From the NCBI GenBank assembly GCA_007134025.1, contig SLLR01000001.1:1-51844 (forward strand): a stretch of DNA of 51,844 nt, given 5' to 3'. Position 1 is the stretch's first letter. Each line of letters opens with the position of its first letter. Origin of the DNA: Desulfuromonadaceae bacterium. Lineage in GTDB: Bacteria > Desulfobacterota > Desulfuromonadia > Desulfuromonadales > Syntrophotaleaceae. A program made the position numbers and the translations under genes. This document shows, in pieces, positions 1 through 51,844 of the stretch. The notes below the pieces were generated by a model that saw only the letters and a list, made by a program, of their open reading frames with translations, did no database searches and was not told the origin of the DNA.

Positions 1-257
1 CAAAGGGTTGCGCGGAGGCGTACATCGGTACGCCGCACATTTCCACAGGATAGAGGAAATGGACAGCCTCTGGCTGCCGAAGGGCGAGGGCCAGGGATGG
101 TCCGAGTCACAAGCAAACCTGCAGATTGACGCCGCTACAGCGGAAAAGGGCCGTTTCCGGATGAAAACTAGTTGGCTACGGTATTTTTCTGCCGCGCTGT
201 TGGAAAAGGTTTACTCTTTGCGTTTAAAAAAAGAATCTTGGCAACAGCACTTTCATG
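1..257. other. Left-end stretch without a convincing gene
   Basis: No recognisable coding region lies left of the DUF523 stop. A small perfect hairpin is visible at 17-34: GGCGTAC, loop ATCG, GTACGCC. The rest has no terminator-like stem followed by a T run. An open frame crosses the region (8-316, rightward), but its product matches no family I know, it has no ribosome binding site, and it runs antisense into the DUF523 gene. The stretch may be a degenerate intergenic repeat or the downstream flank of a gene outside the window. Confidence 0.4.
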
Positions 258-707
258 TTACAAATCGGCTTCGCTGTATACCAGCAGACCGCTGCGACGC
301 AGCAGCGCCGTGGTAACCCCTTGACCGACAACCCGTTGCTGGCGGCGGCAAATCCCGTGGACACCGCAGGACGGACTGCCATCCTTGAACAACGCAGCCT
401 GACTACCGGTCAGTCGGGCGATGGTCAAGGTCATTTCGGCGCCTTGAAGAAACGGTGCGGACATTTCCCGACCGTCACTGCGATACAGCCGACCCGAGCC
501 GGTGAGAAGGTCTGTGCCGTCCCCGCTGTGGAAACTGCAGGGGAGACGGGGAGTGGGTAGCCCCGCCAACTGTTCCGGACAGACCGGCACTGGTTGAAGG
601 TTTTTTTCCCGCAGGTATTGCAGCACCTCGGGGCTGGTTTTAGACCGACCGTCATGCCGGGTTGGCAACCCAAGCAGACAGGCACTGACCAGGATCGTTT
701 GGGACAT
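258..707 (-). CDS. DUF523 family protein
   Basis: 149 residues, the usual size of stand-alone DUF523 proteins, which are small cytoplasmic proteins of unknown biochemical role. Family hallmarks are visible: an N-terminal SACLLG motif followed by a Y/H-D-G element (HDGRSK), a CPEQLAGLPTPR segment, and a central KDGSPSCG motif whose cysteines could bind metal or a thiol ligand. An upstream in-frame extension exists, but the ATG at 707 is preceded by a GGAGG ribosome binding site at good spacing and begins exactly where the family does (MSQTILVSACLLG). It is the last gene of a leftward group behind purN, 41 nt after the purN stop, so it is probably co-transcribed. Family assignment is firm; function is unknown. 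Confidence 0.85.
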   Translation of the reverse strand: MSQTILVSACLLGLPTRHDGRSKTSPEVLQYLREKNLQPVPVCPEQLAGLPTPRLPCSFHSGDGTDLLTGSGRLYRSDGREMSAPFLQGAEMTLTIARLTGSQAALFKDGSPSCGVHGICRRQQRVVGQGVTTALLRRSGLLVYSEADL

Positions 708-748
708 CAGGCCTCCGCTGGACGCGACAAGCATATCCAAGGACGGAT

Positions 749-1408
749 TCAGGCAACCGGGGGGTTGATTAACACTTCTTCGGGGTTTTCCGCGGGACGG
801 ACTATGGTGACCCGGCGGTCCAGAATGCGCAGTCGGCCTTCGGCGAACAGGCGGATGGCCTCGGGGTAGATGCGGTGTTCCTGGCGCAGAATGCGCTGGG
901 ACAGGGTCTCGACGCTGTCGTTTTCCAGAACCGGAACGGCGGCCTGTAAAACAATCGGTCCCGTGTCGACCCCGGAGTCGACAAAATGCACCGTGCAACC
1001 GCTGAGCCTGGCCCCGTGTTGCAGGGCCTGCTGCTGGGCATTGAGCCCCGGGAAGGCCGGTAGCAATGCCGGATGGATGTTCAGGATGCGGTGGGGAAAG
1101 GCGTCCAGAAACTGCGCGGAAAGCAGGCGCATGAAGCCGGCCAGAATCACTAGTTCCACACGGGCTTCCCGCAGAACCGCAACCATGGCACGGTCACAGG
1201 CGGGACGGTCCGGGTAGTCCTGCTGCTCAATGCAGCATACAGGTATGCCGGCACGACGTCCGCGCTGCAACGCACCGGCCGTTGGTTTGTTGCTTAGAAC
1301 AAGGACAATTTCTGCGTTGAGAGAACCGTCCTGAATGCGATCAATTATCGCCTGTAGATTGGTGCCGCCACCAGAAGCCAGAACACCCAGGCGAAGTTTG
1401 CCACTCAC
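749..1408 (-). CDS. purN: Phosphoribosylglycinamide formyltransferase (GAR transformylase)
   Basis: 219 residues. PurN transfers a formyl group from 10-formyltetrahydrofolate to GAR, the third step of de novo purine synthesis, in the cytoplasm. Visible motifs: the N-terminal GAR-binding loop (ASGGGTNLQAI), the catalytic Asn-x-His in RILNIHPALLPAFPG, and the catalytic Asp in VDSGVDTGPIV. The start is a GTG at 1408, preceded by GAGG seven bases upstream. It lies downstream of purM in the same direction, as in the common purM-purN pair, but 175 nt separate them and I see no gene or clear terminator in that gap. Confidence 0.96.
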   Translation of the reverse strand: MSGKLRLGVLASGGGTNLQAIIDRIQDGSLNAEIVLVLSNKPTAGALQRGRRAGIPVCCIEQQDYPDRPACDRAMVAVLREARVELVILAGFMRLLSAQFLDAFPHRILNIHPALLPAFPGLNAQQQALQHGARLSGCTVHFVDSGVDTGPIVLQAAVPVLENDSVETLSQRILRQEHRIYPEAIRLFAEGRLRILDRRVTIVRPAENPEEVLINPPVA

Positions 1409-1583
1409 AAAAAAACCTCGAAAGTATCAGGCAGGCCCACGGCCCCCCCGAGGTGGACTGCAACAGAAAAAACATCTCCTCAGCGTCTGCCGTTTGTCCG
1501 ATTCAGTCGCTGGGAAAAAGCGCCGCAAGGGGAGGGCTGCCAGATCAGGGAAAAAGGTGTGGGCGCCTTGCCGTTCGATGACC

Positions 1584-2630
1584 CTATCTCAGTATGACGC
1601 TTTCGGCATCACCGGTTTTTGCAGCGATGCGTCCGATGACATAGGCTTGTTCCTTAAGGCCGCAAAGGCGGACCATGATTTCATCGACATCCTGTTCCGG
1701 AACAATGAGCACCATGCCGATGCCGTAGTTGAGGGTTCGGTACATTTCCGCTTCGTCGATGTTGCCGCCGCGGCGCAAAATCTCAAAAATGGCCGGTTTG
1801 GGCCAGCTTGCCTTGTCAATAACAGCCTGACAGCCTTTGGGAAGAACCCGGGGAACATTTTCCACCAGGCCGCCACCGGTAATGTGGGCCATGCCCTTGA
1901 CCTGAAAATCCCGCAACAGGTTGAGGATGGTTTTGACGTAGATGCGCGTCGGGATCAGCAATTCTTCGCCGAGGGGTTTGTCCAGTTCGTCGAGTCGGGA
2001 GTCCACCGTTAACCCCATTTTGTCAAACAGGATCTTGCGCACCAAGGAATAACCGTTGGAGTGCAGTCCGCTTGAGGCGAGACCGATCAAGCGGTCTCCA
2101 ACAGTTATATCGGAACCATCGATAATCCTGCTGTTGTCGACGATGCCCACCGTGAAACCGGCCAGATCGTATTCACCGTCGGCATAAAAACCGGGCATTT
2201 CGGCTGTCTCACCGCCAATCAGAGCACATCCGGCCTGAATACAGCCTTCCGAGATGCCCTTGATCACTTCGACGCCCTTTTCCGGCGACAGTTTGCCGGT
2301 GGCCATGTAGTCCAGGAAAAACAGCGGCTCGGCACCTTGAACGACGATATCGTTGACGCACATGGCCACCAGGTCGATACCCACCGTATCGTGCTTGTCG
2401 GTCATGAAGGCCAGTTTGAGTTTGGTGCCGACACCGTCCGTCGAGGTCACCAGGGTCGGTTTCTCGTATTTTTCTGCGTGCAGGGAAAACAGGCCGCCAA
2501 AACCGCCGATGTCGGCGAGAACCTCCGGACGGGAAGTTGCTTTGACCAGCGGTTTAATCATGTCAACGAAACGATTGCCCGCATCGATATCGACGCCGGC
2601 ATCCTTGTAGGTCATTTTATGGTCACTCAA
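1584..2630 (-). CDS. purM: Phosphoribosylformylglycinamidine cyclo-ligase (AIR synthetase)
   Basis: Closes the imidazole ring of FGAM with ATP to give AIR in purine synthesis. The product starts with the family-typical TYKDAGVDIDAGNRFV segment and keeps GIDLVAMCVNDI, GGETAEMPGFY and the glycine-rich ITGGGLVENVPR loop. Start choice: an ATG at 2615 begins the conserved region, but its upstream sequence has no well-placed ribosome binding site. A TTG at 2630, five codons earlier, has AAGGAG nine bases upstream, so TTG is the better start and gives 348 residues, close to the usual length of about 345. A sigma70-type promoter lies just upstream (2663-2692). It heads the leftward purM-purN-DUF523 group. 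Confidence 0.95.
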   Translation of the reverse strand: MSDHKMTYKDAGVDIDAGNRFVDMIKPLVKATSRPEVLADIGGFGGLFSLHAEKYEKPTLVTSTDGVGTKLKLAFMTDKHDTVGIDLVAMCVNDIVVQGAEPLFFLDYMATGKLSPEKGVEVIKGISEGCIQAGCALIGGETAEMPGFYADGEYDLAGFTVGIVDNSRIIDGSDITVGDRLIGLASSGLHSNGYSLVRKILFDKMGLTVDSRLDELDKPLGEELLIPTRIYVKTILNLLRDFQVKGMAHITGGGLVENVPRVLPKGCQAVIDKASWPKPAIFEILRRGGNIDEAEMYRTLNYGIGMVLIVPEQDVDEIMVRLCGLKEQAYVIGRIAAKTGDAESVILR

Positions 2631-2662
2631 AGCACGACTCTCCTTGCAGATAAATGCGGCCA

Positions 2663-2692
2663 TTATTAAACCAATCGCCCTTTCTTTGTCAA
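2663..2692 (-). promoter_or_regulatory. Sigma70-type promoter for purM
   Basis: Read leftward: a perfect TTGACA at 2692-2687, then an AT-rich TTTAATAA block at 2670-2663 giving a -10 of TTAATA or TAATAA with a 17-18 bp spacer. Transcription would begin about 10-15 nt before the purM ribosome binding site, leaving a very short leader with no room for a riboswitch. This is a sequence prediction only. Confidence 0.55.
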
Positions 2693-2911
2693 CGCCAAAC
2701 ACCGCTCCAGTAAAGGCTGGAAGATTGGTTCTTTACAGTCTTTGGGGGCTGACTTATGATGGGCGACCAGGCCCTTTGGCCTGCGCTGTCTGAGCTTCAT
2801 TTTATCGCCTTTTATGCCGTCTGTCATAAATTTTCTTTTTAGTTTGGTAGACATTGTTGACGGCTTCTAGCGACCACCCGTTTTTTCTTTCATTGAAGCA
2901 ACCTGCGGGCC

Positions 2912-3385
2912 ATGAGCGTTACAGTTGAAGAAATTATTCGACCCATGACGGAAAAAGATCTGGAGGCGGTGCTGGCATTGGAGGCCTGTGGGCACGTCAG
3001 CCCCTGGTCCGAGGCGATGTTTCGCGAAGAACTGGCCAACCCTGTAGCCCGTATCGATCTCCTATGGCGCGGTTCTGACCTGGCCGGTTTTCTCTGCGCC
3101 TGGCGTGTCAGTGACGAACTGTCTATTCTGAGCGTGGTGACGGCACCGCTCATGCGCCGAACCGGAGTGGCTCGCAGGTTGCTGATGCAGGCTCTGGAGC
3201 GCAACGGGCGAAGCGGTATGGTTCGCGCCCTGCTGGAAGTGCGGTCCTCCAATTGCGGAGCCATCGCTCTTTACGCTTCGCTGGGTTTTCGGCAGGTGTC
3301 CCGCCGTCGCGGCTATTACCAGGATGGAGAAGATGCTCTGGTCATGGAATTACGGTACCAGCATTGTGCTTCAAGCGGTTGTTGA
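2912..3385 (+). CDS. rimI: Ribosomal protein alanine N-acetyltransferase RimI-like (GNAT)
   Basis: 157-residue GNAT acetyltransferase. RimI-type enzymes acetylate the N-terminal alanine of ribosomal protein S18. The product shows the early HVSPWSEAMFREEL segment typical of RimI (position about 28-42), the acetyl-CoA-binding R-x-x-G-x-A motif in RRTGVARRLL, and the C-terminal NCGAIALYASLGFRQVSRRR-GYY signature. The ATG at 2912 has only a weak upstream purine stretch. It is transcribed away from purM across a 281-nt gap and stands 163 nt ahead of pyrK. GNAT substrates are hard to assign from sequence, but the match to the RimI signature is good. Confidence 0.85.
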   Translation: MSVTVEEIIRPMTEKDLEAVLALEACGHVSPWSEAMFREELANPVARIDLLWRGSDLAGFLCAWRVSDELSILSVVTAPLMRRTGVARRLLMQALERNGRSGMVRALLEVRSSNCGAIALYASLGFRQVSRRRGYYQDGEDALVMELRYQHCASSGC

Positions 3386-3548
3386 AAGAACTCTTGACGG
3401 GCTTTTTCTCCTCAGCCCGTAGAATTCTGCAGGCACCGGAGCTGGTCGCCCTGCAACTGTCAAAAGCGCCGCCCGGCCATGCCGTTACCTGTTTTTGTCA
3501 ATGATTCCGCTGTTTGATGGTGGTGTTTTCTTTGGGGGTTACTGGTTA

Positions 3549-4406
3549 ATGACAAATTTTAAAACGACCATTCTTGCTAATCAGGAAGTGGCGCCCGACT
3601 ATTACCGCATGAAAATTCTGGCTCCGGAATTTGACCGGCGGGTCCGTCCGGGGCAGTTCATCATGTTGCGTGCTCTGGAATTCGGAGAGCCTCTGCTGCG
3701 ACGGCCTTTTGGAGTCTTTCAGACCGGAAGCCTGCCAGCCGACTGCGACGGCTTGCCGGACAAGGAATTTCTGGAGATTCTTTATAAAGTCGTTGGCCGT
3801 GGTACCACCCTGCTGCGGGGTCTTCATGAAGGAGATCGGGTTGAAGTGCTGGGCCCCCTTGGTCGCGGGTTTGAAACGGTGGCAAAGAGCGGTCAACAGA
3901 TTCTGGTTGGCGGTGGCATCGGCCTGGTTCCCTTGTACATGCTTGCCGGTGAACTGGTGCGACAGTTCCCGGTGAGAATGCTGATCGGCGGGCGCTCGCG
4001 AAAGGATATCCTGATGGTGACCGAGTTTGAGCGCCTCGGCCTGGAAACCTATGTGTCGACGGATGACGGTACCCTGGGGAATGCCGGCCCTGTGACCCGG
4101 GTGCTGGAGAGAGAGTTGGACCGTTTTCCCGATGCGGCGGTGTACGCCTGCGGCCCGATGCCGATGCTGGAGGCGGTGAACGGGATCTGCGCGGCCCGCC
4201 GGGTTGCGCTGCAGGTTTCCCTTGAGGCGTTCATGGCCTGCGGAGTGGGCGCCTGTCTCGGTTGTGTCGTCGAGGGGGCCGGCCATAGCGAAGAGGATCC
4301 CCGTTATCTCTGCACCTGTAAAGAAGGTCCGGTTTTTCGGGCTGAAGAGCTGGACTGGGAACGCCTGGCTCGACGAGTCAGCGAAGGAGGAGCGGATCAT
4401 GAATAG
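3549..4406 (+). CDS. pyrK: Dihydroorotate dehydrogenase B, electron transfer subunit
   Basis: 285-residue FAD/2Fe-2S subunit that passes electrons from the PyrD FMN to NAD+, so orotate formation is NAD-linked rather than quinone-linked. The flavin-binding RRPFG motif is at about 51-55, the pyridine-nucleotide loop GGGIGLVP at about 121-128, CGPMPML near 201, and the iron-sulfur cysteines fall as C-x4-C-x2-C-x15-C at about 231, 236, 239 and 255. The ATG at 3549 follows GGGGG at suitable spacing; an 18-codon upstream extension is not supported. The gene overlaps pyrD by 8 nt, which suggests translational coupling and equal subunit amounts. Confidence 0.95.
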
Positions 4407-5349
4407 TCCTTCACCGAAAGGAAAAGCGAAGGAAACGGGTCCCGACCTGTCCGTTGCGCTGGCCGGTCTGCGGCTCAAAAATCCGGTCATGCCGGCATCG
4501 GGCACCTTTGGTTATGGAGAGGAATACAGTTCCTATATGGACCTGGGACGCCTGGGGGCGATCGTCACCAAGGGTCTTTCCTTGCGTCCCAAGGCCGGCA
4601 ACCGGACCCCGCGAATCGCCGAGACCCATGGCGGCATGCTCAACGCCATCGGTCTGCAGAACGTCGGATTAGAGTCTTTCTGCCAAGACAAAATGCCTTT
4701 TTTGCGACAGATCTCGACTCCGGTCATCGTGAATTTTTTCGGCAACAGTCTGGAAGAATACGCTGAAGCGGCACGACAGATCGACCACATCGACGGTGTA
4801 GCGGCGGTGGAATTAAACATCTCCTGTCCCAACGTCAAAGAAGGCGGCATCGTCTTTGGCACCGATCCGACGGCGGCGGCTGCCGTTGTTGGACAGGTTC
4901 GCGCCGTCCTGAACAAGCCGCTGATTGTCAAACTGACCCCCAATGTCACCGACATTACCCTGATCGCCCGGGCTGTCGAGGACGCCGGAGCCGATGCCAT
5001 CTGCTGTATCAACACCCTGACGGGCATGGCTGTAGACATTCGCAGCCGCCGGCCGCAACTGGCCAACGGAACCGGAGGACTGTCCGGGCCGGTGCTCAAA
5101 CCGGTTGCGCTGCGCATGGTTTATCAGGTGGCGCAGGCGGTGAACCTGCCGGTCATAGGGGTTGGCGGCATCATGACGGCTGAAGACGCCCTGGAGTTTC
5201 TCATTGCCGGAGCCAGCGCAGTGCAGGTCGGGACCGCCAATTTTGTCGACCCGGCGGCCATGATCGCCGTTATCGACGGGCTGGATCGTTTTTGCCGGCA
5301 AGAGCGTGTACCGGCGCTTGCCGGCCTGATTGGCACGTTGTGCTGTTGA
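4399..5349 (+). CDS. pyrD: Dihydroorotate dehydrogenase B, catalytic subunit
   Basis: 316-residue class 1B enzyme oxidising dihydroorotate to orotate in pyrimidine synthesis. The N-terminal [13 protein letters not shown] segment, the active-site loop [12 protein letters not shown] (catalytic Cys near 143; class 1 enzymes use Cys, membrane class 2 enzymes use Ser) and the FMN-binding [14 protein letters not shown] region are all present. The start is ATG 4399 behind AAGGAGG, inside the 3' end of pyrK. The reading frame stays open about 65 codons upstream, but that part is a shadow of pyrK. With pyrK next to it the assignment to the heterotetrameric NAD-dependent type is secure. Confidence 0.96.
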
Positions 5350-5386
5350 TTCGGCAACGGTCGCCTGCCGCCGCTGAAAGGTGCCA

Positions 5387-8077
5387 ATGGAAATTATCAC
5401 CACCCATGTGAATGCTGACTTTGACTGTCTTGGCAGCATGATCGCTGCCCAGAAGCTCTACCCCCGGGCAGAGATGGTCTTTGCCGGTTCCCAGGAGCGG
5501 GCTGTGCGGGACTTTCTTCAGAAATTCCCCGAAGTCGCGGGACGTTTCAGACGTCTTCGCGACATTGACCTGGACGAGGTCAAGCGTCTGATTCTTGTCG
5601 ATGTCTGCCAACCGGATCGTATTGGCCCCTTTGCCCAGGTGCTGGAGCGACCCGGGGTGGAAGTGCACATTTACGATCATCACCCCGCCTCGACATTGGA
5701 TTTGTGCCCGCAACGTATGAAAATCGAGGCGGTGGGAGCAACGGTGACGATCTTCGCCGAGCTGCTTCAGGATCAGGGAGTGCGGCTGAGTTCCGACGAT
5801 GCCACTCTGATGTTGCTGGGGCTTTACGAGGATACCGGCAAGCTGTCTTTCAATTCCACCACCAGCAGGGACTGCCTGGCGGCGGCCTACCTGCTGGAAC
5901 AGGGAGGGGACCTCAATCTGGTGTCCGATTCGCTGGTCCAGGAATTGACGGCCGGGCAGGTGGCTCTGCTGCATCAGCTTATTGAAAACCGCACTCTCGT
6001 CAATGTCAACGGAATCGATATTGCGCTGGCTCACGCTTCGGTGGATTCTTTTATCGGTGACCTTGCGCTTCTGGCCCACAAACTCAAAGATATGGAAAAC
6101 CACAACGCCCTGATTGTGGCCGTGCGCATGGAAGACCGGGTCTTTCTGGTGGGTCGCTCGCGCATTCCCGAAGTGCATGTCGGAGATATTCTCGGAGAAT
6201 TTGGAGGCGGCGGACATGGTTTTGCCGGCTCCGGGGTTTTGCGGGATATGACCCTGGTCGAGTTTCTGGAAAAGCTTCCAGAGGTTCTGCGGCGTCATGT
6301 ACAGCCCCACTGGGAAGCTCGTCATCTGCTGTTTACCGCAGTCAAGACGGTCCCCGCCACAGCAACCATCAAAGAGGTGCGCAGGTTGCTGACCCGGTAT
6401 AACATCAATGCGTTGCCGGTGATGGAGGGGTCGGAGGTGGTCGGCATCATTTCCCGCCAAGTGGTGGAAAAGGCCGCCTATCATGCTTTGGAGAACCTGC
6501 CTGTCAGTGAATACATGAACAATGATTTCATTACCGTAACGCCGGAAACCCCTCTGCAGGAGTTGGAGGAAGTCATTGTCAACGGCAGTCAGCGCTTTGT
6601 GCCGGTCATAGAAGATAGGCGGCTGGTGGGAGCCATAACCCGGACTGATCTGCTGCGGCACATGGTCTCCGGCGCCGTTTCCCGGCGCATGAGTCGTGCA
6701 CCGGCCGTTACCAGCGGCGATCTGGGGTTGAAAAAGAGCTACATTGTACGCCTGCTTCACAACCGCCTGCAACCGCATATCGAGGAAATCCTCAATCGGA
6801 TGGGACGGGTAGGGCATGAGCTCGGCGTCCATGTTTTCGTGGTTGGTGGTTTCGTCCGCGACCTGCTTCTGGATCATCCCAATCTCGACATTGATATCGT
6901 GGTTGAGGGGGATGGTATCGCTTTCGCTGCCGAATATGCGAGCCGCTTCGACTGCCGCATTCGCACCCATCGCAAATTTGGAACGGCGGTATTGATATTT
7001 GCTGATGAATTCAAAATCGATGTGGCCTCGGCACGCACCGAGTACTACCTTCAGCCTGGTGCTTTGCCGACGGTAGAGCACGCCCCCATCAAATTGGATC
7101 TGTACCGCCGTGACTTTACCATCAACACGCTGGCCATCGCCCTCAATGAAGACCAGTTTGGCCAACTGTACGATTTTTTTGGGGCCCAGAGGGATTTGCA
7201 GGAGAAGGCCGTCCGAGTGCTGCACAATTTGAGTTTTGTCGAAGATCCGACACGGGTTTTTCGTGCAATCCGTTTTGAGCAGCGTTTTGATTTTCGTATT
7301 GGAAGGCATACCGAACAGTTGATGCGCAGTGCCCTGCATATGGGGTTTCTGGACAAGATCAGCGGGCATAGGATTCTTAACGAACTGGTTCACCTTTTTA
7401 AGGAAGCTGATCCGCTTCCGGCCGTGTTGCGCATGTCGGACCTGGGGTTGCTGGACTACCTGCATCCCGAGCTGTCCCGAACGAACCGCATCAAGAAGCT
7501 GTTCGGCCGGGCGCGTCAGGTGATAGACTGGCATCAACTGCTGTTTACCGGTGAGGAATGCCGAAGCTGGCTGGTCTACTTTCTCTGTCTGCTGGGCGAT
7601 CTGGGTGAAAAAGCGGCGGAACAATTGTCGGACAGGCTGGAGATTCCGCCCCGGTTGCGACACATTCTTGTTGCCGGCCGGGAGGATCTTCATCGGGCCG
7701 TCAATCTGATTTACTGGCGCAGTGCGCATTCCGCGATGCCGCCCCCGAGCGAGATATTTTCTCTGCTGGAACCACTCTCCGTTGAGAATTTGCTGTACGG
7801 GATGGCACGGAGCGACAACGAGTCGGTTCAGCGCAGTATTTCGGAGTATTTTACCCGCCTGCGGAACGTAAATTGTCAGCTCAACGGTCACGACCTGAAG
7901 GAGTTGGGGGTTGCGCCGGGTCCTGTGTACAAAGAGATATTCAAGAAACTACACGCCGCCCGTCTCGATGGAAACCTTGCAAGCCGTGAAGATGAAAAGG
8001 ATTTTGTGCGCCGTAACTACGTGCAGAGGAAACCGACTTCGACAGGTATTGCAGAAGCCTCCGGCCATGAGGGTTAG
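5387..8077 (+). CDS. DHH-CBS-CBS-tRNA nucleotidyltransferase fusion (CCA- or A-adding enzyme)
   Basis: 896 residues, about twice the size of an ordinary CCA-adding enzyme. Order of parts: DHH phosphoesterase domain (NADFD near 9-13, YDHH at 96-99, LYEDTGK near 147); DHHA1-type GGGGHG at 273-278; two CBS domains (about 320-370 and 375-428) suggesting nucleotide sensing; then a class II nucleotidyltransferase with GGFVRD at 487-492, DID at 501-503, RRDFTIN at 574-580 and DPTRVFRAIRF at about 620-630. The same architecture is known for the A-adding enzyme of Aquifex and for Geobacter enzymes, where C and A addition are split between proteins. Whether this one adds CCA, A only or poly(A) cannot be read from sequence. 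ATG 5387 has AAAGG five bases upstream; a GTG at 5381 is the alternative. Confidence 0.9.
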   Translation: MEIITTHVNADFDCLGSMIAAQKLYPRAEMVFAGSQERAVRDFLQKFPEVAGRFRRLRDIDLDEVKRLILVDVCQPDRIGPFAQVLERPGVEVHIYDHHPASTLDLCPQRMKIEAVGATVTIFAELLQDQGVRLSSDDATLMLLGLYEDTGKLSFNSTTSRDCLAAAYLLEQGGDLNLVSDSLVQELTAGQVALLHQLIENRTLVNVNGIDIALAHASVDSFIGDLALLAHKLKDMENHNALIVAVRMEDRVFLVGRSRIPEVHVGDILGEFGGGGHGFAGSGVLRDMTLVEFLEKLPEVLRRHVQPHWEARHLLFTAVKTVPATATIKEVRRLLTRYNINALPVMEGSEVVGIISRQVVEKAAYHALENLPVSEYMNNDFITVTPETPLQELEEVIVNGSQRFVPVIEDRRLVGAITRTDLLRHMVSGAVSRRMSRAPAVTSGDLGLKKSYIVRLLHNRLQPHIEEILNRMGRVGHELGVHVFVVGGFVRDLLLDHPNLDIDIVVEGDGIAFAAEYASRFDCRIRTHRKFGTAVLIFADEFKIDVASARTEYYLQPGALPTVEHAPIKLDLYRRDFTINTLAIALNEDQFGQLYDFFGAQRDLQEKAVRVLHNLSFVEDPTRVFRAIRFEQRFDFRIGRHTEQLMRSALHMGFLDKISGHRILNELVHLFKEADPLPAVLRMSDLGLLDYLHPELSRTNRIKKLFGRARQVIDWHQLLFTGEECRSWLVYFLCLLGDLGEKAAEQLSDRLEIPPRLRHILVAGREDLHRAVNLIYWRSAHSAMPPPSEIFSLLEPLSVENLLYGMARSDNESVQRSISEYFTRLRNVNCQLNGHDLKELGVAPGPVYKEIFKKLHAARLDGNLASREDEKDFVRRNYVQRKPTSTGIAEASGHEG

Positions 8078-8139
8078 GCGTTTTTGCAGAAACTCCCGCT
8101 CAAGCCTTTGGTTATTTTTTTCATTCGGCTAATGGCCAA

Positions 8140-8168
8140 TTGACTTGCGGAGTGGGCTCTGCTAGAAG
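8140..8168 (+). promoter_or_regulatory. Promoter ahead of the M50 protease gene
   Basis: TTGACT at 8140-8145, a 17-bp spacer and TAGAAG at 8163-8168, in the 121-nt gap after the fusion gene. The -35 has five of six consensus bases and the spacer is optimal; the -10 is moderate. It could start a transcript for the M50 protease, scpA and scpB. Confidence 0.45.
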
Positions 8169-8198
8169 GGCAGATTAAGCTCTTTTTTTGGAGAAACG

Positions 8199-8882
8199 AT
8201 GAATCACTTGCTGGTACAGTTTTCGATCATGCTGGTGCCGGGACTGCTTGCCATCATGTTGCACGAGGTGGCTCATGGTTACGTCGCCGACCGGCTCGGG
8301 GATCCGACGGCTCGCATGCTGGGCCGTTTGACTCTCAACCCCTTGAAACATCTCGACCCTTTGGGCCTGGCTGTGCTGTTTCTGGTCGGTTTCGGTTGGG
8401 CAAAGCCGGTTCCGGTCAACCCTCTCAACTTTAAACGTCCTCGTAAGGATATGGTCTGGGTGTCCCTTGCCGGACCCCTAACCAATCTGCTGCTGGCCGG
8501 CTGTTCCGCCCTGATTCTCCGCATAATGCTGGTTCTGCCGGAGATGGCCGGTCCGGTGGGAACTCAGATTGCCTCGCTACGGGAGCCGTTGATTCTGATG
8601 GCCGGTTTCAGTCTGTACATTAATCTGCTACTGGCGGCCCTCAACCTGATTCCCGTACCCCCCCTTGACGGGGGCCGGGTAATGACCGGTGTGTTGCCCG
8701 AAACGCTGGCCAGGCAGGTGATGCGAGTCGAGCCTTTTGGTTTTGTGATCGTGTTGCTGCTGATTTTTGTCACGCCCTTGTGGTCCCAAGTTGTTTTGCC
8801 GGCTGTCTCCCGGGGCGCTTACTGGCTGGCTGGTCCTCAATCTTCCGCCCTGGGGCATTTAATGCCCCTTGCGGGTTCCTGA
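8199..8882 (+). CDS. Site-2 protease family membrane metalloprotease (M50)
   Basis: 227 residues, mostly hydrophobic, with several membrane segments. The zinc-binding HEVAH motif lies at about 22-26 inside the first membrane helix and the second zinc-ligand motif LDGGR at about 156-160, the layout of compact M50 proteases without a PDZ domain. The segment after HEVAH (RLGDPTARMLGRLTLNP) and WAKPVPVNP are typical of this subfamily. Family members cleave membrane-spanning substrates; the substrate here is unknown. The ATG at 8199 follows GGAGA. Its close position upstream of scpA, only 10 nt, is a common arrangement and suggests co-transcription. Confidence 0.9.
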   Translation: MNHLLVQFSIMLVPGLLAIMLHEVAHGYVADRLGDPTARMLGRLTLNPLKHLDPLGLAVLFLVGFGWAKPVPVNPLNFKRPRKDMVWVSLAGPLTNLLLAGCSALILRIMLVLPEMAGPVGTQIASLREPLILMAGFSLYINLLLAALNLIPVPPLDGGRVMTGVLPETLARQVMRVEPFGFVIVLLLIFVTPLWSQVVLPAVSRGAYWLAGPQSSALGHLMPLAGS

Positions 8883-8892
8883 AAGCGCTGCC

Positions 8893-9660
8893 ATGGACTA
8901 TGAGATCGCCCTTGACAGTTTTAAAGGTCCGCTGGATCTGCTGTTGCATCTTATCCGCCATCATGAGATGGATATTTACGATATTCCGATCGCGGAGATT
9001 ACGGCCCAGTATCTGGCAGCCCTGGATGCCATGAAGAGTCTCAACCTTGATCTCGCCGGTGAATTTCTGCTGATGGCGGCAACACTTCTTCAGATCAAAT
9101 CGCGCATGTTGCTGCCCCGTGATGCCGATCAGGCCGAAGATGCCGAGGAGCCCGACCCCCGGGCGGAACTGGTCAACCGGCTTCTGGAATATCAGAAATA
9201 TCGTGAGGCGGCCCGCTGCCTGGAATCCCTCCCTCTTCTCGGCCGGGATGTTTTCATCCGGGAAACAACGGAGGCGGAGGAAGGCCAATCGCAGCTTGAA
9301 TCGCCGGAGTGGGAGCCCATAGGACTTTTCGAACTGGTTGCGGCATTTCAACAGTTGCTGAGCGGTGGGCAAGAGGAACCGATTCACGAAATCACTCGGG
9401 AACGTTTGTCCGTCACCAACCGCATTTACCAGATTCTCGAGGCACTGAGCAATAATCCTTGTCTTGCTTTCAACGAGCTTCTGGCGGGTGTGGTCAGCAG
9501 GAGTCATATTGTCGTGACCTTTCTGGCAATGCTGGAACTGGTCAAGATGCGCTTGGCCCGGCTGATGCAGCACAACCCCGATCACGCCATCTGGCTCTAC
9601 GCCGTAGACGGGAGCAGCACTGTTTCCGCCGCACAGGAAGAAACTTTTGGTTACAGCTGA
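8893..9660 (+). CDS. scpA: Segregation and condensation protein A
   Basis: 255-residue kleisin that bridges SMC heads and, with ScpB, forms the condensin-like complex needed for chromosome compaction and segregation. The N-terminal signature FKGPLDLLLHLIRHHEMDIY and the following LAGEFLLMAATLLQIKSRML are diagnostic; the middle is acidic and variable; the C-terminus carries the winged-helix region that contacts SMC. ATG 8893 begins the family-typical MDYEIALDSF; an alternative TTG at 8869 would overlap the preceding gene. The ribosome binding site is weak. The end overlaps scpB. Confidence 0.95.
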   Translation: MDYEIALDSFKGPLDLLLHLIRHHEMDIYDIPIAEITAQYLAALDAMKSLNLDLAGEFLLMAATLLQIKSRMLLPRDADQAEDAEEPDPRAELVNRLLEYQKYREAARCLESLPLLGRDVFIRETTEAEEGQSQLESPEWEPIGLFELVAAFQQLLSGGQEEPIHEITRERLSVTNRIYQILEALSNNPCLAFNELLAGVVSRSHIVVTFLAMLELVKMRLARLMQHNPDHAIWLYAVDGSSTVSAAQEETFGYS

Positions 9661-10222
9661 GCTAAAGTGTATTGTCGAGAGCCTGCTTCTGGTCGCGGAC
9701 CAACCCGTCAAGGCGGATTGTGTTGCCCTGATCCTGGGCATCGACGAGTCCCGGGCGGCATCCTGTCTGGAGCAATTGTACGACGATTATGCGACCTGCG
9801 GTCGTGGTTTTGTGGTGTGCCGGGTCGATGGCGGCTATCAATTTCGAACCCGTCCTGAACATGCCGAATGGGTTCGGCGTTTTCGCAAGAGCCGACCGTT
9901 CCGGTTTTCCCGGGCGGCCTTGGAAACATTGGCCGTTGTGGCTTACCGACAACCGGTTACCCGCGCCGAAATTGACTGTCTGCGGGGTGTCGATTCCGCC
10001 GGAGTCATCCGTACGTTGCTGGACAGGCGTTTGATTCGTATCCTTGGTAAAAAAGACGCACCGGGAAAACCGGTAATTTATGGAACCAGCCGTGAGTTCC
10101 TTGCTTTGTTCGGTCTTGCCGATTTGACCGGACTGCCGACCCTCAAAGAGTTTAATGAGTTGCCTCCGGAAATGCTCTCTGAACTGGAGTCCGGATCGCA
10201 GGAACAGATCGCTTTGCGATGA
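9647..10222 (+). CDS. scpB: Segregation and condensation protein B
   Basis: 191 residues, two winged-helix domains; dimerises and binds ScpA in the SMC complex. Recognisable parts: an N-terminal ESLLLVADQPV segment, FRFSRAALETLAVVAYRQPV-TRAEID in the middle, and GKPVIYGTSREFLALFGLADL near the end, with a short tail. No ATG exists near the N-terminus; the TTG at 9647 has AGGAAG about six bases upstream and gives a 14-nt overlap with scpA, so it is the likely start and implies coupling. In many relatives rluB follows directly. Here a copy of the 150-bp repeat (10251-10400) lies between them. Confidence 0.94.
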   Translation: MVTAELKCIVESLLLVADQPVKADCVALILGIDESRAASCLEQLYDDYATCGRGFVVCRVDGGYQFRTRPEHAEWVRRFRKSRPFRFSRAALETLAVVAYRQPVTRAEIDCLRGVDSAGVIRTLLDRRLIRILGKKDAPGKPVIYGTSREFLALFGLADLTGLPTLKEFNELPPEMLSELESGSQEQIALR

Positions 10223-10250
10223 TGGTTTTTTTGTCATAGCATGAAAATAT

Positions 10251-10400
10251 TGGGCGGCGCAAAAAGTCCGCCCTATGGCGTTTCGGCATTTTTTCAGGAT
10301 CTCGACATACCCTATGGTATGTCTTCACCACTGAAAAAACACCAAGCCTTATAGGACGAAATTTTTGGTTAGCCATCTTATAAGTATTTGCGAAAGCATC
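10251..10400 (+). repeat. Palindromic dispersed repeat, copy 1
   Basis: First of three copies of the same element in this window. It reads GGCGGCGCAAAAAGTCCGCC at the left and GGACGAAATTTTTGGTTAGC then TTGCGAAAGCATC at the right. The two halves are imperfect inverted repeats of each other, including GTTTTTTC/GAAAAAAC-like arms and an inner CATACC...GGTATG hairpin. No open reading frame is seen. It lies between scpB and rluB. Flanks contain TATTGGGCGGC (left) and TATTGGCGGGC (right), a possible but imperfect duplication. Confidence 0.8.
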
Positions 10401-10429
10401 AATTATTGGCGGGCTGCCGGATATAATGA

Positions 10430-11140
10430 ATGAAACAGCGCTTACAGAAACTGATCGCAGCTGCGGGACTCGCTTCACGCCGACAGGCCGAAGACTGGAT
10501 CAATGCAGGGCGTGTGACTTTGAACGGTCGAGTCGCCAGCCTCGGAGATCGTGCCGATCTTGAGAAAGACTGCGTTCAGGTGGATGGACGCTCCCTGGAA
10601 GCAGGGCAGCCTCGAGTCTACCTGCTCCTCAATAAGCCGGTGGGATACGTCACAACCGCTCGGGATCCTCAGGGTCGCAGTCTGGTGACGGATCTGGTGA
10701 GGGACGTTCCGGTGCGGTTGTTTTCGGTGGGGCGACTTGACCTGAACACGGATGGCTTGCTGTTGCTGACTAATGACGGAGCCTTGGCCGCCCGGCTTAC
10801 TCATCCTCGGCACCGTGTTGCGAAAACCTATCTGGTGCGGGTGCGGGGAGCTTTGAGCAGCGAGGCCCGGCAACGCCTGGAGGGCGGGGTTGAACTGGAA
10901 GACGGTCCCACTGCGCCGGCACGCATATCCAGGGTCCGGTTGGCCGGAAGCCATACCTGGTTCGAATTAACCCTTTACGAAGGACGCAACCGACAGGTTC
11001 GGCGTATGTGCGAGGTGGTGGGACTTCCTGTCAGCCGGCTCAAAAGAATCGGTCTGGCCTCTCTTAATCTGGAAGGGGTGCGGGTCGGGCACTACCGCCA
11101 TTTGACCGCTGGTGAGGTGGCACGGCTTAAAAGGCTTTAG
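10430..11140 (+). CDS. rluB: Large-subunit rRNA pseudouridine synthase, RsuA/RluB family
   Basis: 236 residues. N-terminal S4 RNA-binding domain (about 1-60, RLQKLIAAAGLASRRQAEDW), then the pseudouridine synthase fold with the catalytic Asp in GRLDLNTDGLLL (Asp near 104), KTY near 134 and the conserved EGRNRQVRRM segment near the C-terminus. RluB converts U2605 of 23S rRNA in E. coli; relatives RluE, RluF and RsuA share the fold, and the choice of RluB rests mainly on the scpA-scpB neighbourhood. The ATG at 10430 has only a weak upstream site and lies 29 nt after repeat copy 1, so the repeat may supply part of its leader. Confidence 0.9.
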   Translation: MKQRLQKLIAAAGLASRRQAEDWINAGRVTLNGRVASLGDRADLEKDCVQVDGRSLEAGQPRVYLLLNKPVGYVTTARDPQGRSLVTDLVRDVPVRLFSVGRLDLNTDGLLLLTNDGALAARLTHPRHRVAKTYLVRVRGALSSEARQRLEGGVELEDGPTAPARISRVRLAGSHTWFELTLYEGRNRQVRRMCEVVGLPVSRLKRIGLASLNLEGVRVGHYRHLTAGEVARLKRL

Positions 11141-11219
11141 CAGAGTGTCGGTGTTTTGTCGCAAATGAGGGCTTGGGTTTGGTTTTTTCAGCGAGTTCTT
11201 TAAAGGAGGCAGGCTGTTC

Positions 11220-11248
11220 TTGACAGCTTTGGGCGGCTGGTTTAACGT
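11220..11248 (+). promoter_or_regulatory. Promoter ahead of the 708-residue TPR gene
   Basis: Perfect TTGACA at 11220-11225, 17-bp spacer, then TAACGT at 11243-11248. The -35 is consensus and the spacer ideal; the -10 is weak. It sits 34 nt before the GTG start of the TPR gene. Confidence 0.4.
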
Positions 11249-11281
11249 AATCTCTGATATTTAACCACTTTAACCGAGCGG

Positions 11282-13408
11282 GTGAACGCATTGTTAAAAA
11301 AGGAAAAACTTCTAGCTTCCGCGCAGAAGAATCTTCTCAAGGGACAGATCGTTAAAGCCATCAAGGACTACGAAAAGATTGTTGAAGCTGACGCCAGGGA
11401 TGTACGCAACCGGCAGAAACTGGCCGAGCTTTACAGTCGCAATCACCAGTCCGAGCAGGCTTTGGCGACCTACGACCTGGTCGCTCGGCATTACAGCGAC
11501 AACGGCTTTCTTCTTAAGTCTCTGGCTGTCTACAAGCAGATGCAGAAAGTGGATCCAGAGCGGCCGGATGTCTACCATCGTCTTGCCGAGTTGAATGTGA
11601 AGCAAGGGCTAAAAGGCAACGCTCTGACAGAACTTCGAAATCTGGTTGCCCTGTACCGCAAGCTTGGCGAACCGGAAGAGGCCGTCAAGGTGCTGGATCA
11701 GATGAAAGTTATTGATCCGCACAATTTTGGCATCGCCCTGTTGGTAGCGGAAGCTTTCAGGGATTCGGGAGAGCCGGAAAAAGCCTCCGTTTGTCTTGGC
11801 GATTGCCTTCGTTATCTTGCTCCCAAAGGTGATTTGAAAGCAGTTGAAAAGGTTCGCCAGGCAGGGCTTGACTGTTGTCCCGATTCCATGTCGTTTCAAC
11901 TGGAAGTGGTTCGCGCCCTTCACGTCTGTGGCGAGACCGCTTCCGCAATGGAGATACTTCAGGAAATTCTGGCAAAGCAACCGCAGAACGCTGAGGCGCT
12001 TTTGCTGTTAGCCGAAGGCTGTCGTCTTATTGCCGATCACCTAGCTGAAACTGTCGCGTATGAAAAGCTGCTTGACATCGATGCGGATCAAATGGATTGG
12101 CGCAAAGGCTACGCCGAGGCCTTGCTCCTGAGTGGCGCTGCGGATCAGGCACTTGAGCAACTTGAAAAGGTCAGGGACACTTTCTTCGCCGCCGGCCGTG
12201 CGGCTGATTTGAAGGAAATTTACGAGTCGGTACAGGAGCTTCTGCCCGACAGTGAAACGGTGGTAACTTCTTTGCAGGCTGTTTATGAAAACACCGGTGA
12301 GGGGGGCAAGCTTTTTGATCTCATGTCCTCCTCGTCGGATGATGCGGACGATGCAAGAGCCGCTGCAGTGGAGAGGGCCCAATCCGCTCAAGAGGTGCCC
12401 TCCGGCGAACTGGATCTTGAAGGCGATTTGACGCAGGATCCGGCCCAACGCCGAGGCCCCTCTGACGAATCGAAGGATGAGGACGCGACTGCCGCCGATT
12501 CGGAATCTGTCGAGGAGCCGTTCCAGCAGAGCATTGAGTTCGATGATCTGGACCTTGACGGTATCGAGTTCGGACTGCAGGACGAAGTTGAATCCGTACG
12601 GCAAGCAACGCAAGGATCCCCTGCCGTCCCCGACGGTGCGGCTTTGGCGCCTGTCGATGTAGCCGCGGAGATTGAGGAAGCGGGATTTTACTATCAACAG
12701 GGTCTGTTGAGCGAAGCCATCCAAAAATGCCAATCTCTGCTTGAACGGGCAGGGGACTGCCCCGAGGCCGAGGCATTGCTTGAAAAATTGGGCGAAGCCG
12801 GCAGGGTTTCCGAACCCTCCGGCCACAAAAAAAAGCCCGCAGGTGTCTCCAGTGGTTCCTCAACGAGCCAGCCTTCCAGGGGGCTTGAAGATCGGGATCG
12901 TTCCCGCCTGGACGGTTCTTTCAGTGAGTTCAAAAAAGGCCTCGAGAGCCAGGTTTCCGCAGAGGATACCGAAACCCATTATAATCTTGGCATTGCTTAT
13001 AAGGAAATGGGCCTTCTGGACGATGCCATTGAGCAGTTCGACAAGGTAGTGAACGATCCGCAGCGCCGCACCGATTGTCTGACCCTCAAGGGAGTCTGTC
13101 TGGTTCAGAAGGGAGCTTTTGAAGAAGCTGTGACAACCTTCAAGGAAGGACTAGGTAGCGGCGACCTCAAAGACTGTGAACGCATCAGCCTTTATTACGA
13201 ACTGGGTCTGTTGTATATGGCCTGGAATCAACCTCTGGAAGCTCTCGACTGTTTTCAGTGCGTAGCCGATGCGGACCCTTTCTTTCGCAACGTCGATGAG
13301 CAGATTCGCACGTTGCGCAAAGAACTGGGGCTTGACGATGACGATGAAAATGACGAGTCACCCGGTGGAGGCAGCGGTTCCGACAACAATCGAGTTTCCT
13401 ATATTTGA
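11282..13408 (+). CDS. Large tetratricopeptide repeat protein with acidic central linker
   Basis: 708 residues without signal peptide or membrane segment. The first about 340 residues are serial TPR helices (for example AIKDYEKIVEADARDVRNRQ, then YEKLLDIDADQMDWRKGYAE), followed by a low-complexity acidic linker rich in Asp, Glu, Ser and Ala (about 345-460), another TPR unit, a basic/Ser-rich linker, and two or three C-terminal TPRs (HYNLGIAYKEMGLLDDAIEQ). The tail is DDDDEN then Gly/Ser. It starts at a GTG with a poor ribosome binding site. TPR proteins scaffold complexes; the ATPase gene after repeat copy 2 suggests a shared envelope-assembly or secretion role, but this is inference. The TGA stop coincides with the left edge of repeat copy 2. 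Confidence 0.85.
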   Translation: MNALLKKEKLLASAQKNLLKGQIVKAIKDYEKIVEADARDVRNRQKLAELYSRNHQSEQALATYDLVARHYSDNGFLLKSLAVYKQMQKVDPERPDVYHRLAELNVKQGLKGNALTELRNLVALYRKLGEPEEAVKVLDQMKVIDPHNFGIALLVAEAFRDSGEPEKASVCLGDCLRYLAPKGDLKAVEKVRQAGLDCCPDSMSFQLEVVRALHVCGETASAMEILQEILAKQPQNAEALLLLAEGCRLIADHLAETVAYEKLLDIDADQMDWRKGYAEALLLSGAADQALEQLEKVRDTFFAAGRAADLKEIYESVQELLPDSETVVTSLQAVYENTGEGGKLFDLMSSSSDDADDARAAAVERAQSAQEVPSGELDLEGDLTQDPAQRRGPSDESKDEDATAADSESVEEPFQQSIEFDDLDLDGIEFGLQDEVESVRQATQGSPAVPDGAALAPVDVAAEIEEAGFYYQQGLLSEAIQKCQSLLERAGDCPEAEALLEKLGEAGRVSEPSGHKKKPAGVSSGSSTSQPSRGLEDRDRSRLDGSFSEFKKGLESQVSAEDTETHYNLGIAYKEMGLLDDAIEQFDKVVNDPQRRTDCLTLKGVCLVQKGAFEEAVTTFKEGLGSGDLKDCERISLYYELGLLYMAWNQPLEALDCFQCVADADPFFRNVDEQIRTLRKELGLDDDDENDESPGGGSGSDNNRVSYI

Positions 13409-13556
13409 TGGCGGCGCAAAAAGTCCGCCCTACGGCGTTACGGCGTTTTTTCAGGATCTCGACATTACCCTGTGTATGTCTTCGCCCCCGAAAAAACACC
13501 AAGCCTTGTAGGACGAAATTTTTGCTTAGCCATCTATGGGGTTTTGCGAAAGCATT
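13405..13556 (+). repeat. Palindromic dispersed repeat, copy 2
   Basis: Second copy, same orientation as the others and the best preserved. Outer arms GATGGC (13407-13412) and GCCATC pair exactly; inside are GCAAAAA/TTTTTGC, CCTAC-GGC against GGC-TTGTAGG, GTTTTTTC/GAAAAAAC, and a central GACAT/ATGTC hairpin, so the whole element can form a long imperfect cruciform. The right tail TTTTGCGAAAGCAT is shared with the other copies. It begins at the stop codon of the TPR gene and fills most of the 241-nt gap before the AAA ATPase gene. Confidence 0.82.
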
Positions 13557-13649
13557 GCATTCAAATGTCGTTGTAAAAAGTTTGCCCGGCGCTGTTGGGG
13601 GGTGGCTTTTTAGGCTCTCGATTGACGGACTGGCCAAGGGATTTGGTTC

Positions 13650-14552
13650 ATGAGTTATACGGAATATTTTGGTTTCGAAAGGGAGCCCTTTTCCAACGCT
13701 CCTGATGCGCGATTTTATTTTAACAGCGAACAGCATCGCCAATCCCTGCAGCGTCTCATGTACGCTGTGGACTCGAACAAAGGGCTCGCGGTGCTCATCG
13801 GAGGCATCGGTTCCGGAAAGACGACGCTGGCCCGGCGAATGCTTGACTGCCTTCCTGACGATCGTTATGAATCGTCTCTTCTGGTCATGGTCCATTCGGG
13901 AATTACTCCCGAGTGGATTTTGACTCGCATCGCCATGCAGTTTGGCGTGGAGGTTCCCGCTTCCGATCGACTTGCCTTGCTCAAACAGCTTTATGACCGC
14001 CTGTTGCAGATCGAAGAATCCGGCCGGCGTGCGGTGGTTCTCATCGACGAGGCTCAGATGCTGCAGACGCGGGAACTGATGGAAGAGTTTCGTGGCCTGC
14101 TCAATCTCGAAATTCCCTCAAAAAAATTGCTGAATATCGTTTTTTTCGGTTTACCCGAGGTCGAGGATTGTCTTCGTCTGGACGAACCTCTGGCACAACG
14201 CGTGGCGGTCAAGGTTCAATTACACTCTTTTACGGTCGAAACTACCACCAGCTACATTAAGCATCGGTTGAAGATTGCTGGAGCGGAACGAAATCTTTTT
14301 GTTGAAGGCGCCATACCGGCTATTCATCGGTTTACCGGGGGCGTGCCGCGTATGATCAACACTATCTGCGATAATTGCCTTTTTGAAACCTTTGTGCGCA
14401 AACTGGATCGGGTAGGTGTGTCGATTGTGAACAGTGTTGCCGGCGACTTTGGACTGCTGAAGGAACCGCTGGCGGACTTATCTCATTCGGAGAATCATTC
14501 CGACCTGGAAGAGATTGAGACTTTGCTCGACTCACTGGAAGACAAAACCTGA
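13650..14552 (+). CDS. ExeA/GspA-type AAA ATPase
   Basis: 300 residues. The opening MSYTEYFGFEREPFSNAPDA is the hallmark of ExeA-like ATPases (type II secretion GspA, MSHA pilus MshM and relatives). Walker A GGIGSGKT at 51-58, Walker B VVLIDEAQ at about 129-136, and a C-terminal lid with FTGGVPRMINTICDN. Unlike GspA of Aeromonas it ends after the ATPase module: no membrane helix or peptidoglycan-binding domain follows, only an acidic Glu/Asp tail. Such stand-alone forms assist envelope-spanning assembly systems, but no secretin or pilus genes lie in this window. ATG 13650 has a weak upstream site. A terminator follows at 14582. Confidence 0.88.
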   Translation: MSYTEYFGFEREPFSNAPDARFYFNSEQHRQSLQRLMYAVDSNKGLAVLIGGIGSGKTTLARRMLDCLPDDRYESSLLVMVHSGITPEWILTRIAMQFGVEVPASDRLALLKQLYDRLLQIEESGRRAVVLIDEAQMLQTRELMEEFRGLLNLEIPSKKLLNIVFFGLPEVEDCLRLDEPLAQRVAVKVQLHSFTVETTTSYIKHRLKIAGAERNLFVEGAIPAIHRFTGGVPRMINTICDNCLFETFVRKLDRVGVSIVNSVAGDFGLLKEPLADLSHSENHSDLEEIETLLDSLEDKT

Positions 14553-14581
14553 CATCGGAATCGACAGGTCGGAGTTTTTTT

Positions 14582-14612
14582 AGCGGTCGCAGTTTGGCCG
14601 CTTGCTTTTTTT
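14582..14612 (+). terminator. Rho-independent terminator after the AAA ATPase gene
   Basis: Stem AGCGGTC (14582-14588), loop GCAGTTT, stem GGCCGCT (14596-14602), seven pairs with one G-T, followed by TGCTTTTTTT. It lies 30 nt after the ATPase stop and just before mutL, so mutL needs its own promoter or readthrough. Confidence 0.75.
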
Positions 14613-14634
14613 AAGGTTTCTGGACGAGCTTTTC

Positions 14635-16440
14635 ATGACGGAACGGATTCGCATACTGCCGGAAAAACTTTGTAACCAGATTGCCGCCGGCGAAGTGATT
14701 GAACGTCCGGCATCGGTTGTCAAAGAGCTGGTGGAAAACGCCCTCGACGCCGGTGCTGAAAAAATAGTGGTAGAAATCGAGGCAGGAGGCAAACGGCTGA
14801 TTCGTGTTACCGACAATGGCTGCGGAATGACTCGAGAGGATGCTTTTCTGTGTGTGGAGCGGCATGCCACCAGTAAACTGCGTAGCGAGGCCGATCTTTT
14901 TCGGCTCCACACATTGGGTTTTCGGGGCGAAGCGTTGCCTTCCATTGCAGCGATTTCCCGGTTTCGCCTGCGGACCCGAGAGGCAGAGGCGCTGGAGGGG
15001 TGGGAGTTGCAGATGGAGGGAGGGGTTCTTCGCCATGCCGGTGCCGTGGGCATGCCTGCCGGTACCCAGGTTGAGATCCGAAACCTGTTTTTCAATACCC
15101 CTGCCCGGCGCAAGTTTCTGCGGCGCGACGAGACCGAAGCGGGACATGTCACCGATATGCTGTCCCGGCTGGCTCTGGCGAGGCCACGGGTGCAGTTTCA
15201 ACTGCTGCACAACGGTCGACCGCAACTGGACCTCAATCCTCAGCGCCGCCTTGAAGAGCGGGTTGCGGGCCTGTTGGGGCCTTCGATACTCAAGGGCCTG
15301 CGGCCGGTCGAGGGGAAGCAGGGGGAATTACGACTCTTCGGCCTGATCAGTCACGCTTCCCTGAACCGTTCAACCACGGCGAATCAATTCACGTTTATCA
15401 ACGGCCGCTATATTCGGGATCGACTGGTTCAGCACGCTGTGAGAACCGGTTACGCGCATCTTATGCCGAAAGGGCGCTATCCGGTGCTTGTTCTGTTTCT
15501 GGAGGTTCCTGCCGAGCAGGTAGATGTCAATGTGCATCCGACCAAGCATGAAGTCCGTTTTCGAAATCAGTCGGATGTTCACGATTTTATCGTCGAAACG
15601 CTCAAACAGGCTCTGCGGCCTTCCACCACGTCGCTGGCAGAGCGTACCTTTGAGTCGCGGCCTCACACTGCGCCTGACAATGAAACGGTCTCGTCTCCTT
15701 TGCTGTTGTCCTCAGCAGACAACGTCGCAACAAGGCTTGAGGGCGTCGTCAAAGAGCCTGCCGATGCCTTCCGCCGCCCTTTGGATCCCGGGGAGGAGGG
15801 GAAGAAGCCGCCGCAGGAAAGCTTTTCGGCTGTCAAGACGATTTTCCCAAGCCCGGGCTATTACTCGGGCCTTCGCGTGATCGGGCAGTTTCACGAGAGT
15901 TATATTCTCTGCCAGGATGTGGATTCCCTGATTCTTATCGATCAGCATGCGGCTCATGAGCGTATCGGTTTTGAGGAACTGCGCGCCCAGTACCGCCGTT
16001 GCGCCGTAGAGCGTCAGGGGCTTCTTTTTCCGATGGTCGTCGATTTTGATCACAGCCAGGCGGCGGTGCTGGAAGAAAATGTGGAACTTCTCGAGGATTT
16101 CGGCTTCGATCTGGAACGTTTCGGCGGCAACTCGTTCATATTGAAGGGGGTACCTCGTATCCTGGCTGAAGCCGAAGCAGAAGCTTTGCTGCGTGACGTG
16201 GCCGCCGAGTTGATTTCCTTTAACAGCAGTTCCCTTATGGAGGAGCGGGTTGAGCAGCTGCTGATTCTTATGGCCTGTCATCGGGTGATTCGGGCCAATC
16301 AACAACTCACCGCACAGGAGGTCGCTTATCTCCTTAAAGAACTCGATAGCGTTGATTTCAACAGCCATTGTCCTCACGGTCGCCCTGTAGTACGACAGCT
16401 TTCCCTGGCTGAAATTGAACGCATGTTCAAGAGATCCTGA
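14635..16440 (+). CDS. mutL: DNA mismatch repair protein MutL (endonuclease type)
   Basis: 601 residues. The N-terminal GHKL ATPase is complete: NQIAAGEVIERPASVVKELV, NALDAG, DNGCGM, RHATSKL and GFRGEALPSI. After a variable linker (about 330-400) comes the dimerisation domain with the endonuclease motif DQHAAHERIGFEE, plus ACHRVIRAN and CPHGRP, the metal-site motifs of MutL from bacteria lacking MutH. This MutL therefore probably nicks DNA itself. ATG 14635 begins the family-typical MTERIRILP; an 11-codon upstream extension is unsupported. It ends 1 nt into miaA, starting a tight mutL-miaA-hfq operon. Confidence 0.97.
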   Translation: MTERIRILPEKLCNQIAAGEVIERPASVVKELVENALDAGAEKIVVEIEAGGKRLIRVTDNGCGMTREDAFLCVERHATSKLRSEADLFRLHTLGFRGEALPSIAAISRFRLRTREAEALEGWELQMEGGVLRHAGAVGMPAGTQVEIRNLFFNTPARRKFLRRDETEAGHVTDMLSRLALARPRVQFQLLHNGRPQLDLNPQRRLEERVAGLLGPSILKGLRPVEGKQGELRLFGLISHASLNRSTTANQFTFINGRYIRDRLVQHAVRTGYAHLMPKGRYPVLVLFLEVPAEQVDVNVHPTKHEVRFRNQSDVHDFIVETLKQALRPSTTSLAERTFESRPHTAPDNETVSSPLLLSSADNVATRLEGVVKEPADAFRRPLDPGEEGKKPPQESFSAVKTIFPSPGYYSGLRVIGQFHESYILCQDVDSLILIDQHAAHERIGFEELRAQYRRCAVERQGLLFPMVVDFDHSQAAVLEENVELLEDFGFDLERFGGNSFILKGVPRILAEAEAEALLRDVAAELISFNSSSLMEERVEQLLILMACHRVIRANQQLTAQEVAYLLKELDSVDFNSHCPHGRPVVRQLSLAEIERMFKRS

Positions 16441-17387
16441 TGTCTGTGTCCAACCGGCGGGAAAATATTCTCGAAACCGTAGTCATCTGCGGCCCGACCG
16501 CTGGCGGCAAAACGGCTTTGTCCATCAAGCTTGCGGAGCATTATGCGCTGGAAATTATATCGGCTGATTCAAGGCAGGTTTATCGCGGTATGGATATCGG
16601 TACGGCCAAGGCGACGGCGGAGCAACGAGCCCGAGTCCCTCATCATCTCATTGATGTCGTCAACCCCGATGAGGATTTTTCTGCTTCCGATTTTCTTCGC
16701 CGGGGGCGTTCAGCGCTGACAGCCATCATCGGACGCTGCCGCCTGCCCCTGGTTGTCGGAGGCACCGGTCTGTATATCGATGCTTTGCTCCATGGCTTGG
16801 TAGAGGCTCCTGCTGCAAATCCGATATTACGCATGGCCCTGGCGGAATGGGAAAGCCGGCAGGGTCCCGGCAGTCTGCAAGATCGTCTGCGCTCTGTGGA
16901 TCCCGAAATGGCAGCACGACTTAAAGGGGCGGACCGAGTGCGGATTATTCGAGCTTTGGAGGTTTTTTATCTCAGCGGCCAGCGACTTACGGATCTGCAG
17001 CGTCGTCATTCCACAAAAACTTCGCCCTGCAGGGCTCTGATGCTTGGGGTTATGCCGGGTCGGGATCTTTTATATGATCGCATCAATCGTCGCGTCGAGG
17101 AAATGTTTGAGGACGGGCTGGTGAAAGAGACCGAAAATTTACTGGCGCGGGGTTATTCCCCCGAAATGAAAGCTTTGAAGACCATCGGCTATCGGGAGTG
17201 CATACAATATTTGAAGGGAAGGATGACTCAGCAGCAGGCCAAAGAACAGATCCAGCGGGACTCCCGTCGTTATGCCAAGCGCCAATTGACCTGGTTCCGT
17301 CGAAGGCCTGAAATTATTTGGCTTGATTCCCCGAGAGAGTTTGCTAAGGTGTTGAAGTTGATTGATCATTTTACAATGTTCACCTAA
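16440..17387 (+). CDS. miaA: tRNA dimethylallyltransferase
   Basis: 315 residues. MiaA adds the isopentenyl group to A37 of tRNAs reading UNN codons, using dimethylallyl diphosphate. P-loop GPTAGGKT near the N-terminus, the SADSRQVYRGMDIGTAK segment that binds the tRNA and substrate, GGTGLYIDALL, and the C-terminal KTIGYRECIQYL motif are all visible. Its ATG overlaps the last base of the mutL stop, indicating coupled translation. hfq follows after 10 nt. The mutL-miaA-hfq order is widespread in Proteobacteria. Confidence 0.97.
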   Translation: MSVSNRRENILETVVICGPTAGGKTALSIKLAEHYALEIISADSRQVYRGMDIGTAKATAEQRARVPHHLIDVVNPDEDFSASDFLRRGRSALTAIIGRCRLPLVVGGTGLYIDALLHGLVEAPAANPILRMALAEWESRQGPGSLQDRLRSVDPEMAARLKGADRVRIIRALEVFYLSGQRLTDLQRRHSTKTSPCRALMLGVMPGRDLLYDRINRRVEEMFEDGLVKETENLLARGYSPEMKALKTIGYRECIQYLKGRMTQQQAKEQIQRDSRRYAKRQLTWFRRRPEIIWLDSPREFAKVLKLIDHFTMFT

Positions 17388-17397
17388 AGGAGCGGCT

Positions 17398-17631
17398 ATG
17401 TCCAAAACCCCATTTAATATTCAGGATCAATATCTTAACCAGGCTCGCAAGGAAAGGGTCCGTGTCTCTGTGATGATGATGTCGGGGGAGAAACTGGAAG
17501 GTTTTATAAAATCTTTCGACAGTTTCTGCTTGCTGGTTGAATGCAGCGGTGACCTGCTGCTGTACAAGCACGCAATTTCTTCGATTACCTCTGCCGACGG
17601 GTCCTTTCGTCTACACGGCAGTCGCGACTAG
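17398..17631 (+). CDS. hfq: RNA chaperone Hfq
   Basis: 77 residues; hexameric Sm-like RNA chaperone that pairs small RNAs with mRNAs. Sm1 motif region VMMMSGEKLEGFIKSFDSF and Sm2 LLYKHAISSI are intact, and the N-terminal FNIQDQYLNQARKERVRV is typical. Compared with the E. coli protein there is almost no C-terminal tail. ATG 17398 follows AAAGGAG at ideal spacing. Downstream, an inverted GTTGCG/CGCAAC (17700-17725) with a T run at 17735-17740 may be a weak terminator before pgsA. Confidence 0.97.
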   Translation: MSKTPFNIQDQYLNQARKERVRVSVMMMSGEKLEGFIKSFDSFCLLVECSGDLLLYKHAISSITSADGSFRLHGSRD

Positions 17632-17785
17632 CGCGTAACGAAAACAAGCAGTGAGTCTCCGTGTTGCTCAGGAGCCCGTCTCCCCCGGGGCGGTGCTGTG
17701 TTGCGGGTTTTAGTCGAATCGCAACGGCCCGTCCTTTTTTGCAGGCGATATGGAGTTCATTGGAAACGGGGGAGTGGTCTGAAAA

Positions 17786-18331
17786 TTGAATATTCCGAAC
17801 TTAATTACCCTTTCGCGGCTCTTCATGGTGCCGTTGCTGATGATTCTCATTCTTTACGGGGAATTTACGCTGGCTTTTGGGTTGTTTCTACTGGCCGGGA
17901 TTACCGACCTGCTTGATGGTTATCTCGCCCGCAGACTGGACCAGTGTACGCTTCTCGGGCTTTACCTGGATCCGGCCGCGGACAAGGTGCTGACCCTTTC
18001 GAGCTATCTGGTGCTGGGTTTTTCCGGACATGTGCCGGCCTGGCTTTCGGTGATTGTCGTTTTCAAAGAAGTTTTCATGATTCTGGGTGCGGCGATTATT
18101 CTTATCTGCGGATGGGAAATGAAGGCGGAACCCAGTCGCTGGGGAAAACAGACCACTTTTTTTCAGCTTGTTGTTGTAACTGCGGTGTTGCTTGTCGCTT
18201 CCATGGGGTGGACCGCACCCTGGCTTGTCTGGCTGTTCGGTGTCACCGGCCTGCTGACGGTTTTTTGCGGTATTCATTATATTTTGAGCCGGTTGCGCTC
18301 CTTGCCTGCGGATCCTCTGGTCCCGGGTTAA
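17786..18331 (+). CDS. pgsA: CDP-alcohol phosphatidyltransferase, PgsA-like
   Basis: 181 residues with four to five hydrophobic membrane segments. The family active-site signature D-G-x2-A-R-x8-G-x3-D-x3-D is exact (DGYLARRLDQCTLLGLYLDP then AAD). The N-terminus IPNLITLSRLFMVPLL matches phosphatidylglycerophosphate synthases, which condense CDP-diacylglycerol with glycerol 3-phosphate at the inner membrane. The start is a TTG at 17786 preceded by GGGGGAG about eleven bases upstream; no ATG fits the conserved N-terminus. A different alcohol acceptor cannot be excluded. Confidence 0.88.
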   Translation: MNIPNLITLSRLFMVPLLMILILYGEFTLAFGLFLLAGITDLLDGYLARRLDQCTLLGLYLDPAADKVLTLSSYLVLGFSGHVPAWLSVIVVFKEVFMILGAAIILICGWEMKAEPSRWGKQTTFFQLVVVTAVLLVASMGWTAPWLVWLFGVTGLLTVFCGIHYILSRLRSLPADPLVPG

Positions 18332-18364
18332 TTCAAGTTCGGCTTTGCTGCCGTCTGGGAATAA

Positions 18365-19147
18365 ATGATGAACGATTCTGAACAGAAAGCCCGCATAGCG
18401 ATGGAAAACCAGGACTGGCATTCCGCTGTCCTTTTGCTTGAAAAAGCCCTTGAAGAGTCTCCGCTTGACGGTGAGCTGCTCCTGTTTCTGGCAGAAGCTC
18501 TTTGTGAAACGGGCGGGAGCGACAAGGCCGTTGCAATCTTGTGTCAGGGGCTGGAATCCCGCCCCGATGAGTTGGAATGGCTGTTTTTTTTGGGAGACCT
18601 GTATTTCGAGCGTGAAGAGATCGAAGAGGCTCTTGAATGCTACGACAGAATACTGCAGATGGACCCGGAAGAAGGGGAGGCCTGGGCGAGCATAGGTCTG
18701 GTCTGTTTCCAGCAGTTGCGTTATGGCGATGCCATTGAAAGTTATCGTAAGGCCATTGCTCTTGACGGTGACAGCGCTTTCCTCTGTAATTGTATCGGCG
18801 ACGCCATGATGGCCCGAGGTGAAACCGACAAGGCATTGGAAACTTATCGAAAAGCATTGGAACTGGACCCTGACGATGCCCAGGTTTATCTCAGTCTGGC
18901 GGAAGCTTACCATGAGTTGGGCCAACTGGGCCCGGCTCGCGAAGCGTGCAATCGAGCCATTTCCCTTGACGCGGAGCTGGACGAAGCCTATGTGGCCCTG
19001 GGAAACATCTTGCTGGATCTTGACGAGAGTCGTGAAGCCTTGAGAAATTACGAAAAATTTTTGTCGTTTCCAGCTTCTGCCGGTAATCGGGAAATCCGTG
19101 CGGAAGTAGGCGCCTTGATCGAGGGTTTGCGGGACGAATTGGCCTGA
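18365..19147 (+). CDS. Tetratricopeptide repeat protein
   Basis: 260 residues, cytoplasmic by composition (no signal peptide), built of about seven consecutive TPR units such as EALECYDRILQMDPEEGEAW, AIESYRKAIALDGDSAFLCN and ALETYRKALELDPDDAQVYL. Acidic overall. Two adjacent ATG codons (18365 and 18368) are possible starts; the upstream site is weak. It follows pgsA by 33 nt and is probably the last gene of the mutL operon. Partner unknown. A perfect 49-bp palindrome lies 46 nt after its stop. Confidence 0.85.
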   Translation: MMNDSEQKARIAMENQDWHSAVLLLEKALEESPLDGELLLFLAEALCETGGSDKAVAILCQGLESRPDELEWLFFLGDLYFEREEIEEALECYDRILQMDPEEGEAWASIGLVCFQQLRYGDAIESYRKAIALDGDSAFLCNCIGDAMMARGETDKALETYRKALELDPDDAQVYLSLAEAYHELGQLGPAREACNRAISLDAELDEAYVALGNILLDLDESREALRNYEKFLSFPASAGNREIRAEVGALIEGLRDELA

Positions 19148-19193
19148 GCGGGCCGCGCCGGGTTTTTAAAGGTTTCCCACCCCATTTGCCGCG

Positions 19194-19242
19194 CAGAACA
19201 AGACAAGGGCAGGTGCCATGCACCTGCCCTTGTCTTGTTCTG
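19194..19242. repeat. Perfect 23-bp-arm palindrome between convergent genes
   Basis: Left arm 19194-19216 and right arm 19220-19242 are exact reverse complements over 23 bp, separated only by CAT. The tip reads AAGGGCAGGTGC-CAT-GCACCTGCCCTT. It sits between the rightward TPR gene and the leftward PxxKW gene. No T run of note follows on either strand within ten bases, so it is not a textbook terminator, although a stem this long could stop transcription both ways. It could also be a mobile or regulatory palindrome. Confidence 0.9.
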
Positions 19243-19259
19243 AAACGACGGTCTTTGTA

Positions 19260-19547
19260 CTATTTCTTTTTTGCGGCTGCTTTTTTGGATGCCTTGAGGG
19301 GGTTGACCTTGGCATCGACGCCCAGAATTTCGATCTTTCTGTGGGTCGCAAAATTGCACAGGCCCTGGCTCCATTTCTGGCTGGGAGAAGGGTAGGCTGA
19401 ACAGACCTGACCGATCGTACTGTCAACGACGCGGTCGCAACCCTGACATTCCTCAACTACAGGCTGGCAGGAATTGCCTTCAAAAACGCAACCGCACTTG
19501 GTCCAGAAGGTACACTCAGTGCCGGGAAGAATGGTTTCACATTTCAT
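19260..19547 (-). CDS. PxxKW-type small cysteine-rich protein
   Basis: 95 residues. Nine cysteines fall in the first 64 residues (3, 12, 18, 20, 27, 34, 37, 49, 64), followed by a PSQKW motif near 55-59 that matches the small PxxKW cysteine-rich family I recall from Desulfuromonadales and relatives, and a Lys/Ala-rich tail (KASKKAAAKKK). The cysteines suggest iron-sulfur or zinc binding; the function is unknown. No signal peptide. The ATG at 19547 has a near-perfect AAAGGAGG nine bases upstream, implying strong translation. It is divergent from a second cysteine-cluster protein across a 159-nt intergenic region. Confidence 0.8.
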   Translation of the reverse strand: MKCETILPGTECTFWTKCGCVFEGNSCQPVVEECQGCDRVVDSTIGQVCSAYPSPSQKWSQGLCNFATHRKIEILGVDAKVNPLKASKKAAAKKK

Positions 19548-19706
19548 CTTGGTATGGCCTCCTTTATGTTACAATTTGTCTAATGTTCCAAAAGCGGCAT
19601 TATCATGCATAAGGGGAAATGTTGTCAATTGGAAAATGGCCTCTCGGTTTCCTTCCCTTAAGGTTCGGCAGGGAGGGAACGACCCATTCGGAGGATCAGC
19701 GGAGTC

Positions 19707-19985
19707 TTGGAAAACTGGGAACAAATATGCCGGCAGTGTGGTCGTTGTTGCTATGAAAAGACTGAGTTCGAAGGAGCCATCTATTATACCGACGTGCCCT
19801 GCGAAAAACTCGACCTTGTCAGTCGGCAGTGTACGGTCTACGCGCAACGGACAGATCAACATCCGGGATGTGTCCGTTTGACTCCGGAGTTGGTCGCACG
19901 GGGTTTATTGCCTGCAGATTGTCCTTATGTTGCCGGATTGCGGCATTATCCTGCTCCGGTTTTGTTCGAGGAGAGCGATGGTTAG
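19707..19985 (+). CDS. YkgJ-type zinc/iron-chelating domain protein
   Basis: 92 residues. The N-terminal C-x2-C-G-x-C-C (Cys 8, 11, 14, 15) plus later cysteines at 32, 42, 55 and 73 fit the YkgJ/UPF0153 family of presumed metal-binding proteins; TDVPCEKLD and CTVYAQRTDQHPGC are family-like. The start is a TTG at 19707, with GGAGG at 19690-19694 upstream, because no ATG is available before the conserved motif. It faces away from the PxxKW gene. The biochemical role of the family is not established. Confidence 0.78.
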   Translation: MENWEQICRQCGRCCYEKTEFEGAIYYTDVPCEKLDLVSRQCTVYAQRTDQHPGCVRLTPELVARGLLPADCPYVAGLRHYPAPVLFEESDG

Positions 19986-20136
19986 GACGGTTTGTATTAA
20001 TAGCGGAAGTTTATGGTAAACTGTCGATGTTTCACATCGCCATTCATGTTCCGAGCGGCGAAATTTCGAGGCAGTCTGACGAAAGTTTCTGCTGGTTTTT
20101 TCTGTTTTGAGCATCTTCATCGAGGAGATTTTGGCT

Positions 20137-21558
20137 ATGAGTCAGATCAGGTTCGGTACCTCTGGTTGGCGAGGAATTTTGTGTGAAGACTTTGTATTGG
20201 AAAATGTCCGTATCGTCACTCAGTCCATAGCCGATCATATAATTAGCGCCGGAATTGGTGCTCAGGGGATGGTCGTGGGAAATGACAGCCGCTTTCTGGG
20301 AGAACGTTTTGCCCGCGAAGCTGCTACTGTGCTGGCCGGCGCAGACATTCCCGCTTTTCTCTGCGACCGGGATACGCCCACACCGGTGATTTCCTTCGAA
20401 CTGTTGCGACGCAAGGCGGCAGGTGCGATTAATTTCACTGCCAGCCATAACCCGGCGGAATACAACGGGATCAAGTTTTCGCCCGCCTGGGGAGGGCCGG
20501 CCCTGCCGGAGACCACTGAAGACATTGAACGACGGGCCAATGCCATGATGGGCGAAGTCTGCTATCGTTCGCAACCTTTCGAGATGGCCATGAAACAAGG
20601 CATGATTCGAGAAATCGATCCCCGGTCGGACTATTGTGAGGCGCTGGCGGCTCTGGTCGATCTCAAGGCCATTGCTGATTCCGGTATCGCGATCGCTGTC
20701 AATCCCTTGTACGGCACGGCACGAGGTTACCTGGATACGATGCTGCGCCAGGCCGGGGTTCCCCTGGTGACCATGAACGATTACAGAGATCCCTATTTTG
20801 GCGGTTTTCCGCCGGAACCGGCCCAAGGTTATATTGCGGATTTTATCGAGCGGGTGCGGTCCGAACAGTCGGTTCGCCTGGGCTTGGCGACGGACGGGGA
20901 TGCGGACCGCTACGGCGTTCTCGATGAAGACGGAACCTTTATCGAGCCGAATTATGTTCTGGCACTGCTTTACGACTATCTGTTACGGGTTCGAGGCCTG
21001 CGGGGAGCAGCAGCTCGTTCCGTCGCCACCTCTCATTTTATCGACGCGGTGGCGACCTTGCATGGTCAGGAGGTTTACGAGACGCCGGTGGGTTTTAAAT
21101 ATATTGGCGAGTTTATTCGCGATGGCAAGATACTGATTGGCGGTGAAGAAAGCGCCGGCCTGACTATCGCCGGACATATTCCTGAAAAGGACGGAATTCT
21201 TGCCTGCCTGCTGGTTGCCGAGATGGTGGCTGTGGAGGGAAGACCCCTCAAGGACCTGCTCGCCGATCTGTATCGGCGCGTAGGACAATTTCACACCAGC
21301 CGAACTAATGTCCGCCTGACTCCGGAGCTTGAAGCCGGTCTCGCTGACAAGCTGGCTAATCCGCCTTCGCACCTGCGTGGCAGAAAAATCGCTCGACTGG
21401 TGGCCATCGACGGTGTCAAGTTTTTCTTTGACGACGGTTGCTGGATGCTTTTCCGCAAGTCGGGAACCGAGCCGGTGGTTCGGATCTACTGTGAGGCGGA
21501 GAGTGCTGCTCAGCTTCGGGAACTGTCCACCGCCGCTCGGGATTTTGTGCTCGAATAG
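20137..21558 (+). CDS. Phosphoglucomutase/phosphomannomutase family protein
   Basis: 473 residues, four-domain alpha-D-phosphohexomutase. Phosphoserine loop TASHNPAEYNG (active Ser), metal-binding loop DGDADRYG, sugar-binding loop GGEESAG and phosphate-binding FRKSGTEPVVRIY appear in the expected order. It interconverts hexose 1- and 6-phosphates; the exact sugar (glucose, mannose or glucosamine) cannot be fixed from motifs. ATG 20137 follows GAGGAG nine bases upstream and begins MSQIRFGTSGWRG, the family N-terminus. The EVE-domain gene follows after 29 nt. Confidence 0.93.
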   Translation: MSQIRFGTSGWRGILCEDFVLENVRIVTQSIADHIISAGIGAQGMVVGNDSRFLGERFAREAATVLAGADIPAFLCDRDTPTPVISFELLRRKAAGAINFTASHNPAEYNGIKFSPAWGGPALPETTEDIERRANAMMGEVCYRSQPFEMAMKQGMIREIDPRSDYCEALAALVDLKAIADSGIAIAVNPLYGTARGYLDTMLRQAGVPLVTMNDYRDPYFGGFPPEPAQGYIADFIERVRSEQSVRLGLATDGDADRYGVLDEDGTFIEPNYVLALLYDYLLRVRGLRGAAARSVATSHFIDAVATLHGQEVYETPVGFKYIGEFIRDGKILIGGEESAGLTIAGHIPEKDGILACLLVAEMVAVEGRPLKDLLADLYRRVGQFHTSRTNVRLTPELEAGLADKLANPPSHLRGRKIARLVAIDGVKFFFDDGCWMLFRKSGTEPVVRIYCEAESAAQLRELSTAARDFVLE

Positions 21559-21587
21559 TAGAAAAACGCTGACAGAGAAGGTGAACG

Positions 21588-22106
21588 GTGCAACGAGAGA
21601 TAAAATACTGGCTGCTGAAGTCGGAACCGGGTTGTTTTTCCCTCCAGGACTTGAAAGAGTGCCCGGATGGAATCGAGCCTTGGGACGGAGTAAGAAACTT
21701 TCAGGCCCGCAATCTGTTGCGGGATGCTCTCAAACAGGGTGATGGCGTCCTTTTCTATCACAGCAATATTTCCCAGCCGGCTGTTGTTGGCCTGGCGCGG
21801 GTTGTTCGTGAAGGCTATCCCGATGCGACGGCTCTGGATCCGGAATCGGCCCATTTTGATCCGCGGGCGACGGAAAAGACCCCTGTCTGGTACCGGGTCG
21901 ACGTCCAATATGTGTGTTCGTTGCCTGCGCCCATAACCCGGCAGGATATGCGTTGCCATCCGGTTCTTGCCAGCATGGACGTTCTGAAAAAGGGTAACCG
22001 GCTTTCCGTTCAGCCGGTAACCCGGCAGCAATGGCAGGCGATCCTGTCGCTTGCCGGACTGCAGGACCCGTTGGCGGATTGTTCTCGCCACGCTGTACAA
22101 GGGTGA
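21588..22106 (+). CDS. EVE domain-containing protein
   Basis: 172 residues, a single EVE domain (PUA/YTH-like fold). Hallmarks: YWLLKSEPGCFSLQDL at the N-terminus, WDGVRNFQARNLLRD, and GDGVLFYHSN, matching the thymocyte nuclear protein 1 type. EVE domains are thought to bind modified bases in RNA or DNA; a role here is not shown. The start is GTG 21588 with GAAGG about six bases upstream. It is probably co-transcribed with the phosphohexomutase. Confidence 0.9.
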   Translation: MQREIKYWLLKSEPGCFSLQDLKECPDGIEPWDGVRNFQARNLLRDALKQGDGVLFYHSNISQPAVVGLARVVREGYPDATALDPESAHFDPRATEKTPVWYRVDVQYVCSLPAPITRQDMRCHPVLASMDVLKKGNRLSVQPVTRQQWQAILSLAGLQDPLADCSRHAVQG

Positions 22107-22190
22107 CATGCCGACGACATTTCAATAGGCACGTGTGACAGACAAAAAAAACAAACAGACCTTCTTTTGGCATCAAGTATGGAGTAGACC

Positions 22191-24572
22191 ATGAAGACCT
22201 CCCGAAAAATCCTGATAACAGGTTCAGCCATTGTGTTGCTGGGGCTACTCTCCGTGATTGTTCTGGCCAGAGTCCTTGTTACTCCGGAGCGCGTCAAACA
22301 GGTGCTGTTGCCCCGCGTGGAACAGGCTCTGAACCGCCAGGTCACTGTTGATGACGTCGAAATCCGTTTTTTTTCCGGCATTGCCTTGAACAAAGCTGTT
22401 ATTCGTGAACCGGAAGAGGAAACGGTTTTTCTGTCTGCAGAGCGAATGAACCTGCGTTATCGGTTCTGGCCTTTGTTTCGTATGCGGGTTGAGATTGACG
22501 AAATTTTCATCGACGGGCCGCAGATTCGGCTGGTACGCCATCGGGACGGCACCTTCAATTTCAGCGATCTGATTCAAACGGCGGATAAACCCCAAAACGA
22601 CCCGTTATCCGATGAGCCGGCAGAAAAGGCAGAATCCGACAACGGCGGCGGAATCGCTCTGCTGGTTTCTCAGTTGGTGTTACGGTCCGGTTCTGTACAC
22701 CTGACGGATTTTCAGACCGATGGGTCGCCTGAGCATTATCATCTGGAGGACGTTTCTCTGCAGATCAGGCAGTTTTCTCCGGACCGGGATTTCCCACTGC
22801 AACTGGCCGCCGTTTTCAATGAAGCTCCCCTGTCTCTGAAAGGGAGAGCAAACCTGCGTGAGATGGCTGTCGATCTTGAAATTATCCTGTCCGGGCTGGA
22901 CGTGATGCCCCTTGTTCCCCAATTTCAGGAGCGGATTCCCGGCCGTCTGCATCGCGGTACATTGGATGCAAATCTTCAGCTTTCCGGGTCTCTGCGGCAG
23001 TTGTCCAGTGAAGGGAGCCTGGTTGTGAACAATCTGGGACTTCGACTGGATGCTTTGCCCGATGTTCCTGTCGACGACGCTCAGGTGTCCTTCGAGTACC
23101 GAATGCAATACGATCGGGACGTGCCCCGACTGCGCATCGACCATGGCAGACTGGCCTTTAACGATGTTCCTGTGTTTCTTGACGGAGAGGTGCAGTTGGC
23201 TGAGCCGGTGGCTCTTGCCCTGACCCTGCGCTTGAACGAGTTGGACATGGCCCGATCGCTGGCCGCCTTGCCAAAGGAGTTGGTAGGGGATCTGGCGGCT
23301 CTCGAACCATCGGGGGTCGTAACCGCCCGTATTCATCTCGCAGGAACCCTGGACAATCCCCAGGAATTATTGCGCGATGGAGAGTTGCGACTGGATAATC
23401 TGCAAGCGCGTGTCGGCGAACTGCGGCCCGAGTTGAAGGGACTGTTGACCCTGCGTGGTGATTCACTGTTTTCTGAGAACCTGGTGCTTAACATTGGAGA
23501 GAGCCTTCTCCATCTGCAGTGCGAAGCCCATTCTCTTATGAGCAGACCCCTCGAAGCGGTGGTCAATGTCCGCAGCGATCAACTGCTGCTTGATCCTTTG
23601 TTGCCGGCCGGGAGAAAGGTTTCCGCCCCGGACCCGAAAGTCGATTCTCCGGCGGGACCCGATGACCAAAAGGGCAAGCCAATGGATTTGCCGTTGATTC
23701 TTTCCGGCGCCGTTCGAATTAACCGGGTGGTGCATCGGGGACTTTCCATTGACGAGGTAACCGCCCGTTACCTGCTCAGAAACAACCTTCTGCAGTTACA
23801 GGAAGTAACCGGAAAAGTGGCCGGCGGCAGTTTCACTACCAATGCCAGCATTGATTTGGGGAAGCCGGGATACGTCTACCGGGGACAATTGACCACGCGC
23901 GGTGTTCAGGCCGATCCTCTGGTGAGTGCTTTTGCACCCAAAGCGCGGGGCACCGTATTCGGAATTCTCAATCTGGATCTTGATCTGGCGGGACAAGGAA
24001 CGGATATTGCGGTGATACGCGACCATCTTACCGGTAAAGGCGAGGCTCTGCTTCAGGAAGGACGCCTGGCTCAAAACGATCTGGTGCGGGGCTTGGCAAG
24101 CTATCTGGGCCTGCCCGAGTTGAGCGTGATGGGTTTTGATCGGGCTCTTGGAAGATTTGCCGTTGATCAGGGGCGCGTTGACCTGACCAGTACTTTTGTC
24201 AGTCAGGACCTGCGGATGGCACCTCAGGGGGACATCGGACTGGACGGAAGCCTGAATTTGAATCTCGATCTGCGACTGTCTCCGGAGTTGACTCAAAAAC
24301 TGGACCGCAGCGGTCGTTTTGCCCAGTTATTTGTCGACTCGGAAGGATGGGGGCAGGTGCCGCTTAAAATCAAGGGAACAATGATCCGGCCGAACTACGC
24401 CCTCGACAGTGCAGCGGTTGTCGAAGCACTCAGGCAAAGGGCATCGCAGACTCTTCAGCAGACCCTGGAAAAGGAACTTCTCAAGCGAGATCCGGCAGCC
24501 GAAGAAGAGGATAAGGAGAGAAAGGAAAAGAGGCTTCTGGACGGGGTGATTCGAGGCTTGTTTGGACAATAA
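22191..24572 (+). CDS. AsmA family envelope protein
   Basis: 793 residues. One N-terminal membrane anchor (about 7-27, ILITGSAIVLLGLLSVIVLA), then a very long periplasmic beta-rich region with the AsmA signature (PERVKQVLLPRVEQALNRQV followed by VDDVEIRFFSGIAL) and a C-terminal AsmA domain (GLASYLGLPELSVMG, FDRALGRFAVDQGRVDLT). Bacterial AsmA-like proteins form bridge-like grooves that are thought to move phospholipids between inner and outer membranes. ATG 22191 has GGAG upstream. It ends against a bidirectional terminator shared with the cold-shock gene. Confidence 0.9.
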   Translation: MKTSRKILITGSAIVLLGLLSVIVLARVLVTPERVKQVLLPRVEQALNRQVTVDDVEIRFFSGIALNKAVIREPEEETVFLSAERMNLRYRFWPLFRMRVEIDEIFIDGPQIRLVRHRDGTFNFSDLIQTADKPQNDPLSDEPAEKAESDNGGGIALLVSQLVLRSGSVHLTDFQTDGSPEHYHLEDVSLQIRQFSPDRDFPLQLAAVFNEAPLSLKGRANLREMAVDLEIILSGLDVMPLVPQFQERIPGRLHRGTLDANLQLSGSLRQLSSEGSLVVNNLGLRLDALPDVPVDDAQVSFEYRMQYDRDVPRLRIDHGRLAFNDVPVFLDGEVQLAEPVALALTLRLNELDMARSLAALPKELVGDLAALEPSGVVTARIHLAGTLDNPQELLRDGELRLDNLQARVGELRPELKGLLTLRGDSLFSENLVLNIGESLLHLQCEAHSLMSRPLEAVVNVRSDQLLLDPLLPAGRKVSAPDPKVDSPAGPDDQKGKPMDLPLILSGAVRINRVVHRGLSIDEVTARYLLRNNLLQLQEVTGKVAGGSFTTNASIDLGKPGYVYRGQLTTRGVQADPLVSAFAPKARGTVFGILNLDLDLAGQGTDIAVIRDHLTGKGEALLQEGRLAQNDLVRGLASYLGLPELSVMGFDRALGRFAVDQGRVDLTSTFVSQDLRMAPQGDIGLDGSLNLNLDLRLSPELTQKLDRSGRFAQLFVDSEGWGQVPLKIKGTMIRPNYALDSAAVVEALRQRASQTLQQTLEKELLKRDPAAEEEDKERKEKRLLDGVIRGLFGQ

Positions 24573-24593
24573 ATAACGAGATCTTTTCTACTA

Positions 24594-24624
24594 AAAAAAC
24601 CCAGCGGCAAGCCGCTGGGTTTTT
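24594..24624. terminator. Bidirectional terminator between the AsmA and cold-shock genes
   Basis: AAAAAC then CCAGCGGC (to 24608), loop AA, GCCGCTGG then GTTTTT. The stem is perfect, with an A run on the left and a T run on the right, so it works on both strands for convergent genes. Confidence 0.88.
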
Positions 24625-24651
24625 GATTATAAAGGTGATTGGAAACGAAGC

Positions 24652-24852
24652 TCAGACTTTGCAGACGTTGGAAGCCTGGGGTCCTTTTTGACCCTCAGTG
24701 ACGTCAAAAGAAACGCGATCTCCCTCGGCCAGGGATTTGAATCCGTCCCCCTGAATCGCTGAGAAGTGGACAAAAACGTCCGGTCCATTGTCCTGTTCGA
24801 TAAAGCCGAAACCTTTCGCATCATTAAACCACTTGACTGTACCTTCTGCCAT
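24652..24852 (-). CDS. Cold-shock domain protein (CspA family)
   Basis: 66 residues, a complete cold-shock domain. [20 protein letters not shown] holds RNP1 (KGFGFI) and VFVHFSAIQ holds RNP2; the C-terminus GPQASNV is canonical. Such proteins bind single-stranded RNA/DNA and melt RNA secondary structure. ATG 24852 is chosen because GGAG lies eight bases upstream and the family begins there; a 17-codon N-terminal extension is possible but unlike the family. Upstream (24853-25000) there is room for a long 5' leader, as is common for csp genes. Which paralogue it is cannot be told. Confidence 0.95.
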
Positions 24853-25315
24853 TTTTCTTCTCCATGTTTCCCGGTCGGGATGTTTTTGTTGTGGAAACCG
24901 CATCCGCTAACAGAAGGATACAAAGTCGAACAAACTCCGAAACTTTGTTCCTGATTGACGCCGTGTCAATGCGTCGGGCCGCGGAAAATCACACAACTTA
25001 TAACAAGTTGAATGAACCCTAGCACGGGTTTGTGTTTAAGAACAAGGGGTTTTTACTGCTGTTAAACGGCTTGCAGGGCGAAACCTGGGAGCGCCGCGCA
25101 GAAATAACGTTTCGATAGCCTTGAGAGGAGGCGTCGTTTTTTCACAAGAACGGGGCACCCATTGGGCAGGGCACGTCCCTATAATTTCTGAAGATTTCAC
25201 GATAGGATGAACTAAGATCAACGAGCTGAAGAATTGATATTTTTACATTGAACTCATTTATCAAACATGGTAGCGGTGTTTTTTAATCTTGTCGAGTGAA
25301 GGGGGATTGCCGATC
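24853..25315. other. 463-nt divergent intergenic region (cold-shock and GGDEF genes)
   Basis: No gene seen. It must carry the leftward cold-shock promoter and the rightward promoter of the diguanylate cyclase. Small features: CAACTT/AAGTTG inverted repeat near 24993-25010, AACCC/GGGTT hairpin near 25016-25031, and a TATAAT at about 25188 without a good -35. I looked for a c-di-GMP (GEMM) riboswitch core and did not find one. Confidence 0.5.
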
Positions 25316-26428
25316 ATGCGGTTGTATGAAGACGAAGGCACCGTCGATCTGCCGGTCAATCGCCAGGACATTGATCGCCTGACTCTGCAGGAATTACGGG
25401 AATGCGTATTCGATCTGAAAAACGAGCGGATTGCGCTTATGCAGAACTGTCGTGAGCTGCGGGCCTGCAACGACGTTCTTCTGCAGAATATCGGTTCCGC
25501 CAATCAAGCGCAGGTGCAGGCCGAGATGACGAGCATGGAGTTGGAGCAGGTTTTTTCTTCCTGTGCCGACGCCACCTGGGTTGTGCGCAATGACAGAACG
25601 GTGGTTCGCGCCAACGATGCCATGCTGGCCTTTCTGGGTAAATCCGCGGAGCAGGTGGTGGGAGGGGGTTGCCTGGAACTGCTTGACGGTCTGCATTGCA
25701 GCAGCGCCGGCTGTCCCTTCTTTTTCGAGGGCGGCGACCGGAATGGTAAAGAGTCTGACTTGACCCGCATGTCGGCTGATGACATCCTGCGCCACTATAT
25801 TGTTTCTTCTGCGTCTCTGGTCACTTTGGACGGCACTCCGGGCATCGTGGTTCAGTTCAAGGATATTACCGACCGCAAGGTCGCTGAAGCCGCTCTGGAA
25901 GAGGCCAACATTGCCCTGGTTCGCATGGCCCACCTGGATAGTCTCACCCATTTGCCCAATCGCCGTTCCTTTGACGAAAACATGAGTCGGGAATGGCGCC
26001 GACTTGCTCGGGAAGGCAAACAGCTGGCCGTAATTTTATGTGATATCGACTATTTCAAACAGTACAACGATAGCTATGGGCATCAGGCCGGCGATCATTG
26101 CCTGCGCCAGGTAGCCAGCGCTCTGGGCGGTGATGCCAAGCGTGCCGGGGATCTGGTTTGTCGCTACGGCGGTGAAGAGTTTATTTTTCTGCTTCCCAAC
26201 ACGTCCTTGGAGGGGGCACTTACTGTCGCCGAGCGGGTCCGAAGCGAAGTTGAAGCTCTGGCGATCGCGCATTGCAGTTCACAGGTCGGTTCGGTTGTTA
26301 CTCTCAGCCTTGGTGTTGCCGCCTGTATCCCTAGTATTGATATTTGCCAGGACACGTTGGTCAAAGAGGCCGATGTCGCGCTTTATCAGGCCAAAAAGAA
26401 TGGCCGTAACTGTGTTGCACCCGCCTGA
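25316..26428 (+). CDS. PAS-GGDEF diguanylate cyclase
   Basis: 370 residues, soluble. An N-terminal coiled-coil-like region (about 15-75) is followed by a PAS domain (about 76-190) with an unusual cysteine trio at about 119, 128 and 133 (GGGCLELLDGLHCSSAGCPF) and ending in the typical FKDITDRKVAEAAL. The GGDEF domain (about 200-365) has LDSLTHLPNRRSF, CDIDYFKQYND, the catalytic GGEEF at 285-289 and an RxxD inhibitory site (RAGD, 276-279) five residues before it. It should make cyclic di-GMP with product feedback. The cysteines may hold a metal or act as a redox sensor. ATG 25316 has AAGGGGG ten bases upstream. It stands alone. Confidence 0.93.
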   Translation: MRLYEDEGTVDLPVNRQDIDRLTLQELRECVFDLKNERIALMQNCRELRACNDVLLQNIGSANQAQVQAEMTSMELEQVFSSCADATWVVRNDRTVVRANDAMLAFLGKSAEQVVGGGCLELLDGLHCSSAGCPFFFEGGDRNGKESDLTRMSADDILRHYIVSSASLVTLDGTPGIVVQFKDITDRKVAEAALEEANIALVRMAHLDSLTHLPNRRSFDENMSREWRRLAREGKQLAVILCDIDYFKQYNDSYGHQAGDHCLRQVASALGGDAKRAGDLVCRYGGEEFIFLLPNTSLEGALTVAERVRSEVEALAIAHCSSQVGSVVTLSLGVAACIPSIDICQDTLVKEADVALYQAKKNGRNCVAPA

Positions 26429-26782
26429 ACAAGATCTGCCTCTTTAAGCTTGGAGGCATCGGTATTCTGTGCTGAAGGGCGACAGACGTCTAATAACCGG
26501 ATACCGTTTAGTTTTCATCCGGAAATCGTCTTTTCTCCCAACCTCTGCGCAAGCCGCACACCCAAGCCCTTCATTTCCTTGATCTCGGGAAAAGTCGCTG
26601 TTTTCCCACATGAAAACGTTACCGTGCCCATACATAGCTTCCTGATGGACAAGAGTTAACCGGGATTCCTGGATAAATAGCGGCGAGTTCTTGAACGAAA
26701 ATCAATTTCCTGGCGCCTGCAGTTTTCAAGAGGCCGGGGTTTTTATTTTCTTCAAGGCGCCGGAAACGGTAAAAGGATTTTT
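26429..26782. other. 354-nt gap with a possible leftward micro-ORF
   Basis: Contains a TGCCTC/GAGGCA stem (26439-26460 region) just after the diguanylate cyclase that may be a weak terminator without a T run, and a 38-codon leftward open frame at 26515-26631 described separately. Towards the right end a GGCGCC...GGCGCC segment precedes the DUF1653 gene. No promoter stands out. Confidence 0.4.
26515..26631 (-). CDS. Possible 38-residue micro-protein
   Basis: Leftward frame from ATG 26631 to TGA at 26517-26515, with AGGAAG six bases before the start. The product begins MGTVTFSCGKTATFPEIKEM and continues with a basic amphipathic stretch (KGLGVRLAQRLGEKTISG). I do not recognise it. Support is only the ribosome binding site, start codon and its isolation in a 354-nt gap; it could be chance. 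Confidence 0.22.
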   Translation of the reverse strand: MGTVTFSCGKTATFPEIKEMKGLGVRLAQRLGEKTISG

Positions 26783-27013
26783 ATGGATAAGTTGAACATT
26801 CCCGTGGGTCGTTATCGACATTATAAAGGCGCTGAATACGAAATTCTGGGGGTTGCCAGACATTCTGAAACAGAAGAAGTCCTGGTAGTTTACCGTCCTC
26901 TCCACGGAGATCAGGGATTATGGGTCAGGCCGCTGAGCATGTTTCTTGAGTTTGTTGCCACGCCAGAGGGCAAGGTCGCACGGTTCGCTTTTCAGGGTAA
27001 AACAAGGCAATAA
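26783..27013 (+). CDS. DUF1653 domain protein
   Basis: 76 residues covering one DUF1653 domain: VGRYRHYKGAEYEILGVARH, then SETEEVLVVYRPLHGD and GLWVRPLSMFLE are the family's consensus blocks in order. These are small cytoplasmic proteins of unknown role. ATG 26783 follows AAAAGG at good spacing. It stands alone between two gaps of more than 350 nt, which suggests its own promoter. Confidence 0.88.
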   Translation: MDKLNIPVGRYRHYKGAEYEILGVARHSETEEVLVVYRPLHGDQGLWVRPLSMFLEFVATPEGKVARFAFQGKTRQ

Positions 27014-27405
27014 AAGCATCTGTGTTCAGCTGAAAAATCTCCTAGGCCTGGAGTGTTTGCAAACGTTTTCGGCCGCAGGGTGCCAGGGCGGTTTGCGGGC
27101 GGCAGGGAACGCTTCGACTCATGATAAAGCCCTGTAGCCCCGGTATTCCGTGCGTTTTCAACCGGTTATGTTGTTTATAAACGGGCTGTGCTGAAAACCA
27201 TCGATTTTTTTCAGCAGAGGCTTTAGAAAGATGTGTTAACTGCCTGATATTCAAGAGTAAACATGCTTTGCATAAAAAAAAGGCAGCTTGTGGCGGGAGC
27301 GGAAAGGCCCGGTTTTGGCGGTGTTGTGTACAGCCTTATGCACAGGTCTTCCACAGTTTTTGTTGAAAAGGTTGCGAGAAGCCCGATTGGACAAGCTTTT
27401 TTCTC
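27014..27405. other. 392-nt gap with DnaA-box-like pair and AT-rich hairpins
   Basis: No gene seen between DUF1653 and the mazG stop. It holds a TGCTGAAAA/TTTTCAGCA hairpin with a T run (27190-27222 region), an AT-rich part (27230-27290), and two DnaA-box-like nonamers at 27336-27344 (TTATGCACA, exact match to TTWTNCACA) and 27347-27355 (TCTTCCACA, one mismatch). tRNA and riboswitch cores were not found. Confidence 0.4.
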
Positions 27406-28191
27406 TTAGTTGACGGTTTTGATTTTCTGCCAGAGGCCTTCCTGTTCTGTCTGGGATGTCTCTCGCATGGATTGGCCGCGTTCCTCAAGGAGACTTTCCA
27501 GCTGTTCGAAGTTCTGGACAAACCGGGCCGTGGCCTTGAGCAGAGACTGCTCGGCGTCAATATCGAGGTGCCGTCCGAGATTGGCGGCCGCAAGGAGCAG
27601 ATCGCCGAGCTCTGTTTCCAGTGCCTGCGGATCCCCTGATGCCAGCGCTATTTCTAGTTCGGTCATTTGTTCCCGGACTTTTTTCAGGGCGCCGTCGCCC
27701 TTCGGCCATTGGAATCCGGCTCGATTGGCACGCTCGGTCAGTTTGCGGGCTCGCATCAACGCTGGCAGCCCGTTGGTGACCGATCCCAGGGTTTTCCCGA
27801 CACCAGGTTTTTCACGCTTCTTGATGGACTCCCATTGTTCGACCACATCCGCCGCACAGCTGCATTCACAATTGCCGAAAACATGGGGATGGCGACGTTC
27901 AAGTTTGTCGGCAATATTGCGAATAATGTCTTCCATTCGAAAGGCGCCACGTTCTTCCTGGATAATCCCGTGGAAAACAATCTGCAGCAGCAGGTCGCCA
28001 AGTTCTTCGCAGATGAGAGTCGTATGGCCGCTGTCAATAGCTTCGAGAACTTCGTAACATTCTTCCAGCAGATAGGGCTTCAGTGTTTTCGGGGTTTGTT
28101 CGGCGTCCCATGGGCAGCCATCGGCTCCCCGCAGTCGGGTCATGATCGTGAGCAGCCTTTTGAATTGCTCTGCGGAATTTTCAAAGGACAT
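27406..28191 (-). CDS. mazG: Nucleoside triphosphate pyrophosphohydrolase MazG
   Basis: 261 residues with two MazG repeats, as in the E. coli enzyme. It hydrolyses NTPs, including aberrant ones, to NMP and pyrophosphate. The first repeat has CPWDAEQT, the metal-binding EExxE in LLEECYEVLEAID and EELGDLLLQIVFH; HPHVFG and EQWESIK follow; the second repeat has LETELGDLLLAAANLGRHL. ATG 28191 has GGAG about seven bases upstream. It is divergent from the yceD-rpmF-plsX operon. Confidence 0.95.
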   Translation of the reverse strand: MSFENSAEQFKRLLTIMTRLRGADGCPWDAEQTPKTLKPYLLEECYEVLEAIDSGHTTLICEELGDLLLQIVFHGIIQEERGAFRMEDIIRNIADKLERRHPHVFGNCECSCAADVVEQWESIKKREKPGVGKTLGSVTNGLPALMRARKLTERANRAGFQWPKGDGALKKVREQMTELEIALASGDPQALETELGDLLLAAANLGRHLDIDAEQSLLKATARFVQNFEQLESLLEERGQSMRETSQTEQEGLWQKIKTVN

Positions 28192-28348
28192 CTGGGTCTC
28201 CAGAATCGAGGATTAAACCGTGGGTTAAAAGTGCTGGAAGAGGAACTCGGCCAGCTACCGTACGCCGCCTGGAATGAAGTCAAAAATCCCACTTCAAACG
28301 GCGTTTTTTGAATGGTTTGAAGAGGGGTTCGGAGGAAAGGTTTTTGCC

Positions 28349-28376
28349 TTGACAAAACAGGGGCAGGCTTTATACT
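28349..28376 (+). promoter_or_regulatory. Promoter of the yceD-rpmF-plsX-fab operon
   Basis: TTGACA (28349-28354), 16-bp spacer, TATACT (28371-28376). The -35 is perfect and the -10 has five of six consensus bases. The predicted start lies about 30 nt before the GTG of the first gene. Confidence 0.62.
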
Positions 28377-28411
28377 ACCCGCTTATTCAGCGGTAGGCAA
28401 GGGAGGCAGGG

Positions 28412-28963
28412 GTGCGAATTTCTGTAGATGAGATTAAAGATACGGGCTTGCACCTGGAGTTTGAGGAGCCGCTGTCTTCCTTCCCTATCTTGACCGAGAT
28501 CGAGTCTCAGGACGGTTGCCGCTTCATCGGACCGGTCGCGATTCGGGTTCGGGTTTTTCGAGTGGACGAAATGGTTGAGGTCGAAGGCCGGGCGGATCTT
28601 GGCGTGCGCGTTTCCTGCAGTCGTTGTCTAAAGGATTTCTCCATCCCTCTTGTCAGCGACTTTGCCTTGACGTATTGTCGGGAAATTCCTCATGTCGACG
28701 CGGAAGACGGGGAGGACGACATGGAGTTGGGCGCTGAAGACATGGGCCTGGCTCTCTACGACGGTCAAGAAATCGATTTGACCCAGGCGATTGAGGAGCA
28801 GTTGGTGTTGGACTCTCCCGCCAATCCGGTCTGTGATGAGCAATGCAGAGGTTTGTGTCCTCAGTGTGGCGTTAATCTGAACGAGACGGACTGCGGCTGC
28901 CCCTCTCAGGATGTCAATCTGAAGATGGCGGCTTTGAAGAATTTCAAAGTAGATAAGAAGTGA
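28412..28963 (+). CDS. YceD/DUF177 family protein (23S rRNA accumulation protein)
   Basis: 183 residues. YceD-type proteins precede rpmF in a great many bacteria and are linked to 23S rRNA accumulation; the molecular role is not settled. Visible: the C-x2-C in VSCSRCLKDF, an acidic middle (AEDGEDDMELGAEDM), then DLTQAIEEQLVLDSPANPVC and the C-terminal CGLCPxCG-like GLCPQCGVNLN with DCGC, a likely zinc site. It starts at GTG 28412 close behind GGGAGG. rpmF follows after 88 nt. Confidence 0.9.
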   Translation: MRISVDEIKDTGLHLEFEEPLSSFPILTEIESQDGCRFIGPVAIRVRVFRVDEMVEVEGRADLGVRVSCSRCLKDFSIPLVSDFALTYCREIPHVDAEDGEDDMELGAEDMGLALYDGQEIDLTQAIEEQLVLDSPANPVCDEQCRGLCPQCGVNLNETDCGCPSQDVNLKMAALKNFKVDKK

Positions 28964-29051
28964 GTTTTCCGCTTCGGCGGCGGACGAGATATAGAGTTAA
29001 TATCAAATACGATCGGCAGCAGAGACTGTCGATATACAAGGAGTGTAAGTC

Positions 29052-29231
29052 ATGGCTGTTCCCAAGAAAAAAACTTCGAAATCCAAACGCGACATGCGCC
29101 GGTCACATGACGCTCTGTCTGCTCCCGGTGTTTCGGTTTGTCCCGAGTGCAAGGAACCCAAGATGCCTCATCGGGTCTGTGGCAGTTGCGGCAGCTACAA
29201 GGGCCGGATTGTGGTTGAAACGGAAGCTTAG
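29052..29231 (+). CDS. rpmF: 50S ribosomal protein L32
   Basis: 59 residues. The product begins [20 protein letters not shown], the invariant L32 start, and carries a zinc-ribbon-type C-x2-C...C-x2-C (VCPECK and VCGSCG). It ends GRIVVETEA and TAG at 29231. AAGGAG lies eight bases before the ATG. It sits between yceD and plsX, exactly its conserved position, 14 nt ahead of plsX. The retained cysteines indicate the zinc-binding (C+) form. Confidence 0.97.
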
Positions 29232-29245
29232 ACAAGAGGCGCCGC

Positions 29246-30271
29246 TTGAAGGAGAAAATTGTCGTTGCTGTGGACACCATGGGTGGAGACAATGCCCCGG
29301 CCGTAGAGGTGCAGGGGTCGATTGCCGCCGCCCGGCGTTGGGGTGTTTCCATCGTTCTGGTTGGAAACAGGGAGCGCATCGAAAATTGTCTGGCTGCTGA
29401 AAGAATTGGCGATCTGGATATCCGCATCGAGGATGCCAGTGAGGTGGTCGGCATGCACGATTCAGCTTCTGACGCCCTGCGAAGGAAGAAGGACTCGTCG
29501 GTACGGGTAGCCTTTGATCTGGTCCGTCGCGGAGAAGCCCATGCCGTGGTCAGTGCCGGTAATTCGGGGGCTACCCTGGCGGTCGGCATGTTTCTGTTGA
29601 AGCGGATTGACGGTATTGACCGACCGGCCATCGCGACGATCATGCCCAACATGGTGGACCAGACCGTGGTGCTGGATGTGGGTGGCACGGTCGATTGCAA
29701 GCCTTCGCATCTCGAGCAGTTCGCCTTTATGGGCCAGATTTATGCCCGGTCGGTACTCGGCAAGGCGCGGCCGCGAATCGGTATCCTTTCCAACGGTGAA
29801 GAAGAGAGCAAGGGGAACGATCTGGTTCGGGAGGCCCACCAGTTGTTAAAAGGGTCTACTCTCAACTATCTTGGTTTTGTCGAAGGGCGGGATCTGTTCA
29901 ATGGCAAGGTCGACGTGGTTGTCTGTGATGGCTTTGTCGGCAATATCGTGCTGAAGGTCTCCGAGGGGCTGGCGGAAGCCATCGGTTCTATGCTCAAGCG
30001 GGAAATCGGCAGCCGTTTCTGGTCCAGAATCGGTTACCTTCTGGCTCGGCCGGCTTTTGCTTCCTTCAAAAAGCGCATCGACTACGCCGAATATGGCGGG
30101 GCACCTCTGCTCGGAATTCAGGGGACTGGCATGATATGTCACGGTGGTTCCGATTCCAGAGCGATCATGAATGCCATTGGTCTGGCCCGGGAATCCGTAG
30201 CCCAGCGCTTCAACGAGCGGTTGATGGAATTATTGCGTCAGGATAGAGAATTACCCCCGTCCGCCGGCTGA
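29246..30271 (+). CDS. plsX: Phosphate acyltransferase PlsX
   Basis: 341 residues. PlsX makes acyl-phosphate from acyl-ACP, feeding PlsY for phospholipid synthesis at the inner membrane face. [11 protein letters not shown] at the N-terminus, [37 protein letters not shown] and [16 protein letters not shown] are family signatures. The start is a TTG at 29246 (product [10 protein letters not shown]), with AGAGG about six bases upstream; no ATG lies before the conserved region. It leads into fabH (46-nt gap). Confidence 0.96.
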
Positions 30272-30317
30272 TTCTGTCCCGCTGCCCTGGCGCAGCCGGA
30301 TTGAGGAAGACTGTTTC

Positions 30318-31298
30318 ATGTTGCGTAGTCGTATTGTAGGTACCGGGGCCTATTTGCCCGAGAGAGTTCTGACCAACAGGGACCTGGAAAAAACACTTGA
30401 TACCAGTGATGAGTGGATTGTCAGTCGGACCGGGATTCGCCAGAGGCATATAGCGGGCGACGGAGAATTTACCTCGGACCTGGCCACTCTGGCGGCTCGT
30501 AGGGCTCTTGAAATGGCCGGCCTGAGTGCTGCGGATATCGATCTGATCCTGGTAGCCACCGTGACCGGCGACTTCAGCTGGCCGGCAACGGCCTGTCTGG
30601 TCCAGAGCCAGTTGGGTGCTCACCGGGCCTTCGCTTTTGATCTTTCTGCTGCCTGCAGCGGTTTTGTTTACGGACTGGCTACGGCGGACAGTTATCTCCG
30701 CTCCGGAAACGCCAGGCGTGTACTGGTGATCGGGGCGGAAATTTTCAGTCGCATTGTTGACTGGACCGACAGAACAACCTGTATTCTTTTCGGTGACGGC
30801 GCTGGGGCGGTGGTTCTGGAGGCCTGCGACGGCGATCGAGGCATTCTGTCGAGCCATCTCCATACGGACGGCTCCCAGTGGGAGCTGCTCTATCAACTCG
30901 GCTCCGGTTCCCGCAATCCGTCTTGTGGACAAGAGGGTAAACGCTGCCTTCCGCATATTCACATGCAGGGCAACGAGGTTTTCAAGGTGGCGGTTCGGGC
31001 CATGTGCGAGGCGGCGGAAGAAGCCCTGATTGCCAACGCTGTTGACGTAGGGCAGCTCGCCTATCTGATACCACATCAGGCCAACAGGCGGATTCTTGAG
31101 GCTACCGCCAGGCGACTCGGCTTGTCGCCTGACAAACTGGTGATGAACCTGGATCGCGTCGGCAATACCTCCGGCGCGTCAATCCCTCTGGCTCTTGATG
31201 AATTGAATCGCTGCGGTGGACTCAATCCGGATGATCTGATTCTTTTTGATGCCTTTGGCGGCGGCTTTGCCTGGGGATCGGTTCTATTGCGCTGGTAA
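30318..31298 (+). CDS. fabH: 3-oxoacyl-ACP synthase III
   Basis: 326 residues. FabH starts fatty acid synthesis by condensing acetyl-CoA with malonyl-ACP. Catalytic triad residues are present: Cys in DLSAACSGFVYGL, His in IPHQANRRI and Asn in RVGNTSGASIPL. The N-terminal RIVGTGAYLPERVLTN and TSDEWIVSRTGIRQRH are typical. ATG 30318 follows GAGGAAG. It is the second lipid gene in the plsX-fab operon. Confidence 0.97.
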   Translation: MLRSRIVGTGAYLPERVLTNRDLEKTLDTSDEWIVSRTGIRQRHIAGDGEFTSDLATLAARRALEMAGLSAADIDLILVATVTGDFSWPATACLVQSQLGAHRAFAFDLSAACSGFVYGLATADSYLRSGNARRVLVIGAEIFSRIVDWTDRTTCILFGDGAGAVVLEACDGDRGILSSHLHTDGSQWELLYQLGSGSRNPSCGQEGKRCLPHIHMQGNEVFKVAVRAMCEAAEEALIANAVDVGQLAYLIPHQANRRILEATARRLGLSPDKLVMNLDRVGNTSGASIPLALDELNRCGGLNPDDLILFDAFGGGFAWGSVLLRW

Positions 31299-31350
31299 TC
31301 CCTGTTTACCTGGTATAATCTCCGTCGTGCCGGCGAGAGAGGGTGAGAAT

Positions 31351-32271
31351 ATGTCCAAGACTGCCTTTGTATTTCCGGGACAGGGTTCCCAGTATCCCGG
31401 CATGGGTCGGGAACTTGCCGGCAACTTTCCGCAAGCGCGGGAAGTTTTTGAACAGGCCAACAATTGTCTTGGTTTTGATCTGGCTCGTCTGTGTTTTGAA
31501 GGTCCCGAGTCGGACCTGCAATTAACTGCCAACACACAGCCGGCCATTCTGGCTGTAAGCGTTGCTGCACAGAGGGTGGTTTTTGCTGAAACCGGCCTGG
31601 TTCCCGATCTGGTGGCCGGCCACTCTCTGGGGGAATATTCAGCGTTGGTTTGTGCCGAAGCCCTGTCTTTTGAAGACGCGGTACTTGCAGTTCGTCAACG
31701 GGGACAGTTAATGCAGGAGGCCGTTCCCGTCGGTGTGGGGACCATGGCCGCCATCATGGGCCTTGACCGTTGCGCCCTGGAAGAGGTCTGTCAGCAGGCC
31801 GCGGAAGGTGATGTGGTGGCTCCCGCCAATTACAACAGCCCCGGCCAGGTGGTGATAGCCGGCCATGTGGCGGCTGTTGAGCGGGCCATGAAACTGGCTC
31901 GGGAGCGGGGTGCCAAGCGCGCATTGCCCCTTCCCGTGAGTGCCCCTTTTCATTGTCGCCTCATGCAGCCTGCCGCTCTGCGGCTGGCGGAGGTTCTTGC
32001 CCCGCTGAACATCGGTGCGATGCAGGTTCCGGTCGTCAGCAACGTCGAGGCGGTGGCTTATGATGACGGTAGTCGCGTTCGGGACCTGCTGGTGGCTCAG
32101 GTTTCGTCTCCGGTTCGCTGGCAAGAGTCGGTTGAGCACATGGCAGCTCGCGGTATCGGGCGGTTTGTCGAGATCGGGCCCGGCAAGGTGTTGGGCGGTT
32201 TGATAAAGCGAATTTCCAAGGGGGTGGTTCTGGCCAATGTGCAGGAACCTGCGGACCTGAAGGAGTTGTAA
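31351..32271 (+). CDS. fabD: Malonyl-CoA-ACP transacylase
   Basis: 306 residues. FabD moves malonyl from CoA to ACP. FVFPGQGSQYPGMGRELA at the start, the active-site GHSLGEYSAL (nucleophilic Ser), the conserved Arg in VRQRGQLMQEA and the catalytic His in APFHCRLMQPA are all visible. ATG 31351 is the family start; the frame is open 35 codons further up but that overlaps fabH. fabG begins 4 nt after its stop. Confidence 0.97.
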   Translation: MSKTAFVFPGQGSQYPGMGRELAGNFPQAREVFEQANNCLGFDLARLCFEGPESDLQLTANTQPAILAVSVAAQRVVFAETGLVPDLVAGHSLGEYSALVCAEALSFEDAVLAVRQRGQLMQEAVPVGVGTMAAIMGLDRCALEEVCQQAAEGDVVAPANYNSPGQVVIAGHVAAVERAMKLARERGAKRALPLPVSAPFHCRLMQPAALRLAEVLAPLNIGAMQVPVVSNVEAVAYDDGSRVRDLLVAQVSSPVRWQESVEHMAARGIGRFVEIGPGKVLGGLIKRISKGVVLANVQEPADLKEL

Positions 32272-32275
32272 AGTT

Positions 32276-33028
32276 ATGCTGGTAAATTCCGAACTTCAGG
32301 ATAAGATCGCCCTGGTGACCGGGTCATCGCGAGGTATCGGCCGGGAAATCGCCCTGCAACTGGCCTCACGGGGAGCCGTTATCGTCGCTTCAGCCCGTAA
32401 TTCGGCGGCTCTGGACAGCCTTGTCGCCGAGATTGAAGGGCGGGGCGGCAAGGCCCTTGCCGTGCCCGGGGACGTGGGCTGCAGCAAAGATGTGGAAGGG
32501 TTGTTCAAAACAGCCATGGAGACCTTCGGTCGTATCGATATTCTGGTGAACAACGCCGGTATCACTCGAGACGGCTTGCTGATGCGCATGAAAGACGAGG
32601 ATTGGGATGCCGTGCTGGACACCAACCTCAAGGGAGCGTTTTATTGTTGTCGCGCGGCCGCCAGAATCATGAGCAAACAACGTAGCGGGCGTATTGTCAA
32701 TATCTCTTCGGTGGTGGGGGAGATGGGCAATGCCGGACAGGCGAATTACTGTGCCAGCAAGGCCGGCCTTATCGGTTTGACCAAATCTGTCGCCCGGGAA
32801 CTGGCCCGTCGTAACGTGACGGTGAATGCCATTACTCCTGGGTTTGTTGCAACCGACATGACCGACGTGTTGTCGGATCAGGTCAAGGAGGGTCTGCTGG
32901 GCCAGATTCCTCTTGCACGTCTTGGAGAAGCGCAGGATATCGCTCATGCCGTTGCTTTCCTGGTTTCTGACCAATCTGGTTACATTACGGGTCAGGTGCT
33001 CGGGGTAAACGGCGGCATGTATATGTAG
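32276..33028 (+). CDS. fabG: 3-oxoacyl-ACP reductase
   Basis: 250-residue short-chain dehydrogenase. NADPH loop GSSRGIGR, NNAG, catalytic Ser in NISSVVGEMGN and the Tyr-x3-Lys in YCASKAGL are all present; the C-terminus GQVLGVNGGMYM is typical of FabG. It reduces 3-oxoacyl-ACP in chain elongation. ATG 32276 has AAGGAG ten bases upstream, inside the end of fabD. Confidence 0.97.
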   Translation: MLVNSELQDKIALVTGSSRGIGREIALQLASRGAVIVASARNSAALDSLVAEIEGRGGKALAVPGDVGCSKDVEGLFKTAMETFGRIDILVNNAGITRDGLLMRMKDEDWDAVLDTNLKGAFYCCRAAARIMSKQRSGRIVNISSVVGEMGNAGQANYCASKAGLIGLTKSVARELARRNVTVNAITPGFVATDMTDVLSDQVKEGLLGQIPLARLGEAQDIAHAVAFLVSDQSGYITGQVLGVNGGMYM

Positions 33029-33083
33029 CTAGCTTGTCCATCCGTCGACGGATGGTCCCTACATCAACAAGGAGGTGAAGCAG

Positions 33084-33317
33084 ATGGCTTCTATTGAGGA
33101 AAAAGTCAAGCAGATCGTAGCGGAACAACTTGGAGTTGAAGAAGATCAGGTGACAGGCGATGCAGCTTTCATGGATGATCTTGGCGCAGATTCCCTGGAC
33201 ACGGTCGAGCTGGTAATGGCCCTGGAAGAAGAATTTGACATCGAGATTTCCGATGAAGATGCTGAGAAGATTGTTACGGTTCAGGACGCGATCAGTTACA
33301 TCGCAGACAACTCCTGA
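33084..33317 (+). CDS. acpP: Acyl carrier protein
   Basis: 77 residues, acidic. The phosphopantetheine attachment Ser is in [12 protein letters not shown]; the helices around it match AcpP closely. ATG 33084 is preceded by AAGGAGGT seven bases upstream, one of the strongest ribosome binding sites in the window, as expected for an abundant protein. It ends before a strong terminator (33336-33370), so fabF is likely transcribed partly separately. Confidence 0.98.
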
Positions 33318-33335
33318 TCCGTTTTTCACCGTCTT

Positions 33336-33370
33336 AAAAAAGGAGGAAACGCGAGTTTCCTCCCTTTTTT
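33336..33370 (+). terminator. Terminator after acpP
   Basis: A run, then GGAGGAAAC (33342-33350), loop GCGA, GTTTCCTCC, and CTTTTTT. A strong nine-pair stem with a U run. A second, larger hairpin (33382-33389 CAGGCCGG with 33413-33420 CCGGCCTG, then TTTT) follows and may back it up. The remaining acpP-fabF gap to 33626 shows no other clear element. Confidence 0.85.
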
Positions 33371-33626
33371 CAGTTTTTTATCAGGCCGGAAGATTGCGTT
33401 TTTCTTCGATTCCCGGCCTGTTTTCCTGCAACGGCGGATACCAAAGCGGCTTGGGTTTTTAAAGGCGAACAATTCTTCCGGGTTGCCGGGGGTCTGTTAT
33501 GATCACAGGGTGGTAAGCGGGAAAACCTCTGGGAGATTGATTCGCCTGAAGTCGATTGCCGCCGGATAAAATCGTCAAGCATGATACCGGGGCTTGAGAA
33601 GTCGGGAAAAAGGAGGCGCTATAACA

Positions 33627-34859
33627 ATGCGAAGAGTCGTAGTAACGGGGATCGGGGTCGTATCCGCCCTGGGAACGGGGATAGAAAACAACTGGGATGC
33701 TCTGATGGCCGGGCGCTCCGGTATCGATGTCATCACCCGATTTGACGCCTCTGAGTTTCCGACTCAGATTGCCGGCGAGGTCAAAGACTTCAATGCCGAA
33801 AATTATATCCCCAAAAAAGAGATCAAAAAAATGGATCTCTTTATTCAGTACGCCCTTGGCGCTGCCGAAGAAGCCATGCAGGATTCCGGCCTTGCGGTGA
33901 CCGAAGAGAACGCGGAAAGAGTTGGGGTTCTGGTAGGCGCCGGGTTGGGCGGCCTCCCGACCATCGAAAAGTATCACGAGATCATGCTGGAAGGGGGCTA
34001 TAAGAAAATCTCCCCGTTCTTTATTCCGATGCTGATCATCAATCTGGCACCAGGACAGATTTCCATGCGCTATGGTGCTAAAGGGCCCAACGTGTCCTCG
34101 GTCTCGGCCTGTGCTACCGGTACTCATTGTATCGGCGATGCCTATCACATGATCGCGCGAGGTGACGCCGATGCCATGATTGCCGGAGGAGCCGAATCGA
34201 CTATTACCCCGCTCGCCATCGGCGGCTTCAATGTCATGCGTGCGCTCTCGACCCGCAACGACGATCCCAAGGCCGCCAGTCGTCCCTTTGAAAAGAATCG
34301 GGACGGTTTTGTCATGGCCGAAGGTGCCGGCATCCTGATTCTTGAGGAGTATGAGCTAGCCAAGGCGCGCGGGGCGAGGATTTACGGTGAAGTCTGCGGT
34401 TACGGCCTGACGGGCGATGCCCATCATCTTACCGCTCCGGCTCCTGGTGGCGAAGGGGCTGTCCGCTGTATGAAAATGGCGGTCAAGAATGCCGGAGTGG
34501 CTGTGGACGAGGTGGACTATATCAACGCCCACGGTACCTCGACCCCTTTTAACGATCTCTACGAGACCATGGCCATCAAAACCACCTTCGGCGATCGGGC
34601 GCAAAAGATCATGGTCAGTTCCACCAAAAGCATGACCGGTCACGCGCTGGGCGCTGCGGGCGGAATCGAGGCGGTCTACTGCCTGCTTGCCATGGACCGG
34701 GGCGTGGTCCCGCCGACCATCAATTTTCAGGAATCCGATCCCGAGTGCGATCTGGATTATGTCCCCAACGAGGCGCGTCAGGCCCGGGTCAGGGTAGCTC
34801 TGTCCAACTCCTTCGGGTTTGGCGGCACCAACGCCAGTCTGCTGTTTCGCAAGGTATGA
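33627..34859 (+). CDS. fabF: 3-oxoacyl-ACP synthase II
   Basis: 410 residues. Elongating condensing enzyme with the Cys-His-His triad: VSACATGTH (Cys), [12 protein letters not shown] (His) and [13 protein letters not shown] (Lys and His). The N-terminus [17 protein letters not shown] and C-terminus [14 protein letters not shown] are canonical. ATG 33627 has AAGGAGG about ten bases upstream; the 11-codon extension is unsupported. It lies 309 nt after acpP, beyond tandem terminator-like hairpins. rpiB starts 11 nt after its stop. Confidence 0.97.
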
Positions 34860-34870
34860 AGGATACGCGG

Positions 34871-35326
34871 ATGTTTCTCATTGCCAGCGACCATGGTGGA
34901 TTGCCGATGAAGGAGCGGATTGTCAGTTGCCTGCGCCAGCGGGGGATCGAGGTTCTCGACTTCGGTACCAACAACGGCGACTCGGTGGATTACCCCGACT
35001 TCGGAGAAAAAGTGGCTCGCGCCATCTCTCGCGGCGAAGCCGACAAGGGCATCCTGGTCTGCGGTACCGGTATCGGTATGTCCATTGTGGCCAACAAGTT
35101 CCCCGGTGTTCGGGCGGCGCTGATCTGGGACGATTTTACTGCGCAGATGGCAAAAGAACACAACAATGCCAACATTGTCGTCCTGGGTGGCAGGGTTCAG
35201 AGTCCGGAGGCGGCCTGTCGCATGATCGGCATCTGGCTGGACGGGGTGTTTGAGGGTGGCCGGCACCAGCAGCGCCTGGATAAAATTGCCCGGATCGAAA
35301 AGGATCTTATGGCCGGCAAACTTTGA
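34871..35326 (+). CDS. rpiB: Ribose 5-phosphate isomerase B
   Basis: 151 residues. It interconverts ribose 5-phosphate and ribulose 5-phosphate. The start MFLIASDHGG, the DFGTNNGDSVDYPDF segment, the active-site Cys in LVCGTGIGMSI and HNNANIVVLGGR are signatures. Two starts compete: ATG 34856 overlapping the fabF stop, with almost no spacing to a ribosome binding site, and ATG 34871 with GAAGGA seven bases upstream; the latter also matches the family N-terminus. Ribulose 5-phosphate is a riboflavin precursor used by ribBA further along. Confidence 0.95.
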   Translation: MFLIASDHGGLPMKERIVSCLRQRGIEVLDFGTNNGDSVDYPDFGEKVARAISRGEADKGILVCGTGIGMSIVANKFPGVRAALIWDDFTAQMAKEHNNANIVVLGGRVQSPEAACRMIGIWLDGVFEGGRHQQRLDKIARIEKDLMAGKL

Positions 35327-35331
35327 ACGTG

Positions 35332-35374
35332 AACAGGGAATGGGCAGATCGCAAACTGCCCATTCCCTGTTTTT
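35332..35374 (+). terminator. Terminator after rpiB
   Basis: Perfect 15-16 bp stem: AACAGGGAATGGGCAG (35332-35347), loop ATCGCAAA, CTGCCCATTCCCTGTT, then TTTT. It starts a few bases after the rpiB stop and should end the fabF-rpiB transcript before glyA. Confidence 0.9.
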
Positions 35375-35424
35375 GAAGAAATTCAATTATCAGAATACAT
35401 CGAGTTACAGGGAGGTTGTCAGGA

Positions 35425-36675
35425 ATGGCTGAAAAGCTCGCGAGTTTTGATCCCGAAGTGGCCGGAGCCATTCGGCAGGAAACAGAGCGTCAGGAATATA
35501 ACCTGGAATTTATCGCGTCGGAAAACTTTGTCAGTGAACAGGTCATGGAGGCCCAGGGTTCGGTCATGACCAATAAATACGCCGAGGGGTACCCCCGCAA
35601 GCGTTTTTACGGTGGCTGTGAAAAGGTCGACATGGTCGAGGACCTGGCCATCGCCCGGGCTCGGGAACTGTTCGGTGCCGAGCATGCCAATGTACAGGCC
35701 CACTCCGGTTCCCAGGCCAACATGGCGGTCTATTTCGCAGTCTGCAAGCCGGGGGATACGGTTCTGGGGATGAATCTTTCCCACGGTGGCCATCTGACGC
35801 ACGGATCGCCGGTCAACTTTTCCGGCAAGATGTATCATATCGTTTCCTACGGGGTAGAAAAAGAAACCGGCAGGATCGACTACGACGAGGTGGAACGGCT
35901 TGCCCTGGAGTGCCGGCCCAAACTCATCGTCGCCGGTGCCAGCGCCTACCCGCGCACCCTCGATTTTGAAGTTTTTCGCCGAATTGCCGACAAGGTCGAT
36001 GCCAAGGTCATGGTCGACATGGCCCACATCGCCGGACTGGTGGCTGCCGGACAGCACCCCAGCCCCGTTCCGTACGCTGAATTCGTCACTTCCACAACCC
36101 ACAAGACCTTGCGTGGTCCCAGGGGAGGACTGGTTCTGTGTCGTGAAGAATACGCCAAGCTCATCGACAGCAACATCTTTCCGGGTATTCAGGGCGGACC
36201 TCTTATGCATGTCATTGCCGCTAAGGCGGTGGCTTTCAAGGAGGCCCTGACCCCCGAATTTAAAGCCTACTCGGAACAGGTGGTCATTAATGCCGCCGTA
36301 CTGGCCCGGTCGCTGGTACAGAAGGGATTCAACCTGGTCTCCGGCGGTACTGACAATCATCTTATCCTGATCGACTTCAGTGGTACCGAGATCACCGGCA
36401 AAATGGCGTCGGCGGCCCTGGAAAAAGCTGGGATTACCGTTAACAAAAACACCGTCCCTTTTGAAACCCGGTCTCCCTTCGTTACCAGTGGAATTCGTCT
36501 CGGCACGCCGGCGACCACCACCCGCGGCCTCAAAGAACCGGAGATGGAGCGTGTCGCCGGCTGGATCGCCCAGGCGCTCGCTCATATGGACAACGACGCG
36601 GTGCTGGAAGAGATACGTGCCCAGGTGCGGGAACTCTGCACACGCTTTCCTCTCTATGCCCATCGGTTGAAGTAA
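35425..36675 (+). CDS. glyA: Serine hydroxymethyltransferase
   Basis: 416 residues. PLP enzyme converting serine and tetrahydrofolate to glycine and methylene-THF. [55 protein letters not shown] and the PLP-lysine motif [14 protein letters not shown] are invariant. ATG 35425 has GGGAGG nine bases upstream. It heads an operon with the dCMP deaminase (1-nt overlap of stop and start) and links folate one-carbon units with dTMP synthesis. Confidence 0.98.
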
Positions 36676-37148
36676 TGAGCCGCCCGTCCTGGGACGAGTA
36701 CTTTATGGAAATCGCCTGCCTGGTGGCCAGACGCTCGACCTGTCTGCGCCGCCGGGTCGGTGCGGTGCTGGTCAAGGACAAGAACATTCTTGCGACCGGC
36801 TACAATGGAACCCCTTCGGGCATTCGTCATTGTGACGAGACGGGCTGTCTGCGGGAGCAGCAGCAGGTTCCTTCCGGTCAGCGGCATGAACTGTGTCGCG
36901 GCCTCCATGCCGAACAGAATGCCATTATTCAGGCCGCCAAGCACGGCATCAACATCAGCGGTTCCACCCTGTATTGCACCAATTCTCCCTGCGTCATTTG
37001 CAGTAAAATGATTATCAACGCCGGCATTCGGAAAATCTTCTATCGGCAGGGTTACCCGGACCCGCTCTCTCGACTCATGCTTGAAGAAGCCGGGGTGGCG
37101 GCGGTTCAACAGGACTTTTCGAATGACAATTCGGGTGAGTGCCGATGA
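36675..37148 (+). CDS. Deoxycytidylate (dCMP) deaminase
   Basis: 157 residues. Zinc-dependent deaminase making dUMP for thymidylate synthesis. The catalytic HAE is in [11 protein letters not shown] and the zinc cysteines in [11 protein letters not shown]; the N-terminal [20 protein letters not shown] and [12 protein letters not shown] match ComEB/dCMP-deaminase proteins. The start ATG overlaps the last base of the glyA stop, and the end overlaps nrdR by 4 nt, indicating coupled translation. Its dUMP product and the glyA-derived methylene-THF meet at thymidylate synthase. Confidence 0.93.
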
Positions 37149-37618
37149 AGTGTCCTTTTTGCGGATTTGCCGACAACCGGGTGATCGATTCGCGCCTTGG
37201 CAAGGAAGGCAACAGCATTCGCCGGCGGCGGGAATGCCTTCAGTGTGAAAGACGGTTCACCACCTATGAGAGGGTCGAGGAGATCCTGCCTCTGGTCATC
37301 AAGAAGGACGGTCGGCGGCAGCCCTTTGACCGGCTCAAGGTCATTGCCGGCATGCAGCGGGCCTGCGAAAAGCGCCCGGTATCCTTTGCCACCATTGAGC
37401 AGATCGTGGATCAACTGGAGCGTCAGTTGCAGGAAAGCGGCGAACGGGAGATCGACTCCAGCCGAATCGGCAAGGCCGTTATGGACGCTTTGCACGAAGT
37501 GGATGAAGTGGCTTACGTGCGCTTCGCTTCTGTTTATCGCCAGTTCAAGGACCTCAACGAGTTCATGGCCGAGCTCAAGCAAATCCTCGCTGAGGGAGGC
37601 GAAGAAAAGCCCGAATAG
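37145..37618 (+). CDS. nrdR: Transcriptional repressor NrdR
   Basis: 157 residues. N-terminal zinc ribbon ([17 protein letters not shown] ... [15 protein letters not shown]) followed by an ATP-cone ([16 protein letters not shown] onward). NrdR senses ATP/dATP and represses ribonucleotide reductase genes through NrdR boxes. ATG 37145 overlaps the dCMP deaminase stop; a GTG two codons earlier is possible. It sits between nucleotide and riboflavin genes, the usual nrdR-rib arrangement. Confidence 0.97.
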
Positions 37619-37725
37619 ACGGCAACTGATCAGCGCTCAGTCAGCTGGAAAGCACAAAATGCCTGTTTACGGGTGGTGAAGATTTGCAACAGGCTTTACT
37701 CTATTTCGATCAGGTCTTTTAAGTT

Positions 37726-38835
37726 ATGCCGTTATGCGAAGAGCGCTATATGCTGCAAGCTCTTGAGCTGGGCCGTCGTGCCGAAGGCCGCACAGGACCC
37801 AATCCTGCCGTGGGAGCGGTCATTGTCACCGCCGGAACGGTTGTTGGCGAGGGTTTTCACCCCGAGGCGGGCCAACCGCACGCCGAAATTTTCGCTCTGC
37901 AACAAGCCGGTGAACGGGCCTTGGGCGCCGATCTGTACGTGACCCTGGAACCCTGCTCTCATCAGGGACGTACCGGTCCCTGCACCGAAGCCATCATTGC
38001 CGCCGGTATCGCGCGCGTGTTCGTCGGTACCGAAGATCCTAATCCCCGAGTGGCCGGTAGCGGCATTCGCCGCTTGCGAGAGGCCGGCATTTCGGTGGAG
38101 GTCGGTCTCTGCAAGGGGGAATGCCGTCATCTGATTGCCCCCTTTGCTAAGCACATTACCACCGGCCGGCCCTTTGTCATCCTCAAAAGCGCTATCACCC
38201 TTGACGGCCAGAGCGCAACCGCAACTGGCGATTCCCAGTGGATATCCAACCGCAGCAGCCGCCAGCAGGTTCACCGCCTGCGGGATAGGGTGGACGCGAT
38301 TATGGTGGGGATCGGTACGGTCCTCAAGGACGATCCGCAACTGACTACCCGCATTGTCGGCGGTCGCGACCCGCTGCGGGTTGTGGTCGATTCCCACCTT
38401 CGTACTCCGCCGTCTGCCACGCTGCTACATCTGGATTCTCCGGCCGAAACCCTTATCGCCCATATTGCCGACGTCGATTTGGCGTCTCACCGGCGCCTCG
38501 CCGCCGCGGGTGCGGTCCTGCTGGAGGTGGCCGAACGGAATGGACGGGTCGATCTGCAGGATCTGCTGATCAAACTGGGTGAGCGGGGCGTTCAGAGCCT
38601 TCTTGTCGAGGGCGGCGCCCACCTCAATACGGGGTTTTTCGAGGCGGGACTGATCGACCGCATGCTGGTTTTCGTCGCTCCCAAACTGCTTGGCGGCTGT
38701 GGTGGTTTCGGTATCTTTGCCGGCCAGGGAGTATCGCGGCTGGCCGATGCCCTGCCGTTAGGGGAGATTCGTATTCAACGTTTCGGCGACGATGTGTTGA
38801 TAGAAGGGGAGGTGCAACGATGTTCACCGGACTGA
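37726..38835 (+). CDS. ribD: Bifunctional riboflavin biosynthesis deaminase/reductase
   Basis: 369 residues. N-terminal deaminase ([19 protein letters not shown] zinc site) and C-terminal reductase (from about 145; [40 protein letters not shown]). It performs steps two and three of flavin synthesis. ATG 37726 begins a product with [20 protein letters not shown] shortly after. The ribosome binding site is weak and the 107-nt leader has no FMN-riboswitch core. It overlaps ribE by 16 nt. Confidence 0.97.
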
Positions 38836-39470
38836 TTGAAGATCTCGGATCTGTTCGGGACCTGCAGATTGCCGGCGGCGGCGGGCGGATTACCATCGCC
38901 ACGGTCCTGCCCATGAACGAGATCGCCCTCGGCGACAGCATTGCGGTGAACGGCGTCTGTCTGACGGTGGTTGATTTCGGTGGCGGCCAGTTCAGCGCCG
39001 ATGTCTCGGCTGAGAGTCTTTCGCGCACCCTGCTCGGCGAATTGCGTCGCGGACAGCGGGTGAACCTGGAACGGGCCCTGCGTCTCTCGGACCGTCTCGG
39101 GGGGCACCTGGTCAGCGGCCATGTGGACGGGCTGGGAAAAATTACCGAGCGGCGCCAGGACCATAATGCAGTGCGCTTTACGGTGGAGATTCCCCCGCCC
39201 CTGTGTCGCTACCTGGTGGAAAAAGGATCCGTCGCCGTTGACGGCATCAGCCTCACCGTGAATCGGGTTTTCGAGGGCGGCTTCAGCTTCGCGGTGATCC
39301 CTCATTCCCTGTCCCGAACCACCCTCCAGGAGCGCCAGGTCGGTGCCCGGGTGAATATTGAGACCGACCTTCTCGGAAAGTATGTCGAACGACTTTTGGG
39401 GACGGGCTCCGGAGGGACTGAGAGAGCGCCGCTGAGCCTGGACACGCTTGCCAAGAACGGCTTTCTGTGA
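38820..39470 (+). CDS. ribE: Riboflavin synthase, alpha subunit
   Basis: 216 residues, two tandem lumazine-binding barrels. [12 protein letters not shown] at the N-terminus, [11 protein letters not shown] in the first repeat and [11 protein letters not shown] in the second, and [11 protein letters not shown] between them, are the hallmarks. It dismutates two lumazines into riboflavin. ATG 38820 is inside the end of ribD with GGGGAGG seven bases upstream. Confidence 0.97.
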
Positions 39471-39501
39471 CATAGTACGCCCCGCGAAAGGGAGGCACAT
39501 C

Positions 39502-40707
39502 ATGCCGATTAAAAATATCGAAGCGGCTCTGGAGGATATCCGCCAGGGCAAGATGGTCATTCTGGTGGATGACGAAGATCGGGAGAACGAAGGCGATCTG
39601 GCCATGGCCGCCGAAAAGGTGACACCGGAGGCGGTCAACTTCATGGCCAAGGAAGGGCGCGGGTTGATCTGCCTGACCCTGACCGAAGACCGGGCCGATG
39701 AACTGCAGCTGCCCTTGATGGTCCAGGACAACACCTCGTCTTTTGGCACCGCCTTTACCGTCTCCATTGAGGCCCGCCGCGGGGTCTCTACCGGCATTTC
39801 CGCCAAGGACCGCGCCACGACCATTCAGGTGGCGATTGCCGATGAGACCCGTGCCAGAGATCTCGCCCGCCCGGGTCATGTGTTTCCGCTGCGGGCCAAA
39901 AAAGGTGGCGTCATGGTTCGCGCCGGACAGACGGAGGGCTCGGTAGACCTGGCCCGCCTAGCGGGTCTGAAGCCCGCCGGGGTCATTTGCGAAATTATGA
40001 ACGACGACGGCAGCATGGCCCGCATGCCTCAACTGCAGGAGTTCGCCCGAAAGCACGATCTGAAAATTGTCACCGTGGCTGATCTGGTCAGTTACCGAAT
40101 GCGCAAGGAATTGCTGGTTCATCGGGCTGCCGAAACAACCATCCCTACACCTTATGGCGGCGATTTCCAGGCGATCGCTTACGAGAACGATGTGGACGAT
40201 CTGCAGCATCTGGCGCTGGTCAAAGGTACTATCGATCCTGAAAAGCCGGTTCTGGTGCGGGTCCATTCCGAGTGCCTCACCGGTGATGTGTTTGGCTCGC
40301 TGCGCTGCGATTGCGGTGATCAGTTGCACTCCGCCATGCGCCAGATTGCCGAAGAAGGAGGCGGTGTCGTCATTTATATGCGCCAGGAGGGACGGGGCAT
40401 CGGCCTGATCAACAAGCTCAGGGCCTATGGACTGCAGGATGAGGGAAAGGATACCGTGGAAGCCAACCTGGTCCTCGGTTTTCAGGACGACCTGCGGGAT
40501 TACGGCATCGGAGCCCAGATTCTGCGCGATCTTGGGGTACGCAACATTCGCCTGATGACCAATAACCCGAAAAAAATTGTCGGTCTCGAAGGTTACGGTC
40601 TGCAGATCGTAGAGCGGGTTCCCATCGAAATATCGCCGACCTGTGAAAATCTGCGCTATCTCACCACGAAACGGGAAAAGCTGGGACATCTGCTGGAGAA
40701 CCTGTAG
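39502..40707 (+). CDS. ribBA: Bifunctional DHBP synthase/GTP cyclohydrolase II
   Basis: 401 residues. N-terminal DHBP synthase (about 1-200: [28 protein letters not shown]-like [20 protein letters not shown]) makes the four-carbon unit from ribulose 5-phosphate; the C-terminal half is GTP cyclohydrolase II with the zinc cysteines in [19 protein letters not shown] and [16 protein letters not shown] 39502 has AAAGGGAGG upstream; the longer frame is unsupported. The fusion supplies both precursors of riboflavin. Confidence 0.97.
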
Positions 40708-40776
40708 GGAGATTCTGCACCCGATACAGGTTGTCAAGTTCCGATCACACCGTTAACGACATCATCCGTTCGATTT

Positions 40777-40801
40777 CAGCCGGCGACAGAATCGCCGGCT
40801 G
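40777..40801 (+). other. Hairpin in the ribBA-ribH gap
   Basis: A perfect ten-pair stem, CAGCCGGCGA / TCGCCGGCTG, with loop CAGAA, no T run after it, ending a few bases before the ribH ribosome binding site (CAGGAG). It could stabilise or adjust ribH mRNA rather than end transcription. Confidence 0.5.
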
Positions 40802-40822
40802 CAACTTCAGGAGAAAAGAGCC

Positions 40823-41287
40823 ATGGGCAGAACTTTCGAAGGAAAACTCGATGCCAGAGGGTTCAAGATCGGTATCGTGGTCAGTCGCTTTAACAGCTTT
40901 ATCAGCGAACGGTTGCTGGAGGGCGCCATCGACGCTCTGGTGCGCCACAACGCTGAAGAAGACCATATCGACGTGATCAGGGTGCCCGGCGCCTTTGAGA
41001 TTCCCCTGGCGGCGAAAAAACTGGCCGGATCCGGTCGCTATGACGGTCTCATTTGTCTCGGAGCGGTAATTCGCGGCGCCACGCCTCATTTCGACTATGT
41101 CTGCGCCGAGGTATCCAAAGGGGTGGCTTCCGTGAGTCTCGACGCCGAACTCCCCATAGCCTTTGGCGTAATCACCAGCGATACCATCGAGCAGGCCATC
41201 GAGCGGGCCGGAAGCAAGGCTGGTAACAAGGGATCGGAAGCGGCCATGGTTGTCATTGAAATGCTCAGCCTGTTCCGGGCGCTGTAA
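40823..41287 (+). CDS. ribH: 6,7-dimethyl-8-ribityllumazine synthase
   Basis: 154 residues; forms the icosahedral or pentameric lumazine synthase. [51 protein letters not shown] (catalytic His region) and [20 protein letters not shown] are canonical. ATG 40823 follows GGAGAAAAG at fair spacing. A ten-pair hairpin lies just upstream. nusB begins 5 nt after its stop. Confidence 0.97.
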
Positions 41288-41292
41288 CCGTC

Positions 41293-41760
41293 ATGCACAA
41301 CGGCTCCCGTCGTCAAGGCCGCGAAATGGCCGTCAAAGTACTTTTCGGCCTGTTTGATCGGGAGCAGGACCCCGATCAGGTGCTGGAAACCTTCTGGAGC
41401 AGCTTTCGATTTGGCACCGATGTGCTCGGCGAAGCCCTTGACGAGGCAGTGAAGCCGGTCAAACAGGAAGTTCGTCTGTTTGCCGAGCAACTGGTTCTCG
41501 GGGTGGCGAGCCACCGTCAGCAGATCGATCAACTGCTCGACGACTTTTCCACCAACTGGACCCTGGAGCGCATGTCTCGGGTCGATCTGGCAATTTTGCG
41601 CATGGCGGCCTTTGAGTTGCTGCATCATCCGCAAACTCCGACAAACGTTGTCATCAACGAGGCAGTCGAACTCGGCAAACGTTACGGCACCAGGGAAACC
41701 CCGGCGTTTGTCAACGGTCTGCTCGACAAGGTTGCGCGGGGTTGCCGTTCCGCTGACTAG
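41293..41760 (+). CDS. nusB: Transcription antitermination factor NusB
   Basis: 155 residues, all-alpha. NusB binds boxA RNA with S10 in rRNA antitermination. RRQGREMAVKVLFGLFD at the N-terminus and RVDLAILRMAAFELL, then PTNVVINEAVELGKRYGTRE, and FVNGLLDKVAR are diagnostic. It directly follows ribH, as in many bacteria. The frame of the next gene (hom) is open through its second half, a coincidence of GC-rich sequence. Confidence 0.97.
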   Translation: MHNGSRRQGREMAVKVLFGLFDREQDPDQVLETFWSSFRFGTDVLGEALDEAVKPVKQEVRLFAEQLVLGVASHRQQIDQLLDDFSTNWTLERMSRVDLAILRMAAFELLHHPQTPTNVVINEAVELGKRYGTRETPAFVNGLLDKVARGCRSAD

Positions 41761-41830
41761 AAGACCAGTTTTTTGCCGGGAGACGCAGGTTTCGTTTCGA
41801 TGCGTCATCATTTTATGCAAGGGGGGGGCT

Positions 41831-43141
41831 ATGCAGGAGATCAGGGTAGGCTTGCTAGGATTTGGCACCATCGGTGCCGGTGTGGTCAGGGTTTTTCAAC
41901 ACAATGCCCCGGTGATGAGTGATCGTCTCGGAGCCGTTCTCAAACTGGCGCGTATCGCTGATCTCGACATCACCACGGATCGCGGCGTGGAAGTTGGCCC
42001 GGGAGTTTTGACTACCGATGCCAACCAGGTTCTGACCGCGCCGGACATCGACGTGGTCATCGAGTTGATCGGGGGCTATGAGCCGGCCCGCAGCTTTGTG
42101 CTCAAGGCAATCGAACATGGTAAACACGTGGTGACCGCCAACAAGGCGCTACTGGCCAAATACGGCGAAGAGATTCTTGCGGCGGCTTCAAAAAAGGGCG
42201 TAGAGGTAATGTTCGAAGCCTCCGTGGGTGGTGGTATTCCAGTCCTTTCGGCGATCAAGGAGAATCTTTGCGTTAACCGCTTTCGCTCCATCTTCGGCAT
42301 TCTCAACGGAACCTGTAATTACATTTTGACCCGCATGACTGACGAGGGGGCTGATTTTGCCGCGGTCCTCAAAGACGCTCAGCAAAAAGGCTATGCCGAG
42401 GCCGATCCCACCTTCGATATCGAGGGGGTTGACACAGTTCACAAACTGGCGATCCTGATAGCTCTTTGCTACGGCACCCAGGTAGACCAGGAGCAGATTT
42501 ATCTGGAAGGCATCAGCCAGATCTCCGCGGTGGATATTCAATTTGCCCACCAGTTTGGCTACAAAATCAAGCTTCTGGCCATAGGCAAGGAGGTGGATGG
42601 TGAGATCGAAGCTCGGGTTCACCCGACCATGATTCCGCAGAACGCTCCCCTGGCCGATGTGGACGGAGTTTTCAATGCGGTTCGCCTGGTCGGCGATTTT
42701 GTTGGACCGGTCATGCTTTACGGACAGGGTGCAGGCATGGATGCCACCGCCAGCGCGGTGATGGGGGACGTGATGGCCATTGCCCGCAATCTGCTAAAAA
42801 ACGCGGTCGGTCGGATTCCGGCCATGGGCTACCAGGAATCGGCCATCAACCGGCGCCCGATTCGGGCCATGAATGACATCGTCAGTCGTTATTATCTGCG
42901 TTTCAATACCGTGGATCGCCCCGGAGTGGTGGCCCAGATCGCCCGTGTACTTGGCAATTTCCGAATCGGTATCTCTTCCATGATGCAACCGGAAGGCTGT
43001 GATGCGGACACAGTGGCGATCGTGATCATGACCCACGATGCCCAAGAAGCCGATATTCGCTCCGCTCTTGCCGAAATCGACCAGTTGGCAGTGGTCCACA
43101 AACCGAGCCATTTCATTCGAATCGAAAACTCCATTGAATAG
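41831..43141 (+). CDS. hom: Homoserine dehydrogenase
   Basis: 436 residues. It reduces aspartate semialdehyde to homoserine for threonine and methionine. NAD(P) loop GFGTIGAGVVR, TANKALLAKYG, EASVGGGIPVLSAI, GILNGTCNYILTRM and GYAEADPTFDIEGVD are signatures; an ACT domain (about 355-430, RFNTVDRPGVVAQIARVLGN) suggests feedback by threonine. ATG 41831 stands two bases after a run of eight G, which forms its ribosome binding site; the frame is open about 117 codons upstream through nusB, but no start there fits the family. Confidence 0.96.
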   Translation: MQEIRVGLLGFGTIGAGVVRVFQHNAPVMSDRLGAVLKLARIADLDITTDRGVEVGPGVLTTDANQVLTAPDIDVVIELIGGYEPARSFVLKAIEHGKHVVTANKALLAKYGEEILAAASKKGVEVMFEASVGGGIPVLSAIKENLCVNRFRSIFGILNGTCNYILTRMTDEGADFAAVLKDAQQKGYAEADPTFDIEGVDTVHKLAILIALCYGTQVDQEQIYLEGISQISAVDIQFAHQFGYKIKLLAIGKEVDGEIEARVHPTMIPQNAPLADVDGVFNAVRLVGDFVGPVMLYGQGAGMDATASAVMGDVMAIARNLLKNAVGRIPAMGYQESAINRRPIRAMNDIVSRYYLRFNTVDRPGVVAQIARVLGNFRIGISSMMQPEGCDADTVAIVIMTHDAQEADIRSALAEIDQLAVVHKPSHFIRIENSIE

Positions 43142-43213
43142 CGGCAGCGTTCCACATCATGTGACTTAAAAAAGACAGTCGGTGTTTTGACAGACCGGTT
43201 ACGTTAAGTGAAA

Positions 43214-43249
43214 CAAAAAAAGCGCCCCTTTTGCGGGCGTTTTTTTTTA
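43214..43249. terminator. Bidirectional terminator between hom and trmL
   Basis: An A run, CGCCC, a short loop containing TTTTGC, GGGCG, and nine T. It serves the rightward hom and the leftward trmL. Confidence 0.78.
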
Positions 43250-43280
43250 GCCAGTCTCGGCCTGTAGCTCCCTGTTTTCG

Positions 43281-43763
43281 TCAGTCCAGGCGGCCGGTCT
43301 GGCGCAGAGCTTCGTAAAGCACAATCCCGGTGGCAGTGGACAGGTTCAGGCTGCGAACCCGATCGCTGAAGATGGGGATGCGAAGGCAGCGCCCGGCATG
43401 GCGGCTGAGCAGGTCTTCCGGCAGCCCTTGGGTTTCCTTGCCGAAAACCAGAAAATCCCCGGGGCGGTACTCGGCCTGCGCATAACTGCGCCGGGCTTTT
43501 TTCGAGGTATACCAATAGCGGACACCGGGAAAGGCCTCCTGTAAGGCTTCCAGGGATGGCCAGCGACGAACGTCGACGGCATCCCAGTAGTCGAGACCGG
43601 CCCGTTTCAGATAACGGTCATTCAGGGAAAAACCCAGCGGTCCGACCAGGTGCAGAACGCTCTCTGTAGCCCCGCAAAGCCGGGCAATGTTGCCGGTGTT
43701 GGGGGGAATTTCCGGTTCGACCAGAACGATGTGAAAAGGCTTGGCGAAGCCGGGCATGATCAT
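43281..43763 (-). CDS. trmL: tRNA (cytidine(34)-2'-O)-methyltransferase
   Basis: 160-residue SPOUT methyltransferase. FHIVLVEPEIPPNTGNIARL, LVGPLGFSL, FGKETQGLP and the knot region RIPIFSDRVRSLNLSTATGI match TrmL, which methylates the wobble base of leucine tRNAs. ATG 43763 has AAGGG about five bases upstream; a TTG one codon earlier is possible. It follows metY in the same direction (59-nt gap). Confidence 0.95.
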   Translation of the reverse strand: MIMPGFAKPFHIVLVEPEIPPNTGNIARLCGATESVLHLVGPLGFSLNDRYLKRAGLDYWDAVDVRRWPSLEALQEAFPGVRYWYTSKKARRSYAQAEYRPGDFLVFGKETQGLPEDLLSRHAGRCLRIPIFSDRVRSLNLSTATGIVLYEALRQTGRLD

Positions 43764-43822
43764 CAAAACCCTTACAAATTACGGGCGGGCACAGGAATCC
43801 AGCAGGATCCGAAACGAACGGC

Positions 43823-45166
<1,344 letters not shown>

Positions 45167-45240
45167 TCATAGCAGAGTCCGAAGCTCGAGGGAAAGCCTC
45201 TTGTGGCGGGCCGAACAGTTTCAGAGGAGGCACAACGCCA

Positions 45241-46902
45241 ATGGACAGTCTTTACCGGCAAGCGGTGGTGGACGAATTGCAAGGCCTGTTGCCCGGTAGC
45301 CGGATTGACAAGGTTCAGCAGCCTGCTGCTGCCGAGCTTATCTTCTCCCTTTGGAACCGGGGGCACAGCTACCGTCTGCTGCTTTCCTGCGAACCGGGCC
45401 GGTTCCGCCTGCATCTGGTCACCGGATTGTACCCGAATCCTGCGACGCCGCCGCGTTTTTGCCAGTTGCTGCGCGCCCGTCTTCAGACCCTGGAAGCCAT
45501 CGAGCAGTCACCGGGAATCGACGGTGTTGTGCTGCGTTGTGGCGGCAAAAAAGGCCGTCACTACCGGCTGTATATGGAACGGCGGGGACAACAAGGCAAC
45601 CTGGTGCTGGTTGATGAGAAGGATCTGGTGGTCGATGCCCTGATCCGGGTTGCCGGCGGCAATGCCCCGGTGCTTCCCGGGCGGCCCCATATTATGACGA
45701 CTGTCCTGAAGGGAAGCCCGCCGGAACAACTTCTCGATGAGGTGCCATCGGTCGCTGCCGAGGCGTTCAGAGGCTGGTTGTTCGACCATGTGCGTCCCAT
45801 GCCCCGTTATCTGGCTGAGGATCTGGTCCGCCTGGTGACTTCGGGAAGGACTCCGCGAAAGGCCGTTGAAGCGTTGGTTGCGGCCCGTGGCCGGCAACAG
45901 AAGAGCTGCGTGATCGCGGAACAGGACGGCCGTTTTCGGCTGCTGCCTTTTGTACTGGGCAGGGATACCCGGATCGTAGCAAAAGAGTTCGATTCCCCGT
46001 CAGCCGCCGCCGAGGCCTACTATCGGGAATTTCTGCCGTCCCGTGATCAGCGGGGAGCGGCGGGCGAATTGAACGGGCTGGTGAACAGGCAATTGAAAAA
46101 ACTTGAGCAGCGTCGAAAACGGATTGAGCAGGACCGGCGGGGATTGGCAGAAGCCGACCTGTTACGCCAGCAGGGCGAGCTGCTGCTGGCCCAGTCTCAT
46201 CGCATTCCCCGCGGTGCCGCATCGATCCTGCTGGACAATGATTTTCACCAGCCTGCCGAGACGATCCGCATCGCCCTCGATCCCCGCCTCACACCCTGGC
46301 AGAATGCCGAGCAGCTGTTCCGGCGCTATAAGAAACTTAAGCGCGGCCGGGAACATATGGAGCGAAGGCTGACTGAAACCGAACAGGAAATGGAATGGTT
46401 GCAAGGGGTTGCCCTGGCCCTGAGCGAGGCTCGCAGTGGTTCGGAATTTCTGGTTATCCGAGCCGAACTGATCGAGCAGGGGCTGCTCAAGGAGAAGGGA
46501 AACACGCCGAGAAGTCAAATACCCAAAAAGATCGCCGGTGTGAGGGACGCCGTGACGCCGGGAGGCTATCGCCTGTTCTGGGGGGTGAACAACCGGGCCA
46601 ATGATCACGTCAGCAGGAGCCTGTGCCAGGCCGCGGACTTGTGGTTTCATGTTCATGAGCAGCCAGGCTGTCATTTGATCCTCAAACACCAGGGAAAAGG
46701 AGAGGTCCCGCTGGAAGACCAACGTTTTGCGGCGGCCCTGGCAGCGGGATATTCCAGGGCCGGTAACGAGGGCCGGGCAACGGTGATGGTCAGTGAAGGG
46801 CGCTGGGTCAGCAAACCGACGGGAGCCCGGCCCGGTCTGGTCACGGTGCGGCAGTTCAAAACCCTGCGGGTGGTGCCGCAGCGGATGGATCCCGTCGAAT
46901 GA
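45241..46902 (+). CDS. NFACT family protein (RqcH-like)
   Basis: 553 residues. N-terminal NFACT-N (VVDELQGLLPGSRIDKVQQP; PPRFCQLLRARL), a central basic coiled-coil part (about 285-430, LKKLEQRRKRIEQDRRGLAE and REHMERRLTETEQEMEWL), and the NFACT-R/DUF814 domain near the C-terminus (GYRLFWGVNNRANDHVSRSL; ADLWFHVHEQPGCHLIL). RqcH proteins bind stalled 50S-peptidyl-tRNA complexes and add alanine tails. Family is clear; activity is inferred. ATG 45241 has GGAGG eleven bases upstream. Divergent from metY. Confidence 0.88.
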   Translation: MDSLYRQAVVDELQGLLPGSRIDKVQQPAAAELIFSLWNRGHSYRLLLSCEPGRFRLHLVTGLYPNPATPPRFCQLLRARLQTLEAIEQSPGIDGVVLRCGGKKGRHYRLYMERRGQQGNLVLVDEKDLVVDALIRVAGGNAPVLPGRPHIMTTVLKGSPPEQLLDEVPSVAAEAFRGWLFDHVRPMPRYLAEDLVRLVTSGRTPRKAVEALVAARGRQQKSCVIAEQDGRFRLLPFVLGRDTRIVAKEFDSPSAAAEAYYREFLPSRDQRGAAGELNGLVNRQLKKLEQRRKRIEQDRRGLAEADLLRQQGELLLAQSHRIPRGAASILLDNDFHQPAETIRIALDPRLTPWQNAEQLFRRYKKLKRGREHMERRLTETEQEMEWLQGVALALSEARSGSEFLVIRAELIEQGLLKEKGNTPRSQIPKKIAGVRDAVTPGGYRLFWGVNNRANDHVSRSLCQAADLWFHVHEQPGCHLILKHQGKGEVPLEDQRFAAALAAGYSRAGNEGRATVMVSEGRWVSKPTGARPGLVTVRQFKTLRVVPQRMDPVE

Positions 46903-46976
46903 AGTCATTTAAAGGATGGTGAACGGCAAAAAGCCCGGTCACTATTGATTTTTGTCAAGACCGGAGCAGGAGAACT

Positions 46977-47020
46977 AAAAAAGGCTTGGCCGGTTGTTTT
47001 AGCACAACCAGCCAAGCCTC
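46977..47020 (-). terminator. Terminator downstream of ihfB (possibly also of the NFACT gene)
   Basis: Stem AAGGCTTGGCCGGTTGT / ACAACCAGCCAAGCCT with one mismatch. On the leftward strand it is followed by TTTTTT, so it should end the ihfB transcript; rightward it has only a short T stretch after the stem. Confidence 0.72.
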
Positions 47021-47156
47021 TTTGCTGTCTGCGGGGATCGTCCGGCGCAAAAATCCCGACCTGTTCGTCGCCGGGATTGCCGAAACAGCGCCGACTACCG
47101 GTGCTCTCATGTCGGTTATGGAGACTATAGGGTGAAGGGCGAGTTTTTCGACGTCA

Positions 47157-47432
47157 TCAGTTGTTGATGCTTTCCCGGAGACCTTTGCCGACTTTGAAAA
47201 ACGGCAGTTTCTTGGGCTTGACATCGATGGTTTCGCCGGTTTTGGGATTGCGACCGGTGTAAGCCTTGTAGCTCTTAACGGTTATGCTGCCAAAACCACG
47301 GATCTCAATGCGACCGCCATCCGCCAGGGTTTCGGTCATGGCCTGAAAAATGAGATTAATAATTTCTTCGGCCTTTTTGTGGGTCAAATCTTTTTCGAAA
47401 GCCAGTGCTTCAATGAGATCGGATTTGTTCAT
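47157..47432 (-). CDS. ihfB: Integration host factor beta / HU-family DNA-binding protein
   Basis: 91 residues. MNKSDLIEALAFEKDLTHKK at the start, GGRIEIRGFGSITVKSYKAY and the DNA-wrapping arm TGRNPKTGETIDVKPKKLPF are typical of IhfB-type proteins of this group; plain HU would differ around the RGFGSI block. It bends DNA and shapes promoters and nucleoid. ATG 47432 has GGAGG four bases upstream; an eleven-codon extension is unsupported. The region upstream has a dyad around a TATAAT, suggesting regulation. Confidence 0.92.
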   Translation of the reverse strand: MNKSDLIEALAFEKDLTHKKAEEIINLIFQAMTETLADGGRIEIRGFGSITVKSYKAYTGRNPKTGETIDVKPKKLPFFKVGKGLRESINN

Positions 47433-47483
47433 GGCGCCTCCAAAAGAGATGGCGAAGCTAGTCAATAACTCAGATTACTTAAA

Positions 47484-47520
47484 TTTTACATAAGCTCCTG
47501 AAATTATAGTGTATGTAAAA
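47484..47520 (-). promoter_or_regulatory. Dyad around the -10 box of ihfB
   Basis: TTTTACATA (47484-47492) and TATGTAAAA (47512-47520) are exact nine-base inverted repeats, 19 bases apart. Between them, read leftward, is a perfect TATAAT (47508-47503). The -35 region is poor, which would fit a promoter that needs help or is controlled by a dimeric protein binding the dyad. Confidence 0.42.
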
Positions 47521-47662
47521 GATATACGGTGCCCTTTCCGCTGTCAACCGCAGCCAAGAATTTTGTCGTTAATTGGAATTACATTTCCGGAACTCAAATC
47601 CGGCTTTTTGCCGGTCATCCGAATTTTAACCGAACAACGTCAACCTTTATCGTTGCATTTGG

Positions 47663-47690
47663 TTGACAATGCGGCCGGGCTCCCTATAAT
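47663..47690 (+). promoter_or_regulatory. Consensus sigma70 promoter upstream of bioB
   Basis: TTGACA (47663-47668), 16-bp spacer, TATAAT (47685-47690): both hexamers are perfect, with a GC-rich spacer. The nearest rightward gene is bioB at 48066, so the leader would be about 370 nt and would contain repeat copy 3. Confidence 0.62.
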
Positions 47691-47768
47691 CGGTGATTCC
47701 TGAAAAAGATCTGCGAAAGGTTGTGGGCCGCTCAAAAAGGCAGAGTGGCATCGCAAAAAATCTTTTCA

Positions 47769-47781
47769 CAAGCTCTGGTGG
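47769..47781 (+). repeat. Direct repeat, left flank of repeat copy 3
   Basis: CAAGCTCTGGTGG, identical over 13 bases to 47925-47937. The two bracket exactly 143 bp of the repeat element, as a target-site duplication would. Confidence 0.7.
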
Positions 47782-47926
47782 CGTCGCAAAAAGTCCCTCC
47801 TGCGGCGTTACGGTGTTTTTTCAGGGCCTCGACATACCAGATGTATGCCTTCGTCCCCGAAAAAACACTAAGCCATGTAGGACGAAATTTTTCTTAGCCA
47901 TCTCATGAGTTTTTGCGAAAGCGTCA
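47774..47926 (+). repeat. Palindromic dispersed repeat, copy 3
   Basis: Third copy, same orientation as copies 1 and 2. It keeps TCGCAAAAAGTCC at the left, the GTTTTTTC/GAAAAAAC inner arms, TAGGACGAAATTTTTCTTAGC and TTTTTGCGAAAGCGT at the right. Between the direct repeats the element spans 47782-47924 (143 bp), with TCGCAAAAA / TTTTTGCG-type inverted ends. No coding capacity. It interrupts the leader between a consensus promoter and bioB. Confidence 0.82.
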
Positions 47927-47999
47927 AGCTCTGGTGGTTTTTCGAGATCTGGACAGGGACCGACACAGGCCCTGGCCTCTGAATAACCACCAGACCTTG
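47925..47999 (+). other. Inverted repeat in the bioB leader; right direct repeat of copy 3
   Basis: CAAGCTCTGGTGGTT (47925-47939) pairs with AACCACCAGACCTTG (from 47985) with one mismatch; an inner CAGGG/CCCTG stem (47954-47958 and 47970-47974) is nested in it. Its left arm is also the 13-bp direct repeat flanking copy 3. No T run follows, so it is not a standard terminator; it may be a structured leader of bioB. Confidence 0.5.
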
Positions 48000-48065
48000 C
48001 ACGTATGAGTCTTTACCTGGTCGTTTCAGGAGTTCTCAGGCAGTTTATTTGGCGAAGGAGAAGCC

Positions 48066-49052
48066 ATGCAGGAAGTGATAAGGGACTGGACCCGGCGGGT
48101 GTTGTCGGGAGCAGAACTCTCGGCAGACGAGGCCCAGGCCTTGCTCAAAATTGAAGGGGCCGACCTGGGCGATCTTTTCGCCGGGGCGCAGCGGATACGC
48201 TACCATTACAAAGGCGACCGGGTGGCCCTCTGCTCCATTATCAATGCCAAATCGGGACGCTGTTCGGAGGACTGTGCCTTTTGCGCCCAGTCAGCGCATC
48301 ACCAGGCTCAGGGCCCCGTCTACCCCCTCAAGTCGATCGAAGAAATCGTCGCCGGCGCCCGGCAGGCCGAAGCGTCGGGTTGCAGTTGCTACGGAATCGT
48401 CAGCAGCGGCTCCCGGCCCGCTGCGGGGGCCGAAATGGGCCGCCTCCTGGAAGCGATCCGGCAGATTCGCGCAACCACCGGGATTCGGCCTTCTGCGTCT
48501 CTGGGCCTGCTCGATCGAAGGGCGGCAGAAGCTCTCGCTGCCGCCGGATGCGCCGTCTATCACCATAACCTGGAGACGGCCCGGTCTTTTTTCCCTCAAA
48601 TTTGCACCACCCGCGATTATCAGCAGGATGTGGAGACCATTCAGTGGGCTAAACAGAGCGGCATGAGGGTCTGCTGCGGTGGGTTGTTCGGGCTTGGCGA
48701 GAGTCTTGAGCAGCGGGTCGAGCTAGGGCTGACCTTGCGTGAGCTGGCTGTCGATTCGGTGCCCATCAATTTTCTGGCACCGGTGGAGGGGACCCCTCTG
48801 GCCGGTAGAAATCCGCTGCCGCCCATGGACTGCCTGCGCATCATCGCTCTGTTCCGTTTTCTGCTGCCCAGGGCCCGGATCAGCGTCTGCGGAGGACGGG
48901 AGCAAAACCTTGGAGAATTCCAGTCGTGGATATTTCTGGCCGGAGCCAGCGGACTGATGGTCGGCAACTACCTGACCCTCAAGGGCCGGGATCTGCAGGC
49001 GGATCTGAAAATGATCCGTGACGCCGGGTTGAGTCATGCTGCCTGTCAGTGA
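48066..49052 (+). CDS. bioB: Biotin synthase
   Basis: 328-residue radical SAM enzyme that inserts sulfur into dethiobiotin. The SAM cluster motif C-x3-C-x2-C is CSEDCAFC; later CSCYGIVSSGSRP, HNLETARSFFPQI, CCGGLFGLGES and RISVCGGREQNLGEFQ carry the 2Fe-2S ligands and substrate residues. ATG 48066 has AAGGAG at ideal spacing. It overlaps bioD by 17 nt, so the two are coupled; no bioF or bioC lies in the window. Confidence 0.97.
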   Translation: MQEVIRDWTRRVLSGAELSADEAQALLKIEGADLGDLFAGAQRIRYHYKGDRVALCSIINAKSGRCSEDCAFCAQSAHHQAQGPVYPLKSIEEIVAGARQAEASGCSCYGIVSSGSRPAAGAEMGRLLEAIRQIRATTGIRPSASLGLLDRRAAEALAAAGCAVYHHNLETARSFFPQICTTRDYQQDVETIQWAKQSGMRVCCGGLFGLGESLEQRVELGLTLRELAVDSVPINFLAPVEGTPLAGRNPLPPMDCLRIIALFRFLLPRARISVCGGREQNLGEFQSWIFLAGASGLMVGNYLTLKGRDLQADLKMIRDAGLSHAACQ

Positions 49053-49749
49053 AACGCTCGGTCGAGGCATTTTTGTCAGCGGCACCGATACCGGGGTGGG
49101 TAAAACCCTGGCGGCGGCAGCGCTGGCCCGATTTCTGGCCGACCGGGGCGTTCGGGTCGGGGTGATGAAGCCAGTGGAGAGCGGCGTGGCCGATCCCGCC
49201 AGGCTGGGCGAAGACGGCGCTCTGCTGCGCTGGGCGTCAGGCTGTGACGCTCCCGACCAACTGATCAGCCCCTGTCGGCTCAAGGCCCCGGTGGCCCCCT
49301 CTTTGGCCGCCGATCTGGCCGGTACCCCGGTGGACATAGACGGTCTGGTCGCCGCCGCCCGGCGATTGCTGGAGCGCTGCGAATTTCTGATTGTGGAAGG
49401 GGCGGGGGGGCTTATGGTGCCGTTGCAGGACGCGTTTTTGGTTGGAGACCTGGCCTGCCGGCTCGGTCTGCCTCTGGTCACCGTCTGCCGTCCCGGTCTG
49501 GGAACCATAAACCACACCCTGCTTACCCTGCAGGCGGCCCGATGCTGGGGTCTGCGGCTGGCCGGTCTGATCATCAGCGGCATGCCCGCCGAGCCGGATC
49601 TGGCCGAACAATACGCTCCGTCCATGCTGGCCGAGCTCTCCGGCGTGGAGGTCTTGCAGGTGCTTTCCCGAGTCACAGGGAATGCGCGGCACAAGGTGGC
49701 GACGCTTTCCCGGCAGTTTTCCCCGGCGATTCTGGAAAAGCTCCTTTAG
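49036..49749 (+). CDS. bioD: Dethiobiotin synthetase
   Basis: 237 residues. ATP-dependent carboxylation of diaminopelargonic acid to dethiobiotin. P-loop GTDTGVGKT, MKPVESGV, EGAGGLMVPL and PGLGTINHTLLTL are the family blocks. It starts at ATG 49036 inside the bioB end. The C-terminus after about 190 is less conserved. A 77-nt AT-rich gap separates it from bioA. Confidence 0.96.
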   Translation: MLPVSETLGRGIFVSGTDTGVGKTLAAAALARFLADRGVRVGVMKPVESGVADPARLGEDGALLRWASGCDAPDQLISPCRLKAPVAPSLAADLAGTPVDIDGLVAAARRLLERCEFLIVEGAGGLMVPLQDAFLVGDLACRLGLPLVTVCRPGLGTINHTLLTLQAARCWGLRLAGLIISGMPAEPDLAEQYAPSMLAELSGVEVLQVLSRVTGNARHKVATLSRQFSPAILEKLL

Positions 49750-49826
49750 CGAAAAAAATCAAATTGGATAAATAAATATAAAACAGATATTTACGTGTAT
49801 AAGTTAATAAACTTGTGAGGTTTTCG

Positions 49827-51176
49827 ATGGAGTATCAGGACATTGTTCGATACGACCGCCAGCATGTCTGGCACCCCTGCTCGCAGGAGAAAGACTATGA
49901 ACTGCAGCCGCCGATTCCGGTGGAAAGGGGCGAAGGGGTCTATCTCATCGACAAGGCCGGACGCCGTTATATCGACGGGGTCTCTTCCTGGTGGGTCAAT
50001 CTCTTCGGCCACAATCACCCCCGCCTCAATAGGGCTCTGAAGGATCAGGTCGATCGCATCTCTCACCACATCTTTGCCGGCTTTACCCATGAACCGGCGG
50101 TGGAGCTGGCTCGTCGTCTAAGTGAGTTGACACCGGGCAATCTGAGCCGGGTGTTTTTTGCCGACAACGGCTCGGCGGCAGTGGAGGTGGCGCTGAAGAT
50201 GAGTTTTCAATACTGGCAGCAGAGCGGGCGGCCTGAAAAGATCCGTTTCGTGTCCCTCTCTGACGCCTATCATGGGGAAACGGTCGGCGCTTTGTCGGTG
50301 GGCGGGTGCGACCTCTACCGGGAGGTTTACCGGCCCATGCTGCTGGAAACCTTTCAGGCCCGGGGGCCGGACTGCTACCGTTGTCCCTATGGCCTGCATC
50401 GCGACAGCTGCGACGCGCCCTGTTTCGAAACGCTGGAACAGTTGGTGCGGGAACGCAGAGACCAAATCGCCGCCGTGATCATCGAACCGCTGATTCAATG
50501 CGCTGCCGGCATGCGCATCTATCCTCCCATCTATCTGCGCAAGTTGCGGGCTCTTTGCGATGACTGCCAGGTCCACTACATCGCCGACGAGATCGCTGTC
50601 GGTTTCGGCCGTACCGGCACTCTGTTCGCCAATGAACAGGCCGGCGTGGCCCCCGATCTGCTGTGTCTTTCCAAGGGGATCACCGGCGGCTACCTGCCCC
50701 TGTCGGTCACCCTCGCCGGCGAAGAGATCTACCAGGCCTTTTACGACGACTATCAGAGCCTCAAGGCTTTTCTCCACTCCCATTCCTATACCGGCAATCC
50801 CCTGGCCTGTGCTCTGGCCGTTGAAGTGCTGAATATTTTTAAAGACGAGAAGATACTGGAGCAACTGCCGGCCAGGATGGCTCTGCTGGATCGGTATGCA
50901 GCCCGCTTTGAAGCCCTGTCCCAGGTGGGCGAGTTTCGCCGTTGCGGGTTGGTGGCCGCGGTGGAGATGGTGGCTGATCGCAGCCGGCGGACGCCTTATC
51001 CCTGGCAGCAGCGACGCGGCTATCAGGTCTACAAAAAAGCCCTGCAGCGCGGCGCCTTGCTGCGGCCGCTGGGCAACGTGGTTTATTTCATGCCGCCATT
51101 GACCATCCCCGATACGGCGCTGGAAGAATTGCTCGAAACGGCTCTGCAGGCGGTTAAAGAGGTCACCGCCTGTTGA
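49827..51176 (+). CDS. bioA: Adenosylmethionine-8-amino-7-oxononanoate aminotransferase
   Basis: 449 residues, class III PLP aminotransferase. It makes diaminopelargonic acid from KAPA using SAM as amino donor. RYDRQHVWHPCSQ at the start, DGVSSWWVNLFGHNHP, ADNGSAAVEVALKMSFQYW, YHGETVGALSVGG, and the PLP-lysine in CLSKGITGGYLPL are BioA features. A cysteine-rich loop (CYRCPYGLHRDSCDAPC) occurs at about 184-200, as in some other BioA. ATG 49827 has GTGAGG six bases upstream; a GTG four codons earlier is possible. The AT-rich 49750-49826 may carry its own promoter and has an AAGTT/AACTT dyad at 49801-49814. Confidence 0.96.
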   Translation: MEYQDIVRYDRQHVWHPCSQEKDYELQPPIPVERGEGVYLIDKAGRRYIDGVSSWWVNLFGHNHPRLNRALKDQVDRISHHIFAGFTHEPAVELARRLSELTPGNLSRVFFADNGSAAVEVALKMSFQYWQQSGRPEKIRFVSLSDAYHGETVGALSVGGCDLYREVYRPMLLETFQARGPDCYRCPYGLHRDSCDAPCFETLEQLVRERRDQIAAVIIEPLIQCAAGMRIYPPIYLRKLRALCDDCQVHYIADEIAVGFGRTGTLFANEQAGVAPDLLCLSKGITGGYLPLSVTLAGEEIYQAFYDDYQSLKAFLHSHSYTGNPLACALAVEVLNIFKDEKILEQLPARMALLDRYAARFEALSQVGEFRRCGLVAAVEMVADRSRRTPYPWQQRRGYQVYKKALQRGALLRPLGNVVYFMPPLTIPDTALEELLETALQAVKEVTAC

Positions 51177-51218
51177 AAAAAGCCCGTGCCGTCGTAAAGT
51201 TTAACGAAGGAGGATGCC

Positions 51219-51788
51219 ATGCTGTCACCGGAAAAGCATTTGCAGCAGGGAGACGCTCTGTTGGTGGTGGATGTGCAGAAGGATTTTTGTCCTCGGGGCG
51301 AGCTGCCCATCCCACGGGGAGACGAGGTGGTAGCGGTGCTCAATCCCTGGATCGCCGCTGCCGAAGGGCAGGACATCCCGGTGTTTCTGTCGCGGGACTG
51401 GCACCCCGCGTCTCACCCCAGCTTTGAAGCTCAGGACGGCCCCTGGCCGGTGCATTGCGTACAGGATACGCCCGGCGCCGACTGGCATTCGCAGCTGCTC
51501 ATACCCGAGGCCGTTGAAGTGGTCACCAAAGGCACCCGTTACGATCAGGACCAGAATTCGGCCTTTGACCAGACCGGTCTGGCGGAAAAATTGCGCCGGG
51601 ACGGCGTGCGGCGGCTGTGGGTGGCCGGGTTGGCCCTTGACGTTTGCGTGCTGGCCACGGTGCTCGACGGTCTTCGCGAAGGATTTGCAGTGTGGGTGCT
51701 GGTGGAGGGTTGCCGGCCGGTCACCAAAGAGGGAGGGCAAAAGGCCCTTGACAGGATGCGCCAGGCCGGCGCGGTGCTGGTGGTTTAG
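51219..51788 (+). CDS. pncA: Nicotinamidase (isochorismatase-like hydrolase)
   Basis: 189 residues. Catalytic triad elements: Asp in LLVVDVQKDFCPRG, Lys in VVTKGTRYDQDQNSAFD and Cys in AGLALDVCVLATVLDG; metal ligands in RDWHPASHPSF. The pattern fits PncA, which turns nicotinamide into nicotinate for NAD salvage, better than generic isochorismatases. ATG 51219 has AAGGAGG upstream. It is 42 nt after bioA and probably in the same transcript; the link to biotin is not obvious. Confidence 0.9.
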   Translation: MLSPEKHLQQGDALLVVDVQKDFCPRGELPIPRGDEVVAVLNPWIAAAEGQDIPVFLSRDWHPASHPSFEAQDGPWPVHCVQDTPGADWHSQLLIPEAVEVVTKGTRYDQDQNSAFDQTGLAEKLRRDGVRRLWVAGLALDVCVLATVLDGLREGFAVWVLVEGCRPVTKEGGQKALDRMRQAGAVLVV

Positions 51789-51844
51789 GTCGGGCTGCTC
51801 CGGGACCAGATACGGGCAACAGACAAAGGCCGTTCACGGTAGTG

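Follow-up and report, generated by a model that had tools for sequence, protein, structure and literature searches.

A family of gene-less inverted-repeat elements of about 150 bp in Desulfuromonadales, with stop-codon-restoring insertion and a replication-linked orientation in several genomes

The window, a 51,844-bp stretch of contig SLLR01000001.1 from a Desulfuromonadaceae bacterium, carries three copies of a short palindromic repeat in intergenic or gene-end positions. A sequence-only reading had placed three copies here, and all of them are present, with borders lying within 1–3 bp of those it gave. The features of these loci are as follows:

10246–10251, no strand: left flank of copy 1, AATATT, an inexact and probable worn target duplication
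10252–10400, plus strand: element copy 1 (149 bp), between scpB (9647–10222) and a pseudouridine synthase gene (10430–11140), both neighbours assigned by Pfam
13407–13556, plus strand: element copy 2 (150 bp), abutting a TPR-repeat gene (11282–13408)
47663–47690: perfect (12/12) sigma-70-like promoter, preceding both copy 3 and bioB
47770–47776, no strand: left target-site duplication of copy 3, AAGCTCT, exact
47777–47925, plus strand: element copy 3 (149 bp), within the leader of bioB (48066–49052)
47777–47792, plus strand: left terminal inverted repeat of copy 3, reading GGTGGCGTCGCAAAAA (consensus GATGNNNTCGCAAAAA)
47910–47925, minus strand: right terminal inverted repeat of copy 3, reading GACGCTTTCGCAAAAA on the minus strand
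47926–47932, no strand: right target-site duplication of copy 3, AAGCTCT, exact

The three window copies share 82–89% pairwise identity over about 148 bp (blastn, E 1e-36 to 1e-49), and their centres differ mainly at the loop tip and in the sequence just inside the right end. No gene lies inside them, and no Rfam model matched the element at its gathering score in the window. Copy 1 is worn at its left terminus, which reads GGGC in place of GATG, and its right flank, AATTATT (10401–10407), differs by one base from the left flank. Copy 2 has no target duplication left; the T at 13406, together with the first two bases of the element (GA), forms the TGA stop codon (13406–13408) of the TPR-repeat gene. 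Between the sigma-70-like promoter and copy 3/bioB, at about 47747–47763, lies GGCATCGCAAAAAATC, a possible relic of the end of another element.

We gathered 233 distinct copies from the window's own genome, its relatives and named GTDB contigs, 192 of them with both ends. The element reads GATG...CATC from end to end, with a terminal inverted repeat of consensus GATGNNNTCGCAAAAA at both ends: the left end is GATGGCGTCGCAAAAA, and the right end, read on the other strand, is GATGNNNTCGCAAAAA. The modal length of the two-ended copies is 150 bp, below the 500-bp limit for MITEs. An exact direct repeat touches the ends in 98 of these 192 copies (6 bp in 76 and 7 bp in 22), compared with an expectation of 1.9 when flanks are shuffled between copies. 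Wherever the first border base was not A, the left and right bases agreed in 11 of 13 copies or better; since the outermost bases co-vary on both sides, they are part of the duplication and not of the element. Duplications of 8–13 bp and an alternative TG...CA terminus were ruled out by this border-base test. The pre-insertion target has the consensus Y-Y-[A W N N T T]-R-A, corresponding to the near palindrome TYAWNNWTRA.

Relatives carry clean empty sites, contradicting the view that copies occur solely in conserved homologous context. For copy 1, an alignment of the joined flanks showed the site to be unoccupied in G001, a genome of the same genus. A stop-codon site of the complete genome G004, flanked by the duplication AACTTT, is empty in both G010 and G006, which keep a single target copy and an intact TGA. 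In G035, two pairs of adjacent elements each have a single 6-bp target/duplication between them. Together, the duplications and the empty sites point to transposition rather than conserved homologous context: the element inserts as a precise unit and duplicates a 6-bp (sometimes 7-bp) target.

The prediction that the genome would hold many further copies was borne out, with 19 matches in the window's own genome (G000; 2,249,776 bases in 149 contigs), of which 15 are nearly full-length and one spans about 80 bp (about 16 near-full copies in all, plus fragments). An internally deleted 50-bp derivative with the same ends lies at C112:1921–1970. Across the class, the element was found in 88 of 277 genomes with a patchy distribution, 85 of them in the window's own order Desulfuromonadales and three represented by marginal hits; genomes sampled from other parts of the phylum include diverged full forms with 72–80% identity. 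Most of the named carriers belong to the Desulfuromonadales (Desulfuromonas, Pelobacter, Desulfuromusa, Geopsychrobacter), with some among the Desulfobulbaceae and Desulfurivibrionaceae. Plasmid and phage collections gave no match and viral contigs a single exact match, to the left end, so the element is essentially chromosomal. Copies in bins labelled as other phyla (L142, L148, L160 and L227, all from Chloroflexi C2.bin.19; L145 from Bacteroidales AUK297) are most likely misbinned contigs.

Several variants accompany the main form. L089, L092 (G004) and L260 (G048) represent a sister subfamily that shares the ends and the central GTAC tip but differs in stem sequence, and to it also belong 155-bp end pairs at positions 2344808 and 2348890 of G050. 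Head-to-tail tandem copies with units of about 144–152 bp occur in G004 (L088:1257500–1264800 and L098), one tandem dimer being flanked by a AAGTTTTGA repeat. At L101:1101–1440 (G035:C4:104100–104439), the element is split by an apparent second MITE with the ends GTAACTATTCAGCT...AGCTGAACAGTTAC. Contigs C14, C19 and C43 of G028 start inside the element, and in G042 a partial and a full copy are scaffolded through N at C1:69000–69243, 834648–834892 and 1083299–1083542 (L382–L384), which indicates that the hairpin breaks short-read assemblies. The resulting 244-bp composite, present three times in G042, resembles co-transposition and was rejected as a scaffolding artefact on account of the N at the joint.

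The target TYAWNNWTRA contains TRA, that is TGA or TAA, on each strand. Using gene calls from a simple longest-ORF caller, we counted junctions for open frames of at least 80 codons upstream of an element end. The left junction splits a native stop codon after its first T (T|GA or T|AA) in 23 of the 100 duplication-bearing copies and the equivalent right junction in five, while any other single offset from the stop codon accounts for at most three; control positions nearby gave nine hits on the left and nine on the right of 3840, an expectation of 0.23%. Among all 243 copies, 67 left and 14 right stop-codon junctions were recorded. With T-R-A at the end of the target and GA at the start of the element, the split stop is rebuilt as TGA and the protein is unchanged; about a quarter of copies are placed in this manner. 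The enrichment can be accounted for by purifying selection that removes other insertions into genes, but such selection by itself does not explain the asymmetry between left and right, as both ends start with GATG.

All three window copies point the same way, as had been remarked from the letters, and this direction proved to be part of a wider pattern. With GC skew taken as a proxy for replication direction, copies follow the local skew in 15 of 16 cases in the window's own genome, 39 of 44 in G004 and 11 of 13 in G050, compared with 106 of 164 in a mixed set of other genomes; G035 shows no bias (8 of 23), so the bias is not universal. In G004, whose skew switches sign at around 0.6 and 2.3 Mb, 39–40 of the 44 copies follow it; 59% of the sampled coding sequence of this genome is on the leading strand, against which the element bias has p 1.8e-5, and after tandem arrays are collapsed the orientation gives p = 9e-5. 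Gene-neutral neighbourhoods of G004 have 10 of 11 copies following the skew, and opposed neighbourhoods 4 of 6. Duplication-bearing copies alone follow it in 7 of 7 (G000), 5 of 5 (G004), 4 of 5 (G050) and 50 of 79 (mixed others). In a regression on all 260 copies, skew and gene direction both contribute; local gene direction does not fully explain the bias. As skew is only a proxy, we regard replication-linked orientation as well supported in three genomes, and not as a universal property of the family.

The proposal that the left and right halves are imperfect reverse complements and likely to fold also holds: copy 1, aligned with its own reverse complement, agrees at 71% across 110 bp, and folding as RNA gives z-scores of −2.6 to −4.9 for the plus strand and −3.7 to −7.2 for the minus strand. 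Fifty copies below 86% identity, distant ones included, share a common long hairpin with conserved internal loops. In the minus-strand hairpin, both pair partners have changed in 104 cells, whereas shuffling gave 36 on average and 48 at most; this arm covariation may reflect either selection acting on the folded DNA or RNA or arm-to-arm repair. One copy, L210, has its central hairpin tip inverted relative to all others, which suggests arm-to-arm recombination or template switching.

Judged from sequence, an A-tract/stem/U-tract layout is present on both strands, as in a two-way terminator, and a terminator role is a hypothesis. A rival reading would hold that a once-mobile element is now selected as a portable 3′-end hairpin (a terminator or mRNA stability element), so that position and orientation reflect retention and not insertion. 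The enrichment of copies directly at gene 3′ ends, the two-strand layout and the covariation are consistent with this; however, a consensus terminator scan flagged neither copy 1 nor copy 2, copy 3 has a perfect promoter on one side and bioB on the other, the orientation bias remains beside opposed or divergent genes and in duplication-bearing copies, and template switching between the arms can also yield covariation. We consider retention of this kind an unlikely source of the pattern.

The remark that the repeat comes with no transposase agrees with our searches, none of which turned up a transposase gene between two facing ends. An autonomous partner carrying the element ends emerged neither from the distances between ends across 1.06 Mb of loci nor from the spacing of all end positions in G050, an essentially complete genome with young copies. 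None of the 26 DDE_Tnp_1 loci in five carrier genomes had element ends, and none of the 30 Y1-transposase (PF01797) loci in seven carrier genomes had an element copy within 1.5 kb; the search by transposase family covered these two. A facing pair of ends 2.3 kb apart in G035 (L100) turned out to be two ordinary copies flanking a uvrC-like gene.

With high confidence, we regard the element as a gene-less MITE family of about 150 bp with GATGNNNTCGCAAAAA inverted repeats, a near-palindromic target and stop-rebuilding insertion. It is most likely an unnamed family moved in trans by a cut-and-join transposase. The duplications point to staggered joining of the DDE type; judging by them only, a staggered-cut (DDE) transposase would act in trans on the element ends, probably encoded by an element since lost or one whose ends have diverged. 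Orientation could be set by the asymmetry of the two ends or by coupling to the replication fork, and the strong hairpin may be kept because it is used as a structure in DNA or RNA, or through arm-to-arm repair.

A more specific mechanism, which we think improbable, is that a duplication-making transposase acts on a strand-specific substrate, joining at the fork in one orientation, perhaps with a folded single strand, and that the ends have evolved to restore stops. Strand preference is otherwise typical of IS200/IS605, integrons or Tn7/TnsE. If this were true, strand-specific duplication-making joining would amount to a safe-site strategy that combines DDE-type joining with a strand preference.

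It is similarly doubtful that the element is an already described repeat, namely Chunjie of Geobacter uraniireducens or an unnamed multicopy family of Pelobacter/Geobacter genomes. The Chunjie MITE, reported from G. uraniireducens Rf4 (Chen et al. 2008, as covered in the review PMC10969869), comes from the same class of bacteria and is likewise gene-less and able to fold, with inverted ends, direct repeats and many intergenic copies; multicopy families are also listed for P. carbinolicus (PMC3543383). Chunjie measures 178–235 bp, against about 150 bp for the element, a separation by description and not by sequence, and the review passages on it mention no stop-codon or replication-strand property. 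Within the class, moreover, the family detectable here is confined to its own order apart from the three marginal hits.

Other short repeats resemble the element in part. SPRITE, RUP and BOX of Streptococcus pneumoniae (PMC3049150) are also short, folding and MITE-like, and SPRITE shares a terminator-like character and a position near gene 3′ ends; however, their orientation mirrors coding bias only (about 61% leading strand, against 84–94% for the element in three genomes), SPRITE has no demonstrated duplication, and the ends and hosts of all three differ. YPAL/RU-2 of Yersinia (review PMC2229807) is a 168-bp palindromic mobile repeat with target duplications, but these span 3–26 bp and its inverted repeats are internal, whereas those of the element are terminal and its duplications 6–7 bp.

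An IS200/IS605-type single-strand element (PATE-like), with hairpin ends and strand-biased insertion beside a short fixed target such as TTGAT, would accommodate the replication-strand bias, the long hairpin and the T-rich target directly left of the element. The target-site duplications, the inverted-repeat ends of equal rank and the lack of linkage between element copies and any of the 30 Y1 loci argue against it, and we hold it to be very unlikely. A REP/BIME-type repeat moved by a RAYT (Y1 HUH) transposase is largely refuted and deserves almost no credence: the element is palindromic, intergenic and present in high copy number, as such repeats are, and each of the seven carrier genomes tested has PF01797 genes, but it shows no linkage to their 30 PF01797 loci, is much longer than REP and has true, exact target duplications unexpected from RAYT chemistry. 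The initial assignment to a "MITE or REP/BIME type" thus stands in its first half, on the conserved ends, 6–7 bp duplications, empty sites and high, patchy copy number, and is not supported in its second.

Overall, the general kind of element, a MITE, is known, and we could not match this family to a named one, Chunjie having been compared by description only; it appeared neither in Rfam (window search) nor in the literature found. Two of its properties are unusual: insertion that restores stop codons, and an orientation tied to replication in several genomes. These results describe a widespread repeat family of sediment Desulfuromonadales whose split-and-rebuild rule offers a parasite a route into dense bacterial genes without harm, and which gives many genes ready-made 3′-end hairpins. 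Because its orientation is biased, sequence data from many genomes would be enough to test whether duplication-forming transposition is linked to replication.
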